A stretch of 64,000 bases of DNA, taken from NCBI RefSeq assembly GCF_000331225.1, contig NZ_ANFY01000007.1:62001-126000 (forward strand). The letters run 5' to 3'. Both the position numbers and the translations under genes were made by a program. Positions 1 to 64,000 of this stretch are shown in pieces. Position 1 is the first letter of the stretch. Every line of letters begins with the position of its first letter. The notes under the pieces were generated by a model. The model searched no databases. It saw only the letters and a list, made by a program, of their open reading frames with translations, and was not told where the DNA came from. This DNA comes from Sandarakinorhabdus sp. AAP62. Its GTDB lineage: Bacteria; Pseudomonadota; Alphaproteobacteria; Sphingomonadales; Sphingomonadaceae.

Positions 1-219
1 ATCCCGACAGAGATAGTCTGGGGCATGCGTGACCCGATCCTGGCCCGCGCGCTGCCGACGATGAAGGCCATGTACCCCACGGCGCACGTCACCGAAACCC
101 AGGCCGGCCATTTCCTGCAGGAAGAGGTGCCGGTTGAAATTGCCGATGCGATCACGCGTGTGGTCGCGGCCGTGCAGGCGGAACAACCAGCGTTGCGCGC
201 AGCCGCCAAACCGGAATGA
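1..219 (+). CDS. alpha/beta hydrolase, C-terminal part (haloalkane dehalogenase/epoxide hydrolase-like)
   Basis: The gene enters from the left edge and only its last 72 codons are present, read in frame from base 1. The fragment shows WGMRDP, where alpha/beta hydrolases place the acid residue after strand 7, and AGHFLQEE, which holds the catalytic His. The GHFLQEE form is typical of haloalkane dehalogenases and epoxide hydrolases. The nucleophile is outside the window, so the substrate cannot be named. It lies on the same strand as the TetR and Baeyer-Villiger monooxygenase genes. A hydrolase beside a monooxygenase that makes esters would suit a ketone-degradation role, but that is inference. 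Confidence 0.75.
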   Translation: MPTEIVWGMRDPILARALPTMKAMYPTAHVTETQAGHFLQEEVPVEIADAITRVVAAVQAEQPALRAAAKPE

Positions 220-228
220 GATCAGGCG

Positions 229-270
229 CCCCCTGTTCGCTGCCCCCTGTTCGCTGCCACGGGTTCGCTG
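229..270 (+). repeat. three 14-bp tandem repeats upstream of the TetR gene
   Basis: Three units of 14 bases sit end to end at 229-242, 243-256 and 257-270. The first two are identical (CCCCCTGTTCGCTG); the third is CCACGGGTTCGCTG. A partial fourth unit (CTACGGGG) follows. The array lies between the hydrolase stop codon and the TetR start. It may be simple slippage or a regulatory array. Confidence 0.7.
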
Positions 271-363
271 CTACGGGGCGAATGGCCAGCGGCATCGTTT
301 CCCCGCGCGTCACCGGACACCGACCTCGACTTGCTATCTTTCTGCGGGAGGATGATAGGTTTC

Positions 364-1017
364 ATGATGCCAATGCCTGGCATGACGAGCGGAACCATGG
401 ACGTTTCACACCGAACTGACACCAAGGCCGAACTGCTGCGCTCGGCCGAGCGGCTGATTGCCGAGAAGGGCCTTGGTTCGGTATCGGTGAAGATGATCAC
501 CACCGATGCCGGCGCGCGCAATCCCAGCGCGGTGCATTACCACTTCGGCAGCATCGAGAGCCTGATCGAGGAAGTTTTTGCCAAGCGCTTTCGCGAGATC
601 GAGGCCGAGCGGGCGGTGCGGCTGGAACGGGTCACTCAAAGCGATCCCCAGGCACGGTTGGTGGCGCTGGTCGAAGCGGCGATCGGTCCCTTCATCGAAG
701 CCTGCCTTGAAGACAATGGGCGCGTCTACGCCCGGTTCTGCCTTCAGTTCGTGTCGGATCCGCGGTTCGACTATGCCAAGCTGATTATCAACGCCGGGGC
801 GCAGAGCTTTGTGCGACTGAGCGAGGAGATCATCGCCTGCCTGCCGCACATTCCGCTTGAAACGCTGGAGGCCCGGATGCGGCAGAGCTTCGTGATCGCG
901 TTGGTGCAGGCCGTGAGCTTTGCCCGCGCGGTCGAAGCGGGGACGGCGCCGCCTGTGGACGCCGCGGTCAGGGAGGCGGCCACCTGCCTCGCGGCTTATC
1001 TGAGCGCGCCTGCCTGA
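364..1017 (+). CDS. TetR/AcrR-family transcriptional regulator
   Basis: This is a one-domain repressor of about 217 residues. The N-terminal helix-turn-helix reads TKAELLRSAERLIAEKGLGS followed by a second helix and VHYHFGSIESLIEEVF, the usual TetR DNA-binding block; the rest is a helical ligand-binding domain. I chose the ATG at 364 because GGGAGG at 346-351 lies 12 bases upstream; ATGs at 352, 367, 373, 382 and 397 are alternatives, and 397 would also leave the DNA-binding domain whole. The gene lies just upstream of the monooxygenase on the same strand. It is the obvious candidate to bind the palindrome at 1050-1064, but no copy of that palindrome precedes its own start, so autoregulation is not evident. 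Confidence 0.88.
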   Translation: MMPMPGMTSGTMDVSHRTDTKAELLRSAERLIAEKGLGSVSVKMITTDAGARNPSAVHYHFGSIESLIEEVFAKRFREIEAERAVRLERVTQSDPQARLVALVEAAIGPFIEACLEDNGRVYARFCLQFVSDPRFDYAKLIINAGAQSFVRLSEEIIACLPHIPLETLEARMRQSFVIALVQAVSFARAVEAGTAPPVDAAVREAATCLAAYLSAPA

Positions 1018-1040
1018 CCAACAATGGTCAGCCTGCCAAC

Positions 1041-1068
1041 TTGACAGAATAATGTAATGCATTAAATT
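1041..1068 (+). promoter_or_regulatory. promoter of the monooxygenase gene with embedded palindrome TAATGTAATGCATTA
   Basis: A consensus -35 box TTGACA lies at 1041-1046 and a -10-like TAAATT at 1063-1068, with a 16-bp spacer. The 15-bp palindrome (arms TAATG/CATTA) fills 1050-1064, so a bound repressor would cover the spacer and touch the -10 box. Related palindromes occur at 3737-3751 and, on the other strand, at 4737-4751. Confidence 0.7.
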
Positions 1069-1106
1069 CCTCGCATTGCAGCGCACCAGCCGCGTGAGGG
1101 GATTGC

Positions 1107-2969
1107 ATGATGACGACAGTGCTCGACAGGGCTGACATCAAGGCAAAATACGCCGCCGAGCGCGCCAAGCGGCTGCGCCCCGAAGGGAATGATCAATATC
1201 AGCGGCTTTCGGGCAAGTTCGCCGCCCTCGCCGCCGATCCTTATACCCCGTTCATCGAACGCGCGCCGGTTGCCGACCATGTCACCTTTGCCTTCGTCGG
1301 GGCCGGCATGTCCGGGCTGGTGGTCGGCGCGCGGCTCAAGGAAGCGGGGATCGACAGCTTTCGCCTGATCGACAAGGCCGGCGGCGTCGGCGGCACCTGG
1401 TACTGGAACCGCTATCCCGGTGCGCGCTGCGACACGGCGGCGATGATCTATCTGCCGCTGCTGGAAGAGACCGGCTATATCCCAAGCGAGAAATATGTCC
1501 GTGGCCCCGAAATCCTCGCCCATTGCGAGCGGATCGCCGCGCACTATGGCCTGTACGACAAGGCCCTGTTTCACACCGAGGTATCGAGCATCGAATGGCA
1601 GGAGGCCACGCGGGTCTGGCGGATCACCACCAACCGCGGCGACGATTTCACCGCCAAATATGTCGCGATCGGTACCGGGCCGCTGCACGTCGCCAAGCTG
1701 CCAGGGATAGCGGGGATCGAGACTTTCAAGGGCAAGTCGTTCCACACCAGCCGCTGGGACTATGATTATACCGGCGGCGATGCGAACGGCGCGCCGATGG
1801 ACAGGCTTGCCGACAAGCGGGTCGCGGTGATCGGTACCGGAGCAACCGGCGTGCAGTGCATCCCGCAACTGGCCAGGACGGCCAAGCAGCTTTTCGTCTT
1901 CCAGCGCACGCCGTCGTCCGTTGATGTGCGAGGCAACCACCCGATCGATCCGCAATGGTTCGACAGCATTGCAAGACCGGGCTGGCAGAAACGCTGGATG
2001 GACAATTTCGTCGAGAACATGGGAGGCGGCATCCCGTCCGAAGATCTGATCAACGACGGCTGGACTGAAATCTCGCGCCGTATTCGGGAAAAGGCCCTGG
2101 GCAGCACGCCGGCCTGGCTGGCAAAGGCCGGGATGCGCGCACGCGAGGCTTTCAATCGTCCGCCAATTCAAATGGGAACGGACCGGGTGCGGGCGGCGTT
2201 CGAGGAGGCGGATATCGAGAAGATGGAGGAAATCCGCGCCCGGATTGCAACCGTGGTCCAGGATCCGCACACCGCAGAGCAGCTCAAGCCCTGGTATTCG
2301 CAGCTCTGCAAGCGGCCGTGCTTCAGCGATGAGTATCTTCCCGCCTATAACGCGCCCAACACCATTCTGGTCGATACCGACGGCAAGGGGGTCGAGCAGA
2401 TCACCGAAACCGGCCTTGTCGTGGGCGGCAAGCTCTATGAGGTCGATTGCATCATCTACGCCTCGGGCTTCGAATATGGCGCCAATTTCCAGCTGAAGAC
2501 GGGCTTCGACCTCAAGGGCCGTGGCGGCCAGATGCTCTCCGAATATTGGGCGGATGGCCTGCAGACCCTGCACGGGCTGCACATGCACGGTTTCCCCAAC
2601 GCCTTTGCCGTGCAGATGAACCAGGGCGCCAACATGGTCTCGAACATTCCGCACAACATCGTCGATCATGCCGCCACCATCGCCCAGGTGGTCGCCCATG
2701 CCGAGCGCGGGGGGTTCGCCGAAATCGAGCCCACCCAGGCGGCGGTATCGGACTGGGTGCAACTGATCCTGACGGCACCGCCGTCCATGATCACCTCATC
2801 AGACTGCACCCCCGGCTTCTGGAATAATGAAGGCCAGGGCTGGAACGAGAAGTTCCGCCGTTCGCAAGGCCACCCGGGCGGCGCCGGGGGCTTTTTCCGG
2901 CATATCGAGGCGTGGCGCGAGTCGGGGCGCAGGTCTGGGGACTTTGCCGGGCTGGTTTTCAGCAAGTGA
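1107..2969 (+). CDS. flavin-containing Baeyer-Villiger-type monooxygenase
   Basis: The product is a 620-residue FAD- and NADPH-dependent monooxygenase expected to insert oxygen beside a ketone carbonyl. An FAD-binding GAGMSG lies at residues 65-70, the BVMO-typical GGTWYWNRYPGARCD at about 95-109, and the type I BVMO fingerprint FxGxxxHxxxW at 207-217 (F207, H213, W217). The second Rossmann motif GTGATG is at 243-248. The roughly 60-residue extension before the first Rossmann motif resembles the phenylacetone/steroid monooxygenase branch. The start is supported by GAGGGG a few bases upstream; a second ATG follows directly. The substrate is not readable from sequence. Downstream comes a GST-kappa-like gene, and upstream a TetR gene that probably controls it. 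Confidence 0.9.
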   Translation: MMTTVLDRADIKAKYAAERAKRLRPEGNDQYQRLSGKFAALAADPYTPFIERAPVADHVTFAFVGAGMSGLVVGARLKEAGIDSFRLIDKAGGVGGTWYWNRYPGARCDTAAMIYLPLLEETGYIPSEKYVRGPEILAHCERIAAHYGLYDKALFHTEVSSIEWQEATRVWRITTNRGDDFTAKYVAIGTGPLHVAKLPGIAGIETFKGKSFHTSRWDYDYTGGDANGAPMDRLADKRVAVIGTGATGVQCIPQLARTAKQLFVFQRTPSSVDVRGNHPIDPQWFDSIARPGWQKRWMDNFVENMGGGIPSEDLINDGWTEISRRIREKALGSTPAWLAKAGMRAREAFNRPPIQMGTDRVRAAFEEADIEKMEEIRARIATVVQDPHTAEQLKPWYSQLCKRPCFSDEYLPAYNAPNTILVDTDGKGVEQITETGLVVGGKLYEVDCIIYASGFEYGANFQLKTGFDLKGRGGQMLSEYWADGLQTLHGLHMHGFPNAFAVQMNQGANMVSNIPHNIVDHAATIAQVVAHAERGGFAEIEPTQAAVSDWVQLILTAPPSMITSSDCTPGFWNNEGQGWNEKFRRSQGHPGGAGGFFRHIEAWRESGRRSGDFAGLVFSK

Positions 2970-3042
2970 CAGATACGGCGGGGAAGGCGCCTTCCGGCCC
3001 CGCGCGTGAGATCAGGTCGGGATTGCGAGAGGGAAAAAGGCC

Positions 3043-3696
3043 GTGACCGAAATCGTTGATGTGTACTGGTCGTTCCGCAGCCCCTACTCGCGGCTGGTGA
3101 CGGCTGACCTGCTGCAACTGCGGGACGAATTCGATGTCGATGTGCAACTGCGGGTCGTACTGCCGCTGGCGGTCCGCAACCCGAAGGCGCTGTTTGATCC
3201 GAGCAACCGCAAGCCCCCCCGCTATATCATGATGGACAGCATCCGCCGCGGCGAGATGCTTGGTCGCCCGATTGTCCTGCCGGCCGATCCGGACCCGATC
3301 GTGCAGGATTTCCAGACAATGACCATCTCCAGCGAGCAGCCCCATATCTACCGCCTGTCCAAGCTCGGCGTGGAGGCCAACCGCCATGGCCGCGGCGTGG
3401 AACTGGCCGACCAGGTGGCCGCCCTGATCTTTGGCGGTACCAGGGGGTGGGACAAGGGCGATCTGCTCGGGCAAGCCGTGGCCCGGGCCGGGCTGGACCT
3501 GGCACTGCTCGACGCTGCCATCGCAAGCGGCGATCACATGGAAGAGATCGAACGCAATCAGCAGGCGCTCGACGCTGCCGGCCACTGGGGTGTGCCGACC
3601 ATGGTGTTTCGCGGTGAGCCCTTCTTCGGCCAGGACCGGATCGAGACGCTGCGCTGGCGTCTCACCCGCGCCGGGCTTCCCAGGAGCAAATCATGA
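3043..3696 (+). CDS. DsbA-family protein, 2-hydroxychromene-2-carboxylate isomerase-like
   Basis: This is a 217-residue thioredoxin-fold protein of the GST-kappa/HCCA-isomerase group. The start region YWSFRSPYSRL matches the family's SPYS motif; Ser13 aligns with the catalytic Ser, and there is no CxxC, so it is not a disulfide oxidase. The C-terminal GVPTMVFRGEPFFGQDR is the cis-Pro substrate and glutathione-binding region. The start is a GTG preceded by GAGAGGG. HCCA isomerases act in aromatic-ring degradation with glutathione, but related proteins accompany other catabolic genes. It lies 73 bases after the monooxygenase stop and is probably co-transcribed with it. Confidence 0.8.
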   Translation: MTEIVDVYWSFRSPYSRLVTADLLQLRDEFDVDVQLRVVLPLAVRNPKALFDPSNRKPPRYIMMDSIRRGEMLGRPIVLPADPDPIVQDFQTMTISSEQPHIYRLSKLGVEANRHGRGVELADQVAALIFGGTRGWDKGDLLGQAVARAGLDLALLDAAIASGDHMEEIERNQQALDAAGHWGVPTMVFRGEPFFGQDRIETLRWRLTRAGLPRSKS

Positions 3697-3736
3697 CGCC
3701 GCGGACACAGCCGCTGGCCGGCCGTACGGCTGAGGT

Positions 3737-3755
3737 TAATGTAGTGCATTATATC
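3737..3755 (+). promoter_or_regulatory. palindrome TAATGTAGTGCATTA with overlapping -10-like box
   Basis: The palindrome occupies 3737-3751 and a -10-like TATATC begins at 3750, the same geometry as at 1050-1068. No good -35 box is visible at the matching distance. The site lies about 90 bases before the EF-hand gene at 3845 and is the only clear regulatory element in that gap. Confidence 0.55.
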
Positions 3756-3844
3756 AGGAAGGGGCGCTGCTGATCGGGCTTTGGAGAGATGTGATCCCGC
3801 AGCTGCGCCGACGTTTGTTCCCTCAACCCTGTGGAGATTACGCG

Positions 3845-4117
3845 ATGAAGACGATTGCCAGGATGGCGGTATTTGCCGCAGCCGCGATGTTGTTCGTTCC
3901 GCCCGCTTCTGCCGACGCCTATCAGGATCGTCTGAGCGAACTGCGGACCCGGTTCAAGGCATCTGATCGAAACAAGGACGGCAAGTTGACGCGGCAGGAA
4001 GCCAGGGATGGCGGCATGGTCCGCATCGCCGACAATTTCAGCGTCATCGATGCCGACAAGGATGGCGTCGTCACCTTGGCGCAGATCGAGGCCCAGATGG
4101 CCGCGCGGTTCAGATAA
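3845..4117 (+). CDS. small secreted EF-hand protein
   Basis: A 90-residue protein begins with a signal peptide (MKTIARMAVFAAAAMLF, predicted cleavage after ASA near residue 24). Two calcium-binding EF-hand loops follow: DRNKDGKLTRQE, a full consensus, and DADKDGVVTLAQ, whose twelfth position is Gln instead of Glu, which may weaken binding. I chose the ATG at 3845 because GTGGAG lies about 9 bases upstream and it gives a proper signal peptide; an in-frame ATG at 3791 would bury the signal. The gene converges on a second EF-hand gene. Both have the shared palindrome upstream, so they may be expressed together with the monooxygenase. The function is unknown. Confidence 0.82.
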   Translation: MKTIARMAVFAAAAMLFVPPASADAYQDRLSELRTRFKASDRNKDGKLTRQEARDGGMVRIADNFSVIDADKDGVVTLAQIEAQMAARFR

Positions 4118-4246
4118 GCCCATTGTCGCGGAGCGTGCCGCCCTGACGGATCAGCGCGCTCCGCACCATGGCGTGGTGATTGCCGGGCAAGCACGCGCCC
4201 GCAGTTCCGGGGAGTCTCAGCCTGGCCTCGCTCCGGCGGTTCCGGA

Positions 4247-4672
4247 TTAGCGTGCTGTCGGAAGCTCCGACCGCGCGACCATGCCATCGTCATTCCTGTC
4301 GAGCATGCCAAACACATCGGGATCGGTCTTGTTCCATTCATCCAGGGTAACACGCCCGTCATCGTTGCGATCAAAGATCGACGTGACCCGCTCGAAGGCC
4401 GGATCAAACTTGCGTCGCGCGATCGGTATGCGCGGCCTGTCGCCCTCGCTGATGACACCGTCCGAATTGCGATCAAGCCGTGCGAACATCTGTGCCCGAT
4501 GCTGGTTGAACTCGGCTCGAGACGTCTTGCCGTCACCGTTCAGATCGGCTTCGGTCATCATCTCGGCAATTCTCCCTAGCGTCTTCGGGCTTGGCTGCGC
4601 TAGAACGGTGGCTGTGCCCATGGCAGACAGGATGAGCCCAAGCACACTCAAGACGGCAAATCGCCTTTTCAT
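4247..4672 (-). CDS. secreted four-EF-hand protein
   Basis: A 141-residue exported protein starts with a signal peptide (MKRRFAVLSVLGLILSAMG, ending near VLAQ). It then has four EF-hand-like loops: DLNGDGKTSRAE, DRNSDGVISEGD, DRNDDGRVTLDE and DRNDDGMVARSE. The start at 4672 is supported by GAGAGG 6 bases upstream; a much longer in-frame reading back to 5200 passes through the promoter palindrome and is not credible. It is convergent with the other EF-hand gene, 129 bases away. It is likely a periplasmic calcium-binding protein of unknown partner. Confidence 0.85.
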   Translation of the reverse strand: MKRRFAVLSVLGLILSAMGTATVLAQPSPKTLGRIAEMMTEADLNGDGKTSRAEFNQHRAQMFARLDRNSDGVISEGDRPRIPIARRKFDPAFERVTSIFDRNDDGRVTLDEWNKTDPDVFGMLDRNDDGMVARSELPTAR

Positions 4673-4736
4673 TTCAGACCTCTCAATCTTCGTCGCCAGT
4701 AGGCACGCTGCAACAGGAGTGGGGCGCGCGCATGTG

Positions 4737-4751
4737 TAATGCGTTACATTA
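4737..4751 (-). promoter_or_regulatory. palindrome TAATGTAACGCATTA upstream of the four-EF-hand gene
   Basis: On the minus strand the palindrome ends in TA, which begins a -10-like TACACA, the same arrangement as at the other two sites. No consensus -35 is visible. It lies 64 bases upstream of the start codon at 4672. Confidence 0.55.
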
Positions 4752-5433
4752 GATTGCGGTGCGATGCAAGAAAGAGAATAGTGTGCGGTCTCAATCTTCT
4801 CCCGGCATGCGGGACCGACGCGGCTTGAACAGCCGGGCGACCCGCCGAGTGACCCCTTGCCGGAAAACCCACCGGGATTGGGTGATTGCTCTGCAGCCTT
4901 GCAACCCGCTCCTTGTTCTTCGGCCTCCCTACTATGCGCCATCCTGTTCCTGATGGGAGACATCGAAATCGCGTTGATGCGCCGGCAGATCTGGCCCGAT
5001 GGGCCGCCAATCACAGTGATGATGCACGAAGAAAATTCCATTATTCGGCATATGCTGGCCGCCAGATGGCTCTCCATCGCCCGCGAAAGCTCCAATAGCA
5101 GGGACAGAGCAAAGACCTTCGGACTGCGTTGCGCACCATGCAGTTTCGCAGGCGACCGTAGAACGGCACACCAGCCGTGCGCGTTCCAAAATCCACCCAT
5201 TCTCCGTGGGTTTGCGGGTTCACGTCGAACGAGCTGCGAGACCGAGCAAGCGCTCCTGCTCTTCCCATGTGAGCGCGATCCCTGCCGCTGACAGCGCCTT
5301 GCGGGTGACTGCGTCAGGCCGCGCGCCAGCTACGCCCTCTCGACGGTTCGAGGACTCAGCAAATAGATGCACGGAAGGCTTGGCAGTGCCAAATAAACGG
5401 CCCGGTGCCGCTTTTCGGCGGCGCTCATTGGCG
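4752..5433. other. intergenic stretch with no convincing gene
   Basis: About 680 bases lie between the EF-hand promoter and the end of copB. Several short open frames cross it, but none has a ribosome site together with recognisable content. One minus-strand frame (5220-5453) includes ALTWEEQERLLGL, which looks protein-like and could be a decayed fragment of an older gene. I see no transposase, terminal repeat or RNA gene here. Confidence 0.5.
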
Positions 5434-6144
5434 TCACAGCCAGAATCGCACACCCGTTCGCACCGACCAGCCGCCGGGATTTTCGCCGGCAGCGCGCGCC
5501 AGCCGGCTGGATTCGCCGAGGCGCCGTTCGAACATCACCGCCACATAGGGCGCGACACGGCGGGTGACCTCGTAACGGGTCAGCACGCCAGCCTCGATGA
5601 TCGCCGGGCCGGGCGCAATCAGCCGTTCCGGCACGCGGGTCGCATAGATGTCGGTTTCGAACAGCGGCTGCACCACCAGCCGGTTGGTCATGCGCAAATC
5701 GAACGACTGGCGCAGGCGGAACAGCACGTCACCCTTGAAGCCGAAAAAGGCGTGCGCCTCGGTTTCGAAGAACAGGGGCGCCAGGCCTTGCACGCCGACG
5801 ACGGCATAGGTGCGGGCATCAGGCTGGTTGTCATGGCGCAGGCCAACCTGGGCATCGAAGAACATGGCGATGTTGCGGCTGTAGAGCGCCTGGAACTCGC
5901 TCTGCTCCAGCCGTGGCCCCTTGGTCTCGCCCTCGGTGCGCCACCAGAACTTGTTCATGTCGCTGCCGATCCAGCCCTGCACCTCCCAGTTGGCGACGAG
6001 CTTGCCGTCAAAGCGGGTGATGTCGGCCTCTTCGACGAGCGTGTAGTTGTTGATGCCGCCATCGTGGCCATGGGCAGGATCGGGGGCCTTCTGGGCCGCA
6101 GCGGGCGCGGCCAGCAGCGCCGCCGTGATGAGAAGCGCGCGCAT
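5434..6144 (-). CDS. copB: copper resistance protein B (outer-membrane)
   Basis: A 236-residue CopB-family protein, in outline a signal peptide (MRALLITAALLAAPAAAQ) followed by an outer-membrane beta-barrel. The family core is clear: LVANWEVQGWIGSDMNKFWWRTEGE, then YSRNIAMFFDAQVGLRHD and GENPGGWSVRTGVRFWL with the terminal Phe/Trp-Leu signature of barrel proteins. The Met/His-rich N-terminal tract found in many CopB proteins is almost absent; in this operon a comparable array sits in CopA. The start at 6144 overlaps the copA stop by one base (TGATG), so the two are translationally coupled. CopB is thought to limit copper entry or sequester copper at the outer membrane. Confidence 0.9.
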   Translation of the reverse strand: MRALLITAALLAAPAAAQKAPDPAHGHDGGINNYTLVEEADITRFDGKLVANWEVQGWIGSDMNKFWWRTEGETKGPRLEQSEFQALYSRNIAMFFDAQVGLRHDNQPDARTYAVVGVQGLAPLFFETEAHAFFGFKGDVLFRLRQSFDLRMTNRLVVQPLFETDIYATRVPERLIAPGPAIIEAGVLTRYEVTRRVAPYVAVMFERRLGESSRLARAAGENPGGWSVRTGVRFWL

Positions 6145-8159
6145 CAGTGGTGATGCACGGCTGCAGGCGTGCCATCCGGCGACGCCACATTGGCGACCAC
6201 CAGCTTCTGCATCATGCCGCTGTTCATGTGATAGAGCAGGTGGCAGTGCAGCGGCCATTCGCCGGCTTCGTTGGCGGTGAGGATGATCGACTGGGTACGG
6301 CCCGGCGCCACCACGATCACGTTCTTTTCCGGCATCAGGCCGGCCGCCTGGCCGTTCTCCACCTCGAAGAACATGCCGTGCAGGTGCATCGGGTGGGCCA
6401 TCATCGTTTCATTGACGAAGGTGACGCGCACGCGCTCGCCAAATTTCACGTCGATGGGCGGGCCTTCGCCGAACTTCTTGCCATTCAGCGTCCAGATGTA
6501 ACGCTCCATATTGCCCTGCAGCCGCACGACGATCTCGCGCGTGGGGGCGGCGGCGTCGGCCTTCGGTTCCAGCGCCACCAGGTCGCGCATGGACAGTACA
6601 CGGCTGCCGTAAGGCGCACCGGTGGCCCAGCCGAAGACGCGGCCGCTACCATCGGTGTCGCCTTCCTTGCCCAGCACCGGCATGTGCATCATGCCCTGCA
6701 TCTTGCTGTGATCCATGCCCGCCATCGGGTCCTTGCCATAGCCATAGTCCACCACCGGGAAGGGCGTGCCGCCGGCCGGCTTCTCGGCCAGCGCCACTGC
6801 GCTGCCGGCACGCGGGCCGGCAGCCTTGGGTGTGCAGTGGCCCATCGCGGCGTGCTCGGGAGGGCAATCCGGATCAGCGGCCGCTGCAACGGCCGGCGCC
6901 TTGGGTGTGCAATGGCCCATCGCGGCATGTTCGGGCGGGCAATCCGGGTCAGCCGGCGCAGCAGCCGGCGCTTTGGGCGTGCAATGGCCCATGGCGGCAT
7001 GTTCGGGCGGGCAATCGGGGTCGCCCGCCACTGCGGCAACCGAGGTCGCGCCGGCCGGCGTGCAATGGCCCATGGCGGCATGTTCGGGCGCGCAGGGCTC
7101 GCCAGCCGCTGGCATCGAATGACCCATTTCGGCCAGCAGCAGCACCTGCTTCGGGCGCGGCGCCGGCGCGGCCACGGTCAGCGCCGGGTCGCTGGTCAGC
7201 CGGCCGAGCACGCTGGCACGGCGATCAAGCGATTCCACCCACAATGCGTGGGCACCGGCCGGCGGCTCCACGATCACGTCATAGGTTTCGGCGACGCCCA
7301 TGCGGAATTCATCCACCGTCACCGGCTGCACCGGGCGGCCATCGGCGGCAACGATGGTCATCGGCACGCCGGGTATGCGGATGTCCATGAAGCTCATGGC
7401 GCTGCCGTTGATGAAGCGCAGCCGGACGCGCTGGCCCGGCTGGAAGGCCAGGGTCGGCCCCGCGGCCGTCGGCTTGCCGTGCATCAAGAGCGCATAGCCG
7501 GTCACATCGGCGATGTCGGTCGCGTCCATGCGCATATCGCCCCAGGCCGCGCGTTCAGCCATCGTCGCCTTCATCCCGAACTTCTTCGCGTCGCGCACCA
7601 GTTCCGGCAGCGTGCGCTTGTTCCAGTTGTAATAGCCGCTGTCGCTCTTCAGATTCCTGAGGATGCGGCCCGGATCCTCGCGCGTGTGGTCAGAGAGCAG
7701 GATGACATGCTCGGCATCCGCCTTGATCGGATCCTCGCCCTTCGGCGCGATGATCAGCGCGCCATATTGGCCGGCCTGTTCATGGCCCTCGCTGTGGGCG
7801 TGATACCAATAGGTGCCGCTCTGCCGGATGCGGATGCGATAGGTGTAGGTGGTACCTGGCGCGATGCCATTGAAGCCATTGAAGCCCGGCGCGCCATCAT
7901 AGGCGCCATCGACCAGCAGGCCGTGCCAATGGATGGAGGTGCTGGCGCCCAGCTTGTTGGTGACTCGCACCACCGCCTCTTCGCCTTCCGTGAAGCGCAG
8001 GGTGGGGCCGGGCACGCTGCCATTGATGGCAATCACACTGTCGCTGCGGCCGGGCACGACCTGTTTCTGCTGGCGTTCCACCACCAGATCATAGGTGGCG
8101 GCCTGCGCCAGGGACGGCAGCAGCAGGCCGAGGATCAGGAAGAACAAGCGCATCATCAT
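6144..8159 (-). CDS. copA: copper-resistance multicopper oxidase CopA
   Basis: A 671-residue periplasmic multicopper oxidase expected to oxidise Cu(I) to Cu(II). Copper-ligand motifs are intact: SIHWHG near residue 76, YWYHAHSEGHEQ near 118, HPMHLHGMFFEVENG, and HCHLLYHMNSGMM, which holds the type 1 copper Cys, His and Met. Two oddities stand out. The signal peptide (MMMRLFFLILGLLLPSLAQA) has no twin arginine, although CopA proteins usually travel by Tat. Also, residues about 354-447 hold four copies of a PEHAAMGHCTP-type unit, each with two Cys, two His and one Met, placed between the cupredoxin domains and followed by MDHSKMQGMMHM. The gene overlaps the upstream stop by one base (TGATG). 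Confidence 0.95.
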   Translation of the reverse strand: MMMRLFFLILGLLLPSLAQAATYDLVVERQQKQVVPGRSDSVIAINGSVPGPTLRFTEGEEAVVRVTNKLGASTSIHWHGLLVDGAYDGAPGFNGFNGIAPGTTYTYRIRIRQSGTYWYHAHSEGHEQAGQYGALIIAPKGEDPIKADAEHVILLSDHTREDPGRILRNLKSDSGYYNWNKRTLPELVRDAKKFGMKATMAERAAWGDMRMDATDIADVTGYALLMHGKPTAAGPTLAFQPGQRVRLRFINGSAMSFMDIRIPGVPMTIVAADGRPVQPVTVDEFRMGVAETYDVIVEPPAGAHALWVESLDRRASVLGRLTSDPALTVAAPAPRPKQVLLLAEMGHSMPAAGEPCAPEHAAMGHCTPAGATSVAAVAGDPDCPPEHAAMGHCTPKAPAAAPADPDCPPEHAAMGHCTPKAPAVAAAADPDCPPEHAAMGHCTPKAAGPRAGSAVALAEKPAGGTPFPVVDYGYGKDPMAGMDHSKMQGMMHMPVLGKEGDTDGSGRVFGWATGAPYGSRVLSMRDLVALEPKADAAAPTREIVVRLQGNMERYIWTLNGKKFGEGPPIDVKFGERVRVTFVNETMMAHPMHLHGMFFEVENGQAAGLMPEKNVIVVAPGRTQSIILTANEAGEWPLHCHLLYHMNSGMMQKLVVANVASPDGTPAAVHHH
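6828..7105 (-). repeat. four tandem repeats coding Cys/His/Met copper-binding units in copA
   Basis: Four near-identical DNA units of about 45 bases recur at intervals of 69-87 bases and encode (P)DCPPEHAAMGHCTP, the first-translated copy reading EPCAPEHAAMGHCTP. Linkers are Ala/Pro-rich and differ in length. The conservation at DNA level indicates recent duplication. Confidence 0.9.
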
Positions 8160-8911
8160 CAGGCTCCATGCATCGCCAGCATCCAGAACGCCATGGCGAT
8201 CATCGTCACATTCTCCAGCAGCGACACAAAGCCCAGCGGCACATTGCTGCCGCCGCCAACACAGGCGCAGGTGAGCTCGCGCTTTTCGATATAGACCGCC
8301 TTGAACACCGATACGGCGCCAACCGTGCCGATGAACAGCGCGATGGCCGACGACAACCAGACCAGCTGGCCCGACAGCATCAGCACACCGGCCGCAGCTT
8401 CGGCCCAGGCATAGACATAGGCATAGGGCAGCCAGGCCCGCGCCAGCAGATCATAGCCGATGAAGCCGGTGACAAATCCTTCGATATCCTTCAGCTTCAG
8501 ATAGGCCAGCAGGCACATTGCCATCCCGACAAACCATTCGGCGGCGTGCAGCGTGAACGGCGTGCTCATCGTGGCCATGCTCAGGCCCAGCGCCATCGCA
8601 GCGGCCATGCCGAACAGCGCAATCACCGGGCGATAGCTGATCGCTTTCGGATCGTGCAGCTTCAGCCCCAGCCATTGGCGCAGATCATCATGGCCACCGA
8701 TGCGCTGGCCGGCGATCCACACTTGCGGGGTGGTCGTCACGCCATTGGCGGCCTTGAACGCCTCCACCTCCTCACGGCTGGTCAAAAGCCGCTCCTCGAA
8801 TTCATAGCCGTGGCTGCGCAGCAAGTGGCGGGCCCGCAGGCCCCACGGGCAGACATGATCGGGCAGAGCCATGCGCACCAGTCGGGCCGTGCGGGGAAGC
8901 TGTGCGTCCAT
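8159..8911 (-). CDS. glutaredoxin-like domain fused to a MauE/DoxX-like membrane domain
   Basis: A 250-residue fusion. Residues about 10-80 resemble glutaredoxin, with VCPWGLRA where CPxC would be (so a single Cys) and the cis-Pro region TTPQVWIAGQRIGGHDDL. The rest has about four or five hydrophobic helices and ends with TCACVGGGSNVPLGFVSLLEN, a Cys-containing signature of MauE-like methylamine-utilisation membrane proteins. I chose the ATG at 8911, which has AAAGG upstream; longer readings run into the promoter. It is the first gene after the MerR-type promoter and overlaps copA by one base. A redox or copper-delivery role for the copper oxidase is plausible but not shown. Confidence 0.8.
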   Translation of the reverse strand: MDAQLPRTARLVRMALPDHVCPWGLRARHLLRSHGYEFEERLLTSREEVEAFKAANGVTTTPQVWIAGQRIGGHDDLRQWLGLKLHDPKAISYRPVIALFGMAAAMALGLSMATMSTPFTLHAAEWFVGMAMCLLAYLKLKDIEGFVTGFIGYDLLARAWLPYAYVYAWAEAAAGVLMLSGQLVWLSSAIALFIGTVGAVSVFKAVYIEKRELTCACVGGGSNVPLGFVSLLENVTMIAMAFWMLAMHGA

Positions 8912-8945
8912 CGGAATCATCCTTTGCGAATCAGTGATGGAAGCG

Positions 8946-8976
8946 TCATAACCTCCGTACTGTGATACGGAGTCAA
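8946..8976 (-). promoter_or_regulatory. MerR-type promoter and operator for the glutaredoxin-copA-copB operon
   Basis: On the minus strand TTGACT (8971-8976) and TTATGA (8946-8951) are separated by 19 bp, the over-long spacer that MerR-family activators correct by distorting DNA. The spacer holds the palindrome CTCCGTACTGTGATACGGAG at 8953-8972. The regulator gene starts 8 bases away on the other strand. Confidence 0.92.
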
Positions 8977-8979
8977 GCG

Positions 8980-9378
8980 ATGCCATTCCTCACCATTGCT
9001 CGTCTCGCCGCCAGTGCCGGCGTCGGCGTTGAAACCGTGCGCTTCTACCAGCGCAAGGGCCTGTTGCCGGTGCCGGCCAGCAGCGGTGCTGTCCGCCATT
9101 ATGATGAAGCCGACGTGCAGCGCCTGCGCTTCATTCGCGCCGCCCAGCGTGCCGGTTTCAGCCTGAAGGAAATTTCCGAACTGCTGGCGCTCGATGCCAG
9201 CGACGATCGCGCCCGCGTGCAGGCCCTCACCCGCACGCGGCTGGCCGCGCTGGATGCCGAAATGGCCGAACTCGCCGCCGCCCGCGCCATGCTGTCCGGC
9301 CTGCTTGATGAGTGCACCAGCGGCAAGGCCGGCCCCTGCCCCATCATCGCCACCTTCACGGACAACGCCTGTCATTGA
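8980..9378 (+). CDS. MerR-family metal-responsive regulator of the copper genes
   Basis: A 132-residue MerR-family activator. The winged helix begins FLTIARLAASAGVGVETVRFYQRKGLL and continues with AVRHYDEADVQRLRFIRAAQRAGFSLKEI; a dimerisation helix follows, then CTSGKAGPCPIIATF, with two Cys likely to bind metal, and a further Cys near the end. The layout recalls mercury MerR, but the first Cys of that family's site is missing (DASDDR in its place), so another metal is likely; the neighbours point to copper. The ATG at 8980 gives the normal family N-terminus. The operator lies directly beside it, and a second copy precedes copC. Confidence 0.88.
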   Translation: MPFLTIARLAASAGVGVETVRFYQRKGLLPVPASSGAVRHYDEADVQRLRFIRAAQRAGFSLKEISELLALDASDDRARVQALTRTRLAALDAEMAELAAARAMLSGLLDECTSGKAGPCPIIATFTDNACH

Positions 9379-9382
9379 CTAG

Positions 9383-10189
9383 TCAGCCGCCCGCCGGATC
9401 AAGCTGCCCGGCCACCGCGACCGCCGCGAAGATACCGAGCAGCAGCACCATTTCCAGCGCCAGGCTAGTACGCAGGCGGGCGGCAGCGCCAGGCTTCCCA
9501 TCGGCATAAGCAGGCACCAACCGCGTGCGGTGACGCCACGCCAGCGCCAGCGTGCCGGCAAACAGCAGCAGCTTGGCAGCGATCAGCCAGGCCCATGGCG
9601 CGCCAACAAGCTGTGGCCACCCCGCCTCGCCGGCCAAGCCAATGATGGCCAAGCCGCCGGTTGCGACCAGCAAGGCGACGATCAGCGCACCGGGCCGGGC
9701 AAAGGCGGCGGCGCGGGCGGCGGTGTCGGCCTCGCCACGCCTGACACCCAGCCACAGCGAAGCCACCGCTCCGATCCAGGCGCCGGCGGCGAGCAGATGC
9801 GCGATGCCAGCCCCAAGGCGTGGCAACGGGGCCGCGCCGGCATGGCCGGTCCACGCCAGGCTGGCGAGCGCCGCGGCGGCAAGGATGCGCGACGGCCAGC
9901 GCCAGCGCGAGGCGACGACGAGCACCAGCAACAGCAGTGCCCGCGCCGCAAAGGCCGGGCCAATCGCCGGCATCGACAGGGCCGTCACCAGCGCGTCCAG
10001 CGACAGTTCTGCCAGCGGCACTTCAAACATCTGGGCGGTAAGGACGGCAAACCAGCCGAGATTGGCCGTGAAACCGGCCGCAGCCAGCGCCGCCAGCAAG
10101 CGGCGATGATGCGCGCCGAACAGGCCGATGCCGAACGCCAGCCCGACAGCCGCAAACAGCGCCAATCGGGCGACGCCCAGTGCGATCAT
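9383..10189 (-). CDS. copD: copper resistance protein D (inner-membrane)
   Basis: A 268-residue multi-pass membrane protein of the CopD family, thought to move copper across the inner membrane together with CopC. Hydrophobic helices alternate along the sequence, with GHAGAAPLPRLGAGIAHLLAAG, a conserved CopD segment with His residues in membrane context, in the middle. I start it at the ATG at 10189, one base after the copC stop, giving MIALGVARLALFAAVGLAFG; the longer reading overlaps copC. It ends close to the merR stop on the opposite strand. It is the second gene of the copCD operon. Confidence 0.85.
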   Translation of the reverse strand: MIALGVARLALFAAVGLAFGIGLFGAHHRRLLAALAAAGFTANLGWFAVLTAQMFEVPLAELSLDALVTALSMPAIGPAFAARALLLLVLVVASRWRWPSRILAAAALASLAWTGHAGAAPLPRLGAGIAHLLAAGAWIGAVASLWLGVRRGEADTAARAAAFARPGALIVALLVATGGLAIIGLAGEAGWPQLVGAPWAWLIAAKLLLFAGTLALAWRHRTRLVPAYADGKPGAAARLRTSLALEMVLLLGIFAAVAVAGQLDPAGG

Positions 10190-10190
10190 G

Positions 10191-10568
10191 TCAGCGGATG
10201 GAGAACTGATACTTGCCCGACACCTTGTGCGTGTCGGCACCGACCGATTTCCATTCAACGCTATAAATGCCGGCCGGCAGCGGGCGCGCCAGCACAAGCG
10301 CCAGGCTACGGTTGTCGGGCGCGAAACGCAGCGTGCCGGCGATCGGGTGCGCCGTCTTGCCCATCATGTGCGCCACTGTCACGCTGGTCATCGCAGGCAC
10401 CATCGCTTCGCTGAAGCTGAGGTCGAGCTTGGCGGTCGGGCTGGCCGTGGCGTCGGCGGCCGGGGTGGCGCTGACCAGCTTGGGATGCGCCAGCGCCGGC
10501 CGGGCAGGCAGCAGCGCCAGCGCCAGCCCGGCGGTGACGGCGTGGCGGCGGAACAGGGAGGCGGTCAT
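10191..10568 (-). CDS. copC: periplasmic copper-binding protein CopC
   Basis: A 125-residue precursor. After a signal peptide ending PALA the mature chain begins HPKLVSATPAADA, so the N-terminal His needed for the CopC Cu(II) site is present, and the later VGADTHKVSGKYQF supplies the paired Asp and His. The core SFSEAMVPAMTSV is also typical. Several ATGs are clustered; 10568 has GAGAGGA about 9 bases upstream, and 10574 is an alternative. The gene follows the second MerR-type promoter and is coupled to copD. Confidence 0.9.
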   Translation of the reverse strand: MTASLFRRHAVTAGLALALLPARPALAHPKLVSATPAADATASPTAKLDLSFSEAMVPAMTSVTVAHMMGKTAHPIAGTLRFAPDNRSLALVLARPLPAGIYSVEWKSVGADTHKVSGKYQFSIR

Positions 10569-10608
10569 TGGCATCATTCCTCTCGCGGTCGAATCGCCGC
10601 TGCACATG

Positions 10609-10639
10609 GCATAGCCTCTGTATCATAGTACGGAGTCAA
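10609..10639 (-). promoter_or_regulatory. second MerR-type promoter and operator, driving copCD
   Basis: On the minus strand TTGACT (10634-10639) and CTATGC (10609-10614) flank a 19-bp spacer. The palindrome CTCTGTATCATAGTACGGAG at 10616-10635 matches the operator at 8953-8972 in its outer arms. The TTGACTCCGTA start is identical at both sites, so the same regulator most likely acts on both. Confidence 0.88.
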
Positions 10640-10711
10640 GCCGGACATCCGCACCTTGCCTCCCTGCGCATTGCCCCTTGCCCGGCGCGCCCGGCTGACG
10701 GATGAAGCCGC

Positions 10712-11842
10712 ATGACCCCAACGCCATCCTCCGCCAAACTGCCCGTCCCGCTCTCCCGCATCGGCCTTGCCGTTGCACTTGCGACGCTGGCCCTGCCGCT
10801 GCTGGCCATGCTGCAGCTGCGCGGCGTTGCGGCGCCGGCGCCGTTGGCGCTGTTGGGCGGGCCGCTGCTGGCGGTAGGCCTGATGGGCATGGGCATGATC
10901 GTCGCCGCCGCAGCCGGGCGGCTGTGGATCGGGCTGGCGCTGGCACTGCTCACCGGGCTCGGCCTGATCCAGCTGGCGCGCACTCTGGGCATGCCGGCCC
11001 TGCCGCACCCGTTTTCAACCGGGCTGGCGGTGATCATTGCCAGCGTCAGTTTCGCCGCGCGGGGGCAGCTGTTTGCCCGGGCGCTGGCCGCGCGCGGCTG
11101 GCTGATGGCGCTGTTCGTGGTCAGCGGCGAGGCCGCCATACTGATCACGTCCCTCACCCTGCCCACGCTGCTTCCGGCCTGGCTGCTCACCCTGCTGCCA
11201 GCACAATGGGCCAGCACGGCCATCCAGACGGCGCTCACCGGCACCGGCACACGTGCCGCCAGTTCCGCCCTGATCGCACTGGTCGGTACCGCCGCCACCA
11301 CGCTGCTGGTTGCCCGCCTGCTGCCGCGCCGCTGGCCCTATCTCATCATGTTCTCAGCCTGGCTGGGCCTCTCGGCCCTTGTCTGGTACCAGCCCGGCCC
11401 GCCGCCCCCGCGCGCCGATCTGGCCATCGCCGCGGCCCCTGCCGGCCCGATTGCGCCGATGGCAACAACGCCGCCTGATGCCGCCACCGCCAGCGCGCTG
11501 GACCGGGTGAAGCGCCAAATCGCCAAATGGCCCGCCGCCGCCGAGGCAGACCCGATGCAGCGCGCCCGCAACCTGCTGCTCATCGCCGCCGTGCCGGACC
11601 TGTACGACACGGAGCCGCTGCAATCCCACCTGCCAGCGCTGGTCGCCGCCGAACTCAAGGCCCGCCTGCCCGCCAACCAGCGCCAGGCCATCCTCGTCGC
11701 CATCGCCGCCCATCCCGAAGCCGGCACCGTGGCAGCGCGCGAAACCCTGCCTGTGCTGGGCCTGCCCGCCAATTTGGGCGACGAGGCGCCGGTGCGCAGC
11801 CGCATGGCAGTTTATGCAGCCCGGTTGGCCCAGCAGCCCTGA
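10712..11842 (+). CDS. polytopic membrane protein of unknown function
   Basis: A 376-residue protein that I do not recognise. The first 230 residues have about six or seven hydrophobic helices rich in Ala, Leu and Gly; then comes a Pro/Ala linker (QPGPPPPRADLAIAAAPAGP) and a soluble, helical C-terminal part of about 120 residues (ALDRVKRQIAKWPAAAEADP onwards). There is no Cys pair, His-rich loop or other metal motif, so its place beside the copper genes may be accidental. It diverges from copC, and its start lies about 75 bases from the copCD promoter. The start codon has no strong ribosome site. Confidence 0.65.
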   Translation: MTPTPSSAKLPVPLSRIGLAVALATLALPLLAMLQLRGVAAPAPLALLGGPLLAVGLMGMGMIVAAAAGRLWIGLALALLTGLGLIQLARTLGMPALPHPFSTGLAVIIASVSFAARGQLFARALAARGWLMALFVVSGEAAILITSLTLPTLLPAWLLTLLPAQWASTAIQTALTGTGTRAASSALIALVGTAATTLLVARLLPRRWPYLIMFSAWLGLSALVWYQPGPPPPRADLAIAAAPAGPIAPMATTPPDAATASALDRVKRQIAKWPAAAEADPMQRARNLLLIAAVPDLYDTEPLQSHLPALVAAELKARLPANQRQAILVAIAAHPEAGTVAARETLPVLGLPANLGDEAPVRSRMAVYAARLAQQP

Positions 11843-11979
11843 TCCGCCAGGCTGCGATGATGGGCCTGCGCAGAGCGCGCAATACCAGTTTTTGGCACAG
11901 TGGTGGTTTTGCCCGGCGCGCCCATTCGGAAATTCTGTAATCTCACTTCTTGTCGGGATTGGGCCTGGGGAGTGACACC

Positions 11980-12591
11980 ATGGATTGGCGGACTATCATT
12001 GCAGGCATGATGCTGGCGGCCGCCGCTGCGGCAGCCCCGGCCAACGCCGCCGGCGACAACCCGCCCAAGGCCGCGCAACCGGCGCCGTGGCTGCCCGCCA
12101 GCTTCACGCCGCCCGTGCTGGCCAAGGCAACCGGATTCAAGCTGGTTCCGCTTGGCCCGGCCTTGGTGAAGATCGACTACGATGCCTACATGGCCTCCAT
12201 CGAACATCTGCAGAAGAGCTTCACCCGCAGCACGGATTGGCCCCACAAGAACCTCACCGCCGCCGACGCCATGGCCGACATGGAGAACGAAGCGGCCCGT
12301 TTCCGGAAACGTGAATCCTTCGCCTATGGCGTGCTCACCCCGGATGGTCGCCGTGAACGCGGCAGCGTCTATGTCTCGCCCAGCACTGTCGCCGGCTATG
12401 ATGCCGTGGTGCGGCTGTGGGTGACCAAGGCCGAGTTTGACGCCGGCTTTGACGCTGAACTTTATGCCTGGGTGCAGAACTGGGTGCGCACCAAATGGCC
12501 CTTCGCCAGAGTCGCCTACCCAGGCCGTGCCATCGATTGGACGACATGGGATGCACTGGTGGCGGCTTCGAAGAAGAACGGCAAGGCGTAA
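11980..12591 (+). CDS. secreted protein of unknown function
   Basis: A 203-residue exported protein with a signal peptide (MDWRTIIAGMMLAAAAAAAPANA). The mature part contains HLQKSFTRSTDWPHKNLT, FAYGVLTPDGRRERGSVYV and a C-terminal AELYAWVQNWVRTKWPF. The 'YGVLTPDG...GSVYVSP' run resembles the central strands of GNAT-like folds, but no acetyl-CoA loop is visible, so catalysis cannot be claimed. The start at 11980 has GGGGAG 7 bases upstream. It stands alone and ends at a large palindrome that probably terminates transcription from both sides. Confidence 0.7.
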   Translation: MDWRTIIAGMMLAAAAAAAPANAAGDNPPKAAQPAPWLPASFTPPVLAKATGFKLVPLGPALVKIDYDAYMASIEHLQKSFTRSTDWPHKNLTAADAMADMENEAARFRKRESFAYGVLTPDGRRERGSVYVSPSTVAGYDAVVRLWVTKAEFDAGFDAELYAWVQNWVRTKWPFARVAYPGRAIDWTTWDALVAASKKNGKA

Positions 12592-12593
12592 CA

Positions 12594-12636
12594 GGCCTCC
12601 GGCGGGCAGGGCCTCAGGCCCTGCCCGCCGGAGGCC
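12594..12636. repeat. 43-base perfect palindrome, likely bidirectional terminator or REP-like element
   Basis: Two 21-base perfectly complementary arms (12594-12614 and 12616-12636) are separated by one base. It lies between convergent genes, where a two-way terminator is expected, but there is no T-run on either side. Its core GCCTCCGGCGGGCAGGG (12595-12611) recurs exactly at 30437-30453, which suggests a dispersed repeat family. Confidence 0.85.
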
Positions 12637-12645
12637 CCTACGTCT

Positions 12646-13416
12646 TCAACGCGAAACGCGCAGCAACACCATCAACCCCGGCGGCAACGGATCGGGGACT
12701 GCTTCCAACCGCACCGCATCGCGGCGGGCGCGGTCGATGACGGCAGGAGCCACGGGGCCTTCCACCAGCAGTGCGTCGCAGCGAGCCAGCGCATTCAGCT
12801 GGTTGAGGGTAAGGTCGCCGGGGTCGAAGCTGGCGACGTCAATTACCAGCAACTGGCGCGAGGCGCCGGAGGCGCCTTCGACCACCTGTGACACGGCGGC
12901 TTCCGGTTCAGACTGCGCCGCAAAGGGATCAAGCGGGCCGCCTTGCGCCAGCGCGCGTTCCCACAGGCGGCGGCGATCATTCGGTGTTGGGTGTTTGGCA
13001 CTCACTGCGTCGCGGGCGGCGAGGATGGCGCGGGCCAGTGGGCCGAGGCTGGCCGGCAGCAGCGCTTCCAGCCGCGTGCGCAAGGCGCGGGCGAGGCTGG
13101 CAGAGGCGCCGGCGGTGGAAATGGCGACGACGACGGGGGAGCGATCGATGATGGCGCCCATCAGGAAATCCGACATGGCGGGCTTGTCCACCACATTCAC
13201 CAGCAGGCCCCGCGCGCGCAGGCGGGTAGCGGCGGCGTGGGCCTGTGCATCGTCTTCGAGGGCGACGAAAGCCAGCACGGCATTGGCCGCATCTTCACCC
13301 GCCAGTTCACCGCCGGCGGCGCGGACGAGGCGGGCCTTGGCTTCCGCAGGTTCACCGTCGCCAACGAGGATGACCTGGCGGCCGACAAGGTTCACGAAGA
13401 TCGGCAGTTGTTGCAT
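12646..13416 (-). CDS. siroheme synthase-like protein (precorrin-2 dehydrogenase/ferrochelatase part)
   Basis: A 256-residue protein like the N-terminal half of CysG. It has the NAD-binding start PIFVNLVGRQVILVGDGEPA, then VVDKPAMSDFLMGAIIDRSPVVVAISTAGASASLARALR, the dimerisation/active-site block; this half oxidises precorrin-2 and inserts iron. After residue about 190 only a short stretch recalls the start of the methyltransferase half (VIDVASFDPGDLTLNQLNALARCDALLVEG), lacking the rest of that domain. It starts 21 bases after the flavoprotein stop and may be co-transcribed with the polyketide operon. It may be a real short form or a decayed CysG. Confidence 0.82.
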   Translation of the reverse strand: MQQLPIFVNLVGRQVILVGDGEPAEAKARLVRAAGGELAGEDAANAVLAFVALEDDAQAHAAATRLRARGLLVNVVDKPAMSDFLMGAIIDRSPVVVAISTAGASASLARALRTRLEALLPASLGPLARAILAARDAVSAKHPTPNDRRRLWERALAQGGPLDPFAAQSEPEAAVSQVVEGASGASRQLLVIDVASFDPGDLTLNQLNALARCDALLVEGPVAPAVIDRARRDAVRLEAVPDPLPPGLMVLLRVSR

Positions 13417-13437
13417 GGCGCGCCTGTGCCCTTCGCT

Positions 13438-14541
13438 TCAGGCAGGCGCAAGCCTGGACTCTGGGGCGTGCGGATCGGCGACGCGGGTGAGGCGCGCCAA
13501 CAGCGCAAGGCCGCCGGGGATGGCAGAGAGCCCGGCGATGGCCGCCAGGCGCCCCAGCGGGTGGCGGGCAACAGACAGCGCAACCATGGCGAGGCGGACA
13601 GGCCGGCGGGTGCGGCCGAGCAGTTCCTGGCTGTAGGCAGCAGCGGTCGCACCTTGCGCCAGCATCGCTGCCGCCAGCCGGCCGGATTCGAGCGCGATGG
13701 CCATGCCGTCGCCGCAGAAACTGGGGATGACGGCAGCCTGATCGCCCAGCCGCCACAGGCCGTCTGTCGGGGTCCCCACCAGATGGCCATAGGGCACGCG
13801 GCTGATGGCGAGCGGGCGCGGCAGCAGCGGCTCGGCATCGGCCAGTGCGGCCAGGGCTGGTTCGGTGACCAGTCGCGCCAGCAAGGCGGGCCAGCTGCCG
13901 AGTTGGCGATAATGTGCGCCATCGACCAGAAGGCACAGGTTCAGCCGCCCGCCCTCCACCGGCTGCAGGCCGGCATAGCCGCCATCGAAGAAGGTGACGG
14001 CAACGGTGCCGGCCAGCCGCCGGGACAGGGCCGCATCACGAAAATACATCTTGAAGCCAATCTCGTCCGGCCCGTCCGGGCGCGGCAGGCCCCGCACATC
14101 ATGTTTGCCGCTGGCGAGCAGCAGGGCCGAAGCGCTGATATCCCCTGCCGTGGTCTGCGCCATGCCGTCCATCAGGCCGCGCACGCTCACGCCGCGCTGC
14201 ACTTCGGTGCCCACGGCGGCGGCATGTTGCAGCAGGGCTTCATCCAGCACCCGGCGCGACAGGCTGAGCGCCGGGAACGGCAGTGCAGCCGACGCCTCGC
14301 GATGGCCGGCGTGAATCTCGACGCGCGTGATCGGTTCGGCACCCAGGGCCCGCGCATCGACGCCCAGGCCGGCCAGCGCCGCCACGGCTTCCCCGCTGAG
14401 AAACTCGCCGCAAATCTTGTCGTGGGCGTGGGCCTCGCGCTCCAGCAGCAGCGAGGGCAGGCCAGCGTGTGCGAGATCGATCGCCGCGGCAGCGCCCGCC
14501 AGGCCGCCGCCAACAATCAGCGGCGGCGTCACTTGGGGCAT
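13438..14541 (-). CDS. FAD-dependent oxidoreductase of the type III PKS operon
   Basis: A 367-residue flavoprotein. The N-terminus has the FAD Rossmann motif VGGGLAGAAAAIDLAHAGL and then LLEREAHAHDKICGEFLSGEA, the form seen in geranylgeranyl-reductase and aromatic-hydroxylase-like flavoproteins. A second FAD motif, LWRLGDQAAVIPSFCGDGMAIALESG, follows near residue 240. It is translated with overlap from the methyltransferase (13 bases), which itself overlaps the polyketide synthase. It could hydroxylate or oxidise the aromatic polyketide to a quinone, as the flavoprotein of the Streptomyces srs cluster does; that parallel is inference. Confidence 0.85.
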   Translation of the reverse strand: MPQVTPPLIVGGGLAGAAAAIDLAHAGLPSLLLEREAHAHDKICGEFLSGEAVAALAGLGVDARALGAEPITRVEIHAGHREASAALPFPALSLSRRVLDEALLQHAAAVGTEVQRGVSVRGLMDGMAQTTAGDISASALLLASGKHDVRGLPRPDGPDEIGFKMYFRDAALSRRLAGTVAVTFFDGGYAGLQPVEGGRLNLCLLVDGAHYRQLGSWPALLARLVTEPALAALADAEPLLPRPLAISRVPYGHLVGTPTDGLWRLGDQAAVIPSFCGDGMAIALESGRLAAAMLAQGATAAAYSQELLGRTRRPVRLAMVALSVARHPLGRLAAIAGLSAIPGGLALLARLTRVADPHAPESRLAPA

Positions 14542-15260
14542 GATTCGACCGTCCAGCGGAACGGAAAGTGCGGGCGCAATGCGGCCTCGACGCCGGCCTG
14601 CGCCAGGATGCGTTGCCAGTCTTCGCGGGTGAAGGCGCGGCGCACCGAAAGCGCGCCATCATGGGCCACGACCGGGTGAAAGCGGAACAGCAGCGCAAGG
14701 CTGCGAAAGCCGGCCCAGGCCAGCCAGTGCCGGTGCAGATCGTTGATCAGCCAGCCAACGCGGGCCGTGCGCTCCATCCACTGGATGAAGGCCACCAGTT
14801 CGTCATCGCGCATGTGATGGGCGACCAGCGAGGAAATGATGAAATCGGGCTGCACGTCCAGCGCTTCGGCGCGGCCGGTGCGAAAGCTGATGCCCGGATC
14901 ACGCGTATTGGCGGCAGCAACCGGGGCGGAGCGCGGGTTGAGATCAACACCGATCAGTTCGGCGCGCAGGCCGGCACCGCGCGCCCAGCGGGCAATGGCG
15001 CGCAGCATGTCGCCATGGCCGAACCCGACATCAAGCAGGGTAAAACCGACCCGGCTGGGCGCCTGCCGCCGGAGCCAGGCCAGCGTGGGCCAGCGCGCCA
15101 GCGTGAGCGTGTTGACGCGGGCAAGATCGGCAACCACGGCAGCATAAGTAGCCGCGTCGAGCCGCTCGTCATCCATGATTTCCGGCAGATCCGCCCGCGC
15201 GCTGAAATCCAGCGGCGCACGCGGCCAGTTCCTGAGCCAATCGGCAGGGACTGTGCTCAT
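14529..15260 (-). CDS. SAM-dependent methyltransferase of the type III PKS operon
   Basis: A 243-residue class I methyltransferase. LLDVGFGHGDMLRAIARWA is the SAM-binding motif I, IGVDLNPRS carries the acidic residue of motif II, and DFIISSLVAHHMRDDELVAF is the motif IV region. It starts at the ATG at 15260, whose ATGA overlaps the PKS stop; the longer frame extends into PKS coding sequence. Close homologues often sit with type III PKS and flavoprotein genes. It probably methylates the polyketide product, but the acceptor atom cannot be predicted. Confidence 0.87.
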   Translation of the reverse strand: MSTVPADWLRNWPRAPLDFSARADLPEIMDDERLDAATYAAVVADLARVNTLTLARWPTLAWLRRQAPSRVGFTLLDVGFGHGDMLRAIARWARGAGLRAELIGVDLNPRSAPVAAANTRDPGISFRTGRAEALDVQPDFIISSLVAHHMRDDELVAFIQWMERTARVGWLINDLHRHWLAWAGFRSLALLFRFHPVVAHDGALSVRRAFTREDWQRILAQAGVEAALRPHFPFRWTVESCPK

Positions 15261-16357
15261 CCACCCACCGTCTGAAAGCGGAAGCTCTCGGCAGCCAGCC
15301 CCGGCCCGAAGGCCACGCCAAAGCCCGGCACCCCCTTGGGCACGCTGGTGCCGATCCCGGCCATGATCCGCTGCAGCACGAACATGATGGTGGCGCTGCT
15401 CATGTTGCCGCAATCACGCAGCACGTCGCGCGACCAGTTGAGCGCCCCCTGCCCGATACCGAGGCCGGTCTCGACCGCATCCAATATGGCGCGACCGCCG
15501 CCATGCACGGCCCACACGCCATACTCATCGGCGCTGCGGCCGTGCAGCAGATCGGCGCCGGCCGGGCCCGACAGCGCCTGTTGCAGGATGGCGGGCACCC
15601 GGCCCGATAGCACCATGTCAAAGCCCTGATCGCCCACGCCCCAGGTGATGGCATCGGCGGAATCGGCGATGGTGGCCGCCCGGAAATCGGTGAGCGCGAT
15701 GCCGGTGGGATCAGCCGTCACCAATGCCGCCGCACAGCCGTCGCCGAACAACAGCATGGCGAGGAGGGATTCCAGCGCGCCGGTTTCCTGGAAATGCAGG
15801 CTGCACAGTTCCAGATTGACCACCAGCACCCGCGCCGATGGATCGGAACGCACGAAATGATGGGCGAGCCTGAGCGAATTGACCGCCGCATAGCAGCCCA
15901 TGAAGCCGACATGCGTACGCTCCACGCCGGGGTTCAGCCCCAGCCGCTGCACGATGATCTGATCGATCCCGGGCGCGGTCATGCCGGTGCAGCTGGCGAC
16001 GACCAGATGGGTGATGCCCTGAAGATCGGTTGCAGACAGGCCGAGGCCAGCAATGGCCTGTTCGGCAAGGCCCGGCGCGGTGGCGGCAAAACGCGCCATG
16101 CGCTTGGCGGTGGAGGGGAAGGCGCCGGGGCGGTAGAAGCCCTCGGCGTCTGCCGTGAAGCCGTCCGGGTCCTTCACCGGCGTGAAGAAGCTCCAACGGT
16201 GATCGATGGCGCTGCGGCCAACCAGGCGCTTGAAGATCAACTGGTCGCGGCGATCCTTGATGAGGGCACCGACGAAATCGACGAAGGCTTCGTGCACATC
16301 ATTGGGCGGCAGCGCGGTGCCGATGCGGTTGATGTGCGCGACAGCGGGGGCGGGCAT
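15257..16357 (-). CDS. type III polyketide synthase (chalcone synthase superfamily)
   Basis: A 366-residue homodimeric ketosynthase that extends an acyl-CoA with malonyl-CoA and cyclises the chain. All three catalytic residues are in place: Cys155 (HVGFMGCYAAVN), His285 (VWAVHGGGRA) and Asn318 (CGNMSSATIMF); the family's closing FGPG motif is FGVAFGPG. I chose the ATG at 16357, which has AAGGA 7 bases upstream. Bacterial relatives make alkylresorcinols or alkylpyrones. It heads a three-gene overlapping operon with a methyltransferase and a flavoprotein, and diverges from the P1 peptidase gene. Confidence 0.95.
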   Translation of the reverse strand: MPAPAVAHINRIGTALPPNDVHEAFVDFVGALIKDRRDQLIFKRLVGRSAIDHRWSFFTPVKDPDGFTADAEGFYRPGAFPSTAKRMARFAATAPGLAEQAIAGLGLSATDLQGITHLVVASCTGMTAPGIDQIIVQRLGLNPGVERTHVGFMGCYAAVNSLRLAHHFVRSDPSARVLVVNLELCSLHFQETGALESLLAMLLFGDGCAAALVTADPTGIALTDFRAATIADSADAITWGVGDQGFDMVLSGRVPAILQQALSGPAGADLLHGRSADEYGVWAVHGGGRAILDAVETGLGIGQGALNWSRDVLRDCGNMSSATIMFVLQRIMAGIGTSVPKGVPGFGVAFGPGLAAESFRFQTVGG

Positions 16358-16443
16358 CGCGAAATTCCTTTTGTGGTACAACGCGACAGTGCGCCGGATG
16401 CGGGGGGCTTGCAACAGCATGCGCTGCGGCCGATGGATGCGCC

Positions 16444-17337
16444 ATGAACTCTCGTGGCATCAGTGCGGTTCCCGGCCTCAGCGTTGGCCATGCCCATTGC
16501 GAGACGGCGCGCACCGGCGTCACGCTGATCATCCCGCACGAACCTGCCGTGATGGCGGTGGAGGTGCGTGGCGGCGGGCCGGGCACCCGCGAGACCGATG
16601 CGCTCAATCCGATCAATCTGGTCGACCGCGCGCATGGCCTGGCGCTTGCCGGCGGATCGGTGTTCGGCTTGGCGGCGGGCGATGAACTGGTGCTGCTGCT
16701 GTCGGCCATGGGCCGCGGTCTGGCGATGGGCGACGGCCTGCCGCCGGTGCCTGTGGTGCCGGCGGCCATATTGTTCGATATCACAAACGGCGGCGACAAG
16801 GGGTGGGGCATGGACCCGCCCTATCGCCGGCTGACGCGGGAAGCCTTTGCCGCGGCCGGGCAGAATGATGGCCATGGCGCGATCGGGGCAGGGTTTGGCG
16901 CCCGTGCCGGCAGCCGGGCGGGCGGTATCGGCAGCGTTTCGCGGGTGCTGGACGACGGCCATATCGTCGGCGCCCTGATGGCGGCCAACAGTTTCGGCGA
17001 AATCTATGGCGACGCGCCGCCCGGCGACGGCGAGGTGGAGATGCCAAAGCTCGCCGGCCATCGCCGTTTCGGGCGGGAAAACACCATCATCGGCGCAGTT
17101 GCCACCAACGCGCCGCTCACCCGCGCCCAGGCCTTGCGCGTGGCGATGATGGCGCAGGGCGGGTTGACCCGCGCGGTGCGACCGATCCACACGCCGTTCG
17201 ATGGCGATTGCATCTTCGCCATTTCGACCGCGGCCGAGGGCCTGACGCCGGTGGACAATGTGCAACTGATCACGATCGGGACGGTTGCCGCCGATCTGGT
17301 GGCAGCCGCCGTGCGCCAGGCAGTCGGGCTTTATTGA
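16444..17337 (+). CDS. P1-family (DmpA/BapA-like) N-terminal nucleophile peptidase
   Basis: A 297-residue member of peptidase family S58, which cleaves itself into two chains and then acts as an aminopeptidase or beta-aminopeptidase. The N-terminal GISAVPGLSVGHAHCETARTGVT and RGGGPGTRETDAL are typical. The cleavage site is predicted between Asn213 and Thr214 in RENTIIGAVATNAPL, aligning with the Asn-Ser site of BapA, so Thr214 would be the nucleophile. No signal peptide is seen. It diverges from the polyketide operon across an 86-base gap. Its natural substrate is unknown. Confidence 0.9.
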   Translation: MNSRGISAVPGLSVGHAHCETARTGVTLIIPHEPAVMAVEVRGGGPGTRETDALNPINLVDRAHGLALAGGSVFGLAAGDELVLLLSAMGRGLAMGDGLPPVPVVPAAILFDITNGGDKGWGMDPPYRRLTREAFAAAGQNDGHGAIGAGFGARAGSRAGGIGSVSRVLDDGHIVGALMAANSFGEIYGDAPPGDGEVEMPKLAGHRRFGRENTIIGAVATNAPLTRAQALRVAMMAQGGLTRAVRPIHTPFDGDCIFAISTAAEGLTPVDNVQLITIGTVAADLVAAAVRQAVGLY

Positions 17338-17876
17338 GCCTGCAACGCCGCGATGCGGCTGGCGAGGGCGTCGAGGCGCGACGCCAGCGCCTTCGCCTCG
17401 GCCGGCGCATCGCGCAGCGCTTCGGCAAGCGCCGCCCGGCGATAATCGGCACCGGCCAGAGGCGCCAACGTTGCACCCAGGCCGGATTCGGCTGCTTCCA
17501 GTTGCAGGGCCGCGGCCGAATCGGCGGCAGAACCGGCGGCAGCGGCGCGTGCTGCATCGCGGGCGGCACGGGCCGGGGCAGCGGCGGCTTCCACCTGCGC
17601 CACCACGGCCTCCAGCGCGGCAAGCTCCGCCTCGGCAGCGGCCGGCGTTGGCGGTGGGGTGGGTGCCGGCATATCGGGCGCGGCCGGGGCCGCGGCTTCG
17701 GCGGGCGGCGCGCAGTCCGCATCTCCGCGCAGGCAGCGGCCCGCACCCGGCACATTGCGCGGCACCATCGGCGAGATTTCCCCTGGCCGCGGGTTCAGGC
17801 TGGGCCAATCATTGGCTCGGCCGGCGCAACCGGCCAGCATAAGGGCGAGAACAAGAGGCAGGGCCAGACGGTGCAT
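17331..17876 (-). CDS. putative lipoprotein with alanine-rich helical C-terminus
   Basis: A 181-residue protein starting MHRLALPLVLALMLAGCAG, a lipoprotein signal with the lipobox LAGC. A Pro/Ala stretch containing CLRGDADCAPP follows (two Cys that may pair), and from about residue 90 a long Ala/Glu-rich segment with strong helical and coiled-coil character runs to the end. No family is recognised. The start at 17876 places the lipobox correctly. Its stop overlaps that of the peptidase gene on the other strand by 7 bases. Confidence 0.65.
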   Translation of the reverse strand: MHRLALPLVLALMLAGCAGRANDWPSLNPRPGEISPMVPRNVPGAGRCLRGDADCAPPAEAAAPAAPDMPAPTPPPTPAAAEAELAALEAVVAQVEAAAAPARAARDAARAAAAGSAADSAAALQLEAAESGLGATLAPLAGADYRRAALAEALRDAPAEAKALASRLDALASRIAALQAQ

Positions 17877-17952
17877 CAATAATTGCCTAAAGCGGCAAGG
17901 AAGAGGTTGCAATGCCTGGGCAGCGCCGCTATCAGGCCGGCCTTCAAGGTGC

Positions 17953-18029
17953 GCGCCCGTAGCTCAGCTGGATAGAGCATCAGACTACGAATCTGAGGGT
18001 CGGACGTTCGAATCGTTCCGGGCGCGCCA
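17953..18029 (+). tRNA. tRNA-Arg (anticodon ACG)
   Basis: The cloverleaf folds fully: acceptor GCGCCCG with CGGGCGC, anticodon stem TCAGA/TCTGA around the loop CTACGAA (anticodon ACG), and T-arm GGACG-TTCGAAT-CGTTC. The 3' CCA is encoded. ACG needs conversion of A34 to inosine to read CGU, CGC and CGA. Confidence 0.96.
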
Positions 18030-18163
18030 ATTTCCCCCATCGGGGCACGAATGACCGGGTATTTCAGCCCGGTTTTTTGTGCCTGGCTTGCGCTGCGGCC
18101 GGCGGGCACACGCAATCGGCCAGCGCGGCATAACCGGCTGGGAATATTCGATTATCGGGAAAA

Positions 18164-18238
18164 TGGTGGACGCGGCAGGGATTGAACCTGCGACCCCTGC
18201 GATGTCAACACAGTGCTCTACCACTGAGCTACGCGTCC
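18164..18238 (-). tRNA. tRNA-Val (anticodon GAC)
   Basis: On the minus strand the acceptor GGACGCG pairs with CGCGTCC, followed by discriminator A and an encoded CCA. The anticodon stem CTGTG/CGCAG encloses TTGACAT, giving anticodon GAC. The T-arm is GCAGG-TTCAATC-CCTGC. It lies 134 bases from tRNA-Arg on the opposite strand. Confidence 0.95.
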
Positions 18239-18360
18239 ACGGGAAGGCGCCTGTTAGTGGCATCGGCCCCAGTTGGCAAGTGCTGCCGACGCGCAGCCAC
18301 GACTTTGGCGCGTCATTTGTCGCCTTGGCAGCCTTGCCCGCACGTGCTTGTGCTGGCGAC

Positions 18361-19248
18361 ATGCGATTTTCCGCTTCTGCAGCCGGGCAACCGGTCTGGA
18401 CCCTAACCGGCGATGCCGATGGCCGCTGGCCGCTGCTGCTCACTTCGCCGCACAGTGGCCGACACTATCCGCCGGCCCTGCTGGCCGCGTCGCGCCTGCC
18501 GCTGGCACAGTTGCGCCGGGCCGAAGATGCGTTTGTCGATGCCCTGCTGGATGGCATCGCCGGCGTGCCCGTGCTGGCTGCCACCCATGCCCGCAGCTGG
18601 CTTGATCTCAATCGCCGGGCCGATGAACTGGATCCAGCGATGTTTGATGCGCCGCTCGCCGTTCCGGTGGTCACCACGGAGCGCGTGGCAGCCGGGCTGG
18701 GCGTCATCCCGCGATTGGCGGGCCATGGCCTTGATATCTATGCCCGGGCGTTACCCGCGGCCGAGGCAGCGGCGCGGCTGACCCGGCTGCATGCGCCCTG
18801 GCATGCCGAAGTGAACCGCATCCTGGCCGCTGCCGGCGCGAGCCACGGTGCGGCGCTGCTGATCGATTGCCATTCGATGCCATCCCCCAGTGGACCGCGG
18901 CCACCGCAGATCGTGCTGGGCGATTGCCACGGCACCAGCGCCCACCCCGCCATCGTGCAGGCGATCGAGGATCATTTCGGCCGGGCAGGCTGGCGCGTGG
19001 CGCGCAACGCTCCCTATGCCGGCGGCTACACCACCCGCCATCACGGCCAGCCCGGCGCCGGCATCCACGCCGTGCAGATCGAAATTGATCGCGCCCTGTA
19101 TCTTGATGGCCATCGCCTCGCCCTGCATGCCGGCGCCAGCAAGGTGCGCGCCGCAATGACCGGACTGGTGCAGCAACTGGTTGCCGACTGGCCGCGCCTG
19201 ATCGGCCAGCCGCATTCAGGCCAGCCCTGGGCCGAAGCGGCCGAATAA
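18361..19248 (+). CDS. N-formylglutamate amidohydrolase family protein
   Basis: A 295-residue cytosolic zinc hydrolase. Family motifs are LLLTSPHSGRHYP near the start, WLDLNRRADELDP, LLIDCHSMPSPSG with the metal ligand His, and RNAPYAGGYTTRHHG, followed by VQIEIDRALYLD. The enzyme releases formate from N-formylglutamate in one route of histidine breakdown, but no hut genes are nearby, so another N-acyl amino acid is possible. I chose the ATG at 18361; a longer frame extends back through the tRNA-Val gene and is rejected. Confidence 0.88.
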   Translation: MRFSASAAGQPVWTLTGDADGRWPLLLTSPHSGRHYPPALLAASRLPLAQLRRAEDAFVDALLDGIAGVPVLAATHARSWLDLNRRADELDPAMFDAPLAVPVVTTERVAAGLGVIPRLAGHGLDIYARALPAAEAAARLTRLHAPWHAEVNRILAAAGASHGAALLIDCHSMPSPSGPRPPQIVLGDCHGTSAHPAIVQAIEDHFGRAGWRVARNAPYAGGYTTRHHGQPGAGIHAVQIEIDRALYLDGHRLALHAGASKVRAAMTGLVQQLVADWPRLIGQPHSGQPWAEAAE

Positions 19249-19263
19249 AAAGAACGAATGACG

Positions 19264-19297
19264 AAAAGGCCGCGCTGGGGGGGCAACCAGCGCGGCC
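19264..19297 (-). terminator. intrinsic terminator of the ZnuD-like receptor gene
   Basis: An 11-bp stem (19268-19278 with 19287-19297, GGCCGCGCTGG/CCAGCGCGGCC) is followed on the minus strand by TTTT and a T-rich stretch. It lies in the 216-base gap between convergent genes, about 170 bases after the receptor stop. Confidence 0.75.
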
Positions 19298-19464
19298 TGA
19301 TCGGAACCTGTCGTGCGTTCACGAGGGGGGTCCACGAAGGTGGCAGGCCCAAAGAGGCCGAGGCCACTGGCGACCGCCGCGAGAGGGGGGGTGCGGTGCC
19401 GCCGTACCCATGATCTGGGGTGCGGCCGGCGGCTTTCAAGAGCCGCCAGCCACATTTTTGCACG

Positions 19465-21573
19465 TCAGAACGCGACGCGCAGCGACACCCTTATGTCGCG
19501 GCCAAACAGCGGCGCCACGTCTTTCAGGAAGCTGCTATGGCGGCGGGCTTCGACATCGAAGATGTTGTTGGCCTGCACCATCAGCGTGGTCGGCGCATCG
19601 ACGCCGAAAGGCTTCCACGACAGGCTGGCATTGACCAGGCTGAAGGCAGCGGTGCGGGTTTCAAAGCCGGCGATGCGATCCTGCGCGGTGACATGTTCGA
19701 TTTCCACGCGGCCGCCAACCACGCCGCCGCTGGCTTCAATCCCGCCGATCATGCGCAGCGGCGGAATACGCGGCACGGCGCCGCCTCCGGCCAGGATGGT
19801 GGCACGGGTGTAATCGAGCAGGCCGGTGACATCGATGCGCGTGGCACCCAGTTGCGCCACCTTCACACCGGCTTCCACTTCCACGCCCCAGAAACTGGCA
19901 TCGGCCTGATTATACTGGAACACCGGCAGTTCATCTTCTTCGACGCCGGTGGGATCGAGGAAGATATAATTGTCGAAGCGGTTGACGAAGGCCGACAGTT
20001 CCAGCCGCCAGCCGGCACCGCGGCCGCGCAGCACGGCTTCAGCGCCAAGCTGGCGTTCGGTGCGGAAATTGGGGTTGCCGATTTCAAAGGCGCGCGTGGC
20101 GGCGTGGGCGCCGTTGGCGAACAATTCCTCGGCCGATGGCGCGCGTTCGGTGCGGGCACCGCTCAGCGCCAGGCGGAATCCGCTGCCCAGATCGACCGAG
20201 CCGCCCACCGAGAAGGAGAGCGAATTGAACGTGCGCTCGCGGCCGACCTGCGCTGATTTCACATTGGCATGTTCATAGCGGCCGCCACCTTCCAGCCGCA
20301 CCGCGCCCAGATCGAATTCCTGCAGGGTGAAGATGCCGAACTGACGGGTTTCGTTGGCCGGGATATAGGCTTCCTCGCCCACGGCGCGGAAGTTGCGGCT
20401 GAAATATTGCACGCCCGTCGCGCCCTGCCAGCCATCCTTCTCGGCCTGCACCAACTCCAGGCGGGCTTCCCAGCTCTTGTTGAAGAAGCTGGTGCCGATC
20501 TCGCCATTATCCTCGATTTCATCGTGACGATAATCGGCCCAGCCGGCGCGCACGCGCACTTCCTTGAAGGCGCCGGCCAGCGGCACGGCCCCGCGCACAT
20601 CAACGCGGGTCTGGCGCATGTCGAGCGTGATGTCCTCGTGGGCGTGCTCCTCGCCCTCGTGCTCCTCGCCCTCATGCTCGCCTTCGTGCTCTTTCCCTTC
20701 ATGTTCGTCGTGGCCAAGTTCGAGCCCGTTGGGGATCCCATAGCGATTTTGCAGATGGCTCACCGCCACGCCGAAATTGGCGCCATTCTCGCCGATCCAG
20801 GCGATGCTGCCGGCCACATCCCATGTGCGCGCGGCCGTATTCTCCAGCCGGCCGCGCTTTTGCGCCTCTTCGGCCACTTCGCCGGCTTCCTCGGCGGCTT
20901 CTTCACGCAGAGCTTCGGCGAAAACAAAGCCACCGGTACGGTAATTGTCCGATTCAAAGAAGCTGCCATCCACATGCGCGACGAAGCCACCGCCCAACGG
21001 CATGTTGAGCGCAGCGGCGATGTTGCGCTCGCGCGCGGCGGTGCCGATCCCGGCATTGGCATCGACATGCGGGCCGTCGGGCACTTCGCGCGGGATGCGC
21101 AGATCGCGCATGTTCACCACGCCGCCGATGGCGCCCGAACCGAACAGCAGCGCCGCCGGGCCGCGCAGGATCTCGATGCGGTCAGCCAACAGCGGATTGG
21201 CAGCCACGGCATGATCCACCGAGGTGTTGGACACGTCGAAGCTGCCGATGCCATCGGTGAGCACGCGCACGCGTTCGGCATCGAGGCCGCGCAGGATCGG
21301 GCGCGAGGCGTTGGGACCGAAGAAGGTGGACGACACGCCGGGCTGGCGCGCGAGGGTTTCACCGATGGTGGAGCGCAACTGGCGTTGCAGATCATCGCCC
21401 TGCAACACCGAAACGGCCGTCGCCACCAGCTTGCGATCGCGGGCATAAGGGGCAGACACGATGATTTCAGGATCGATCGAGCCATGCTGGTCATCATTGG
21501 GGGCCGCATCTTCGGCCAGCACGGGAGCGGCAGACAACAGCAGCAGGGCTGCAAGCGACAGACGCTTCGACAT
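19465..21573 (-). CDS. znuD: TonB-dependent zinc receptor, ZnuD-like
   Basis: A 702-residue outer-membrane receptor with a signal peptide (MSKRLSLAALLLLSAAPVLA). The plug closely follows ZnuD: STIGETLARQPGVSSTFFG, PNASRPILRGLDAERVRVL, SVDHAVAANPLLADRIEILR and GPAALLFGSGAIGGVVN. The barrel ends in DIRVSLRVAF with a terminal Phe. At residues about 286-312 an extracellular-type loop holds repeated Glu/His (EHEGEEHEGEEHAHED), a likely zinc-capture tract as in Neisseria ZnuD. A palindrome sits in the promoter. Together these support zinc import under zinc limitation, though metal specificity is inferred. Confidence 0.88.
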   Translation of the reverse strand: MSKRLSLAALLLLSAAPVLAEDAAPNDDQHGSIDPEIIVSAPYARDRKLVATAVSVLQGDDLQRQLRSTIGETLARQPGVSSTFFGPNASRPILRGLDAERVRVLTDGIGSFDVSNTSVDHAVAANPLLADRIEILRGPAALLFGSGAIGGVVNMRDLRIPREVPDGPHVDANAGIGTAARERNIAAALNMPLGGGFVAHVDGSFFESDNYRTGGFVFAEALREEAAEEAGEVAEEAQKRGRLENTAARTWDVAGSIAWIGENGANFGVAVSHLQNRYGIPNGLELGHDEHEGKEHEGEHEGEEHEGEEHAHEDITLDMRQTRVDVRGAVPLAGAFKEVRVRAGWADYRHDEIEDNGEIGTSFFNKSWEARLELVQAEKDGWQGATGVQYFSRNFRAVGEEAYIPANETRQFGIFTLQEFDLGAVRLEGGGRYEHANVKSAQVGRERTFNSLSFSVGGSVDLGSGFRLALSGARTERAPSAEELFANGAHAATRAFEIGNPNFRTERQLGAEAVLRGRGAGWRLELSAFVNRFDNYIFLDPTGVEEDELPVFQYNQADASFWGVEVEAGVKVAQLGATRIDVTGLLDYTRATILAGGGAVPRIPPLRMIGGIEASGGVVGGRVEIEHVTAQDRIAGFETRTAAFSLVNASLSWKPFGVDAPTTLMVQANNIFDVEARRHSSFLKDVAPLFGRDIRVSLRVAF

Positions 21574-21608
21574 CGGTTCACCTATGACAGATTGGAGACA
21601 GGCCGCTC

Positions 21609-21637
21609 CGATATGATGATACGATGTAACACGTCAA
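21609..21637 (-). promoter_or_regulatory. promoter of the zinc receptor with embedded Zur-like palindrome
   Basis: On the minus strand TTGACG (21632-21637) and ATATCG (21609-21614) are spaced 17 bp apart. The spacer contains the imperfect palindrome TGTTACATCGTATCA at 21617-21631, an AT-rich element with arms related as TGxTAC/GTAxCA. Position and target suggest a Zur site; the assignment is inferred. Confidence 0.6.
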
Positions 21638-21655
21638 GGCCCGTTTGACCGACAT

Positions 21656-21689
21656 GAAAAAAGGGGCGGTGGCCAGGCCACCGCCCCTT
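21656..21689 (-). terminator. intrinsic terminator of the SapC gene
   Basis: A perfect hairpin at 21661-21689 (arms of 14 bases, AAGGGGCGGTGGCC and its complement) is followed on the minus strand by a run of T. It lies 21 bases after the SapC stop. Confidence 0.9.
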
Positions 21690-21709
21690 CAATCGGCATT
21701 CAACCAGAA

Positions 21710-22468
21710 TCAGGCTGCCTTGGCAGACGTCGCGGCGAACTGACGTTCGAACAGCGGGCTGATCAGCGACAGGCTGAACAGATGGGCATAGATCAGGCCC
21801 ATCAGGCCGGATTGCACCATCTTGCGGGCTTGATCGCCGCGCAGATTCTGCAGCTTCTGTTCGTCGACCATGCGGAAACCGCGATACACGGCCGGCTGGC
21901 TGAGGCCTTCGCGCTGGATGGTGACTTCGCCGTCCATCAGCAGATCGAGCTTGCCCAGTTCTTCCATGAAGCCACGGGTGCGCATCACGGCCTGTTCGAA
22001 CTGTTCGCAGAACTGCAGGATGGCCTTGGTGGTGTCGGTCGGATCGGTGCCGGCGAACAGCTTTTCACCTTCATTGTCGACCACGATGCCGGCGGTATCG
22101 TCAAAGCACAGCGACAGTTCCTGCGCTTCCGGGGTCAGCCGGGCCAGCATGAACGGATAGCGGCGCACGAAGGCGGGCACATAGGCATTGGCTTCCCACT
22201 GGTCATCGGCGCCCAGATAAAGATTCTCGCCTTCCTGCAGGCCAACCAGCGCCAGCGGCGCAGGATTGTCGCCCACGCCGAACACGATCGGATAGTTGCG
22301 CTGCACCAGCGGGAATTCGTCCACGGTCACCGGAATAGCGTGGGTGCCACGGGTGAAGCCCAGATCGCCGCGCGGCTTCAGGCCATGGTTGGGGTGCAGC
22401 TGCGACGACAGCGGCGCCAGGCCGTTGTAGAACAGGGGAAGCTGGTTGGCAGGAGGCTGGCTGGCCAT
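21710..22468 (-). CDS. SapC family protein
   Basis: A 252-residue SapC-family protein. Typical features are the N-terminal LPLFYNGLAPLSSQLHPNHGLKP, DEFPLVQRNYPIVFG, WEANAYVPAFVRRYPFMLA and the Asp/Glu-rich CFDDTAGIVVDNEGEKLF. The family takes its name from an S-layer export gene of Campylobacter, but the function in proteobacteria is uncertain; in sphingomonads and Caulobacter such genes are often near TonB receptors, as here. No signal peptide is seen. It ends in a clear intrinsic terminator. Confidence 0.88.
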   Translation of the reverse strand: MASQPPANQLPLFYNGLAPLSSQLHPNHGLKPRGDLGFTRGTHAIPVTVDEFPLVQRNYPIVFGVGDNPAPLALVGLQEGENLYLGADDQWEANAYVPAFVRRYPFMLARLTPEAQELSLCFDDTAGIVVDNEGEKLFAGTDPTDTTKAILQFCEQFEQAVMRTRGFMEELGKLDLLMDGEVTIQREGLSQPAVYRGFRMVDEQKLQNLRGDQARKMVQSGLMGLIYAHLFSLSLISPLFERQFAATSAKAA

Positions 22469-22572
22469 GGGATTTCGCGTGCTTTCGTGACTGGAGTGAA
22501 GAATTGCTGCGCTTTCCTAAAGCGGAGATGACGCTTTCGCAAGGCTGCGCTGCGACACCATGTCCGGCCGTC

Positions 22573-23979
22573 TCAATAGAGCTTGCCCGGGTTCATGATG
22601 CCGCCAGGATCAAGGGCCTGCTTCACCGCCCGCATTGCCGCCAGTCGCGCCGGATCGCCCAGCCGGGCGAGATCTTCGCGCTTCATCACCCCGATGCCAT
22701 GTTCGGCCGAGATGGAGCCGCCCGCCGCGACCACCATCTCGTGAACACGGGCGGTAATCGAACCGCGATGCTCTGCAATCCACGCAGCAGCAGCATCGCC
22801 TGCTGGCGCACGCACATTGAAGTGCAGATTACCGTCGCCCAGATGTCCGAAGGCAAGGAGCCGGGCACCGGGAAACTCCCGTTCAATCGCTGCCGCCGCC
22901 GCTTCGGCGAAATCCGCCATCGCTGAAACGGGCACGGCGATATCATGATGCACGGCCGGGCCATCGCGGCGTTCGGCCAGCGGCAGTTCCTCGCGCCGGC
23001 GCCACAGGGCTGCGGCCTGCGCGTCGGATTGGGCAATCACGGCATCATCGGCGTCTGCCAGACCCTCTGCCAGCACCTCGTCGAGCGGCAGCGGCCCGGC
23101 CAGTTCGACAAGGCACTGCCAGGCGTGGCGGCTCGCCAGCGGCGGCGCCAGGCCAAGATGGGTGGTAACCAGATCAACACCATCGGCGGGGATCAGCTCG
23201 AAGCTTTCGACCTGCCCGCCGCTCAACTGGCGCAGACGAGCCAGCAGAGCCAGCGCGCGTTGCGGCCGGTCCACCCCGGCCCAGGCGACAGCCCGCCAGG
23301 CCGGCACCGGCACCAGTTTCAGCGCGACGGCGGTGATGAAGCCCAATGTGCCTTCAGCGCCAATCAGCAGCTGCTTGATATCAAGGCCCGTATTGTCCTT
23401 GGCCAGGCCCTGCAGCTGGTGCAGCACGCTGCCATCCGGCAACACCGCCTCCAGCCCCGCCACCAGCGCCCGCATCGTGCCATGGCGCAGCACCTGCACA
23501 CCCCCGGCATTGGTTGCCGCCAGCCCACCCACCGTTGCCGAACCCTTGGCCCCCAGTGACAGCGGGAAGGCCAGGCCTTGTTCCGCAGCGGAGGCGTGGA
23601 CATCGGCCAGGATGACGCCGGCTTCAGCCACCAGCAATTGCCCGGGAACATCAACCTGCCGGATGCGATTCATGCGCGCACAACTGACCAGCACCGCAGA
23701 GCCATCAGCCGGCGGGATACCGCCGCCCACCAGCCCGGTGTTGCCACCCTGCGGCACCAGCCCAATCCGATGCAGCGCCGCCGCCTTCACGATGGCCTGC
23801 AAGGTTGGCACGTCGCGCGGCAGCAGCAGCAAGGGGGTCGCGCCCTGGTAACGCCCGCGCCAATCCACCAGCTTCGGGCCAATCAGATCGACATCCGTGC
23901 TCCAGTCGCTGCCTGCCGCCGCCTTCAGGGCGGCCAGGCCTGCCGCGCTGGGCGGCGGTGGAAGGGCAAGATTGGTCAT
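22573..23979 (-). CDS. FAD-linked D-2-hydroxyacid dehydrogenase (D-2-hydroxyglutarate/D-lactate type)
   Basis: A 468-residue flavoenzyme of the FAD_binding_4 family. The FAD-binding part includes VPQGGNTGLVGGGIPPADG, LSLGAKGSATVGGLAATNAGG and LLIGAEGTLGFITAVALKLVP. The C-terminal substrate domain has FGHLGDGNLHFNV, with the metal-binding His residues, and SISAEHGIGVMKRED, ending LDPGGIMNPGKLY as in D-2-hydroxyglutarate dehydrogenases. It oxidises a D-2-hydroxyacid to the 2-keto acid and passes electrons to a membrane carrier. If it serves D-2-hydroxyglutarate, a link with serine synthesis is usual, but no serA is nearby. Confidence 0.9.
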   Translation of the reverse strand: MTNLALPPPPSAAGLAALKAAAGSDWSTDVDLIGPKLVDWRGRYQGATPLLLLPRDVPTLQAIVKAAALHRIGLVPQGGNTGLVGGGIPPADGSAVLVSCARMNRIRQVDVPGQLLVAEAGVILADVHASAAEQGLAFPLSLGAKGSATVGGLAATNAGGVQVLRHGTMRALVAGLEAVLPDGSVLHQLQGLAKDNTGLDIKQLLIGAEGTLGFITAVALKLVPVPAWRAVAWAGVDRPQRALALLARLRQLSGGQVESFELIPADGVDLVTTHLGLAPPLASRHAWQCLVELAGPLPLDEVLAEGLADADDAVIAQSDAQAAALWRRREELPLAERRDGPAVHHDIAVPVSAMADFAEAAAAAIEREFPGARLLAFGHLGDGNLHFNVRAPAGDAAAAWIAEHRGSITARVHEMVVAAGGSISAEHGIGVMKREDLARLGDPARLAAMRAVKQALDPGGIMNPGKLY

Positions 23980-24157
23980 CGTCCTTCCCTACCGGTTTTT
24001 CGGCCATAGCTGAACCCGCAGCTTGCAGCCGATATTCAGCCATGGTTCAAGCGGCGCTGGGCAGTTCGATTGCGATTGAAGGGGCTGCGGGGGCGGCCAT
24101 CCGATCGCGCGGCAAGCCGCACCCGCCGCAGCGGCGCCAAGAGGGGAACAGGCAGGA

Positions 24158-24640
24158 TTGTCGGCATTTCGGTCTGGCGTGATGGCAGTGGCGGCAATGC
24201 TGGTGCTGACGGCCGCCCCGGCGCTGGCACAGGCGCCGGCACCGGCCCGCCGCGCCCAGCCGCCGGAACCCCAAAGCTTTGATGGCCAATCATGGCGGCG
24301 TGTGCCGGTGCGGCCGGGCGGTGGCCAGACCTTGCTGCGGCCCACTCCGCCCAAGGCCGGCCGCAACCGCTGCATCGCCATCAATGCCATTGCCGGCGCC
24401 CAGCTTTATGGTGACCGCACCATCGAACTGACCATGCGCGGCGGTCGGCGCTGGCAATTGCACCTGGCCCAGGAATGCCCGGGGCTCAGCTTCTATCAGG
24501 GCTTTTATTATCAGCAGAAACAGGCTGGCCAGTTGTGCGCCGGCCGCGATGCCATTGGCGCGCGCTCCGGCGGCGAGTGTGCCATTGCCTCGATCGTGCC
24601 GGTCGTCCCGCCGGCCCGCAAGGCGCGCCGCCGACGCTGA
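24158..24640 (+). CDS. small secreted protein of unknown function
   Basis: A 160-residue exported protein. The signal peptide MSAFRSGVMAVAAMLVLTAAPALA is followed by a Pro/Arg-rich linker and a compact domain with four Cys (RCIAINAIAGAQLYGDRTI, AQECPGLSFYQGFYY, LCAGRDAIGARSGGECAI), which could form two disulfides. The chain ends in a basic tail (ARKARRRR). The start is a TTG at 24158 with AGGA just before it and GAGGGG further upstream; an ATG at 24182 would shorten the signal. It resembles conserved uncharacterised sphingomonad proteins; no function is assigned. Confidence 0.65.
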   Translation: MSAFRSGVMAVAAMLVLTAAPALAQAPAPARRAQPPEPQSFDGQSWRRVPVRPGGGQTLLRPTPPKAGRNRCIAINAIAGAQLYGDRTIELTMRGGRRWQLHLAQECPGLSFYQGFYYQQKQAGQLCAGRDAIGARSGGECAIASIVPVVPPARKARRRR

Positions 24641-24656
24641 TTCCCGCACCTGCGGC

Positions 24657-24760
24657 GTCCAAACTGTTGCATGACAGACACAGACAAGCCGCCGCACGCC
24701 AGCCGTACAGGCCAAACCCCGTGCCACACTGGACAAAATCCCTGTGGCCTGTCCAAACTG
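24657..24760 (+). promoter_or_regulatory. leader region of the large TonB receptor: direct and inverted repeats
   Basis: The 10-base sequence GTCCAAACTG occurs at 24657-24666 and again at 24751-24760. Between them ACAGGCCA and TGGCCTGT form an inverted pair, the second one base away from the second direct repeat. This is the only clear structure in the 227-base gap before the receptor gene and may be a regulator site. Confidence 0.35.
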
Positions 24761-24867
24761 ATGATTGCGGCATGGCATCCACACGGGCGTCATGCAGGGG
24801 CACAGGATCCGGCCAACAGAGCCAAGAACAAGATCCGGCTGTTTTGGGTTTTTGGGGAGGACGTCAT

Positions 24868-27771
24868 ATGAAGATCACGCTTGGAATCCGTGCCGGCCTG
24901 GTGGCCAGCGCTTCGCTCATCGGGTTGGCTGCCTTGCCGGCATTCGCGCAGACCGCGCAGGCCGATGAAGACACCGGCATCGCCGAAATCGTGGTGACCG
25001 CGCAGCGCACGGCGCAGAGCCTGCAGGACGTGCCGATCGCGGTGACCGCCTTTGACGCCGGCGCCCTGCAGCGCCAGCAGATCAACAACCCGCTCGATAT
25101 CCAGCTGACCCTGCCCAACATCACCTTCACCAAGGGCAATTTCACCGGTTCCAGCTTCACCATCCGCGGCATCGGCGATCTGTGCGTGGGCGTGACCTGC
25201 GATTCAGCCACCGCCATCCACTCTGAAGGCATGCCGCTGTTCGCCACCCGCCTGTTCGAAGCCGAATTCTTCGATCTGGAGCGCGTTGAAGTGCTGCGCG
25301 GCCCGCAGGGCACGCTGTTCGGCCGCAATGCCACCGGCGGCGTGGTCAACTTCGTCAACGCCAAGCCGCGGATGGACGCCATCCATGCCGCCGGCGAAAT
25401 CGAATATGGCAATTTCGATTCGCTGCGCCTGAAGGGCATGTTCAACCTGCCCATCACCGACAATCTGGCGATCCGCGTGGCCGGCACCTATCTGCGCCGC
25501 GACGGTTTCAGCACCAACGTGTTCAACAACACCCGCATCGATGGCCGCGACCTTTATGCCATCCGCGGCAGCATCCGCTGGGAACCGACGGAAAACACCA
25601 CCATCGATGCGATGGCCTATTATTTCCGCGAAAAGGATGATCGCAACCGCAACCAGAAGCAGCTGTGCCAGACCGATCCGACGGGCGTTCTGGGTTGCCT
25701 GCCCGGCCGCCGCGATCCCGGCTTCATCAACGCCAATTCCACCTTCGTCGGCACGCTGGCCAGCCGTGAATTCCTGACCACCCAGGGCGGCGCCGCCTTT
25801 GGTGCGCTAGGCCTCGGCAGCCTGTATGATCGCGATCCCTACAATTATGCCGGCCACACCAACCCGACCGATGTGCGCCAGATTCGTACCGACTACACGC
25901 CGAAGTATTTCGCTGAAGAAGAGCAGTACATGCTGCGCATCCAGCATGACTTCGGCAGCATCAAGGCGCAGGTGACGGGCATGTACCAGCGCAATGCGGT
26001 GGACAGCTCGGTCGATTATAACCAGAGCGTGTTCAATCCAGCGGTGGCCTCGGCTGCCCTGGCCACGGCCCGCGCTTTCTCGGCTGCCATCCCGGGCCTG
26101 ACCAACGTCGTCAATGCGGTCAGCAATGGCTCCCAGTTCTGCACCTCGCAACCGGTGGAAAACGGTCTGGGGGCTTATGGCGGGTTCCGCGATTGCTTCT
26201 CCACTCCGCAGGATTTCGACCGGTCCAATCAGATCGTGCGCGGCAAGACGCTGGAAGCCATTGTCAGCTCGCAGTTTGATGGCAAGTTCAACTTCCTGGT
26301 CGGCGGCATCTATGTGAACACCGTGCTGCCGGAGAACAGCTACTATGTGAACAGCTGGGGCATCGACTACCTGGTCGGCGTGCTTGGCGCGGCCAACGGC
26401 GGCTATCTGGGCACGCCATTCTTCCGCAACAACACGGCCCGTTTCACGCTGGAAAGCTATGGCGTGTTCGGGGAAGCCTATTACAACATCTCCGACAGCC
26501 TGAAGCTCACCGCTGGTCTGCGCTACAACCACGATGACAAATATGTCCGCGCCCGTTCCACGCTGGCCAGCTTCTTCGTGCCATTCGGCCAGACCGGCAA
26601 CGCCTTCAACGCGCCAGCGTCCCGCGGGTTTGACGGCGATCCCAACCGTGCCGGTGTCCAGCCCTTCTCGGTGCGTGAAGTCAGCTTCAACGAAATGACC
26701 GGCCGTGTCGTGCTCGACTGGAAGATCACCGAAGACAATCTACTCTATGCTTCGTACTCGCGCGGCTACAAGTCGGGCGGCATCAACCCGCCGCTGCAGC
26801 CGATCTTCGCCGTGCCGGATACGTTCACGCCGGAATTCGTGGATGCGTTTGAAATCGGTTCCAAGAACAGCTTCCTCGATGGCAAGCTGCGCGCCAACAT
26901 CACGGCCTTCTATTACAAGTACAAGGCCCTGCAGCTGTCGCGCATCACCGCACGCACCTCGGTGAACGACAACGTTGACGCCAATGTCTACGGTATCGAA
27001 GGCGAATTCATCCTGTCTCCGACCCGCAACCTGCTGATCAACCTGAATGCGTCGTACCTGAAGACCAAGGTTTCGAGCGACAAGTTCCTGGCCAACCCGC
27101 GTGATCCGTCGGGCGGCCGCAGCGATGCGGTGATCATCAAGGACATCACCAACGGCTCCAACTGCGCTGTCGTCAACAACGGCGCTGGCGGCCAAGCTGC
27201 CACGTCGGCGTTCGTCACCAACGTCAACAACGCCATCAACGCCGGAGCCATCCCCGGTCTGCAGGCTGGCGCTGGTCTGCGTGGTCCGACCGCCTTCCCG
27301 ACCGACAGCGGCCTGAACGGTGCCACCGGGGCCTTCGGTATCTGCGCCGTGGCGCAGGCATTGAGCGCCGGAACCCAGTTCCAGATGCTGCCGGAAGGCG
27401 TGCTGTCCAACCTGCGGGGCAACGAACTGCCGCAGGCGCCGCAGTACAAATTCTCGGCGGGCGTCCAGTACACGTTTGAACTTGGCGACATGACCTTCGT
27501 GCCGCGTGTCGATCTTGCCCATACCGGCGAAAGCTTCGGCAATATCTTCAATGGCGCGATCAACCGCGTCCCGTCGTTCACCGTGATCAACGCCCAGGCG
27601 ACGTTCAACGGCCCGGATGACAAATGGTATGTCCGCGCCTTCGTCCAGAACCTGACCAACAACAACGCGGTCACAGGCCTGTATGTAACCGACCAGTCGT
27701 CAGGCCTGTTCACCAACGTCTTCACGCTGGAACCCCGGCGTTATGGCGTGGCCGCAGGCTTCCGCTTCTGA
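24868..27771 (+). CDS. large TonB-dependent receptor
   Basis: A 967-residue outer-membrane receptor with a signal peptide ending AFAQ. The N-terminal plug has the sphingomonad-style IAEIVVTAQRTAQSLQDVPIAVTAF and then LERVEVLRGPQGTLFGRNATGGVVN. The barrel has the usual aromatic strands and ends ARRYGVAAGFRF-like, with a terminal Phe. A plug insertion (IGDLCVGVTCDSATAIH) holds two Cys that may pair. The start has GGGGAGGA 6 bases upstream. The ligand is not predictable; relatives take up plant- or polysaccharide-derived compounds or iron complexes. It stands alone and ends at an intrinsic terminator. Confidence 0.92.
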   Translation: MKITLGIRAGLVASASLIGLAALPAFAQTAQADEDTGIAEIVVTAQRTAQSLQDVPIAVTAFDAGALQRQQINNPLDIQLTLPNITFTKGNFTGSSFTIRGIGDLCVGVTCDSATAIHSEGMPLFATRLFEAEFFDLERVEVLRGPQGTLFGRNATGGVVNFVNAKPRMDAIHAAGEIEYGNFDSLRLKGMFNLPITDNLAIRVAGTYLRRDGFSTNVFNNTRIDGRDLYAIRGSIRWEPTENTTIDAMAYYFREKDDRNRNQKQLCQTDPTGVLGCLPGRRDPGFINANSTFVGTLASREFLTTQGGAAFGALGLGSLYDRDPYNYAGHTNPTDVRQIRTDYTPKYFAEEEQYMLRIQHDFGSIKAQVTGMYQRNAVDSSVDYNQSVFNPAVASAALATARAFSAAIPGLTNVVNAVSNGSQFCTSQPVENGLGAYGGFRDCFSTPQDFDRSNQIVRGKTLEAIVSSQFDGKFNFLVGGIYVNTVLPENSYYVNSWGIDYLVGVLGAANGGYLGTPFFRNNTARFTLESYGVFGEAYYNISDSLKLTAGLRYNHDDKYVRARSTLASFFVPFGQTGNAFNAPASRGFDGDPNRAGVQPFSVREVSFNEMTGRVVLDWKITEDNLLYASYSRGYKSGGINPPLQPIFAVPDTFTPEFVDAFEIGSKNSFLDGKLRANITAFYYKYKALQLSRITARTSVNDNVDANVYGIEGEFILSPTRNLLINLNASYLKTKVSSDKFLANPRDPSGGRSDAVIIKDITNGSNCAVVNNGAGGQAATSAFVTNVNNAINAGAIPGLQAGAGLRGPTAFPTDSGLNGATGAFGICAVAQALSAGTQFQMLPEGVLSNLRGNELPQAPQYKFSAGVQYTFELGDMTFVPRVDLAHTGESFGNIFNGAINRVPSFTVINAQATFNGPDDKWYVRAFVQNLTNNNAVTGLYVTDQSSGLFTNVFTLEPRRYGVAAGFRF

Positions 27772-27797
27772 TCTGAAGCGTCTGCATCAAGCCTCGG

Positions 27798-27829
27798 GCG
27801 GGGCGGCTGGCAACAGCCGCCCCGCTTTG
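27798..27829 (+). terminator. intrinsic terminator after the large TonB receptor
   Basis: A 12-bp stem (27798-27809, GCGGGGCGGCTG, with 27814-27825) with loop GCAA is followed by TTTGCATT. It lies 27 bases after the receptor stop codon. Confidence 0.8.
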
Positions 27830-27940
27830 CATTCCGGGCCAGCACACCGGGACCCACCATTGACTTTTGCGGCCCTACCCCGCATGGGCGCAGCCAAGGG
27901 CAATACCGGGCTGATCGCGGCCCCCATTCACAGGATCACG

Positions 27941-29566
27941 ATGAGCTTTTCCGACCTGGGCCTTTCCGATGCCCTGCTGCGCGCCGTTGCAGACAGCGGC
28001 TATGACACGCCCACGCCGATCCAGCGCCAGGCCATCCCTTCGGTGCTGATGGGCAAGGATATCATCGCCATCGCCCAGACCGGCACCGGCAAGACCGCCA
28101 GCTTCGTGCTGCCAATGATCGACATCCTCGCCGAAGGCCGCAGCCGCGCCCTGATGCCCCGCAGCCTGATCCTGGAGCCGACCCGCGAACTGGCGCAGCA
28201 GGTCGCCGAAAATTTCGACAAATATGGCAAGAACCACAAGCTTTCGATGGCGCTGCTGATCGGCGGCGTTTCGATGGGCGATCAGCTAGCCGCGCTGGAA
28301 AAGGGCGTCGATGTGCTGATCGCCACGCCGGGCCGGCTGATGGATCTGTTCGCCCGCGGCAAGATATTGCTGTCTGGCTGCGCCATGCTGGTGATCGACG
28401 AAGCCGATCGCATGCTCGACATGGGTTTCATCCCCGATATCGAAACCATCTGTTCCAAGCTGCCCAAATCGCGGCAGACGCTGCTGTTTTCCGCCACCAT
28501 GCCGCCGCCGATCAAGAAGCTGGCCGACCAGTTCATGGATGCGCCGAAGAGCATCGAGGTGGCGCGCGCGGCCAGCACCAACACCAATATCACCCAGTGG
28601 ATCGTCGAGACCAGCAATCGCGACAAGAAGGATCTGGTGCGTTCGATCCTGGCCCAGGACGAGGTGAAGACCGCCATCATCTTCTGCAACAAGAAGACGA
28701 TGGTGCGCGATCTGGCCGACGTGCTGAAGCGCGCCCGCTTGGCCGTGGGCCAGATCCATGGCGACATGGAGCAGAGCGACCGCATCCGCGAGCTCGATCG
28801 CTTCAAACAGGGCGACATCACCATCCTCGTCGCCTCTGACGTGGCCGCCCGCGGGCTGGATGTGCCAGGCGTTTCCCACGTGATCAATTTCGACATGCCG
28901 TGGCACCCGGATGATTATGTGCATCGCATCGGCCGCACGGGCCGTGCCGGCCGCAGCGGCACGGCGATCAGCTTTGCCACGCCAGAAGATGCCGAAAATC
29001 TTTCCAACATCGAGAAGCTGACCCGGCAGAAGATTCCGCGCTGGACGGACGGCACCGCAACCCCGGTGCAGGCCGCAGCGCCAATCGCAGCCGAAACAGA
29101 CGAAGCGCGCAGCGGCGACGGCACGGGCGACCGGCGCCGAGCCCGCAAGCCGCGACGGGAAAAGGCGCCGGCCGAAACCGCGGTTGTCGCCGCCGCCATT
29201 GATGAGCCCGTGGCAGCGCCTGAGGCCGAACCAGGACCGCGATCGGATCGCCGCCGCCGCGACGAGCGCGCCCCGCGTGAAGCAAGGCCGCCGCGCGACG
29301 CCCGGCCAGCCGCCGAGGCGCCGGCACCCCGCGAAGCCCGTCCGCCGCGCCCCGAACGTGCGCCCCGTGCGGAGCGTGCCCCGCGCGGTGACAAGCCTCG
29401 CGCCGTTCGTCAGGCCGCCGCGGGTGATCCGCTCGCCAGCTATCGTGCCATTGCCCTTGCGCCACCGCCGCGCCGGGGCAACGACGATGACGGTGAGCGC
29501 TTCACCGGCTTTGGCCCGGAAGGTGTCCCCGGATTCCTGTCGCGGCCGATCCGCAGCGAGAACTGA
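27941..29566 (+). CDS. DEAD-box ATP-dependent RNA helicase (RhlE-like)
   Basis: A 541-residue helicase. All family motifs are visible: the Q motif region YDTPTPIQRQAIP, Walker A AQTGTGKT, PTRELA, GG, TPGRL, VIDEADRML, SAT, and in the second domain ARGLD and HRIGRTGRAGRSG. The last 150 residues form a low-complexity Arg/Pro/Ala/Glu tail with repeats like PREARPPRDARP, likely a nonspecific RNA-binding arm as in other proteobacterial RhlE proteins. The ATG at 27941 has AGGA 5 bases upstream and gives the standard MSFSDLGLS start. It probably acts in ribosome assembly or RNA decay. Confidence 0.93.
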   Translation: MSFSDLGLSDALLRAVADSGYDTPTPIQRQAIPSVLMGKDIIAIAQTGTGKTASFVLPMIDILAEGRSRALMPRSLILEPTRELAQQVAENFDKYGKNHKLSMALLIGGVSMGDQLAALEKGVDVLIATPGRLMDLFARGKILLSGCAMLVIDEADRMLDMGFIPDIETICSKLPKSRQTLLFSATMPPPIKKLADQFMDAPKSIEVARAASTNTNITQWIVETSNRDKKDLVRSILAQDEVKTAIIFCNKKTMVRDLADVLKRARLAVGQIHGDMEQSDRIRELDRFKQGDITILVASDVAARGLDVPGVSHVINFDMPWHPDDYVHRIGRTGRAGRSGTAISFATPEDAENLSNIEKLTRQKIPRWTDGTATPVQAAAPIAAETDEARSGDGTGDRRRARKPRREKAPAETAVVAAAIDEPVAAPEAEPGPRSDRRRRDERAPREARPPRDARPAAEAPAPREARPPRPERAPRAERAPRGDKPRAVRQAAAGDPLASYRAIALAPPPRRGNDDDGERFTGFGPEGVPGFLSRPIRSEN

Positions 29567-29634
29567 TCGGCCACACGGCTTGCCTTTGCCCGGCCCGCTG
29601 ATAGGTTGCCGGCAGGATATCAGAGGGCGTTATC

Positions 29635-30423
29635 GTGTCGGGTGAATGGTTTGCGCGCTATGTGAAGGCCCCGCGCCATCCGGGCAAAGGTCGCGTGATC
29701 CGCACGCTGCTGCGCTTGGCTGATGGCCGCCGCCTGCCTTCCGTCTATGGTCCGCTGATGACGGTGCGCAGCCACGATGCCACCAACCGCTTTGCCCTGC
29801 TCGGCACGCTGGCCGAAGATTATCGCGACGTCCACGCCCAGATCATGGCGATGCAGCCGGGCGAATGCTTCATCGATATCGGCGCAAATCTTGGCCTGTT
29901 CACCATGGTTGCCAGCCGTCACCTCGGGCCCGAAGGCCGCGTGGTCGCCTTTGAACCCAACCAGAAGACCTTTGCCGATCTCGCCGGCAACCTCGCCGCC
30001 AACAATTGCACCAATGTTGTTACCGTGTGCGCCGGCGTGTCCAACACCACGGCGCGCGTTGCCTTCGATCCCGGGCCGGCCGGCCATAGCGGCGTTGCGC
30101 ACATCAGTGAAAGCGGCAGCAGCGCCATCATGGTACTGGGCAGCCAACAGGTTGCCGATCTGATCCTGAATGTCGCCGCCGGCCGCCGCATCACCATCAA
30201 GATCGATGTGGAAGGCCACGAGAACCAGGTCATCGAAGCGTTGATGCCGCTGCTTGGCTCGCCACAAGTGGTCAAGATGGTCGTCGAAGTCGATCCCGAC
30301 AATCTTGCCCAACACGGCACCACCCGCGAGACACTATTTGCTCGGCTGGCCGAAAAGGGGTTGAGCCCCAGCGTGAACGAGGCCACGCGCAAGCATTACA
30401 ACGAAGTGTTCGTGCGGGGCTGA
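29635..30423 (+). CDS. FkbM-family methyltransferase
   Basis: A 262-residue SAM-dependent methyltransferase. ECFIDIGANLGLFTMVASRHLG is motif I of the FkbM family and GRVVAFEPNQKTFADLAGNL the following acidic region; ITIKIDVEGHENQVIEALMPLL is the family's diagnostic IDVEG block. The start is a GTG with AGAGGG about 9 bases upstream. FkbM proteins O-methylate sugars or other small molecules. There are no glycan genes beside it, so the acceptor is unknown. Confidence 0.87.
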   Translation: MSGEWFARYVKAPRHPGKGRVIRTLLRLADGRRLPSVYGPLMTVRSHDATNRFALLGTLAEDYRDVHAQIMAMQPGECFIDIGANLGLFTMVASRHLGPEGRVVAFEPNQKTFADLAGNLAANNCTNVVTVCAGVSNTTARVAFDPGPAGHSGVAHISESGSSAIMVLGSQQVADLILNVAAGRRITIKIDVEGHENQVIEALMPLLGSPQVVKMVVEVDPDNLAQHGTTRETLFARLAEKGLSPSVNEATRKHYNEVFVRG

Positions 30424-30436
30424 CGCGGAAAATCAA

Positions 30437-30453
30437 GCCTCCGGCGGGCAGGG
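30437..30453. repeat. second copy of the dispersed GC-rich element
   Basis: GCCTCCGGCGGGCAGGG here is identical to 12595-12611. The right arm is not perfect here; a shorter GGGG-CCGA-CCCC hairpin follows and GGAGGCC appears about 45 bases on. The element again lies between convergent genes. Confidence 0.6.
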
Positions 30454-30513
30454 GCCGAGCCCCGGCTCACGTCACGCGGGACTTGATCGGCAGCGGAGGC
30501 CTTCTTCCATACC

Positions 30514-31725
30514 TCAGAACGCTCCGCCGGCTTCCTTCCACTGCTCCACTTCCCACGCCAACCGCGCCGGTGGCCCTAGCACGGCGCTGACCGGGCGGCG
30601 CAGCGCGGCGCCGGCGGGGGTATCGGCCACGCCCAGGCGGAAGGCAAAGCTCGGCCGCCAGGCGGGATCGCCGAGCAGGGCGTCGGCGGCGCGGGCGAAG
30701 CGAGGGGCGCTCCGCAACTGCGCTTCGCGGTCGATCATTTCGGGCAATTGGTTGAGCGGCTGTGCCACCAGGCCCGCGGCCGTGGCATTGAGATGGATGC
30801 GCTGCCAGGCGCTGCCGACCAGCAGGGCAGAGCGGCGGTCGTGCGGCTGCGGGGTGAGGATCAGGCCGAACACGGACGCCGTGGGCAGATGCGTGTCGCG
30901 GGTGGATGCCAGCCAATATTTGCCTTCGTCGGCAGCCGATTGCGGCGGCAGCATCGCGCCGGCCACAGCCAGCCAGGGCGAAACGCCGGAGGTGGCGAGG
31001 GTGAGGCCATCCATCAGTCGTTTGGCGTCGCTGTGGCTGTGGCGGAACCAGCGGTGACTGTCAGCCATCATGACGGCATCGCCGGTTATGGCGACAGTGG
31101 CATCATCGGTGAGCGCGGCAAAGCGCTGACCCATGGGCGTGCCTGCGCCGAACAGCACCAGCTTGACGCCCGGGAAGGCGGGGAAGGCCTGCACGGCGGC
31201 GAGTTTCGCGTCGGCCACCGGCCCGCCGCGCCAGGCGCCGCGGTGCGTGTGGCGGCGGGCGATGAACGGCAGCAGCGGATGCGGCGGCGGGCCGCTGTTG
31301 TCGGGGCCAAGGATGAGGCGGGCGACATGGGCCGGATTCTGCGGATCGGGCAGCAGCCGCACGCGGGCGGCACGGCCCAGGGCGGTCGTCGCCAGCGCCA
31401 TGTTGTGGATGGCGCCGCCAAGGCCAGCGAGGCGCTCGCGCCCGAACGGATCCATGGTGCCCAGGTTGCGGCCCGGCACTTCGAAGATATCGACCCCGAA
31501 GCGGCCAATGGCAAAGGCCCAGGGCTGGGTATTGTGCGGGCTGGAGGCGAGCACGGCGGCACCGACCAGCTTCAGCGGGCCGCGCTGACGCTGGCTGGCC
31601 CATTCGTCCCACGCATGCAGCGCCGGGCTGTCGCCGCCCAGCAGGCCCTGTTGCCAGGCCCGCGCGCCCAGCCCGGCCACAACCAACCCGCCGGTGCCCA
31701 TCAACAGCTGGCGGCGGCCAATCAT
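30514..31725 (-). CDS. Tat-exported nitroreductase-family (Acg-like) protein
   Basis: A 403-residue protein with a twin-arginine start (MIGRRQLLMGTGGLVVAGLG). ASSPHNTQPWAFAIGRFGVDIFE is the FMN-binding nitroreductase opening in the Acg form; RRHTHRGAWRGGP and LVGSAWQRIHLNATAAGLVAQPLNQLPEM match later parts of that group. The Acg family lacks the usual electron path and may store flavin rather than reduce substrates. The ATGA start overlaps the desaturase stop. Export with a membrane oxidase and a phosphatase-like gene in one operon is unusual and its purpose is not known. Confidence 0.82.
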   Translation of the reverse strand: MIGRRQLLMGTGGLVVAGLGARAWQQGLLGGDSPALHAWDEWASQRQRGPLKLVGAAVLASSPHNTQPWAFAIGRFGVDIFEVPGRNLGTMDPFGRERLAGLGGAIHNMALATTALGRAARVRLLPDPQNPAHVARLILGPDNSGPPPHPLLPFIARRHTHRGAWRGGPVADAKLAAVQAFPAFPGVKLVLFGAGTPMGQRFAALTDDATVAITGDAVMMADSHRWFRHSHSDAKRLMDGLTLATSGVSPWLAVAGAMLPPQSAADEGKYWLASTRDTHLPTASVFGLILTPQPHDRRSALLVGSAWQRIHLNATAAGLVAQPLNQLPEMIDREAQLRSAPRFARAADALLGDPAWRPSFAFRLGVADTPAGAALRRPVSAVLGPPARLAWEVEQWKEAGGAF

Positions 31726-32651
31726 TCGGCGGGAACGGCCGTGGCCGGCGGCGAAAGCTGCGCACTGGCCTGCGCCTGCCAGTGCGCGCGCAGGGCATCG
31801 GCCGTTTCGCCCGAAAGCGCGCCGGGCGGCCCGAAGGTCGCCGCCCAGGCCGCTTTCAGGCTGCGGGCACGGGCCAGATCGCGCGCGATGCCAACCCATT
31901 CGTGCACCGCCACCCACAGCGGGTTGAATGTTCCCAGGTTGCGGATGATGCCATAGCGCGGCGGCTCATCGGCGCGCTCGGCTTCGAACGTGCCGAACAT
32001 CTTGTCCCATACGATGAACACGCCGGCATAATTCCGATCCAGATAGCGCGGGTTGGTGCCGTGGTGGACCCGGTGGTGCGACGGCGTATTCATCACCGCT
32101 TCGAACCAGCGCGGCATCTTCCCGATCACTTCGGTGTGGATCCAGAATTGATAGACAAGGTTGAGGCCGCCGCAGAAGGCCACCAGCTCCAGCGGGAAAC
32201 CGACGAAAAACAGCGGCAGCTTGATCAGGAAGGTGAGGCCGAACAGCCCGGTCCACGTCTGCCGCAGCGCCGTCGAGAGATTATAATGCTGCGAGCTATG
32301 GTGGATGACATGCGCCGCCCAGGCCCAACGGATGCGGTGGCCGGCACGATGGATCCAGTAATAGGCCAGATCATCGACAATGAAGCACAGGGCAAAGCTC
32401 CACCAGGTGACCGGAATATCCAGCAGGCGGTGCTGCCACAGCCACAGCGCAATGCCCGTCACGCTGCCGGCGAGCAGTGCGCCACTGATGGTGTTCCCCA
32501 GGCCCATGGCCAGGCTGGTGCCGGTGTCGCGCCAGTCGTAATCGCCACGCCAGCCCATGCGCACCGCCACCAGCTCGACGAAGATGGCGATGACGAACAT
32601 CGGGATGGCGACGGCGACCGGATCGACCGCCATGACATCCTGCATCGTCAC
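31722..32651 (-). CDS. fatty acid hydroxylase/sterol desaturase family protein
   Basis: A 309-residue integral membrane di-iron enzyme. Three His clusters are complete: HRAGH, HVIHHSSQHYN and HHRVHHG, with a further WIHTEV His. About four or five hydrophobic helices surround them. The pattern resembles the alkylglycerol monooxygenase/C-5 sterol desaturase branch, so hydroxylation of a lipid or carotenoid chain is likely, the substrate unknown. It begins with a GTG whose GTGA overlaps the previous stop; an ATG two codons on is an alternative. It is the third of four overlapping genes. Confidence 0.88.
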   Translation of the reverse strand: MTMQDVMAVDPVAVAIPMFVIAIFVELVAVRMGWRGDYDWRDTGTSLAMGLGNTISGALLAGSVTGIALWLWQHRLLDIPVTWWSFALCFIVDDLAYYWIHRAGHRIRWAWAAHVIHHSSQHYNLSTALRQTWTGLFGLTFLIKLPLFFVGFPLELVAFCGGLNLVYQFWIHTEVIGKMPRWFEAVMNTPSHHRVHHGTNPRYLDRNYAGVFIVWDKMFGTFEAERADEPPRYGIIRNLGTFNPLWVAVHEWVGIARDLARARSLKAAWAATFGPPGALSGETADALRAHWQAQASAQLSPPATAVPAE

Positions 32652-33031
32652 AGCCGGCTGGCCCAGTGCAATGCCGCGGCCTCACCCAGATCGAGCGCGG
32701 TTTCCGGGAACATGGCCTCATCAGGCCGTACGCGCAGCAGGCCGCCGGCACGGGCGACGATTGGCGCCTTCAGCGGCCGCACCACGAATTTGTCGCCAAA
32801 GGGCCGCACCAGCGCGACACGACCATCCTGCCCGGCCACCAGCGCACCGCTGCCATCACGGCTGAGCGCGGTTTCGATCGCCCGAAAGCCCGGCAAGGCC
32901 TCAGCGACCAGGCGTGCCGCCAGCGCGGCATCGGCCAGCACTGGCCGGCGCGCGAACCCCATGATCCAGGTGAGCAACACCAGCACGGCGACGCCGATGC
33001 CGGAAAACAGCAACAGGCCCATGCGGTCCAT
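32648..33031 (-). CDS. small protein with one N-terminal membrane helix
   Basis: A 127-residue protein whose first 28 residues (MDRMGLLLFSGIGVAVLVLLTWIMGF) form a membrane helix. The remaining 100 residues look like a small folded domain with IETALSRDGSGALVAGQDGRVALVRPFGDKFVVRPL, a strand-rich stretch. No family is recognised. It overlaps both neighbours (TGATG upstream, GTGA downstream), so it is part of the same translational unit and is likely a membrane-side partner of the desaturase. Confidence 0.75.
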   Translation of the reverse strand: MDRMGLLLFSGIGVAVLVLLTWIMGFARRPVLADAALAARLVAEALPGFRAIETALSRDGSGALVAGQDGRVALVRPFGDKFVVRPLKAPIVARAGGLLRVRPDEAMFPETALDLGEAAALHWASRL

Positions 33032-33450
33032 CAGCGGGCAGCCAGCTGTTTCAGCAACGGCAGCAGCCCGGCGACATTATAGCCGCCCTGGCTGGCCGCC
33101 GCGATGATCGCCTGGGGATCACTGCCGTGTTTGGCGGCCGCCAACGCCCACAGATTGCAGCTGCGCGTGCCCGACCGGCAAAAGGCCAAAAGCGGGCCCT
33201 TTGCGAAGGCCGCCGTCATCGCTTCGACCTGATCGAGGTTGAAGCCGGTGTGATCGATGGGAATGGCGACATAATCCAGCCCCGCCGCCTGCGCCGCCGC
33301 CGCGATCTCGGCGCCGGGCGGCTGATCAAAACTCTCGCCATCGGGCCGGTTGTTGACAATGCAACGAAAACCCTGCGCGGCGGCCAGCGCCACATCTTCG
33401 GGGGCGATCTGCGGCGCCACGGAGACGCCTTCGGTGATGCGAATGAACAT
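33031..33450 (-). CDS. TIGR01244-type CX5R phosphatase/sulfurtransferase-like protein
   Basis: A 139-residue protein of the Blh N-terminal domain type (DUF442). It opens ITEGVSVAPQIAPEDVALAAAQGFRCIVNNRPDGE and carries the P-loop LAFCRSGTRSCNLW, which is a Cys-x5-Arg phosphatase loop; DUF442 proteins are variously called phosphatases or sulfurtransferases. The ATG at 33450 gives the family's usual start; the longer frame runs into the pirin promoter region. It is the first gene of the four-gene overlapping set and starts 33 bases inside the space after the pirin stop. Confidence 0.85.
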   Translation of the reverse strand: MFIRITEGVSVAPQIAPEDVALAAAQGFRCIVNNRPDGESFDQPPGAEIAAAAQAAGLDYVAIPIDHTGFNLDQVEAMTAAFAKGPLLAFCRSGTRSCNLWALAAAKHGSDPQAIIAAASQGGYNVAGLLPLLKQLAAR

Positions 33451-33482
33451 GACCGCAAGACTAGGCCGTGCGGCGGTGGGGC

Positions 33483-34337
33483 TCAATAGGGGATGAACGC
33501 GGGGTCTCCGGGCACCATGGCAAAGCGGCCCTCGCGCCAATCCTGCACGGCTTGCGCAATGCGGGCGGGATCATGCGAAACGAAATTCCATTCAAGCTGG
33601 CGCGGTTCGGGATAAGGCGCACCGCCCAACAGCATCAGCAGGCTGTCGGCCGTGGCCCGCAACTCGCCGTCACCATCGTCCAGCACCGCCAGCGTGCCGC
33701 GCGCGACGGACTGGCCATCTACCTGCACGGCGCCATCAACGAGATAGACCCCGCGCTCGCCCCACTGCGCCGGCAGCGCCAGCCGCGTGCCGGCTTCGAT
33801 CCGCACTTCGGCATAGATGATCGGGTGCGGGAACGGCGTTGGCGCGGTGAGGCCCCACATCGTGCCGGCAATCACCACGGCCTGCACACCCTCCGCCTCA
33901 TGCCAGGGCATGGCATCAGCCGGATAATGATCGAAGGCCGGATCACATTCCTCATGGCTCACCGGCAGCGCCACCCAGGCCTGGATGCCGTGCATGTGGT
34001 GGCCGGAGGCCCGCTGGGCCGGCGGCGTGCGTTCGGAATGCACGATGCCGCGCCCAGCGGTCATCCAGTTCACCGCACCGGGGTGGATGTCGATCAGCGT
34101 GCCGAGGCTATCCGCATGGCCCAGAGCGCCGGCAAACAGCCAGGTGATGGTGGCCAGGCCAATGTGCGGATGCGGGCGCACATCGATGCCCTCACCGGGC
34201 GCGAAATCCGCCGGGCCCATTTCATCGAGGAACACGAATGGCCCCAGGCTGCGCCGCCCCGGATACGGCAGCACCCGCGCCACCGAAAAGCCGCCGAGAT
34301 CGCGCATGCGGCCGGGGATGGTTTCGGCGATCGGCAT
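33483..34337 (-). CDS. pirin family protein
   Basis: A 284-residue bicupin. The metal site is readable in VRPHPHIGLATITWLFAG and GRGIVHSERTPP; the first two His, the later His and Glu match the iron ligands of pirin and the quercetinase YhhW. The N-terminal domain has LGPFVFLDEMGPADFAPGEG, a pirin signature. It may act as a quercetin 2,3-dioxygenase-like enzyme or a redox-sensing cofactor. It diverges from the SDR gene by about 90 bases and precedes the phosphatase/desaturase operon on the same strand. Confidence 0.9.
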   Translation of the reverse strand: MPIAETIPGRMRDLGGFSVARVLPYPGRRSLGPFVFLDEMGPADFAPGEGIDVRPHPHIGLATITWLFAGALGHADSLGTLIDIHPGAVNWMTAGRGIVHSERTPPAQRASGHHMHGIQAWVALPVSHEECDPAFDHYPADAMPWHEAEGVQAVVIAGTMWGLTAPTPFPHPIIYAEVRIEAGTRLALPAQWGERGVYLVDGAVQVDGQSVARGTLAVLDDGDGELRATADSLLMLLGGAPYPEPRQLEWNFVSHDPARIAQAVQDWREGRFAMVPGDPAFIPY

Positions 34338-34428
34338 GATAGTCCTCCGGTGAGGCTACGCCCCTGCTTGTGACAGTTGGCGCGCAGTGCCTCTGGCCTA
34401 TTCTGACTGCCAGCAAGGAGCAAGCAAC

Positions 34429-35277
34429 ATGCAGAATTTGGCGGGCAAGGTGGCCTTTGTCACGGGCGCGGCATCGGGCATCGGGCTCGGCATTGCCGAA
34501 GCGTTGGCGCAGGCTGGCGTGAAGGTGATGATGGCCGATATCGAGCAGGACGCGCTTGACGCGCAAGTGGCGCGGCTGGCGGCGACCAATGCCGATGTGG
34601 CGGGCGTTCGCGCCGATGTGTCGTTGAAGGAAGAACTGCAAAAGGCCGCCGATGCCACCATCGAACGCTTCGGCAAGGTGCATATCCTCGTCAACAATGC
34701 CGGCGTGGGCGGCGGCGGCACCTATGGCGAATGGAGCGATGCCAGCTGGGAATGGGTGATCGGCGTCAACCTGATGAGCGTGGTGTGGGGCATCGAGATT
34801 TTCGGGCCCTTGATGGAATCGCATGGCGAAGGTGGCCAGATCGTCTCCACCGCGTCGATGGCCGGGCTCGTGGCGGCGGTGGCGCCAGGTTACAATGTCA
34901 CCAAATATGGCGTGGTGGCGCTTTCGGAAGGGCTGCGGCCAACGCTGGCCACGAAGGGTATTGGCGTGTCGGTGCTCTGCCCGGGCTTCATTCGCACCCG
35001 CATCATGGAATCGGCCCGCGCCATCCCCGAGCGCCTTGTGGGCCAGATCGCCCTGCCCGATCCCTCCGCGCTGCCGAACGAATTTGCCGTGATGGCCACC
35101 CAAGCCATCCAGAACGGCATCGATCCGCTCTATGTTGGCGAGCTGGTGGTGGAAGGCATCGAGGGCGATTGGCCCTACATCTTCACCGACACCCAGTTCG
35201 AAGGCGGCGTCGATCTGCGCTTTGCCGCGATCAAGGCCGGTTTCGACAAGATCAGGGGGCGCACACCGCGCCATTGA
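34429..35277 (+). CDS. short-chain dehydrogenase/reductase
   Basis: A 282-residue NAD(P)-dependent oxidoreductase. The dinucleotide motif is VTGAASGIGLGIAEAL; NNAG lies near residue 91, the catalytic Ser is in IVSTASMAG, and YNVTKYG provides Tyr and Lys. The Asp of MADIEQDAL after strand 2 favours NAD. A C-terminal extension (YVGELVVEGIEGDWPYIFTD) is typical of larger 'classical' SDRs acting on alcohols or steroids. The start at 34429 has AAGGAG 8 bases upstream. The substrate is unknown; it lies beside the TauD gene in convergent orientation. Confidence 0.9.
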   Translation: MQNLAGKVAFVTGAASGIGLGIAEALAQAGVKVMMADIEQDALDAQVARLAATNADVAGVRADVSLKEELQKAADATIERFGKVHILVNNAGVGGGGTYGEWSDASWEWVIGVNLMSVVWGIEIFGPLMESHGEGGQIVSTASMAGLVAAVAPGYNVTKYGVVALSEGLRPTLATKGIGVSVLCPGFIRTRIMESARAIPERLVGQIALPDPSALPNEFAVMATQAIQNGIDPLYVGELVVEGIEGDWPYIFTDTQFEGGVDLRFAAIKAGFDKIRGRTPRH

Positions 35278-35283
35278 TAGGCA

Positions 35284-36129
35284 TCATGCCGCTGCGATCG
35301 TCGTGCGGTGCAGCAGCCTCGCGTGGCCCTGGTAACCACCGGTGGCCGCGTGCAGCACCGATCGATTGTCCCACATCACCAGCATGTTCGGCTGCCAGCG
35401 GTGGCGATACTGGAATTGGTCCTGCCCCTGCCAGTGATAGAGTTCCACCAGCAGTGGCAGCGCCTCTTCCTCGCTCATGCCTTCAAAGCCGATGATATAG
35501 CCCAGGCAGCCGAAGAGGCCTTCGCGGCCAGTTTCGGGATGGCGGCGGATGAAGGGATGCGTTTGCGTGGCGCGGGCGGTTTCCGAAGGGCGGATATCCA
35601 TGCTGCGGCCCCCAGGTCCTTTGGGGTCGCCGTCACCATAGAAGCCTTCGGGGGCATAGGCTTTCTGCGCCGAATGAATGGCAGTCAGCCCTTCGATCCG
35701 CGCGCGCAACTCGGCCGACATCGCGTCCAGCGCCAGATGCTGATTGGCAAACAGCGTGTCGCCGCCCATCGGCGGGATAGTGATGCCATAAAGGCAGGTG
35801 CCGGCCGGCGGGCGGGCCTGAAAGCTCCAATCCGTGTGCCAGGTTTCGGCAAAGATCGGCGCGGTTTCATCTGCGGCCCGCGCCACGGCGATGATGTGCT
35901 GGCGGCCAGCGATGGGCGCGATGAACGGATCGTCGCCAAAGCCGCCCATGGCCAGCGTGAACCGTTCCAGATCGTCGTCGCTCAGCCGCTGATCGGGGAA
36001 GGCCAGCACGTGATGCTGCAACCAGGCCGCGCGGATGGCCGCAACGTCGTCGGGCGCCAACGCGCCGGCCAGATCAACCCCCGTCACCACCGCACCACAG
36101 GCTTGTCCCGTTGGCTCGATCCGCATCAT
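35284..36129 (-). CDS. TauD/TfdA-family 2-oxoglutarate-dependent dioxygenase
   Basis: A 281-residue non-haem iron dioxygenase. The HxD of the iron site is in AETWHTDWSFQARPPAGTCL, the distal His is in NRSVLHAATGGYQGHARLLHRTTI, whose Arg binds 2-oxoglutarate. The N-terminal ITGVDLAGALAPDD-like block and LFANQHLALDAMS complete the family signature. Enzymes of this family hydroxylate taurine, 2,4-D, sulfonates or similar; nothing here fixes the substrate. The start at 36129 is followed directly by a second ATG. It lies downstream of the efflux operon with a 46-base gap and may be read through from it. Confidence 0.9.
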   Translation of the reverse strand: MMRIEPTGQACGAVVTGVDLAGALAPDDVAAIRAAWLQHHVLAFPDQRLSDDDLERFTLAMGGFGDDPFIAPIAGRQHIIAVARAADETAPIFAETWHTDWSFQARPPAGTCLYGITIPPMGGDTLFANQHLALDAMSAELRARIEGLTAIHSAQKAYAPEGFYGDGDPKGPGGRSMDIRPSETARATQTHPFIRRHPETGREGLFGCLGYIIGFEGMSEEEALPLLVELYHWQGQDQFQYRHRWQPNMLVMWDNRSVLHAATGGYQGHARLLHRTTIAAA

Positions 36130-36175
36130 CCCCTCCCCGCTTTTCCTTCATGCTGGCAGGGCCAAGGTGTGAAGG

Positions 36176-37705
36176 TCAATGCCCGCCGCCAATTGCGCCG
36201 GTGATCTTCACCTTGGGGATCAGCCACACCAGCGCGGCGGCAAGGAAGAACAGCAGGGCCGTGCTGGCATAGATATGCAGATTGGCCAGCGTCGCCGCCT
36301 GCACCTCCAGCAGCCGATCGATGCTGGCGCGCGCCTGTTCCATGGAAAGTCCCGCGCCCTGCAGTTTGGCCATGGCGGCATCAACGCCGTTCATGCCGTC
36401 GGCCATGGCGGCACGCACCTGGCGCGAATCGGTGTCCCACTGGCTGGTGGCGATGGCGGTGCCGATCGCCCCGCACAGCACGCGACAGAAATTCTGGATG
36501 CCGGCGGCCGACACGCTTTCTTCCGGCTTCACGCTGGCCATCGCCAGGCTGGTGAGGCCGATGAAGAAGAACGGCATGCCCAGACCTGTCAGCAGGTGCG
36601 GCAACACCAGATCGAAATAGCTGCTGTCAGTCGACCAATTGGTGCGCCACGCCGCCATCAGGCCCAGCCAGACCACCCCGCAGGTAACCGTGAAGCGCGG
36701 ATCAACGCGGGTGAGCAGCAGGCCGGCAATGGGGGCCACCAGCACCGAAAACACCCCGATCCACGCTACCGTGTAACCGGCCTGCGTCGCCGAATAGCCA
36801 AACACCGATTGCAGCCACAGCGGCGTAAGCACCACCACGGCAAAGAAGCTGCCAAAACCGATGCTGATCACCGAGGTCGCGGCCGCAAAGCCGCGGTGGC
36901 GGAAGATCTTCAGATCCACGATCGGATGATCATCGGTGAGTTCCCACACCACGAACACCGCCAGGGCAATCGCCGCGACGATGGCGAGCCCGATGATCTC
37001 GCGCGAGGCGAACCAATCCTGTTCCCGGCCGGTGTCGAGCATGATCTGGAAGGCGCCAACGCCGATCACCAGCAGCACGAAGCCGATGATGTCGATCGGC
37101 TGGCGCTGCAACGGCGTTTCAAAAACGCGCAGGCGCTGGAACACCACGAACAGGCAGATCGCCACCACCGGCAGGTTGATGAAGAAGATCCAGTGCCAGC
37201 TGACATTGTCCGAAATCAGCCCGCCCAGGATCGGCCCCAATATGGGCGCGGCCATGGTGGTCGCCGCCCACAGGCCGATGGCGGCGCCCTGCTTTTCCTT
37301 GGGAAAGATCTGCTGCAGGATCGCCTGGCTCAACGGCATGATCGGTCCGCCGGCAAAGCCCTGCGCGATGCGGAACAGCACCAGCGCTTCCAGGCTTTGC
37401 GACAGGCCGCAGAGCAGGGAAAACAGGCCAAATCCGAACAGCGAGATGCTGAACCAGCGCACCACGCCAAAGCGCAGCGCCAGCCAGCCGGCCAGCGGCA
37501 CCGAAATGGCTTCGGCCACCGAGTAGCTGGTGACCACCCAGGTCCCCTGCGACGGCGCCACCGCCAGGCTGCCGGCGATGGAGGGGATGGAGACATTGGC
37601 GATGGTGATATCCAGCACCACCACGAAATTGGCCAGCGCCAGCGCCAGCGCCGTCAGCCACAGGCGCGCGCCGGTCAGCGGCTCCGGAGCGGCGGCGACT
37701 GTCAT
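36176..37705 (-). CDS. DHA2-family MFS drug efflux permease (EmrB-like)
   Basis: A 509-residue 14-helix major facilitator. Motifs include the N-terminal LANFVVVLDITIANVSIPSIAGSL, GWLALRFGVVRWF (motif A type), RIAQGFAGGPIMPLSQAILQ and the SPLQTAGF-like PKEKQGAAIGLWAAT. It exports hydrophobic compounds by proton antiport through a membrane-fusion protein and an outer-membrane channel, both encoded just upstream. Its ATG overlaps the EmrA-like stop as ATGA. It is the inner-membrane part of a tripartite pump. Confidence 0.92.
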   Translation of the reverse strand: MTVAAAPEPLTGARLWLTALALALANFVVVLDITIANVSIPSIAGSLAVAPSQGTWVVTSYSVAEAISVPLAGWLALRFGVVRWFSISLFGFGLFSLLCGLSQSLEALVLFRIAQGFAGGPIMPLSQAILQQIFPKEKQGAAIGLWAATTMAAPILGPILGGLISDNVSWHWIFFINLPVVAICLFVVFQRLRVFETPLQRQPIDIIGFVLLVIGVGAFQIMLDTGREQDWFASREIIGLAIVAAIALAVFVVWELTDDHPIVDLKIFRHRGFAAATSVISIGFGSFFAVVVLTPLWLQSVFGYSATQAGYTVAWIGVFSVLVAPIAGLLLTRVDPRFTVTCGVVWLGLMAAWRTNWSTDSSYFDLVLPHLLTGLGMPFFFIGLTSLAMASVKPEESVSAAGIQNFCRVLCGAIGTAIATSQWDTDSRQVRAAMADGMNGVDAAMAKLQGAGLSMEQARASIDRLLEVQAATLANLHIYASTALLFFLAAALVWLIPKVKITGAIGGGH

Positions 37706-38829
37706 TGGCGCGTGTCGATCACCGCGGTCATTGAAAGGCCCACCCGCAGGGGATGCGCCTTCACCTGTGCCTCATCCAGCGCAATGCGCACCGGCAGGCG
37801 CTGCACCACCTTCACCCAGTTGCCGGTGGCATTTTGCGCCGGAATCAGCGCGAACGCCGCGCCGGTGCCGCCGGCCAGGCCAACCACGGTGCCGCTGTAG
37901 GTGACGTTGCCGCCATAAAGATCGGATTTCAGCTCGACCTTCTGGCCCACCTTGATGCGTTCCAGCTGGCTTTCCTTGAAATTGGCATCAACGAACAAGC
38001 CGGTGGTGGGCACCAGGGTCATCAGCGGCGCGCCGCCAGCGACGCGTTGGCCCACCTGCACGTTGCGGTTGGTGACAATGCCGGCGACCGGCGCCTTGAT
38101 CACGGTGCGATCCAGATCGAGCTTCGCCTTGGCCAGCGCCGCTTCGGCCGCGCGGATATCGGGCGCGGTGGCAAGCGTCGTGCCGCGCACCATCGCGGCA
38201 GCGGCAGCAGCATCGCCGGCAGCCGATCGCGCCGTGTCCTGCGCGGCCGCCACCGCCGTGCGGGCTGCATCGCGCGTGGCCATCGCGGCGGCCAAGGCCG
38301 CGCGGGCAGCACCAATTTCCTCGTTCGATACTGCGCCACTGCCAGCCAACGTCTGGCGGCGATCAAATTCGCCCTTCACGCGCGCCAGCAGGGCTTCGGC
38401 TTCAGCCAAGCGGCTGCGTGCCGAGGCAATCTCGGCCGTGCGGCCAGCCGCCCGTGCCGCAGCCGCATCGGCCATGGCGCCGGCCTGGCCATAGCGCTGC
38501 CGCGCCTGCGCCAGCGCCGCTTCGGCCTGCGCCACGGCAATGCGCGCATCGGCATCATCCAGCACCACCAGCACGTCGCCAGCCTGCACTTGCTGGGTGC
38601 CGCCCACCTTGACCGCCGTCACCGTGCCGGCCAGTTGCGGCGTCACCAGCGCGGTGTCGCCGCCCACATAGGCGTTGTCGGTTTCGACCCGGCCGCGGGA
38701 GAAGATCACCCAGTACAGCCCGGCAAGCAGTGCGGCGATCACCACCACCCCGCCCAGCACCCGCAAGGCCCGCGCACGTTTCGGGTTGCCCGTATCGGCC
38801 GCAAATTCAGTGGTTGCCATGTCAGCCAT
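37702..38829 (-). CDS. EmrA-like periplasmic adaptor (HlyD family)
   Basis: A 375-residue membrane-fusion protein. One membrane helix (LRVLGGVVVIAALLAGLYWVIF) is followed by VETDNAYVGGDTALVTPQLAGTVTAVKV, the lipoyl-domain start shared by EmrA proteins. A long Ala-rich coiled-coil hairpin and then VIKAPVAGIVTNRNVQVGQRVAGGAPLMTLVP complete the lipoyl and beta-barrel domains. The ATG at 38829 overlaps the channel gene's stop as TGATG. It links the permease to the outer-membrane channel. Confidence 0.92.
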   Translation of the reverse strand: MADMATTEFAADTGNPKRARALRVLGGVVVIAALLAGLYWVIFSRGRVETDNAYVGGDTALVTPQLAGTVTAVKVGGTQQVQAGDVLVVLDDADARIAVAQAEAALAQARQRYGQAGAMADAAAARAAGRTAEIASARSRLAEAEALLARVKGEFDRRQTLAGSGAVSNEEIGAARAALAAAMATRDAARTAVAAAQDTARSAAGDAAAAAAMVRGTTLATAPDIRAAEAALAKAKLDLDRTVIKAPVAGIVTNRNVQVGQRVAGGAPLMTLVPTTGLFVDANFKESQLERIKVGQKVELKSDLYGGNVTYSGTVVGLAGGTGAAFALIPAQNATGNWVKVVQRLPVRIALDEAQVKAHPLRVGLSMTAVIDTRQ

Positions 38830-40259
38830 CACTGGCCCTCCTGTTCCCGAAAGCCACCGCCCAGCGCGCGCACCAGCGCGACATCGGCGGCAAGGCGAAA
38901 GGCATCCACATCGGCCAGCGTGCGCCGGGCAGTGACCACGGCATCATCGGCGGTGAGCACCAGCAACTGGTTCGACAGCCCGGCATCATAGCGCAGCGCC
39001 GCCACGTTCCGCGCCCGCGTCGCTTCGGCCAGCCCTTGCGTGAGCGCCTCGCGCTGCAGGCCAAGCACTGTCACCGCGCCAGCGGCATCGGCCACTTCAT
39101 TCAGAGCCCGCAGCAAGGCCGCATCATGCGCCGCCACCGCCGCCACCCGCGCCGCGCGGGCGCTGCGGGCTTCGGCGGCGCGGCGGCCACCATCCAGGAT
39201 CGGCAGGCTCAGTGCCGGGCCGAACTGGGCATAAAGGCTGTTGCCTTCCAACAGCTTGCCAAAGCCCAGGCTCTGCTGGCCGATGGTGGCGTTCAGAGTC
39301 AGATTGGGCAGGAAGGCGCGGCCGGCCGCCATTTCACGCGCTCCGGCAGCTTCGGCGCGCAGGCGCGCGGCAACGATATCGGGCCGGCGCGCCACCAGAT
39401 TGATGGAAACCGCTTCGGGCAGGCCGGGCGGCAGCGGCTTGATCTTGGGCGGGGTGATGCTGAACCCGCGATCCGGCCCCGCGCCCACCAGCAGCGCGAG
39501 CCGTCGCCGCGCCGCCGTGACCTGGCTGGCGGCGGCTGCCAGATCGCTTTGCGCCAGCGCCAGCCGGGTCGCGGCCTGGGCGCGGGCGCCGTCATTGTCC
39601 AGCCCGGCGGTCACACGATTGGCGGTCAGGTCCAGCGTCTGCTGGCGAATGGCCAGCGCCTCGCGGGTCACGGCCAGCCGATCCAGCGCGGCGCCGAAAT
39701 CGGCATAGGCCGCCGCCACGCTGGCAGCCAGGAAAAGCCTTGCCTGCGTGCGTTCCACCGCCACCGCTTCGGCCTCGCGCCGGGCGGCGCGCAACTGGGC
39801 CCGGCCCTGCCCCCACAGATCGAGATTCCAGCCCGCCTGCAGATTGATCAGGCCCGATTCAAGCACGCCCGGCGGCACGAACTGTGGCGGAATGCCGAGA
39901 TTGCGGGAAAGTTGCTGGCCACCCAGGCTGGCATTGCCAGTGAGCGACGGCAACAGTGTCGCCCGGCTCTGGCGCGCGGCGGCATCAGCGGCGACCACAC
40001 GGGCTTCGGCAGCGGCCATGTCGGGATTGCCAGCCAGCGCCTCGGCCACCAACGCGTTCAGCTGCGGGTCACCCCAGGCCTGCCACCAATCCGTCGCCGG
40101 CCAATCGACTGCGCCCTTCGCGGCCAGGGTGACCGTGCTGGCCGCCGTTGCCGGCGCGCGCACCATCGGTGCCGCACCCAGCTTGGGCGGCACAGCACAG
40201 GCGCACAACGCCAGAATGGGCGCCAGAGCGGGGATCAACAGGAATGTCTTGCGATGCAC
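38829..40259 (-). CDS. outer-membrane efflux lipoprotein (NodT/OprM type)
   Basis: A 476-residue TolC-like channel with a lipoprotein signal (MHRKTFLLIPALAPILALCAC, lipobox LCAC). The two-fold repeated coiled-coil fold is suggested by WWQAWGDPQLNALVAEALAGN near the start and LVARRPDIVAARLRAEAAGA in the middle, both family hallmarks. It is the first gene of a three-gene efflux operon and diverges from a TetR gene across a 44-base gap that contains a palindrome. Confidence 0.93.
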   Translation of the reverse strand: MHRKTFLLIPALAPILALCACAVPPKLGAAPMVRAPATAASTVTLAAKGAVDWPATDWWQAWGDPQLNALVAEALAGNPDMAAAEARVVAADAAARQSRATLLPSLTGNASLGGQQLSRNLGIPPQFVPPGVLESGLINLQAGWNLDLWGQGRAQLRAARREAEAVAVERTQARLFLAASVAAAYADFGAALDRLAVTREALAIRQQTLDLTANRVTAGLDNDGARAQAATRLALAQSDLAAAASQVTAARRRLALLVGAGPDRGFSITPPKIKPLPPGLPEAVSINLVARRPDIVAARLRAEAAGAREMAAGRAFLPNLTLNATIGQQSLGFGKLLEGNSLYAQFGPALSLPILDGGRRAAEARSARAARVAAVAAHDAALLRALNEVADAAGAVTVLGLQREALTQGLAEATRARNVAALRYDAGLSNQLLVLTADDAVVTARRTLADVDAFRLAADVALVRALGGGFREQEGQ

Positions 40260-40274
40260 GGGCGACTCAAGCGA

Positions 40275-40286
40275 TACTGGTCAGTA
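40275..40286. promoter_or_regulatory. candidate TetR operator TACTGGTCAGTA
   Basis: Perfect 5-base arms TACTG/CAGTA flank a 2-base centre in the 44-base gap between the divergent efflux operon and the TetR gene. A related TACCGGATGGTA lies at 40332-40343 inside the start of the TetR coding region. Either could serve to repress both directions. Confidence 0.5.
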
Positions 40287-40303
40287 CAAGGAGGGTTTGA
40301 GCC

Positions 40304-40966
40304 GTGCTCAGCGCTGCGTCAAGTGAATTGATACCGGATGGTACAGAACAGGATGCCGCACCGGCAGACAGTCGTCGCCAAGCCTATATCGCCGCGGCCC
40401 AGCGCCTGTTCTTTGCCCATGGCTATGGCGCCACCTCGATGAATGCCATCGCCGCTGCCGTAGGCGGCAGCAAGACGACCCTGTGGACCTTGTTCCCATC
40501 AAAACTGGCGTTGTTCGAAGCGGTGGTAGAAGGCATCGTGCGCGATTATGGCGCTGCGCTCACCGTTGATCTCGATGGTGCCCCCGATGTCGAAACCGGG
40601 CTGGTGCGCATGGGCGATTCGATCATGGAAACCATCCTGTCGGAACAGGTGACCGGCATTCATCGGCTGGTAATGGGCGAAGCCGGCCGCGTGCCGGAAC
40701 TGGGCCGGGCGATGTTCGAACGCGGCCCCGGCCCCGGCATGGCGCGCTTTGCCGCCTGGCTGGCAGGGCAGATGCTGGCCGGCACCTTGAAGCCCGGTGA
40801 TCCGGCTGTGGCTGCCCAGCAATTTGCCGGCATGTGCCGTGCCGGCGTGGTGGACAGGCACCTGATGGGCATGGTCAGCCCCGACGACGTGGCGCAGGGT
40901 CGGCGCGAAGTGCGGGCGGCGGCGGCCACCTTCATGGCCGCATGGGGCGCAGCGCCGACCGGCTGA
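40304..40966 (+). CDS. TetR-family regulator of the efflux operon
   Basis: A 220-residue repressor. Its helix-turn-helix reads RRQAYIAAAQRLFFAHGYGATSMNAIAAAVGGSKTTLWTLFPSK, followed by a helical C-terminal domain of the AcrR/TetR_C type. The start is a GTG with AAGGAGG 8 bases upstream. The gene diverges from the efflux genes and presumably represses them until a toxic ligand binds. The 25 residues before the DNA-binding domain are longer than usual. Confidence 0.88.
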   Translation: MLSAASSELIPDGTEQDAAPADSRRQAYIAAAQRLFFAHGYGATSMNAIAAAVGGSKTTLWTLFPSKLALFEAVVEGIVRDYGAALTVDLDGAPDVETGLVRMGDSIMETILSEQVTGIHRLVMGEAGRVPELGRAMFERGPGPGMARFAAWLAGQMLAGTLKPGDPAVAAQQFAGMCRAGVVDRHLMGMVSPDDVAQGRREVRAAAATFMAAWGAAPTG

Positions 40967-41428
40967 TCAATCGGCCAGCGGCGCCGCCGTGGTGAATTTC
41001 AGCGCCTTCTTCACAAACGCGGTTTCATAGCGCCGCACGACCGGATTGCCGGCGAGATGACCATCGGCAAATTCATTGAAGGCCGGCATATCGGCCACAC
41101 TGACCAGCAGCACCAGATCACTGGGGCCGGAGATTTCGAGGCAGAGCTGCACCTGGGGCAGCCCCGCCAGCCCTGCCCGAAGCGCCGCCAGCCCGGCTGC
41201 AGGCGCATGATCGTGCAGTTGCACGGTCACCAGCGCGCGCAGCCGGCGGCCAAGATGCTGTTCCGACAGCACGGCGCGGGTGGCAGCGACCGTGCCATCG
41301 CTGCGCAGACGGCGCACACGGCGGGCAATGGCCGATGGCGACAGCGGCACCACTTCGGCCAGTGTATCGGCGGTGGCCAGGCCGTCCTGCTGGAGACATT
41401 CGAGGAGCGCGCGATCAAACTGGTCCAT
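40967..41428 (-). CDS. Lrp/AsnC-family regulator
   Basis: A 153-residue regulator with an N-terminal helix-turn-helix (DQFDRALLECLQQDGLATADTLAEVVPLSPSAIARRVRRLRSDG) and a C-terminal RAM ligand-binding domain (ALVTVQLHDHAPAAGLAAL, VQLCLEISGPSDLVLLVSVADMPAF). Proteins of this type respond to amino acids and act locally. The C-terminus (TTAAPLAD) touches the TetR stop on the other strand. It diverges from the S41 peptidase gene, and a TGCCA palindrome lies between them. Confidence 0.9.
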   Translation of the reverse strand: MDQFDRALLECLQQDGLATADTLAEVVPLSPSAIARRVRRLRSDGTVAATRAVLSEQHLGRRLRALVTVQLHDHAPAAGLAALRAGLAGLPQVQLCLEISGPSDLVLLVSVADMPAFNEFADGHLAGNPVVRRYETAFVKKALKFTTAAPLAD

Positions 41429-41460
41429 GCGATGCCTTTACCGCACAATGGCTTCGTGCA

Positions 41461-41475
41461 TGCCAGAATTTGGCA
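41461..41475. promoter_or_regulatory. candidate Lrp operator TGCCAGAATTTGGCA
   Basis: Perfect TGCCA/TGGCA arms around GAATT lie 33 bases from the lrp start and about 88 bases before the S41 peptidase start. A further TTTGCCAGCA follows 20 bases on. The position fits an autoregulated Lrp-type repressor acting on both genes. Confidence 0.5.
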
Positions 41476-41562
41476 AGCATAGTCGAAACTTTGCCAGCAC
41501 AAGGCGGCAGGCCCAGCATACAACCCCGGCTATCCCCCTGCCAAGCCAAAGGATCGCCCCCG

Positions 41563-42717
41563 ATGCCGCCGATTCCCACCCGTGCCAGAAAATCGCAAGC
41601 GTTTGCCATGGCCAGCCTGATCGGGTTGCTGTTGGCCTGTATCGCCGGCCTGGCCAGTACCAGCGCGACCGCCGAAACCGCAGCGGCCACGCCACGCGAC
41701 ACTGCCGCCCTGACCGACACGCTGGCGCGGGAGTTGACCGACTATTTCGTCTTCCCCGATGTCGCCCAGCGCTATGCCGCCGCCATTCGCGCCCGGCAGG
41801 CCGCCGGAGCCTATGCCGCCATCAGCGATCCGGCAGCACTGGCAGCCGCACTGACCGCCGATCTGCAGGCGGTGGCAAAGGATGGCCATTTGCGCGTGTT
41901 CCCGCCTCAGCCAGCAGCGGCGGCTGCCGGGCCGGCGCCGGGCGGCCGCCCGGTCGTGGTGACGGGGCCGGCAACGGCCGGCAGCAGCGGCGGGCCGCCG
42001 CCCGGTGCCATGATGCTCAGGCTGCCACCGGCGATTCCGGCCAGCGGCTGGCTGGCCGACGGCGTCGCCTATATCCGTTTCGATGGTTTCCCGGGCGATC
42101 CCGAGACGCTGGCCAGGCTGAACCAGTTCATCACCACCCATGCCGGCGCGCGGGCATTGATCATCGATGCCCGCGCCCATCGCGGTGGCGGCCTCGAAGA
42201 GATGGACGTACTTTATCCCCATCTGTTCACGCAGCCCGCCCGGCTGGCGATGATGGACACCCGCGCCGCCGTGGAAGCTGCGGGCGCCGCGCCCGTGAAG
42301 GATGGGCCGTACCTGCTGCGCCAGCCCTCTGAAGCCGGCATCGTGCGCCGCCTGCATGTCGCCAAGCCGGCCGACAAGCCGCTGCTGGGCGATGCCAAGG
42401 TCTATCTGCTCACCTCCCGCCGCACCGGATCGGCCGGCGAGCATCTGGCCATGACCCTGAAACGCACCCACCGCGCCACGCTGATTGGCGAGGCCACCTA
42501 TGGTGCCGCGCATTATGGCGGCCAGATCGATCTGCCTGGCGGCTTCTGGGCCTTTGTGCCGGGCGGCCGCAGCTATGATCCCGATACGGGCAAGAGCTGG
42601 GAAGGCACTGGTGTCGCCCCCGATGTGCCGGTGCCGGCCGCCGACGCGCTGAACAAGGCGCTGGAACTGGCCGGCGTCGACCCGGCCCAGCGCCGCCCGC
42701 TGGCTGGCGTCAGCTGA
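41563..42717 (+). CDS. secreted S41-family (C-terminal processing) peptidase
   Basis: A 384-residue exported protein with a signal peptide or anchor (MASLIGLLLACIAGLASTSATAE). The N-terminal part carries an IRBP-type helical domain (LARELTDYFVFPDVAQRYAAAI) and LQAVAKDGHLRVF. The S41 core includes YIRFDGFPGDPETLARLN and LLTSRRTGSAGEHLAMTLKR, where Ser of TGSAGE is the predicted nucleophile, and GEATYGAAHYGG. The start at 41563 has AAGGA about 10 bases upstream. Its substrate is unknown; peptide turnover in the periplasm is likely, possibly under control of the neighbouring Lrp protein. Confidence 0.85.
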   Translation: MPPIPTRARKSQAFAMASLIGLLLACIAGLASTSATAETAAATPRDTAALTDTLARELTDYFVFPDVAQRYAAAIRARQAAGAYAAISDPAALAAALTADLQAVAKDGHLRVFPPQPAAAAAGPAPGGRPVVVTGPATAGSSGGPPPGAMMLRLPPAIPASGWLADGVAYIRFDGFPGDPETLARLNQFITTHAGARALIIDARAHRGGGLEEMDVLYPHLFTQPARLAMMDTRAAVEAAGAAPVKDGPYLLRQPSEAGIVRRLHVAKPADKPLLGDAKVYLLTSRRTGSAGEHLAMTLKRTHRATLIGEATYGAAHYGGQIDLPGGFWAFVPGGRSYDPDTGKSWEGTGVAPDVPVPAADALNKALELAGVDPAQRRPLAGVS

Positions 42718-43587
42718 TCAGAGGAAGGCCCGCAGTTCGGCGATGAAGCGATCGAACTGATCATGGTGCAGCCAGTGGCCCGCGTTGGCAAAATTGATGA
42801 CGCGGGCGCTCTGGAAATGGGCGATGCGGCCATCGTCGACCGGGTTCGATGCCCAGCTTTTCTCACCATACATCAGCAGCGTCGGGCAGGTGATGCGGCG
42901 CCACAGCTGGGCAACCAATTCCGGATTGGTGTCGTGCGCCCACGGCAGGTGCAAATAATTGTCGAACTTCCAGCTGTAGCTGCCATCCTCGTTGCGGTGG
43001 GTGCCGTGGATGGTGAGGTGGCGAGCCTGTTCTTCGGACAGGAAGCTGTTTTCCGAAATCATGCGCGCGAACGCCTCTTCCAGCGTCGCATAGCGCTTGG
43101 GCTGACGGGCAGCGGCGGCGCGCTTGGCTTCGATCCATTCGCGCTCGCGGGTGGCAAAATCGCTCTTCTGGCGTTCGGCCAGCATCTTGGGTGATGGGCC
43201 CAGGCCTTCGATGGCCACCAACTTCTTCACCAGCTCGGGATAAAGGCCGGCATAGCGCAGCGCGATATTGCCGCCCATCGAATGGGCCACGATGGTGACC
43301 GGCGCCAGTTTGAGCTGATGCACTAGCTGCGCCAGATCATAGACATGGGCATGGGTGTTGTAATCGCCATCGCCCGACCAGGCCGAATCGCCGTGGCCGC
43401 GCCAATCGGGCGCGATGATGTGCCAATCGCGCTGCAGTTCGCGCGCCGTCCAGTCCCAGCTGCGGGCATGGTCGCGGCCACCGTGCAGCAACAGCAGCGG
43501 CGGCGCGTCTGGATTGCCCCAGTCGCAATAATGCAGCCGCATGCGCTGCGAAATGAAGCTGTGCGAGGTGGGGCCGAGATCGATCAT
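42718..43587 (-). CDS. alpha/beta hydrolase
   Basis: A 289-residue hydrolase. The oxyanion loop is LLLHGGRDHARSWDWTARELQ, the nucleophile Ser sits in VAHSMGGNIALRYAG, and the catalytic His in FANAGHWLHHDQFDRF. PDWRGHGDSAWSGDGDYN is a further family marker. The protein has no signal peptide and therefore acts in the cytosol. It starts at 43587, with AAGGGCGG just upstream. The substrate is not clear; the stop directly abuts the S41 peptidase stop on the opposite strand. Confidence 0.88.
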   Translation of the reverse strand: MIDLGPTSHSFISQRMRLHYCDWGNPDAPPLLLLHGGRDHARSWDWTARELQRDWHIIAPDWRGHGDSAWSGDGDYNTHAHVYDLAQLVHQLKLAPVTIVAHSMGGNIALRYAGLYPELVKKLVAIEGLGPSPKMLAERQKSDFATREREWIEAKRAAAARQPKRYATLEEAFARMISENSFLSEEQARHLTIHGTHRNEDGSYSWKFDNYLHLPWAHDTNPELVAQLWRRITCPTLLMYGEKSWASNPVDDGRIAHFQSARVINFANAGHWLHHDQFDRFIAELRAFL

Positions 43588-43692
43588 TTCCGCCCTTTGC
43601 CATGATGGCAGGGAACAGACCAGTGTTTGGGGCGTTAGAACCAATTCCAGAAATCAGCGTGGTGACCGGCGGCCATCCAGAGGCAATTCATC

Positions 43693-43968
43693 ATGGGTTG
43701 GATCGAGGCATTGATCGTGGGCGGCCTTGCGGGATGGCTGGCCAGCATGGTGATGAACCGCGACAACAGCATGGGGCTGTTCCTCAATATCGTCGTCGGT
43801 TGCGTTGGTTCCGGATTGGGCAATCTGCTGCTCAACCCGTTCGGCATTGCCGGGCCCGTGCAGAATTTCTCCCTGACCGGTCTGCTGGTGGCGGTTGTCG
43901 GCGACGTCGTGCTGCTCGCCATCGTGAATCTGGTGCGGCGCAGCAGCGTTCGCTGGCTCTGGCGCTGA
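43693..43968 (+). CDS. GlsB/YeaQ/YmgE-family small membrane protein
   Basis: A 91-residue protein with three membrane helices: IEALIVGGLAGWLASMVMN, MGLFLNIVVGCVGSGLGNLLL and LTGLLVAVVGDVVLLAIVNLV. The Gly-rich GGLAGWLA and NIVVGCVGS patterns match the transglycosylase-associated/YeaQ family, often induced by stress. It ends two bases from the phenylalanine hydroxylase stop on the other strand. Confidence 0.88.
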   Translation: MGWIEALIVGGLAGWLASMVMNRDNSMGLFLNIVVGCVGSGLGNLLLNPFGIAGPVQNFSLTGLLVAVVGDVVLLAIVNLVRRSSVRWLWR

Positions 43969-43969
43969 A

Positions 43970-44818
43970 TCAGACGGGCTGGCAGGCACCCGCGGCGTGG
44001 CTCTGGTCACCGCGGGTGAACACCATATCTTCGGGCAGGATCGCGGCGATGGGGATGTCCTCAGCGCCGGCCAACCGCTGATAGAGCGGGCCGAAATCCG
44101 TCTCTAGCGTCACCCGCAGCAGCTGGTCGAAACTGTCGATGACGAAGTAATTCTGCTGGAAATCGTCGATCCGGTACGGCGTCTTCAGCACCCGCTCCAG
44201 CGTCCAGCCGAGGCGGTTGGGGCTGGCGCTGTCCAACGCGAACAATGTTTCGCCATGGCTGGAAACAATGCCGGCGCCATAGATGGCGAGGCCCTCATCT
44301 GAGCGGATCAGGCCGAATTCCACCGTGTACCAATAGAGCCGCGAGAGCCGGTTGATGGCATCAAACTCCAGCGCCCGAAGACCGCCGCGGCCATAGGCCT
44401 GCATGTAATCCGCGAACGCCGGATGGGCGAGCAGCGGCACATGGCCGAACACGTCGTGGAACACGTCCGGTTCCTGCAGATAATCCAGTTGGTCGGGCCG
44501 GCGGATGAAATTGCCAGCCGGAAAGCGCCGATTGGCGAGATGTTCGAAGAACACCGCATCCGGCACCAGGCCGGGCACCGCCACCACCTGCCAGCCGGTC
44601 AGCACCATCAGCTGATCGTTCAGCCGGGCAAAATCCGGCACGCCGGGCCGGGTCAGGTCGAGGCGCTTCAATCCATCGAGAAACTCTGGCGCCACCCTGC
44701 CAGGCAACAGCCTTGTCTGGCGGTCGAACAGATGGTCCCAAACGCGGTGATCAGTGGAGGTGAAATGGCTCCAGTCCTGGGGGATGGTCCAGTCGGGTGA
44801 AGGGGCAAGCGTGCTCAC
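43970..44818 (-). CDS. phhA: phenylalanine 4-monooxygenase
   Basis: A 282-residue, bacterial-length phenylalanine hydroxylase that makes tyrosine using tetrahydropterin and iron. The iron site is visible as EPDVFHDVFGHVPLLAHPAFADY (two His) and YWYTVEFGL (Glu). The start TIPQDWSHFTSTDHRVWDHLFDRQ is also typical. I chose the GTG at 44818, which gives the normal N-terminus; the longer frame has no homology. No pterin recycling gene is beside it. An Lrp-family regulator lies 2.5 kb away, a type that often controls phh genes, but the link is speculative. Confidence 0.94.
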   Translation of the reverse strand: MSTLAPSPDWTIPQDWSHFTSTDHRVWDHLFDRQTRLLPGRVAPEFLDGLKRLDLTRPGVPDFARLNDQLMVLTGWQVVAVPGLVPDAVFFEHLANRRFPAGNFIRRPDQLDYLQEPDVFHDVFGHVPLLAHPAFADYMQAYGRGGLRALEFDAINRLSRLYWYTVEFGLIRSDEGLAIYGAGIVSSHGETLFALDSASPNRLGWTLERVLKTPYRIDDFQQNYFVIDSFDQLLRVTLETDFGPLYQRLAGAEDIPIAAILPEDMVFTRGDQSHAAGACQPV

Positions 44819-44912
44819 CCCGCGATTGTAGCAGGGGTGCGGCAGCCCCGCGAGTGCTTCCCGACAGCAGCGCCAGCCTGTATCACCATGCAGCAATTTG
44901 CGGGGAACCATC

Positions 44913-46415
44913 ATGTCGCTGCCAGCCGAACGCACGCCGGTCATCATCGGGGTCGGCGAAATTCTCGATCGGCCTGCCGATCCGGCCCTGGCGCTGGAGC
45001 CACTGGCGCTGATGGAAGCGGCGGTGCGTGCCGCCGATGCCGATGCCGGCGGCGGGTTTCTGGACCGCATCGACAGCCTCGACGTGATCAACCTGGTTTC
45101 GTGGCGCTACGACCGTGTCGCCGCGCGGCTGGCGGAGCGGCTGGGCATCGTGCCGCCGCGCGCCGTCTATGCCGTGGTCGGCGGCGAAACGCCGACAACC
45201 AAGATCCACGAAGCCGCGCTGCGCATCATGAACGGCAACAGCGTGGTCGCGGTGATTACCGGCGGCGAAGCGCAGAATGCCGTGGCCAAGGCCAAGGCCG
45301 CCGGCATCGAATTGCCGTGGACAACGCCTTCCAAGACGCCGGAAAATCCGATCATCCCGTCCGAACACGTCACCCCGCTGGGCATGCAGCATGGCATTTT
45401 CCAGCCAATCCATATCTACCCGCTCTATGAAAATGCCACGGTCGCTGCCTGGGGCCTGACCCCGCGCGAAGCCCTTGCCGAAAGCGGCGCCGCCTATGAG
45501 CGGATCAGCGCCGTTGCAGCTGCAAACCCGTTTGCCTGGGCCCGCAAGGCCTTCAGCGCCGATGAGATCACGCAAGTTTCCGACGACAACCGCATGATCT
45601 GCTGGCCCTATACCAAGCGCATGGTGGCCAACAACAATGTCAACGCCGCCGCCGCGGTGCTGATGACGACGCTGGCCGCCGCCCGCGCTGCCGGCATCCC
45701 GGAAGACCGTATCATCCACGTCCACGGCGGCGCGGCCGCCGGTGAGCCCATGGATTACCTCAAGCGCGATCAATATGTGCACAGCTGCGCCCAGGATGCC
45801 GTGCTGGGCCAGGCGATGCGGATTGCCCCGAACGGCTTTGACCGGGTGGAGCTCTATTCCTGCTTCCCCACCGTGCCGAAAATGGCGCGGCGCACACTGG
45901 GACTGGGCGCGGATGCCCCGCTGTCGGTGATGGGCGGGCTCAGCTTCGCCGGTGCCGGCCTCAATTGCTACATGCTGCACTCCACCTGCGCGATGGTGCG
46001 GTCATTGCGCGACCGGCCCGCCGATCAGGCGCTGCTCTATGGCCAGGGCGGCTATGTCACCAAGCATCACGCCCTGGTGATCGGCAACCGCCCCGCCGAA
46101 GCCGCCTGGCTGATGCTGAACAAGGACGTGCAGGACGTCGCCGAAGACGCGCGGGCCGACGTGCCGCCCTATGATGGCAGCTATGCCGGCCCGACCAGCC
46201 TTGAAACCTACAGCATCGTCTTTGGCCGCGAAGGCCAGCCCAGCCATGGCAGCGTCGTCGGCCGCACGCCCGATGGCGCGCGCGTGTTCGGCAAGATCGA
46301 TGTTGCCGACACGCAAGCCGTCGCGACCTTGCTCAGCCTCGATGCCCACCCCATCGGCCTGCCAGGCCAGGTGCGCGTGGGCGAGGACGGCTTGCAGCGC
46401 TGGGCCTTTGACTGA
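44913..46415 (+). CDS. thiolase-like acetyl-CoA acetyltransferase family protein
   Basis: A 500-residue protein of the thiolase fold in its long 'acetyl-CoA acetyltransferase-like' branch. It opens RTPVIIGVGEILDRP, and later shows FDRVELYSCFPTVPKMARRTLGL and GGLSFAGAGLNCYMLHSTCAMV plus GQGGYVTKHHALVIG near the end. The position of the usual acylated Cys appears to be occupied by VVGGETPTTK, with no Cys, so normal thiolysis is doubtful. The ATG at 44913 has GGGGA upstream. It might act on a bulky acyl-CoA or be non-catalytic. Confidence 0.85.
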   Translation: MSLPAERTPVIIGVGEILDRPADPALALEPLALMEAAVRAADADAGGGFLDRIDSLDVINLVSWRYDRVAARLAERLGIVPPRAVYAVVGGETPTTKIHEAALRIMNGNSVVAVITGGEAQNAVAKAKAAGIELPWTTPSKTPENPIIPSEHVTPLGMQHGIFQPIHIYPLYENATVAAWGLTPREALAESGAAYERISAVAAANPFAWARKAFSADEITQVSDDNRMICWPYTKRMVANNNVNAAAAVLMTTLAAARAAGIPEDRIIHVHGGAAAGEPMDYLKRDQYVHSCAQDAVLGQAMRIAPNGFDRVELYSCFPTVPKMARRTLGLGADAPLSVMGGLSFAGAGLNCYMLHSTCAMVRSLRDRPADQALLYGQGGYVTKHHALVIGNRPAEAAWLMLNKDVQDVAEDARADVPPYDGSYAGPTSLETYSIVFGREGQPSHGSVVGRTPDGARVFGKIDVADTQAVATLLSLDAHPIGLPGQVRVGEDGLQRWAFD

Positions 46416-46418
46416 GGC

Positions 46419-47243
46419 TCAGGCCTGCAGCCGATCGAGTGCGTGGTAGAGCAACACGCCAGCGCACACCGCCACGTTCAAGCTGTCGGCGCTGCCGTGC
46501 ATCGGCAGCTTCACCACGGCATCGCACTGCGCGGTGTAATCGGTGGGAAGGCCGGCCTGTTCATTGCCCATCATCAGGAAACAGGGCGCCAGATAAACCG
46601 CCGCGCGATAATCGACTGCCTGATCAGTGAGGGCCGCGCCCACGAGCTGGCCCGATGTTTCCCTTGGCCCCTGCCGCAGCCACTGGAAGAATTCCGGGCC
46701 TGAGGCGCGCGCCACCTGGCGGCTGAACAGCGCCCCCATGCTGGCGCGTACCGCCTCCACGCTGAACGGATCGCAGGACTGGTCGAGCAGGATGACGCCG
46801 CCCGCCCCCGTGGCATCGCAGGTGCGCAGCATCGTGCCGAAATTGCCGGGGTCCTTGAGGTTCTCGGCGACCAGCCACAGCTTCGCGGTGCTGCGGTCGA
46901 TGCGGTCCAGTGAAACGTCGGGGATGGGATAGGCGGCAGCCACGGCTTGGGCATTGTCCTTGCCGGTCAGCCGCTGCATCAGATCGGGAGTGGTGCGCAG
47001 GATGGTGCCGCGCAGATCCCACGTCGCGTGGATCAACGCCTGGGTCAGCGGATGACGTTCGGCTTCAGGCGTGAACAGCAACGTTTCGGGCACAATGCCC
47101 GCCTCGAGCGCTTCGGTACACACACGCAAGCCTTCGGCCAGGAACTGTCCCGCCTCGCGCCGTCCGCGCTTGTCGGACAAGGCCTTGAGGGCCTTGAGCA
47201 CCGGGTTGGACGGCGAGGAAATGTCGGTGATGCGCGGTTGCAT
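46419..47243 (-). CDS. TrmH/SpoU-family RNA 2'-O-methyltransferase
   Basis: A 274-residue SPOUT methyltransferase. An N-terminal substrate-binding domain (SPSNPVLKALKALSDKRGRREAGQFLAEG) precedes the knotted SAM domain with AENLKDPGNFGTMLRTCDATGAGG, FLMMGNEQAGL and VKLPMHGSADSLNVAVCAG, the three SpoU motifs. It methylates rRNA or tRNA ribose; the exact site cannot be told. It is followed 12 bases later by nothing on its strand but the glycosylase gene lies upstream, so the two may share a transcript. Confidence 0.9.
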   Translation of the reverse strand: MQPRITDISSPSNPVLKALKALSDKRGRREAGQFLAEGLRVCTEALEAGIVPETLLFTPEAERHPLTQALIHATWDLRGTILRTTPDLMQRLTGKDNAQAVAAAYPIPDVSLDRIDRSTAKLWLVAENLKDPGNFGTMLRTCDATGAGGVILLDQSCDPFSVEAVRASMGALFSRQVARASGPEFFQWLRQGPRETSGQLVGAALTDQAVDYRAAVYLAPCFLMMGNEQAGLPTDYTAQCDAVVKLPMHGSADSLNVAVCAGVLLYHALDRLQA

Positions 47244-47255
47244 CAGCTGCCCATA

Positions 47256-47876
47256 TCAGAGCGCGACAATATTGTAATTGTGCCAGAGCAGGATGGACAG
47301 CGCACCGCGATGCGGGCGCATCGGTTCGGCCAAAGCCCGTGCGCGCTTCTCGGTCGGCCGGGCTTCCTCACCCAACATGCGGCCCAACTGGATCTGCAAG
47401 GCCAGATCACCCGCCGGGAACACATCGGGCCGGCCTTCGGCGAACAGCAGGTAGATCTCCGCCGACCAGCGGCCGATGCCCTTGATCGACGACAGCAACG
47501 CAATCGCGGCCTCATCCTCATCCGGCAGCGCGCCGAAATCGATCTGGCCGCTCGCCACGGCCTCGGCCAGCGCGTGGACATAGCTGGCCTTCTGCCCGGA
47601 CAGCCCGGCGCCACGCAGCACCTCGAACGGTGTCGCCGCAACGCGCGCCAGATCATCCATGTCGCCGCCGCAGGCCGCTTCCAGCTTGTTCCAGATGCTG
47701 GCCGCCGCCTTGGTGCTCACCTGTTGGGCCACGATCGCCCGCATCATCGTACCGGCGCCGCGTGGCCGCAAACGAGGCTCGGGCAGGCCATGGCTGGCCA
47801 GCGCTGCGGCCACCGGCGGATGATCGGCGGCCAGCGCGTGCAGACAGCTGTGCAATTGTTCGACGGAAAGTCCCAT
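47256..47876 (-). CDS. DNA-3-methyladenine glycosylase II (HhH-GPD family)
   Basis: A 206-residue base-excision enzyme. LRPRGAGTMMRAIVAQQVSTKAA is the AlkA-like core start, LLSSIKGIGRWSAEIYLLFAEG the helix-hairpin-helix, and VFPAGDLALQ holds the catalytic Asp (about residue 157). The frame continues far upstream without homology; the ATG at 47876 is the credible start. It removes alkylated bases. It diverges from the sensor kinase gene by about 105 bases. Confidence 0.92.
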   Translation of the reverse strand: MGLSVEQLHSCLHALAADHPPVAAALASHGLPEPRLRPRGAGTMMRAIVAQQVSTKAAASIWNKLEAACGGDMDDLARVAATPFEVLRGAGLSGQKASYVHALAEAVASGQIDFGALPDEDEAAIALLSSIKGIGRWSAEIYLLFAEGRPDVFPAGDLALQIQLGRMLGEEARPTEKRARALAEPMRPHRGALSILLWHNYNIVAL

Positions 47877-47981
47877 GTGTGCCAGCCTAGCCGGCGCGTG
47901 GCTGGCTGACCAGCCGGGCCAATGGTGACGTCCGGAAACCGCCAATTTGGCCTTTTGGTCCCATGCCGCTATGGTGCCCGC

Positions 47982-49109
47982 ATGGTTGATCCACCCATCC
48001 GCCAGGGCTTTTTCCGCGACAAGAACCGCGCCTTCTGGATGTTGCAGGGCGGCGGCTGGTTCGCCTATCTGATGTTGCGCGCCCTGTCGGGGCTGGCCAA
48101 TTCCATGGGCCTCAACTTCGTGGTGCCGGCCATCATCGTCACCGCCACCGGCTTTTCGATCACCCTGCTGCTGTCCGCCGCCTATCGCCGGCTGATCGCC
48201 ATGAAGCCGCTGTGGACCTGGACGCTCACCGCCCTGCTGCTGATCGGCGCTTCGGGCCTGTTCTCGGTGCTGGAAGTGTGGGCGCACGCCACCTTCTATC
48301 AGCCGGGGTGGCAGCCCAAGGGGGTGCAGTTCCTCGGCGCCATCCTGCTCGATTTCGCCGTGCTCGGCGCGTGGACGGCGCTTTATTTCGGCATCAACTA
48401 TTATCTGCTGCTGGCCGAACAATCGGAACGCATGGTCAACATGGCGGCGCAGGCCAACAGCGCCCAGCTGGAAATGCTGCGTTACCAGTTGAACCCGCAT
48501 TTCCTGTTCAACACGCTCAACAGCATATCGACCCTGGTGCTGCTGAAACAGACCGACCGCGCCAACGCCATGCTGTCCCGCCTCGCCAGCTTCCTGCGCT
48601 ACAGCCTGGTGGGCGAACGCGAGGGCCTGGCGACGGTGGCGCAGGAGGCCGAGGCGCTGAAGCTGTATCTGGATATCGAACGCACCCGCTTCGAAGCCCG
48701 GCTGCGCACCCGATTTGACATCGCGCCCGACGTGATGGAGGCGCGGTTGCCGTCGCTGCTGCTGCAACCGATCATCGAGAATGCCATCAAATATGCTGTC
48801 ACACCTTCTGAAGATGGAGCAGACATCCTGGTGGATGCGCGCCGCATGAGCGACCGGCTGGTGATCACCATCGCCGATACCGGGCCGGGCCTGGGCGCCG
48901 TGCCGGCCGAAGCGGGCGGCACCAACGTTGGCCTGGCCAATATCCGCGAGCGGCTGGCGCAAAGCTATGGCCCCGATCATCGCTTCGAGCTGGCCGATAA
49001 TGAACCCAGCGGCCTGATCGTGCTGATCGACATTCCGTTCCAGACCGACAATCCGGCACAGCCTGTCGCGCCGCCGGTTGCAACCCCCGCCCTTGCCCCC
49101 CAGATGTAG
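47982..49109 (+). CDS. LytS/YehU-type sensor histidine kinase
   Basis: A 375-residue membrane sensor. Four hydrophobic helices occupy about residues 20-140, then the His_kinase motif LEMLRYQLNPHFLFNTLNSIS with the phosphorylated His, and the ATPase domain with LLLQPIIENAIKYAV and ITIADTGPGLG plus GTNVGLANIRERLAQSYG. There is no separate periplasmic domain, so the signal is probably sensed in or at the membrane. The partner response regulator follows 5 bases after the stop. Confidence 0.92.
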   Translation: MVDPPIRQGFFRDKNRAFWMLQGGGWFAYLMLRALSGLANSMGLNFVVPAIIVTATGFSITLLLSAAYRRLIAMKPLWTWTLTALLLIGASGLFSVLEVWAHATFYQPGWQPKGVQFLGAILLDFAVLGAWTALYFGINYYLLLAEQSERMVNMAAQANSAQLEMLRYQLNPHFLFNTLNSISTLVLLKQTDRANAMLSRLASFLRYSLVGEREGLATVAQEAEALKLYLDIERTRFEARLRTRFDIAPDVMEARLPSLLLQPIIENAIKYAVTPSEDGADILVDARRMSDRLVITIADTGPGLGAVPAEAGGTNVGLANIRERLAQSYGPDHRFELADNEPSGLIVLIDIPFQTDNPAQPVAPPVATPALAPQM

Positions 49110-49113
49110 CCCC

Positions 49114-49905
49114 ATGACCATTCGCACCATACTCGTCGACGACGAGCCGCTGGCGATCCAGGGGCTGGAGCTGCGGCTGCAGCCATTCGAGGATGTCGAG
49201 ATCATCGAACGCTGCGCCAACGGACGTGAGGCGATCCGTGCCATCCGCACGCTGAAGCCCGATCTGGTGTTCCTGGATATCCAGATGCCGGGGTTCGATG
49301 GTTTTTCCGTGGTTTCCGGCCTTGCCGATATCGATCCGCCGCTGTTCGTGTTCGTCACGGCCTTCACCCAGCATGCGCTGAAGGCCTTTGAAGCGCAGGC
49401 GGTGGATTATCTGCTGAAGCCGGTGGAGGAAGACCGGCTGGCCGCCACCATCGAACGCGTGCGCCAGCGCCTGGCCGAAAAGCAGGGCGCGCAGGGCGCC
49501 GAGCGGTTGAAGGAAATCCTTTCCGAAGTCGCCCCCGAAGCCTTGCCCGACGATCTTTCCGATGCACCGCAGGCCGGCCGGTTCGAAAAGGTGATCAACA
49601 TCAAGGATCGCGGCCAGATCTTCCGGGTGGAAGTGAAGGATATCGAGCGTATCGACGCCGCCGGCGATTATATGTGCATCTACACCGCCGATCAGACCCT
49701 GGTGCTGCGCGAAACGATGAAGGATCTGGAAAAGCGGCTTGATCCCAAGACCTTCCAGCGCATCCACCGTTCCACCATCGTCAACCTCGACAATATCAAG
49801 AGCGTGAAACCGCACACCAACGGCGAATGTTTCCTGGTGCTGGGCAGCGGCACGCAAGTGAAGGTCTCGCGCTCCTATCGCGACGTGGTGGCGCGCTTCC
49901 TTTAA
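49114..49905 (+). CDS. LytTR-family response regulator
   Basis: A 263-residue regulator with a receiver domain (ILVDDEPLAIQGLELRL, LVFLDIQMPGFDGF, VTAFTQHALKAFEAQAVDYLLKPV) whose phosphorylated Asp lies in FLDIQMPG. The C-terminal LytTR DNA-binding domain reads IERIDAAGDYMCIYTADQT, LEKRLDPKTFQRIHRSTIVNLDNI and GTQVKVSRSYRDVV. It forms a two-gene pair with the LytS-type kinase. The target genes are not apparent nearby. Its stop overlaps the next gene's stop by 4 bases on the opposite strand. Confidence 0.93.
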   Translation: MTIRTILVDDEPLAIQGLELRLQPFEDVEIIERCANGREAIRAIRTLKPDLVFLDIQMPGFDGFSVVSGLADIDPPLFVFVTAFTQHALKAFEAQAVDYLLKPVEEDRLAATIERVRQRLAEKQGAQGAERLKEILSEVAPEALPDDLSDAPQAGRFEKVINIKDRGQIFRVEVKDIERIDAAGDYMCIYTADQTLVLRETMKDLEKRLDPKTFQRIHRSTIVNLDNIKSVKPHTNGECFLVLGSGTQVKVSRSYRDVVARFL

Positions 49906-51041
49906 AGCGCCCGCCCCAACCAATCCGTCACGATGCCGGCAGCCTGTTTCAGATGCTCCGGCTGGAACGCATAATAATGGGTCGCGCCCTTCACTTCGTG
50001 CAGCTCGCGCGACGTGGCGTTTTCCACGCAGTCGTACAATCGCTGCGTATGGCTGGGCGTGCAGGCATCGTCTGCCGTGTTGCCCACCACCAGCACCGGC
50101 AGCCGGATGCGGTGGCCGACTTTCAGGGAGCAGGCGTTGGATTTGAGGCTCCACTGCGACAGCCAGGAGCGCAGCGTGGTGAAGCGGCCAAGCCCGCCAG
50201 GTGAATCGTTGATCAGGCGCGGATCGCCCAGATAACAGCGGCCGGGCGTGCGGTCGTTCGCGTCGACCGCGGGATCGAGCCAGCAGGGTGCGGCCATGGT
50301 GCCATGCACGATGAAGGCGCGTTCGGCGTGCGGGCCTTCGCGGGACTTGAGGTTCGCCAGTGTCGCTTCCGCCCACGCCGTGATGCGGTTCGACCGCGCC
50401 ACCTGCCGCGCCGCATATTCGGCGAGGAAGTCCGCGCTGTAGGGCGGCTGCGGACAGGCCGGATCGTAGAGATTCCATTTCTGATCGCGCACCGGGCCGC
50501 TTTCGTCGATCACCGATGCATCCATCCACTCGGTCAGCGTCTGGCTGCGCGACACGTGCGCGGCCAGCAGCATGATGCCATCGACCGGCGGCAGCTTGGC
50601 CTCCGCCATCGGGAAGGGATCGCCCGCCGGGGTGTGCGTCACCTGCGGGTCAGACGCCTCGGCCTGATAGAATAGCGCCAGGCTGCCGCCGCCCGACCAG
50701 CCGGCCAGCACGACCTTCGAATAGCCGAGAACATCCCGGCAATGCGCCACCCAGCGGCCGAGATCGACCGCCACTTTCTCCATGATCAACGCATTGTCGT
50801 TGTTGGGATAACGCGACACTGCGGTGAGCACGTGCACCCCGGCATCGGCCAGCGCCGGCGGCAGCGGCAGATAATGCATGATGCCCATCGGATGCATGAA
50901 GATCACGATCGTATCGGATGGCGTCTCGGGCTTCAGGTGGTGCGCCTGCAATGCCACCACGCCATCGATGCCGCCATAGGTGTCACGCAGGCCTACCGCC
51001 TCGCGAAAGGCAATCAGCAGCGGCAGGCGCTGGTAGCTCAT
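49902..51041 (-). CDS. alpha/beta hydrolase family protein
   Basis: A 379-residue hydrolase. The nucleophile elbow is VVLAGWSGGGSLALFYQ (GWSGGG), and VVGNTADDACTPSH and KGATHYYAFQPEHLKQ supply the acid and His. The N-terminal IVIFMHPMGIMHYLPLPPAL is the oxyanion region with HPMG instead of HGGG. The start at 51041 overlaps the VOC gene's stop by ATGA. Size and the absence of a signal peptide suggest a cytosolic esterase; coupling to a ring-cleavage-type VOC protein hints at aromatic or ester breakdown, which is inference. Confidence 0.85.
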   Translation of the reverse strand: MSYQRLPLLIAFREAVGLRDTYGGIDGVVALQAHHLKPETPSDTIVIFMHPMGIMHYLPLPPALADAGVHVLTAVSRYPNNDNALIMEKVAVDLGRWVAHCRDVLGYSKVVLAGWSGGGSLALFYQAEASDPQVTHTPAGDPFPMAEAKLPPVDGIMLLAAHVSRSQTLTEWMDASVIDESGPVRDQKWNLYDPACPQPPYSADFLAEYAARQVARSNRITAWAEATLANLKSREGPHAERAFIVHGTMAAPCWLDPAVDANDRTPGRCYLGDPRLINDSPGGLGRFTTLRSWLSQWSLKSNACSLKVGHRIRLPVLVVGNTADDACTPSHTQRLYDCVENATSRELHEVKGATHYYAFQPEHLKQAAGIVTDWLGRAL

Positions 51042-51556
51042 GCGGCTTTTCCTTCGGCCGCCTTGCGCGCGCTCCACGCCTTGATGATGGCATGGGCGGT
51101 CTTGGCATCTTCGGCCAGGATCGCATCGTGTGTGGGCACCCGCGCGGTGATTTCCAAAGGCAAGCCGTTCGGATCGGAAAAATACACCGATTTCACAAAG
51201 CCATGATCAATCGGCCCGAAGCAGGGCACGCCCGCCGCATTCAGCTTGTCGCGCCAGTCCAGCAGCTTCACCTCGTCGTCGGCCTCGAAGGCCACATGCC
51301 GGTCAAAGCCATGCACCAGATTGAAATCGCCCTCCTTCACGGTGCCCGGCGCATCGAAAAAGGCGATGAAATTGCCATCGGGCATGCGGAAGAACAGATG
51401 CACGAACGGATTGGGCCGGCCCGAACCCGGCTCCTTTTCTTCCTGCACCACCGCTTCCAGCGGCAGGCCCAGCACATCTTCATAAAAAGCCCGCGTTTCC
51501 TCGGCGTCGCGGCAGCGATAGGCGCTGTGGTGAATGCCCTTCAGTGGCGTCGTCAT
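51038..51556 (-). CDS. VOC (glyoxalase/extradiol dioxygenase-like) family protein
   Basis: A 172-residue vicinal-oxygen-chelate protein. Two betaalphabetabetabeta modules are suggested by GIHHSAYRCRDAEETRAFYEDVLGLPLE and FDRHVAFEADDEVKLLDWRDKLNAAGV. The metal ligands would be His in GIHH, His in DRHVAFE and Glu in LPLEIT. The start at 51556 has GGGAGGAG just upstream. The downstream hydrolase overlaps it. Function within the family is open. Confidence 0.88.
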   Translation of the reverse strand: MTTPLKGIHHSAYRCRDAEETRAFYEDVLGLPLEAVVQEEKEPGSGRPNPFVHLFFRMPDGNFIAFFDAPGTVKEGDFNLVHGFDRHVAFEADDEVKLLDWRDKLNAAGVPCFGPIDHGFVKSVYFSDPNGLPLEITARVPTHDAILAEDAKTAHAIIKAWSARKAAEGKAA

Positions 51557-51693
51557 GGCGAACTCCTCCCTTGCTTTTGAGCCTGACACAGGCACGCTCT
51601 GTCGCCAAGCCTGCCGCAAATGGGCGGGGCAGGGTTGCAGAGGCTGTCGCCGCGCCAGTAATTCTGATCAGGCGACGCACGGGGGATGGCGGA

Positions 51694-52854
51694 ATGATCG
51701 ACAGACGAACAGCCTTGCAAACAACGGGTTGGGGCCTGCTTGGCCTGGCCAGCGCACCCGCACTGGCCCAGACCGCCTTTGCCCCGCGCACCCCCATCGT
51801 GCCGATCAATGCGCAGGCAGATCGGCTGATGCGCATCACCGTGTGCCTGCGCCCGTTCCGCGCTGCGGGCCCGCGCATCGAGGTGGAGCGCATCGCCGGC
51901 CGCCAAGTGATCCACCATTATGGCCATGGCGGCAGCGGCTGGTCGCTGAGCTGGGGTTCCGCCATGCAGGCCGTGCCGCTGGCGCTGCAGGCTGGTGCAC
52001 GCGAGGTGGCGGTGGTTGGCGCCGGTGCCATCGGGCTGACCACGGCGCTGACAGCGCAGCGCATGGGCCTGAAAGTGGTGATCTATGCCGCCGAACGCTT
52101 CCCCGATGTGCGCTCCAACCGCGCCACCGGCACCTGGTCACCGTTCAGCCGCGTCGCCATGGAAAAGGCCGTGGACCCCGGCTTTGCCGCGCGCTGGGAG
52201 GTGATGGCGCGGCGCAGCTGGGCAATGCACCAGCATTATCTGGGCCGCGCCGGCACGCCGGTGGAATTTCTGGAACGCTTCGTGCTGTTCGATGCGCCGC
52301 CTGGCGGCGTTGACCACGCGATCAGCCTGCCGGGCGGCGGCACCGACATGTTCGTCAATTACGAGGAGCGCCTGGCCGATATCACCCCGCGCAACGAACC
52401 GCTCGGCCGCGATCAGCACCCCTTCCCGGTGCCGATCGCCCGCCGCAACGTCGCGATGAATTTCAACGTTTCAGCCCTGTCCAGCACGCTGGAGCAGGAA
52501 TTCATGGCTGCAGGCGGCCGCTTCGAGCCGATGACCCTGGCCAGCCCCCGCGATTTTGCGCGCATCAAGGAGCGGGTGATCTTCAACTGCACCGGCTATG
52601 GCGCTCGTGCGTTGATGGGCGACACCAGCATCATCCCGGTGCGCGGCCAGATTGCCTGGCTGCCGCCGCAGCCGGAGGTGCGCTATGGCGTCTATTACCG
52701 CAACATCGGAGTCACGCCGCGCGCCGATGGCATCGTGGTCCAGAATGTTGGCGCCACAGAAGCGTTCGGCTTCAACGATGCCAATGAAACGCCCGATCCT
52801 GACGCTGCGCGGGCGTCGGTGGAGGTGATCGCCAGCCTGTTCCGGGCGGTTTAG
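51694..52854 (+). CDS. D-amino-acid oxidase family FAD enzyme with permuted C-terminal motif
   Basis: A 386-residue, probably exported (MIDRRTALQTTGWGLLGLASAPALAQ, RR near the start) flavoprotein. The FAD motif VAVVGAGAIGLTTALTAQRMG begins at residue 105. Before it, residues 52-88 contain LRPFRAAGPRIEVER and HHYGHGGSGWSLSWG, which in D-amino-acid oxidases form the last part of the chain. The present C-terminus stops at NDPDAARASVEVIASLF-like sequence, exactly where that block would normally continue. The chain therefore looks circularly permuted. D-aspartate or another D-amino acid is a likely substrate. Confidence 0.85.
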   Translation: MIDRRTALQTTGWGLLGLASAPALAQTAFAPRTPIVPINAQADRLMRITVCLRPFRAAGPRIEVERIAGRQVIHHYGHGGSGWSLSWGSAMQAVPLALQAGAREVAVVGAGAIGLTTALTAQRMGLKVVIYAAERFPDVRSNRATGTWSPFSRVAMEKAVDPGFAARWEVMARRSWAMHQHYLGRAGTPVEFLERFVLFDAPPGGVDHAISLPGGGTDMFVNYEERLADITPRNEPLGRDQHPFPVPIARRNVAMNFNVSALSSTLEQEFMAAGGRFEPMTLASPRDFARIKERVIFNCTGYGARALMGDTSIIPVRGQIAWLPPQPEVRYGVYYRNIGVTPRADGIVVQNVGATEAFGFNDANETPDPDAARASVEVIASLFRAV

Positions 52855-53585
52855 GCCTTGGTGGCAGCGAGGAAATAATTCACCGACACGTCGCTACCGA
52901 TGTGGAAACCCTTGCCCGGCCGCCACGACAGGCCGGCGGGTTCGGCGGGCGTCAAGCCGGCGTGGCTGAGCGCTTCGGCCAGTTCGGCGGGCGTGAAGAA
53001 ACGGTTCCAGTCGTGGGCACCCTTGGGGATGGTGCGGGTGATATGCTCCGCCCCGGCAATGACCACGGCCCAGCTTGCCGGCGTGCGGTTCGGCGTGGAA
53101 AACACGGCAAGGCCACCGGGCTTGAGCAGGCTGGCCAGCGCGGCGAAGAAAGCATCGCGCCCCGCCACATGCTCGACGACTTCGAGGCAGGTGATGAAAT
53201 CAACCTGCGCGCCCGTCGCAGCCAGATCCTCCACGGCGATGCACTGATAATCGATGCGCAACCCGCCGGCTTCGGCATGCGCCTTGGCGGCTTCGATATT
53301 CTCCGGCGCGGCATCAATCGCGCTGGTGGCAGCGCCCATGCGGGCCAGCGGCTCTGCCATCAGGCCGGCACCGCAGCCAACATCCAGCGCGGTGAGGCCC
53401 GCCAGTGGCCGGCGGCTCTTCGCATCCAGCCCGAAATGCGCCAGCGCCAGGCCACGGATATGGGCGACGCGCACCGGCGTGATGCGGTGGAGCATGGCGG
53501 ACGTGCCCTTGGGATTCCACCATTCGGCCGCCAGCTTGCCGAAGAAGGCGGCTTCGTCAGGATTGATGCTGGCAGCTGCTGACAT
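52851..53585 (-). CDS. ubiG: ubiquinone biosynthesis O-methyltransferase UbiG
   Basis: A 244-residue SAM-dependent methyltransferase that carries out the two O-methylations of ubiquinone synthesis. INPDEAAFFGKLAAEWWNPKGTSAMLHRITPVRVAHI is the UbiG N-terminus, TALDVGCGAGLMAEPLARMG the SAM motif, and FITCLEVVEHVAGRDAFFAAL a further signature; RTIPKGAHDWNRFFTPAEL closes the pattern. The start at 53585 has AGGA 6 bases upstream. It diverges from lysC, and its stop overlaps the oxidase gene's stop by 4 bases. Confidence 0.95.
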   Translation of the reverse strand: MSAAASINPDEAAFFGKLAAEWWNPKGTSAMLHRITPVRVAHIRGLALAHFGLDAKSRRPLAGLTALDVGCGAGLMAEPLARMGAATSAIDAAPENIEAAKAHAEAGGLRIDYQCIAVEDLAATGAQVDFITCLEVVEHVAGRDAFFAALASLLKPGGLAVFSTPNRTPASWAVVIAGAEHITRTIPKGAHDWNRFFTPAELAEALSHAGLTPAEPAGLSWRPGKGFHIGSDVSVNYFLAATKA

Positions 53586-53688
53586 TTTCTTTCCTGAGCC
53601 TCGCCTAGGGGTTTCTTGCCATTGCCCGCCCACATTCCTATCAGGCAAGGGCAATAGTGAAGCACCCTCATAAAGGAAGTTGCCGGCA

Positions 53689-54930
53689 ATGGCCCGGATC
53701 GTGATGAAATTCGGTGGCACCTCGATGGCGGGGACGGAGCGGATTCGCAACGTCGCCGCCCGGGTGAAACGTGAAGTGGATGCCGGCAACGAAGTGGCCG
53801 TGGTGGTTTCCGCCATGTCGGGCGAGACGGACCGGCTGGTCGGTTATTGCCGCGAAGCCTCGCCGCTGGCCGATCCGGCCGAATATGACGTGGTGGTGGC
53901 CGCTGGTGAGCAGATCACCTCCGGGCTGCTGGCCATCACCCTGCAATCGCTGGGCGTGAAGGCGCGCAGCTGGCTGGGCTGGCAATTGCCGATCAAGACC
54001 AGCAATGCCCACAGCGTGGCCCGCATCGAGGATATCGAGACGGCCGCCATCCTGGCCAGCATGGCGGCGGGCGAAGTGGCGGTGGTGCCGGGTTTCCAGG
54101 GGCTGACGGCGGATGATCGGGTGACGACTCTGGGCCGCGGTGGTTCCGACACGTCGGCGGTAGCACTGGCCGCCGCGCTGAAGGCCGATCGCTGCGACAT
54201 CTATACCGATGTGGACGGCGTTTACACGACCGATCCGCGCATCGTGCCGCGCGCCCGCAAACTGCACCGCATCACCTATGAAGAAATGCTGGAACTGGCC
54301 AGCGTGGGCGCCAAGGTGTTGCAGACGCGGTCGGTCGAACTGGCCATGAAGGAAAAGGTTGTGGTGCAGGTGCTGTCGAGCTTCTCCGACGCGCCCGGCA
54401 CGCTGGTGGTGGATGAGGATGACGAGATGGAACAGGAACTGATCGCCGGCATCGTGGCCGATCGCAACGAAGCGAAAGTCACCGTGGTGGGCGTGCCCGA
54501 CAAGCCGGGCGTGGTGGCCGGCATCTTCGGCCCGCTGGCCGATGCCAACATCAATGTGGACATGATCGTGCAGAACATCGCCAAGGATGAAGGCACCACC
54601 GACGTGACCTTCACCGTGCCGCGCGCGCAGTTACCGGCATCGATGGACGTGCTGGAAAAGGCCAAGGGCACCATCGGCTTCACCAGCCTGATCGCCGATG
54701 ATGATGTGGCCAAGATCAGCGTGGTCGGCGTTGGCATGAAGAGCCACGCCGGGGTTGCCGCCACCATGTTCCGCGCGCTGGCCAGCCGCGGCATCAACAT
54801 CCAGGCCATCACCACCTCGGAAATCAAGGTGAGCGTGCTCATCCCGCAGGATTATGTCGAACTTGCCGTGCGCGTGCTGCATACGGCTTATGGGCTGGAT
54901 GGCCCGGTGGCTGGAGACGTTGAAGCGTGA
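53689..54930 (+). CDS. lysC: aspartate kinase
   Basis: A 413-residue aspartokinase, the first step to lysine, threonine, methionine and diaminopimelate. It begins RIVMKFGGTSMAG, has VVSAMSGETDRL, VVAAGEQITSGLLAI, GRGGSDTSAVALAAAL and IYTDVDGVYTTDPRIV. Two ACT domains follow from about residue 265 (VTVVGVPDKPGVVAGIFGPLA and ISVVGVGMKSHAGVAATMF), so feedback control by lysine and/or threonine is expected. The ATG at 53689 has AAAGGAAG about 10 bases upstream; a TTG at 53680 is possible. It leads a coupled operon with the next two genes. Confidence 0.96.
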   Translation: MARIVMKFGGTSMAGTERIRNVAARVKREVDAGNEVAVVVSAMSGETDRLVGYCREASPLADPAEYDVVVAAGEQITSGLLAITLQSLGVKARSWLGWQLPIKTSNAHSVARIEDIETAAILASMAAGEVAVVPGFQGLTADDRVTTLGRGGSDTSAVALAAALKADRCDIYTDVDGVYTTDPRIVPRARKLHRITYEEMLELASVGAKVLQTRSVELAMKEKVVVQVLSSFSDAPGTLVVDEDDEMEQELIAGIVADRNEAKVTVVGVPDKPGVVAGIFGPLADANINVDMIVQNIAKDEGTTDVTFTVPRAQLPASMDVLEKAKGTIGFTSLIADDDVAKISVVGVGMKSHAGVAATMFRALASRGINIQAITTSEIKVSVLIPQDYVELAVRVLHTAYGLDGPVAGDVEA

Positions 54931-55946
54931 GCAATACCCCGCATCTCGACGCCGCTTCCGCCAAGGGCCGCGCATTCCTTGGCACAAGTCACGCCATCAT
55001 GGCCGGCGCGATGACCTGGGTTTCGGAACGCCATCTGGTGTCCGCCATTTCCAACGCCGGCGGATTCGGCGTGCTGGCCTGCGGGGCGATGCCGCCGGCC
55101 ATTCTTGAGGCGGAGATCATCGCGACACGGGCGCTGACCGACAAGCCGTTCGGGGTGAATTTGATCACCTTGCACCCGCAGCTGGATGAACTCATCGATA
55201 TCTGCGGGCGCCAGAATGTTTCGCATGTCGTGCTGGCGGGCGGGCTGCCGTCGGGCGCGGCGATTGCCAAGATCAAGGGTTATGGTGCCAAGCTGATGTG
55301 CTTTGCACCGACGGCGGCGCTGGCGAAGAAGCTGGTGCGGTCGGGCGTGGATGCCATCATCATCGAAGGTTCGGAAGCGGGTGGGCATATTGGCCCGGTC
55401 AGCCTCACCGTGTTGGCGCAGGAAATCCTACCCGTGATCACCGATGTGCCGGTGTTCGTCGCCGGCGGCATCGGGCGCGGCAATGCGATTGCGGCCTATC
55501 TGGAAATGGGCGCTTCGGGCGTGCAGCTGGGCACCCGCTTTGCCGCGGCCGCCGAAAGCGTTGCGCACGAGAAGTTCAAGGCCGCCTTCGTGCGCGCCTC
55601 GGCGCGCGATGCGCTTTCCAGCGTGCAGATCGATCCGCGCCTGCCGGTGATCCCGGTGCGCGCCCTGAAGAATGCCGGCAGCGAAGCCTTCAACGAGCGC
55701 CAGCGCGAAGTTGCCGCCGCCGTTGATCGCGGCGAGATGGACCTGGCCGCCGGGCAATTGGCCATCGAACATTATTGGGCCGGCGCCCTGCGCCGTGCGG
55801 TGGTGGAAGGCGATGTGGAGGGCGGCAGCCTGATGGCCGGGCAATCGGTGGGCATGGTGACCAAGGTGCAGCCGGTGGCCGAGATCATCGACGAACTCAC
55901 CCAAGAGGCCGAAGCCGCGCTCAGTCGGGCCAGACAGGCCGCCTGA
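54927..55946 (+). CDS. nitronate monooxygenase family protein (FMN-dependent)
   Basis: A 339-residue FMN protein of the 2-nitropropane dioxygenase/FabK group. Key parts are ERHLVSAISNAGGFGVLACG, DAIIIEGSEAGGHIGPVSL with the catalytic His, and FVAGGIGRGNAIAAYLEMGASGVQLGTRF. It starts with GTG whose GTGA overlaps the lysC stop. Its natural substrate may be propionate-3-nitronate or another nitronate; the enoyl-ACP reductase possibility remains. Coupling to lysC is common in sphingomonads, as far as I recall. Confidence 0.88.
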   Translation: MSNTPHLDAASAKGRAFLGTSHAIMAGAMTWVSERHLVSAISNAGGFGVLACGAMPPAILEAEIIATRALTDKPFGVNLITLHPQLDELIDICGRQNVSHVVLAGGLPSGAAIAKIKGYGAKLMCFAPTAALAKKLVRSGVDAIIIEGSEAGGHIGPVSLTVLAQEILPVITDVPVFVAGGIGRGNAIAAYLEMGASGVQLGTRFAAAAESVAHEKFKAAFVRASARDALSSVQIDPRLPVIPVRALKNAGSEAFNERQREVAAAVDRGEMDLAAGQLAIEHYWAGALRRAVVEGDVEGGSLMAGQSVGMVTKVQPVAEIIDELTQEAEAALSRARQAA

Positions 55947-58207
55947 TGGCCCAGGTCAACGCCGCCCGCGAAATCCTGCGCCGCCTGCACGATGTGATGG
56001 CCGGCAAGGCGGCGGCGCAGGTGAAGCTGAACCAGGTGGTGAAGCTGGTGGCTGCCGAACTGGGCAGCGAGGTCGCTTCCATCTACCTGCTGCGCGATGG
56101 CGTGCTGGAACTGTTTGCGACGCAAGGCCTGGCGCAATCGGCCGTGCATGTGACACGGCTTTCCATGGGCCAGGGCCTGGTCGGCAATATTGCCGCCCGC
56201 CGCGAACCGCTGGCGCTGGCCGAGGCCAAGGCCCATCCCGATTTCGCCTATCGCCCGGAAACCGGCGAGGATGATTTCCACAGTTTCTGCGGCGTGCCGA
56301 TCCTGCGCCGCGAAGCCGCCATCGGCGTGCTGGCCGTGCAGCACCGCGAACCGCGTAACTATGCCGAGGTGGAAATCGAAGCGCTGCAGACGGTGGGCAT
56401 GGTGCTTTCGGAACTGATCCACGGCGCCGGGCTGGTGGATGATGCCCAGGCCGCCCGCATGCGCGCGGCAAACTCGGGGCCAACGCGGTTGAACGGCCTG
56501 AAGCTGGTTGATGGCCTCGCCCGCGGCGTGGCGGTGTTTCACCAGCCGCGCGTGGTGGTGGAACACACGGTGGCCGATGATGTGGACGCCGAACGCGTGC
56601 GGCTGGTCGATGCCTTTGCCCGCATGCGCACCCAGATCGACGACATGATGGGCCGATCCGAATTCGTGGCCGGCACCGATCACCACGAGATCCTCGAGAC
56701 CTACAAGATGTTTGCCTATGATGAAGGCTGGGCGCGGCGCATCAACGAGGCGATCGAAACTGGCCTCACCGCCGAAGCCGCCGTGGAGCGCGTGCAGTCG
56801 CGCAACCGGCTGCGCATGCGCTCCATCGACGATCCCTATCTGAAGGAACGGCTCACCGATCTTGACGATCTCGCCAACCGGCTGCTGCGCATATTGTCGG
56901 GCCAGTTGGGCACGGCGGCGCAGATGGGCATCACCGGCGATGCCATATTGATCGCCCGCAATCTGGGCCCCGCCGAACTGCTGGAGTACGACAAGCGCCA
57001 CCTGAAGGGCGTGGTGCTGGAAGAAGGCAGCCTTACCGCGCACGTCATAATCGTGGCCCGCGCCATGGGCGTGCCCGTCCTTGGCCGCGTCGATCAGCTT
57101 TTTGCCAACGTGAATGACGGCGATGAACTGATTGTCGATGCCGGGAACAATGCGTTGCTGATCCGGCCGACGGCGGCCACGATCAAATCCTATCAGGCGA
57201 TGCGGGCGCTGAAGGCACGCCAGGCCGAACAATGGGCCAAGGTGCGCGACCTGCCCGCCATTTCGAAGGACGGCCGCCAGATCACCCTCTACATGAATGC
57301 CGGCCTGCTCGATGATGCCGTCGCCATCCCGCTGGCCGGCGCCGATGGCATCGGCCTGTTCCGCACCGAATTCCAGTTCCTGGTTTCGGCCACCCTGCCC
57401 CGCCGCGAGCGCCAGCAGAGCCTGTATCGCGGCGTGCTCGAAGCCGCTGGCGACAAGCCGGTGGTGTTCCGCACCGTCGATATCGGCGGGGACAAGGCGG
57501 TGCCCTATATCGACGGCGACGAGGAAGACGAGAATCCGGCGATGGGCTGGCGGGCGCTGCGCCTCGCACTCGGCCGCTCCGGCCTGATGAAGGTGCAGGC
57601 CCGCGCCTTGCTGGAAGCCGCCGCGGGGCGCGCATTAAATGTGATGTTCCCGATGGTTTCCGAACCCTGGGAATTTGCCGAAGCCCGCGCGCTGATGGAA
57701 CAGCAGCGCGAACGACTGGCCAGGAGCGGCCGCCCGGTGCCATCCGAGATCCATTATGGCGCCATGATCGAAGTGCCGGCCCTGATCGAGCAGCTCGACG
57801 TGCTGCTGCCGATGACCGATTTCGTTTCCATCGGCACCAACGACCTCACGCAGTTCCTGTTCGCGGCCGATCGCGCCAACCCGCGCCTTGCCGATCGCTA
57901 TGACTGGCTGTCCCCCGCCATCCTGCGCGTCATCCGCCGCGTGGTGTGCGCCGCGGCCCTGCATGATGTGCCGGTTACCGTGTGCGGGGAAATGGGCGGC
58001 CGTCCGCTGGAGGCGCTGGCATTGATTGCGCTGGGTGTCGAGCGCCTGTCCATCACGCCGGCCGGCATTGGGCCGATCAAGGCGATGATCCGCTCGGCAA
58101 CGCTGGAGCCGCTGTCGGATTCGATGCAGGACTGGCTGGCGCAGCCGGGGGTGAACATCCGCGCCGAACTGTCGACCGCGGCGAAGCGGCAGGGGCTGAG
58201 CTTCTAG
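55946..58207 (+). CDS. ptsP: phosphoenolpyruvate-protein phosphotransferase PtsP (nitrogen PTS enzyme I)
   Basis: A 753-residue PTS(Ntr) enzyme I with an N-terminal GAF domain of about 160 residues (VASIYLLRDGVLELFATQGL, FCGVPILRREAAIGVLAVQ). The phosphorylated His366 is in EEGSLTAHVIIVARAMGVP. The PEP-binding barrel includes DGIGLFRTEFQFL, FRTVDIGGDKAVPYI, ENPAMGWRALR and TDFVSIGTNDLTQFLFAADR. TGATG couples it to the nitronate monooxygenase gene. It signals nitrogen state through NPr and EIIA(Ntr), which are not in this window. Confidence 0.94.
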   Translation: MAQVNAAREILRRLHDVMAGKAAAQVKLNQVVKLVAAELGSEVASIYLLRDGVLELFATQGLAQSAVHVTRLSMGQGLVGNIAARREPLALAEAKAHPDFAYRPETGEDDFHSFCGVPILRREAAIGVLAVQHREPRNYAEVEIEALQTVGMVLSELIHGAGLVDDAQAARMRAANSGPTRLNGLKLVDGLARGVAVFHQPRVVVEHTVADDVDAERVRLVDAFARMRTQIDDMMGRSEFVAGTDHHEILETYKMFAYDEGWARRINEAIETGLTAEAAVERVQSRNRLRMRSIDDPYLKERLTDLDDLANRLLRILSGQLGTAAQMGITGDAILIARNLGPAELLEYDKRHLKGVVLEEGSLTAHVIIVARAMGVPVLGRVDQLFANVNDGDELIVDAGNNALLIRPTAATIKSYQAMRALKARQAEQWAKVRDLPAISKDGRQITLYMNAGLLDDAVAIPLAGADGIGLFRTEFQFLVSATLPRRERQQSLYRGVLEAAGDKPVVFRTVDIGGDKAVPYIDGDEEDENPAMGWRALRLALGRSGLMKVQARALLEAAAGRALNVMFPMVSEPWEFAEARALMEQQRERLARSGRPVPSEIHYGAMIEVPALIEQLDVLLPMTDFVSIGTNDLTQFLFAADRANPRLADRYDWLSPAILRVIRRVVCAAALHDVPVTVCGEMGGRPLEALALIALGVERLSITPAGIGPIKAMIRSATLEPLSDSMQDWLAQPGVNIRAELSTAAKRQGLSF

Positions 58208-58235
58208 GGCACGGCCGGCAGCAGAGCTGGCCAGC

Positions 58236-58514
58236 CTACGGCAGTACTTTATGCCAGTTCGTCACCGACCGGCTCTCGAACAGCCCAGCCAGGTGATAGG
58301 GATCGGCATTGGCATAGGCGATGGCCGCATCGCGATCTTCGAATTCCATGATCAGCAAAGATCCCATCGCGCGGCCATCCGGACGCAGCAGCGGCCCGGC
58401 GACAAGCACCTGATCCTTGAATTCATTGATATGGGCCAGGTGGGCGGGCCGCGTCTCGGCGCGCAGATCGGCCGAATCCGGCTTGTCGATGCAATGTATG
58501 GCAAACCAGGGCAT
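58236..58514 (-). CDS. YciI-family protein
   Basis: A 92-residue protein of the YciI family. MPWFAIHCIDKPDSADLRAETRPAHLAHINEF matches its start, with the conserved His and Asp, and ADPYHLAGLFESRSVTNWHKVLP its end. YciI proteins adopt a ferredoxin-like fold and can act as dehalogenase-like or muconolactone-isomerase-like enzymes, but the function here is unknown. The start at 58514 is the only one consistent with the family length. Confidence 0.9.
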   Translation of the reverse strand: MPWFAIHCIDKPDSADLRAETRPAHLAHINEFKDQVLVAGPLLRPDGRAMGSLLIMEFEDRDAAIAYANADPYHLAGLFESRSVTNWHKVLP

Positions 58515-58717
58515 GTATCGAACCTGCCGGTGGCGCTGATTCGTCACCGTTACTTGTGGTCTAGCCCGGCAAAAGCGGGGAGAAAAGGGCCATCTGCCCA
58601 ATCCCGGGTAGCTTGTAGCGGGCAGCGATTCGCGGCGACCCGGCCCGGCCTGCCCAGCACACGCCCGGCCAAGGCGCTGAAATGGCCGGGCTGCCGAGGG
58701 CAAGAGCCGCGCAGCAG

Positions 58718-58746
58718 TTGACGGCGCAGCGCCCCTCCGCTATGCG
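58718..58746 (+). promoter_or_regulatory. promoter of rpmB
   Basis: TTGACG (58718-58723) and TATGCG (58741-58746) are spaced 17 bp apart, about 70 bases before the rpmB start. This is the clearest element in the 298-base gap between yciI and rpmB; the rest shows no gene. Confidence 0.65.
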
Positions 58747-58812
58747 CGCCGGTCTGTTGCTGGTCCCAAGCGGGCTGGCATTTGCGAAATTCTTGATGAC
58801 AGGATTGAGACG

Positions 58813-59100
58813 ATGTCGCGCGTTTGCGAATTGACCGCCAAGGGCCGCCAGGTTGGCCACAACGTGTCCCACGCCAACAACAAGACCAAGCGCACCTTTC
58901 TGCCCAACCTGCAGAACGTGACGCTGATCTCTGATGCGCTGGGCAAGGGCGTGCGTCTGCGCGTGTCGATGAACGGCCTGCGTTCGGTCGAACATGTCGG
59001 CGGCCTCGACAACTGGCTGCTGAAGACCAACGACGCGCTGCTCTCGGATCGTTGCGTCAAGCTGAAGAAGGAAATCGGCAAGAAGCTCGCCGCCGCCTGA
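58813..59100 (+). CDS. rpmB: 50S ribosomal protein L28
   Basis: A 95-residue L28 of the alphaproteobacterial type, slightly longer than the E. coli form. [36 protein letters not shown] is the conserved start; [20 protein letters not shown] and [21 protein letters not shown] follow. It is monocistronic, with a promoter upstream and an intrinsic terminator 29 bases after the stop. Confidence 0.97.
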
Positions 59101-59128
59101 GGCAGCTCTGCTCTTGTGATTCGCCAAG

Positions 59129-59161
59129 GCGGCCGGGCATCAAGCCCGGCCGCTTTTGTTT
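59129..59161 (+). terminator. intrinsic terminator of rpmB
   Basis: A 10-bp stem (59129-59138, GCGGCCGGGC, with 59144-59153) and loop ATCAA are followed by TTTTGTTT, 29 bases after the rpmB stop codon. Confidence 0.93.
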
Positions 59162-59176
59162 GGGCCGGCATCTCTT

Positions 59177-59797
59177 ATGCTGTCGGCCATGCGCCCTACC
59201 GCCGCGATTCGCCCCGCCACCCTGGCCGACCGGCCGGCCATCATCGCCGTGCTGGCCGCCGCCTTCATCGATGATCCGGCGCTGGCATGGATCTTTCCCG
59301 ATGCCGCCCGCCGGCCGGCGCAGCTGACGCGATTCTTTGGACTGATCACCCGGGCCGATGCCCGGTTGCCCTTGGCGCAGGTGGCGCTGGCCGGCGATGG
59401 CCGCATCGTCGGGGCCGCGCTGTGGCGACCGCCGGGGGCCTGGGCGCTGCCCACCACCAGCCTGATCGCCAACCTGCCGCGCCTTGCCCTCACCTTCGGT
59501 ACCGCGCTGCCACGCACGCTGGGGCTGATGGGGGCGATGGATCACCAGCATGATCGCCGTCTGCATTGGTATCTGCAGTTCATCGGCGTCCCGCCTGCCG
59601 GGCAAGGCCAGGGCATCGGCGGTGCCCTCCTGCGTGCCGGGCTGGCGCAGGCCGCGGGCCAGCCCTGCTATCTGGAAACCGCCACGCCATCGAACGTCGG
59701 CCTCTACCAGGCCAATGGCTTTGCCGTGCGCAATGAATGGCAGCACGGCAGTGCTCCGAATTTCTGGTCAATGTGGCATGAAGGAGAACGCCCGTGA
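59177..59797 (+). CDS. GNAT-family N-acetyltransferase
   Basis: A 206-residue acetyltransferase. IRPATLADRPAIIAVLAAAFIDDPALAWIFPDA is a typical GNAT start; WYLQFIGVPPAGQGQGIGGALLRAGLAQA contains the acetyl-CoA loop (Q/RxxGxG/A) and TPSNVGLYQANGFAVRNEW the C-terminal strand. The ATG at 59189 could be the true start instead of 59177. Its TGA overlaps the GTG of the next gene, so the pair is coupled. The acceptor is unknown. Confidence 0.86.
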   Translation: MLSAMRPTAAIRPATLADRPAIIAVLAAAFIDDPALAWIFPDAARRPAQLTRFFGLITRADARLPLAQVALAGDGRIVGAALWRPPGAWALPTTSLIANLPRLALTFGTALPRTLGLMGAMDHQHDRRLHWYLQFIGVPPAGQGQGIGGALLRAGLAQAAGQPCYLETATPSNVGLYQANGFAVRNEWQHGSAPNFWSMWHEGERP

Positions 59798-60249
59798 AGA
59801 AATTGACCCTGCTGGCCCTGCTCACCGCCGCCCCGGCCGCCGCCCTGCCGGCCGGATCGGTGCTGATGTCGGAAAACCCCTCCGAGCGCGCGTTTCAGGA
59901 AAAATATGGTTATGCCGATGCGGTGATCGCCGGCGACACGGTCTATCTGTCGGGCGTGGTGGCCGGCGTTGCGGCGGGGGAGGCCAGCATGGTGCCGGCC
60001 TATGAGCGGGCGTTCGCGCGGCTGGAGAAGATCCTGGTCCGCGCTGGCGTGACCTGGGCCGACGTGGTGGAGATCACCAGCTTTCACACCGATGTGAAGA
60101 CCCAGCTTGATGCGATGGCGACGGTGAAGAACCGCCACATCAAGGCGCCATTCCCGGCGTGGACGGCGATCGGCGTGTCGCGGTTGCTGCCCGATACCGG
60201 CATTACCGAGATCAAGCTCATTGCCCGGAAGCCACCAGCGGCGAAATAA
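59794..60249 (+). CDS. exported RidA/YjgF-like protein
   Basis: A 151-residue Rid-family protein with a signal peptide (MKKLTLLALLTAAPAAALPA), unlike cytosolic RidA. YADAVIAGDTVYLSGVVAG and VLVRAGVTWADVVEITSFHTDV are the family strands and helix. In FPAWTAIGVSRLLP the Arg that RidA uses to hydrolyse 2-iminobutanoate is replaced by Trp, so deaminase activity is doubtful. It starts with a GTG overlapping the GNAT stop, with AAGGAG 8 bases before. The role is unknown. Confidence 0.85.
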   Translation: MKKLTLLALLTAAPAAALPAGSVLMSENPSERAFQEKYGYADAVIAGDTVYLSGVVAGVAAGEASMVPAYERAFARLEKILVRAGVTWADVVEITSFHTDVKTQLDAMATVKNRHIKAPFPAWTAIGVSRLLPDTGITEIKLIARKPPAAK

Positions 60250-61219
60250 TCTCCAGCCGCAGCAGGATCGTCGCCTGCGCCGCTGAGAAATTATCGTCTG
60301 ACACCAGATAGAGCAGCGGCGGCTGGCCGGCCCGGCGGGCAAGCGCGATGCCTTCCATATTGTCGATCGGCCATTTTTCACCCCTGCCCCAGCGCGCCAG
60401 CAACCGTGCCGGCGCTGCGCTGCCACCGGCCAGCACCGGGGCGAGATCGACAATGCTGATGGCAGCGGCGGTTTCCGCCCCGGTATAGCGGCGGTGCAGC
60501 AGCAGCAGGTGATTGTCATCCCACAGCACCGCATCGGTGGGCCGGAACCCATCGACCGCATCGATCAACAGGCGGCGGGTATGCCCATCAGGCGCCACCA
60601 GCAGCGCCGTCAGCGCGCCATCGGCGGTGGGCGCATCTTCAGCGATCCAGATCAGGCTGCCATCGCCCAGCACCGCCAGCGATTCGCCGCCGCCGTTGGG
60701 CGGCCAGGCCATTGTATCGGTGCGATATAGTGGATCGCCGGCCGGCGTGAGCGGCGGGCCGTGGCCGGCAAAGCGCAGGACGCGATGCTGTTGTTCAAGG
60801 CTCACCAACGTGTGGCCATCAGGGGTGAAGGCAATGGCTTCGGCATCGCGATCAGCTTTTTCGCTGCCCGGCATGACGATGCTGCCCATCTCGCCGGTCT
60901 GGCCATCGGCATGCAGCAGCAGCCAGTCGCCGGCATCAGTGACCGCCAGCAGCTGGCCATCAGGCAGCGCAGCAAGGCCCGAAAGGCCGCCAAATGCCTT
61001 GTCCGGGCTGCTCAGGGCCACCGCGCTGGTCAATCGGAACGGGCCGATGGTCTGGCCGGTGCCCGGCAGTGCCGTGCGGGTGATGGCGACGCTGTGCCGA
61101 GACTGGTTGGCGGCGATGGCGGGCGGGCGCAGTTCCGTCCACAGGATCCAGATCGCTGACAGCACCAGGGCAGCAACGCCAGCATATTGGCTGCACTGGA
61201 AAATCCGGGCCCGCGTCAT
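60218..61219 (-). CDS. phytase-like (esterase-like) beta-propeller protein, membrane-anchored
   Basis: A 333-residue protein with one N-terminal membrane helix (GVAALVLSAIWILWTEL) and a propeller-like domain. FGGLSGLAALPDGQLLAVTDAGDWLLL, DAEAIAFTPDGHTLVSLEQQHRVLRF and GEKWPIDNMEGIALARRAGQPPLLYLVSDDN are the repeated strands of the Phytase-like (PF13449-type) family. The start at 61219 is favoured; 61243 is also possible. Its tail overlaps the Rid-family gene by 32 bases on the opposite strand. It diverges from recQ. The enzymatic role is not established for this family. Confidence 0.82.
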   Translation of the reverse strand: MTRARIFQCSQYAGVAALVLSAIWILWTELRPPAIAANQSRHSVAITRTALPGTGQTIGPFRLTSAVALSSPDKAFGGLSGLAALPDGQLLAVTDAGDWLLLHADGQTGEMGSIVMPGSEKADRDAEAIAFTPDGHTLVSLEQQHRVLRFAGHGPPLTPAGDPLYRTDTMAWPPNGGGESLAVLGDGSLIWIAEDAPTADGALTALLVAPDGHTRRLLIDAVDGFRPTDAVLWDDNHLLLLHRRYTGAETAAAISIVDLAPVLAGGSAAPARLLARWGRGEKWPIDNMEGIALARRAGQPPLLYLVSDDNFSAAQATILLRLEIISPLVASGQ

Positions 61220-61278
61220 TGTTGTACCATGGCGAAAAACCATAGCAGGCTGTTTGCTGCTTCGCTATCCACGGCGCC

Positions 61279-63066
61279 ATGAACCCCCACGAAATCCTGA
61301 CCCACGTCTTCGGCCACGCCGATTTTCGCGGGCCGCAGGAACAGATCATCAGCGACGTGATCGCCGGCCGGGATGTGCTGGCGATCATGCCGACCGGGGC
61401 CGGCAAATCACTGTGCTATCAGGTGCCGGCATTGGTGCGGCCGGGCACGGCGCTGGTGATCTCGCCGCTGATCGCGCTGATGGAAGACCAGGTGCAGGCG
61501 CTGCGCACCCAGGGCGTGCGCGCGGCCACGCTGAACAGCCAATCGGCCGACGGTGGACAGGTGTGGCGCGACTTTGTCGATGGCCAGCTTGATCTCCTCT
61601 ATGTGTCGCCCGAACGCGCGCTGTCCGACGGCTTTGGCCAGATGGTGCAACGCACCGAAATCGCCCTGATCGCCATCGACGAAGCGCACTGCGTCAGCCA
61701 GTGGGGCCATGATTTCCGCCCCGAATATCGCCAGCTCAAACCCTTTTGCGATGCCCTGCCTGGCGTGCCGCGCATCGGCCTGACCGCAACGGCCGACCGC
61801 GAAACCCGCGCCGATATCGCCCGCCAGTTGGGTATCGGTGATGACCGCATCACCCTTTCGGGCTTTGACCGGCCCAATATACGGTATGAAGCGGTGGGCC
61901 GCGATGATCTGCGCCGGCAGTTGCTGGCCTTTCTGGCCGGGCAGGCCGGCCGCGCCGGCATCATCTATGCCCCCACCCGCGCCGCGACCGAGAAGATCTG
62001 CGGCTGGCTGGTGGAGGCTGGCATCCCCGCCCGGCCCTATCATGCCGGCCTCGAAGCCCCCATCCGCAGCCGGCATCAGGCGGATTTCGTGGCTTCGGAA
62101 GACATGGTGATGGTCGCCACCATCGCCTTTGGCATGGGCATCAACAAGCCAGATGTGCGTTTCGTGTGCCATGCCGGTCTGCCGAAATCGATCGAATCCT
62201 ATTACCAGGAAACCGGCCGCGCCGGCCGCGACGGTGATCCGGCGGTGGCGCATCTGATCTGGGGCGGCGAGGATGTCGCCCGGCTGCGCGGTTTCATCGC
62301 CGCCGGCGACGGCAGCGAGGCGCACAAGGCCAACGAAACCCGCCGCATGAACGCACTGATCTCGTTCCTCGAAACCCCCGATTGCCGGCGGCAGCTGCTG
62401 CTGCGCTATTTCGGCGAGGTCGCCCCCGATCCGTGCGGAAATTGCGACAATTGCCTCAATCCGCCCACGCTGCTGGATGCGACCGAAGCGGCACGCAAGC
62501 TGCTTTCGGCCGTCTATCGCACCGGGCAGCGCTTTGGCGCCGGACATCTGATCGAAGTGCTCAGCGGCAGATCATCGGAAAAGGTGCAGAAATTCGGCCA
62601 CGACCGATCGAGCGTGTTCGGGATCGGCAAGGATTGGCCGGCTGACCAATGGAAGAGCCTGGCCCGTCAGCTGGAAGCCGCCGACGCGCTGGAACGCGAT
62701 CCGCAGCATGGCGGCCTGGTGCTGGGCCCTGCCGCGCGGCCGATCCTGAAAGGCGAAGTGCCGGTGCGCCTGAAACAGGTGATCCCGCGCAAACCGGCAA
62801 AAGCCAGCGCCAGCGCGGCCGCCCAGGAAGTGGCACCGCAGGATCGCGGCCTGTTCGAGGAATTGCGCGCCCTGCGCCGGCAACTGGCCGCCGATGCCGG
62901 GGTGCCGCCCTACATCGTGTTTGCCGATGCCACGCTGCGCGCGATGGCGGCCAGCCGCCCGCAATCCATGGCCGACATGGCCCGCATCCCCGGTGTGGGC
63001 GCGGTGAAGCTGGAAAGCTGGGGCCCGGCCTTTCTGGCCGCCATCACCGGATCAGCAGCGGCCTGA
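61279..63066 (+). CDS. recQ: ATP-dependent DNA helicase RecQ
   Basis: A 595-residue RecQ helicase with the standard layout. The ATPase has IMPTGAGKSLCYQ, VISPLIALMEDQV, IDEAHCVSQWGHDFRPEY and LTATAD; the second RecA domain has GFDRPNIRYEAV and YYQETGRAGRDG. The zinc region is CRRQLLLRYFGEVAPDPCGNCDNC, followed by a winged helix and a C-terminal HRDC domain (ELRALRRQLAADAGVPPYIVFAD onwards). It unwinds DNA in RecF-type repair. It ends overlapping the next gene by 15 bases on the other strand. Confidence 0.96.
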   Translation: MNPHEILTHVFGHADFRGPQEQIISDVIAGRDVLAIMPTGAGKSLCYQVPALVRPGTALVISPLIALMEDQVQALRTQGVRAATLNSQSADGGQVWRDFVDGQLDLLYVSPERALSDGFGQMVQRTEIALIAIDEAHCVSQWGHDFRPEYRQLKPFCDALPGVPRIGLTATADRETRADIARQLGIGDDRITLSGFDRPNIRYEAVGRDDLRRQLLAFLAGQAGRAGIIYAPTRAATEKICGWLVEAGIPARPYHAGLEAPIRSRHQADFVASEDMVMVATIAFGMGINKPDVRFVCHAGLPKSIESYYQETGRAGRDGDPAVAHLIWGGEDVARLRGFIAAGDGSEAHKANETRRMNALISFLETPDCRRQLLLRYFGEVAPDPCGNCDNCLNPPTLLDATEAARKLLSAVYRTGQRFGAGHLIEVLSGRSSEKVQKFGHDRSSVFGIGKDWPADQWKSLARQLEAADALERDPQHGGLVLGPAARPILKGEVPVRLKQVIPRKPAKASASAAAQEVAPQDRGLFEELRALRRQLAADAGVPPYIVFADATLRAMAASRPQSMADMARIPGVGAVKLESWGPAFLAAITGSAAA

Positions 63067-63819
63067 GCGTTCGATGGCGCTGCCTGCCAGCGCGCCGACA
63101 AGGCCGCCGACAATCACGCCGGTCGATCGATCCCAGGGGCGCGACAGGCCATAGCCGATGCTGGCCCCTGCGACCGAGCCAACCAGGGCACCGGCGCCGC
63201 TGGACCGGCAGCGCCGGCCGTAATGGCCGCGGTTGAAACCGCCGCCCCAGCCGCCGCCGATCACCACGGCGGGACCCCAGCCGCCATTCCAGCCGCCGCC
63301 CCAGCCACCACTGCGCCACCCCCTGTTCCAGCCGCGGTTCCAGCCACGGTTCCAGCCGCCGCCCCAGCCGATCGGAACGGCATAGGCCGGGCCGCCCCAG
63401 CCGCCATAAGCAACCGGCACCGGAACCGGCACCATATGGTTCACCTGCACCACCTGCACCGGTGCCGGGCCAGCCTGCGGCCAGCCATTTTGCTGCCCGC
63501 CATTCTGCTGCCCACCATTCTGCTGCCACGCCAAGGGCTGGGCGTTGCCCTGCTGCCAGCCGCTCTGCCGTTGCTGCCAGGCCAGCACAGCGGGCGTGGC
63601 GGCCGCTGGCGGCGGCGCTTCGCTCCAGCCGGCGGGCAGGCCGGCACCGCGCGCATCGTCAGCCGTCGGGGCCAGGCGCGGGTCCGGCTGGACAGGCGGC
63701 AGTGCCGCCGCGGCCACGGCATCGGCCATTTCGGGCACGACGTCGGCCGGTTGCAGGGGCTGGGCGGCGACCGGCGTGATGGCCAGAAGCGCGGCGGGGA
63801 GGAAAAAATGCTTCATCAT
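63052..63819 (-). CDS. secreted Gly/Trp-rich protein with a glycine-zipper C-terminus
   Basis: A 255-residue exported protein with a signal peptide (MMKHFFLPAALLAITPVAA). The middle contains the repeats QNGG-QQNGG-QQNG and then WNRGWNRGWNRGWRSGGWGGG, an aromatic/Gly tract. The last 55 residues (GAGALVGSVAGASIGYGLSR and VIVGGLVGALAGSAI) form a glycine zipper like Rick_17kDa/2TM proteins, which anchor to the outer membrane. The start has AAGGTG a few bases upstream. The function is unknown; a cell-surface structural role is plausible. Confidence 0.75.
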   Translation of the reverse strand: MMKHFFLPAALLAITPVAAQPLQPADVVPEMADAVAAAALPPVQPDPRLAPTADDARGAGLPAGWSEAPPPAAATPAVLAWQQRQSGWQQGNAQPLAWQQNGGQQNGGQQNGWPQAGPAPVQVVQVNHMVPVPVPVAYGGWGGPAYAVPIGWGGGWNRGWNRGWNRGWRSGGWGGGWNGGWGPAVVIGGGWGGGFNRGHYGRRCRSSGAGALVGSVAGASIGYGLSRPWDRSTGVIVGGLVGALAGSAIERSGRC

Positions 63820-63951
63820 GAATTCACCTTTGCCCTGCCAGCTTGAACATCGGCTGAACTTCAACGCCCGCTTGTCTATGGTGGCAAGCGCGCACATGCT
63901 GGGCCATCAGCATGACGCGACGGCCGTCAGCCGGCAAGAGGAGAGACAGAC

Positions 63952-64000
63952 ATGCGCACCCCCCTGATCATCGCGGTTTCATTGGGGCTGATGGCGCCGG
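63952..64000 (+). CDS. start of an exported protein, cut off by the window edge
   Basis: The first 16 codons are present: MRTPLIIAVSLGLMAP, the beginning of a signal peptide. A good ribosome site (GAGGAG) lies about 10 bases before the ATG. Nothing more can be said about the product. Confidence 0.7.
   Translation, partial: MRTPLIIAVSLGLMAP

What the first reader, a model, noticed from the sequence alone, without database searches (positions are those of the whole stretch)
1041..4751. Three copies of a 15-bp palindrome define a small regulon of a monooxygenase and two EF-hand proteins
TAATGTAATGCATTA (1050-1064), TAATGTAGTGCATTA (3737-3751) and, on the minus strand, TAATGTAACGCATTA (4737-4751) share arms TAATG/CATTA around TARYG. 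In all three, the last two bases of the palindrome start a -10-like hexamer (TAAATT, TATATC, TACACA). Each lies upstream of a different gene: the Baeyer-Villiger monooxygenase and two secreted EF-hand proteins. The TetR gene at 364 is the natural binder. A regulon that pairs a ketone monooxygenase with periplasmic calcium-binding proteins has no description I know of.
Basis: partly seen in the sequence, partly recalled or inferred. Interest (0 to 1): 0.72.

Follow-up and report, generated by a model that had tools for sequence, protein, structure and literature searches.

The report
TetR operator regulon for sulfatase-monooxygenase cluster
A short mirror-image DNA sequence repeated in front of neighbouring genes is very probably the binding site of the regulator encoded in the same cluster, which appears to control a rare set of genes for breaking down a still unknown, probably sulfated compound, with two calcium-binding proteins included.

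Summary
TAATGN5CATTA occurs five times in the 3.13-Mb genome, all within 6.2 kb; two copies lie just left of the window. About 0.2 are expected. Own and six loci with TetR orthologues (67-88% identical) carry it before the monooxygenase in 6 of 6 loci holding that gene, EF-hand 1 in 5 of 5, EF-hand 2 in 4 of 4, and the hydrolase in 5 of 5. 21 of 22 exact copies in the six relatives' genomes lie in the cluster. Degenerate copies precede a metallo-hydrolase gene, both sulfatase genes and tetR. The palindrome also accompanies distant TetR homologues in another family (17 of 20 loci), but not BVMO paralogues (0 of 29) or five homologues of the own family. The TetR's DNA-binding domain is 98-100% conserved, its C-terminus 58-88%. 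Best account: a local TetR repressor, PsrA-like in fold but with another operator. Binding, ligand and substrate are untested. tetR starts at 397, not 364; the shared -10 claim holds only in part. I found no published description.

The parts
1..219 (+). 3' end of the alpha/beta-hydrolase gene (Asp-nucleophile type, haloalkane-dehalogenase/epoxide-hydrolase-like); gene starts at C7:61152, left of the window, behind an exact palindrome at C7:61091-61105
371..385 (+). degenerate operator copy CAATGCCTGGCATGA upstream of tetR, at the place where relatives L011, L012 and L013 have exact copies
397..1017 (+). tetR: TetR-family regulator, 206 aa, PsrA-like fold (Pfam TetR_N + TetR_C_30)
1041..1046 (+). 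TTGACA, -35-like box of the monooxygenase promoter, invariant in 6 of 6 loci
1050..1064 (+). operator TAATGTAATGCATTA, lying in the 16-bp spacer and touching the -10 of the monooxygenase promoter
1107..2969 (+). type I Baeyer-Villiger monooxygenase (fingerprint FKGKSFHTSRWD)
3043..3696 (+). DsbA-fold protein with SPYS instead of CxxC (2-hydroxychromene-2-carboxylate-isomerase-like is my inference), probably co-transcribed with the monooxygenase (inferred from the gap)
3737..3751 (+). operator TAATGTAGTGCATTA before EF-hand gene 1
3845..4117 (+). EF-hand protein 1, 90 aa, N-terminal signal-like segment (by inspection), two DxDxDG-type loops
4247..4672 (-). EF-hand protein 2, 141 aa, N-terminal signal-like segment (by inspection), four EF loops
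4737..4751 (-). operator TAATGTAACGCATTA before EF-hand gene 2

Best explanation
TAATGN5CATTA is the operator of the TetR protein encoded at 397-1017. Without its ligand a TetR dimer sits on the sites and blocks RNA polymerase; at the monooxygenase promoter the operator fills the spacer between -35 and -10. A compound derived from the cluster's substrate releases it. It thereby controls a 13-kb island that in this genome holds a metallo-hydrolase, a GST-like protein, a formylglycine-generating enzyme, two formylglycine sulfatases, a DUF4345-like membrane protein, an alpha/beta hydrolase, the monooxygenase with a DsbA-fold protein, and two EF-hand proteins. TetR also controls its own gene in relatives through a site before it, which has decayed in this genome. 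Shown: the sites, their confinement to the cluster, their conservation, and their association with the TetR. Inferred: binding, repression, ligand release and the pathway order (desulfation and hydrolysis outside, oxygenation inside).
For: Five of five genomic copies lie in the cluster, and 21 of 22 in six relatives. Site arms are identical before BVMO, EF1, EF2 and hydrolase orthologues, while flanks are 31-55% identical. The HTH is 98-100% identical among six orthologues although the C-terminal part is 58-88%. Exact sites stand 27 nt before tetR in L011, L012 and L013. Homologues of 29-39% identity in family f5 have the exact site in 17 of 20 loci (21 copies; 0.07 expected from the same genomes' background, sizes rounded); 10 of the 17 have it within 200 nt upstream of the assigned tetR start, 8 of those at -54 to -65. 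BVMO-paralogue loci have 0 copies in 29 loci, 137 kb. A leave-one-locus-out PWM ranks nine sites before cluster genes above every other non-overlapping site in 82 kb. The TetR model (pLDDT 90) matches PsrA, 2fbq, best.
Against: No binding or expression data. That tetR accompanies the cluster in L010-L015 is by construction, because tetR was the query that fetched them. Five TetR homologues of the window's own family (31-35% identical) and 3 of 20 in f5 have no exact site within their roughly 3-kb loci. In 7 of the 17 f5 loci the only exact site is 1.3-1.4 kb upstream of tetR, before a promoter I did not identify. Several f5 tetR starts are GTG or TTG picked by script. The f5 sites tend to differ at positions 6 and 10. 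The TetR tree does not join the window clade and the f5 clade with support. L010 and L014 have no recognisable site before tetR. The degenerate sites score far lower (7.4-13.4 against 24.9-28.6), and that before sulfatase A (7.4) is barely above the best non-cluster site (6.0).
Confidence: 0.83

Rival explanations
1. The palindrome is the operator of a different regulator; tetR is a passenger or a target only.
For: No binding data; in the window's genome the site before tetR is degenerate; the TetR tree does not join the two site-bearing clades with support; the loci were fetched with tetR, so its presence in them is no evidence.
Against: The palindrome accompanies homologues of this TetR in a different family beside other genes (17 of 20 loci), but not BVMO paralogues (0 of 29). 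The TetR's DNA-binding half is almost frozen while its other half diverges.
Confidence: 0.1
2. The TetR activates rather than represses, or does both.
For: For EF-hand 1, EF-hand 2 and the hydrolase no good -35 accompanies the site, as would fit activator-dependent promoters.
Against: At the monooxygenase promoter the site fills the spacer between a perfect -35 and the presumed -10 in 6 of 6 loci, where a bound dimer would block polymerase; before tetR the site ends 12 nt from the start codon in L011, L012 and L013.
Confidence: 0.12
3. Chance or a dispersed repeat element: the palindromes are unrelated AT-rich sequence or copies of a mobile repeat.
For: The sites are AT-rich stretches in a 66% GC region; 79 of 297 other family genomes hold at least one copy.
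Against: 0.2 copies expected against 5 found, all in 6.2 kb; arms are conserved across differently named genera while flanks and cores vary, unlike copied repeats. In the control genomes the listed copies are scattered, the closest listed pair about 15 kb apart; that list was cut.
Confidence: 0.01

Closest known systems
PsrA of Pseudomonas (TetR family; PDB 2fbq = PA3006)
   Same: Best structural (TM 0.75, 24% identity) and sequence match of the TetR among solved structures; autorepressing TetR regulator with a palindromic operator in its own promoter (PMC10304680, passages).
   Different: PsrA binds G/CAAAC(N2-4)GTTTG/C and responds to long-chain fatty acids (PMC10304680, passages). That motif is absent from the window's cluster, and the NCBIfam PsrA model scores 47.6 against a cut-off of 300.
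Local TetR repressors of catabolic gene clusters, such as NicR2 of nicotine degradation (named in the fold listing; the comparison is recalled)
   Same: Regulator inside the cluster, several promoters with one short palindrome.
   Different: Fold match weaker than PsrA (NicR2 TM 0.73, 15% identity), different enzymes; operators not compared here.
EfhP, EF-hand calcium sensor of Pseudomonas aeruginosa (PMC11559002, title and start of abstract in the listing)
   Same: Bacterial EF-hand protein tied to a physiological programme.
   Different: Here the EF-hand genes lie in a desulfation and oxidation cluster. Sequence relation not tested.

Membership tests
TetR family transcriptional regulators | N-terminal TetR_N helix-turn-helix above the curated cut-off | tested here: met
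   PF00440 32.5 bits against cut-off 24; TetR_C_30 32.1 against 26.3
TetR family transcriptional regulators | All-helical TetR fold | tested here: met
   model pLDDT 90.1, ten helices, 29 PDB matches with E up to 0.001; the entries whose titles name a family are TetR-family regulators
TetR family transcriptional regulators | Binds a palindromic operator near its own or target promoters | tested here: inconclusive
   conserved palindromes placed and co-occurring as expected; binding itself not testable here
PsrA | Equivalog model score above cut-off | tested here: not met
   NF053516 47.6 bits against 300
PsrA | Operator G/CAAAC(N2-4)GTTTG/C in its promoters | tested here: not met
   3 matches in 82 kb of own contig, all outside C7:53.6-66.8 kb; in L010-L015 one match, L012:15493, about 450 bases beyond the EF-hand 2 site
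Type I Baeyer-Villiger monooxygenases | Fingerprint FxGxxxHxxxW(P/D) between two Rossmann motifs (recalled definition) | tested here: met
   FKGKSFHTSRWD at residue 207, GAGMSG 65, GTGATG 243; best solved relative 5mq6, E 2.6e-128
Formylglycine sulfatases with their generating enzyme | CxPSR...TG in the sulfatases; two active-site cysteines in the FGE (recalled definition) | tested here: met
   CSPSRAMLLTG, CAPSRAMLMTG, CAANYCARYR; PF00884 197 and 199 bits against 25, PF03781 240.5 against 23.3
Haloalkane dehalogenase / epoxide hydrolase type alpha/beta hydrolase | Asp nucleophile in the elbow and HGxP oxyanion motif (recalled definition) | tested here: met
   GQDWG, HGNP; best solved relative haloalkane dehalogenase 5esr, E 2.1e-24. 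Substrate class not testable

The most novel reading that the evidence does not exclude
The two EF-hand proteins are working parts of the desulfation machinery: calcium-loading or calcium-holding partners for the exported, calcium-dependent formylglycine sulfatases and their generating enzyme, co-induced with them by a substrate-sensing TetR. That would be a substrate-induced bacterial calcium-supply module for one pathway.
Probability: 0.15. Interest if true: 0.7.

Novelty: new member of a known kind. Interest (0 to 1): 0.45.

Why it matters
It gives TetR proteins without a described operator (none found) a concrete, testable one that appears in two families of one order, and with it a defined regulon. 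The regulon names the parts of a pathway I found no description of (desulfation, hydrolysis, Baeyer-Villiger oxidation, in two relatives a TonB-dependent receptor and a GPH-type transporter), and it places two EF-hand proteins in a specific metabolic setting, which would make their role testable.

Tried and rejected
Looking for the TetR in the window's own family gave nothing beyond the genome itself at E up to 1e-25 (1 of 298 genomes), so conservation had to be shown with loci from genome contigs (8 loci, of which L016 and L017, 33% identical over about 100 residues, show no site with up to one arm mismatch and were not used as orthologues). Plasmid searches with TetR and the monooxygenase found only relatives under 60% identity (51 and 43 records). 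The TonB-dependent receptor of L011 has no closer relative in the window's genome than 47% identity.

I considered that the site marks the monooxygenase family rather than the TetR, and rejected it: 29 loci with BVMO paralogues of 52-63% identity have no exact copy. I considered a transcription terminator or RNA hairpin and did not test it; the arms are short and AT-rich and the flanks unrelated. Reading the alpha/beta hydrolase as the esterase that opens the Baeyer-Villiger product is doubtful: its nucleophile motif is GQDWG, as in haloalkane dehalogenases, not a serine. PsrA's operator was sought and not found in the cluster.

A first script to extract f5 TetR proteins found none because of a faulty pattern; a tblastn-based script replaced it. 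Two alignment calls failed for wrong coordinates of mine and were corrected.
Full report
WHAT IS THERE. A whole-genome search changes the picture: TAATGN5CATTA occurs five times in 3,131,544 bases, all within C7:60550-66751. The window begins at C7:62001, so two copies lie just left of it: C7:60550, before a small membrane protein gene with a below-cut-off DUF4345 match, and C7:61091, before an alpha/beta hydrolase gene. Composition predicts 0.2 copies per genome, and the reversed control pattern is absent.

CONSERVATION. A scan of genome contigs with the TetR gave six orthologues at 67-88% identity (best segment), in contigs named Erythrobacter, Porphyrobacter and Sphingomonas, plus two weak hits at 33% that I set aside. 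Much of the gene order around them is shared, with differences: L010 and L015 lack sulfatase A between the metallo-hydrolase and sulfatase B genes, and L013 has sulfatase A directly before tetR. Exact palindromes number 3, 6, 6, 1, 1 and 4 in L010-L015. Counting the own genome, they precede the monooxygenase in 6 of 6 loci that hold it, EF-hand 1 in 5 of 5, EF-hand 2 in 4 of 4, and the hydrolase in 5 of 5. L013 ends 1.2 kb after tetR and shows no monooxygenase. In the six relatives' whole genomes 21 of 22 exact copies are in the cluster; the other is in G301, the genome of L013. In the 26 exact sites the arms are fixed by definition; position 6 is T or C in all 26, and position 10 is G or A in 24. 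In site-anchored comparison of orthologous promoters the arms are identical for four genes and 88% for tetR, where the two degenerate copies are included, while 30 bases upstream are 32-55% and 20 bases downstream 31-55% identical. The 100% is partly by construction, since exact sites were selected, but every locus that holds the gene (monooxygenase, hydrolase, EF-hand 1 or 2) has one.

MORE SITES. A position matrix built only from the other loci was run over 82 kb of the window's contig; the 12 best hits were printed. Apart from shifted overlaps of exact sites they are the five exact sites (24.9-28.6), then C7:60451 before sulfatase B (13.4), C7:53655 before the metallo-hydrolase (11.5), window 371 before tetR (9.7) and C7:56782 between the sulfatase A and FGE genes (7.4); the best outside the cluster is 6.0. 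The metallo-hydrolase site recurs with one arm mismatch in L010, L013 and L015, and the site between sulfatase B and DUF4345 with one mismatch in L010 and L015. L011 and L012 have exact sites before a TonB-dependent receptor frame and between tetR and a divergent GPH-type transporter frame; the L011 proteins were identified by family search, those of L012 by their similar translations. So the regulon in this genome has up to nine sites over 13 kb, C7:53.6-66.8 kb.

WHO BINDS. (a) tetR lies in each of the six loci by construction, since it was the query. In 298 family genomes no monooxygenase above 63% identity was found outside the window's own genome, so no cluster without tetR could be compared. 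(b) Exact sites stand 27 nt before the tetR start in L011, L012 and L013; L015 has one with one mismatch and the window one with two (371-385); L010 and L014 have none recognisable. The window's tetR therefore probably starts at 397, not 364. (c) Over 48 residues of the HTH the orthologues are 98-100% identical to the window's TetR, while the C-terminal part is 58-88%: DNA recognition is held while the rest drifts, as the invariant arms would demand. (d) An order-wide search of 396 genomes gave 25 further TetR homologues at about 29-39% identity. In the 20 of family f5 the exact palindrome is present in 17 loci, 21 copies in 68 kb where the same genomes' background predicts 0.07. Ten of the 17 have it within 200 nt upstream of the assigned tetR start, eight of these at -54 to -65; in seven it lies 1.3-1.4 kb upstream. 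Their neighbourhoods, examined in six longer stretches by reading frames only, look different from the window's cluster. The five homologues from the window's own family have none in 17.7 kb. (e) 29 loci around BVMO paralogues, 137 kb, have none. Against this: the f5 sites tend to differ at positions 6 and 10, three f5 loci lack the site, the tree does not join the two site-bearing clades with support, and no binding was measured.

BACKGROUND. In the draw of 298 family genomes, TetR at E up to 1e-25 is found only in the window's own. 79 of the other 297 have one or more exact palindromes; among the places listed the closest pair is about 15 kb apart, but the list was cut.

MECHANISM. At the monooxygenase promoter a perfect TTGACA lies 3 nt before the operator in 6 of 6 loci, so that a -10 with 16-bp spacing would begin at the operator's last two bases. 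A dimer there would exclude polymerase. EF-hand 1 has a fair -10 at the same place in 5 of 5 loci but no good -35. EF-hand 2 has neither, so its promoter is unknown. I infer repression with release by a ligand. The fold model matches PsrA best, and PsrA is an autorepressor that responds to fatty acids (PMC10304680, passages seen). But its operator and its family model are not met here, so this is a PsrA-like regulator, not PsrA.

WHAT THE REGULON DOES. Motifs support working enzymes: Baeyer-Villiger fingerprint, two formylglycine sulfatases, an FGE with both cysteines, a metallo-hydrolase with HxHxDH, and an Asp-nucleophile hydrolase. The monooxygenase's best solved relative is 5mq6, which I recall as a polycyclic ketone monooxygenase. 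By inspection the metallo-hydrolase, FGE, both sulfatases, hydrolase and both EF-hand proteins have a signal- or anchor-like segment near the N-terminus (one search prints the N-termini; no predictor was run). I infer desulfation and hydrolysis of a bulky sulfated compound outside the cytoplasm, uptake, and oxidation of a ketone inside; my confidence in that pathway is about 0.4. Formylglycine sulfatases carry calcium in the active site (recalled), which gives the EF-hand proteins a conceivable role; nothing here tests it. For EF-hand 2, 14 of 298 family genomes (own included) matched at E up to 1e-15, and the best other match is 42% identical, against 62-66% in L011, L012 and L015; this suggests that it travels with the cluster.

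LITERATURE. Searches for TetR with Baeyer-Villiger, EF-hand and regulon (0 papers), for three of Baeyer-Villiger, sulfatase, TetR and sphingomonad (16 papers, 12 listed), for PsrA operators in Sphingomonadales (6), for the exact 15-mer TAATGTAATGCATTA (0), for EF-hand, periplasmic, TetR, operator and sulfatase (14, 10 listed), and for sulfatase, Baeyer-Villiger, Erythrobacter and steroid (1) listed no paper whose title or abstract start describes this cluster. Only PMC10304680 was opened, for passages. The library is open-access only, so absence from it is weak evidence.

VERDICT. A real, conserved operator and a new TetR regulon, larger than described; an ordinary kind of regulation with an unusual gene set.

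Noticed in passing
L015:14884-16149, L013 contig end near 11849: An integrase-like frame lies next to the EF-hand 2 end of the cluster in L015, and a transposase-like start lies at the contig end after tetR in L013 (read from translations and sequence, no family search). With 80-90% protein identity for most cluster enzymes between differently named genera and a very patchy distribution (1 of 298 family genomes), the cluster may be a mobile catabolic island.
   Followed up: no
L074-L079 (family f5): A second, different set of genes around related TetR proteins with TAATGN5CATTA sites: frames that look like an alpha/beta hydrolase, short-chain dehydrogenase, aldehyde dehydrogenase and glutathione-transferase-like proteins (by inspection).
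   Followed up: partly
window 5434-8159: Two frames that look like CopB and CopA copper-resistance genes (minus strand, by inspection) follow the cluster; they have no site among the best matrix hits and gave no match in L010-L015.
   Followed up: partly
G000:C10:108095-111791: Two neighbouring paralogues of the monooxygenase (57% and 62% identical) elsewhere in the same genome; no exact palindrome lies on that contig.
   Followed up: no
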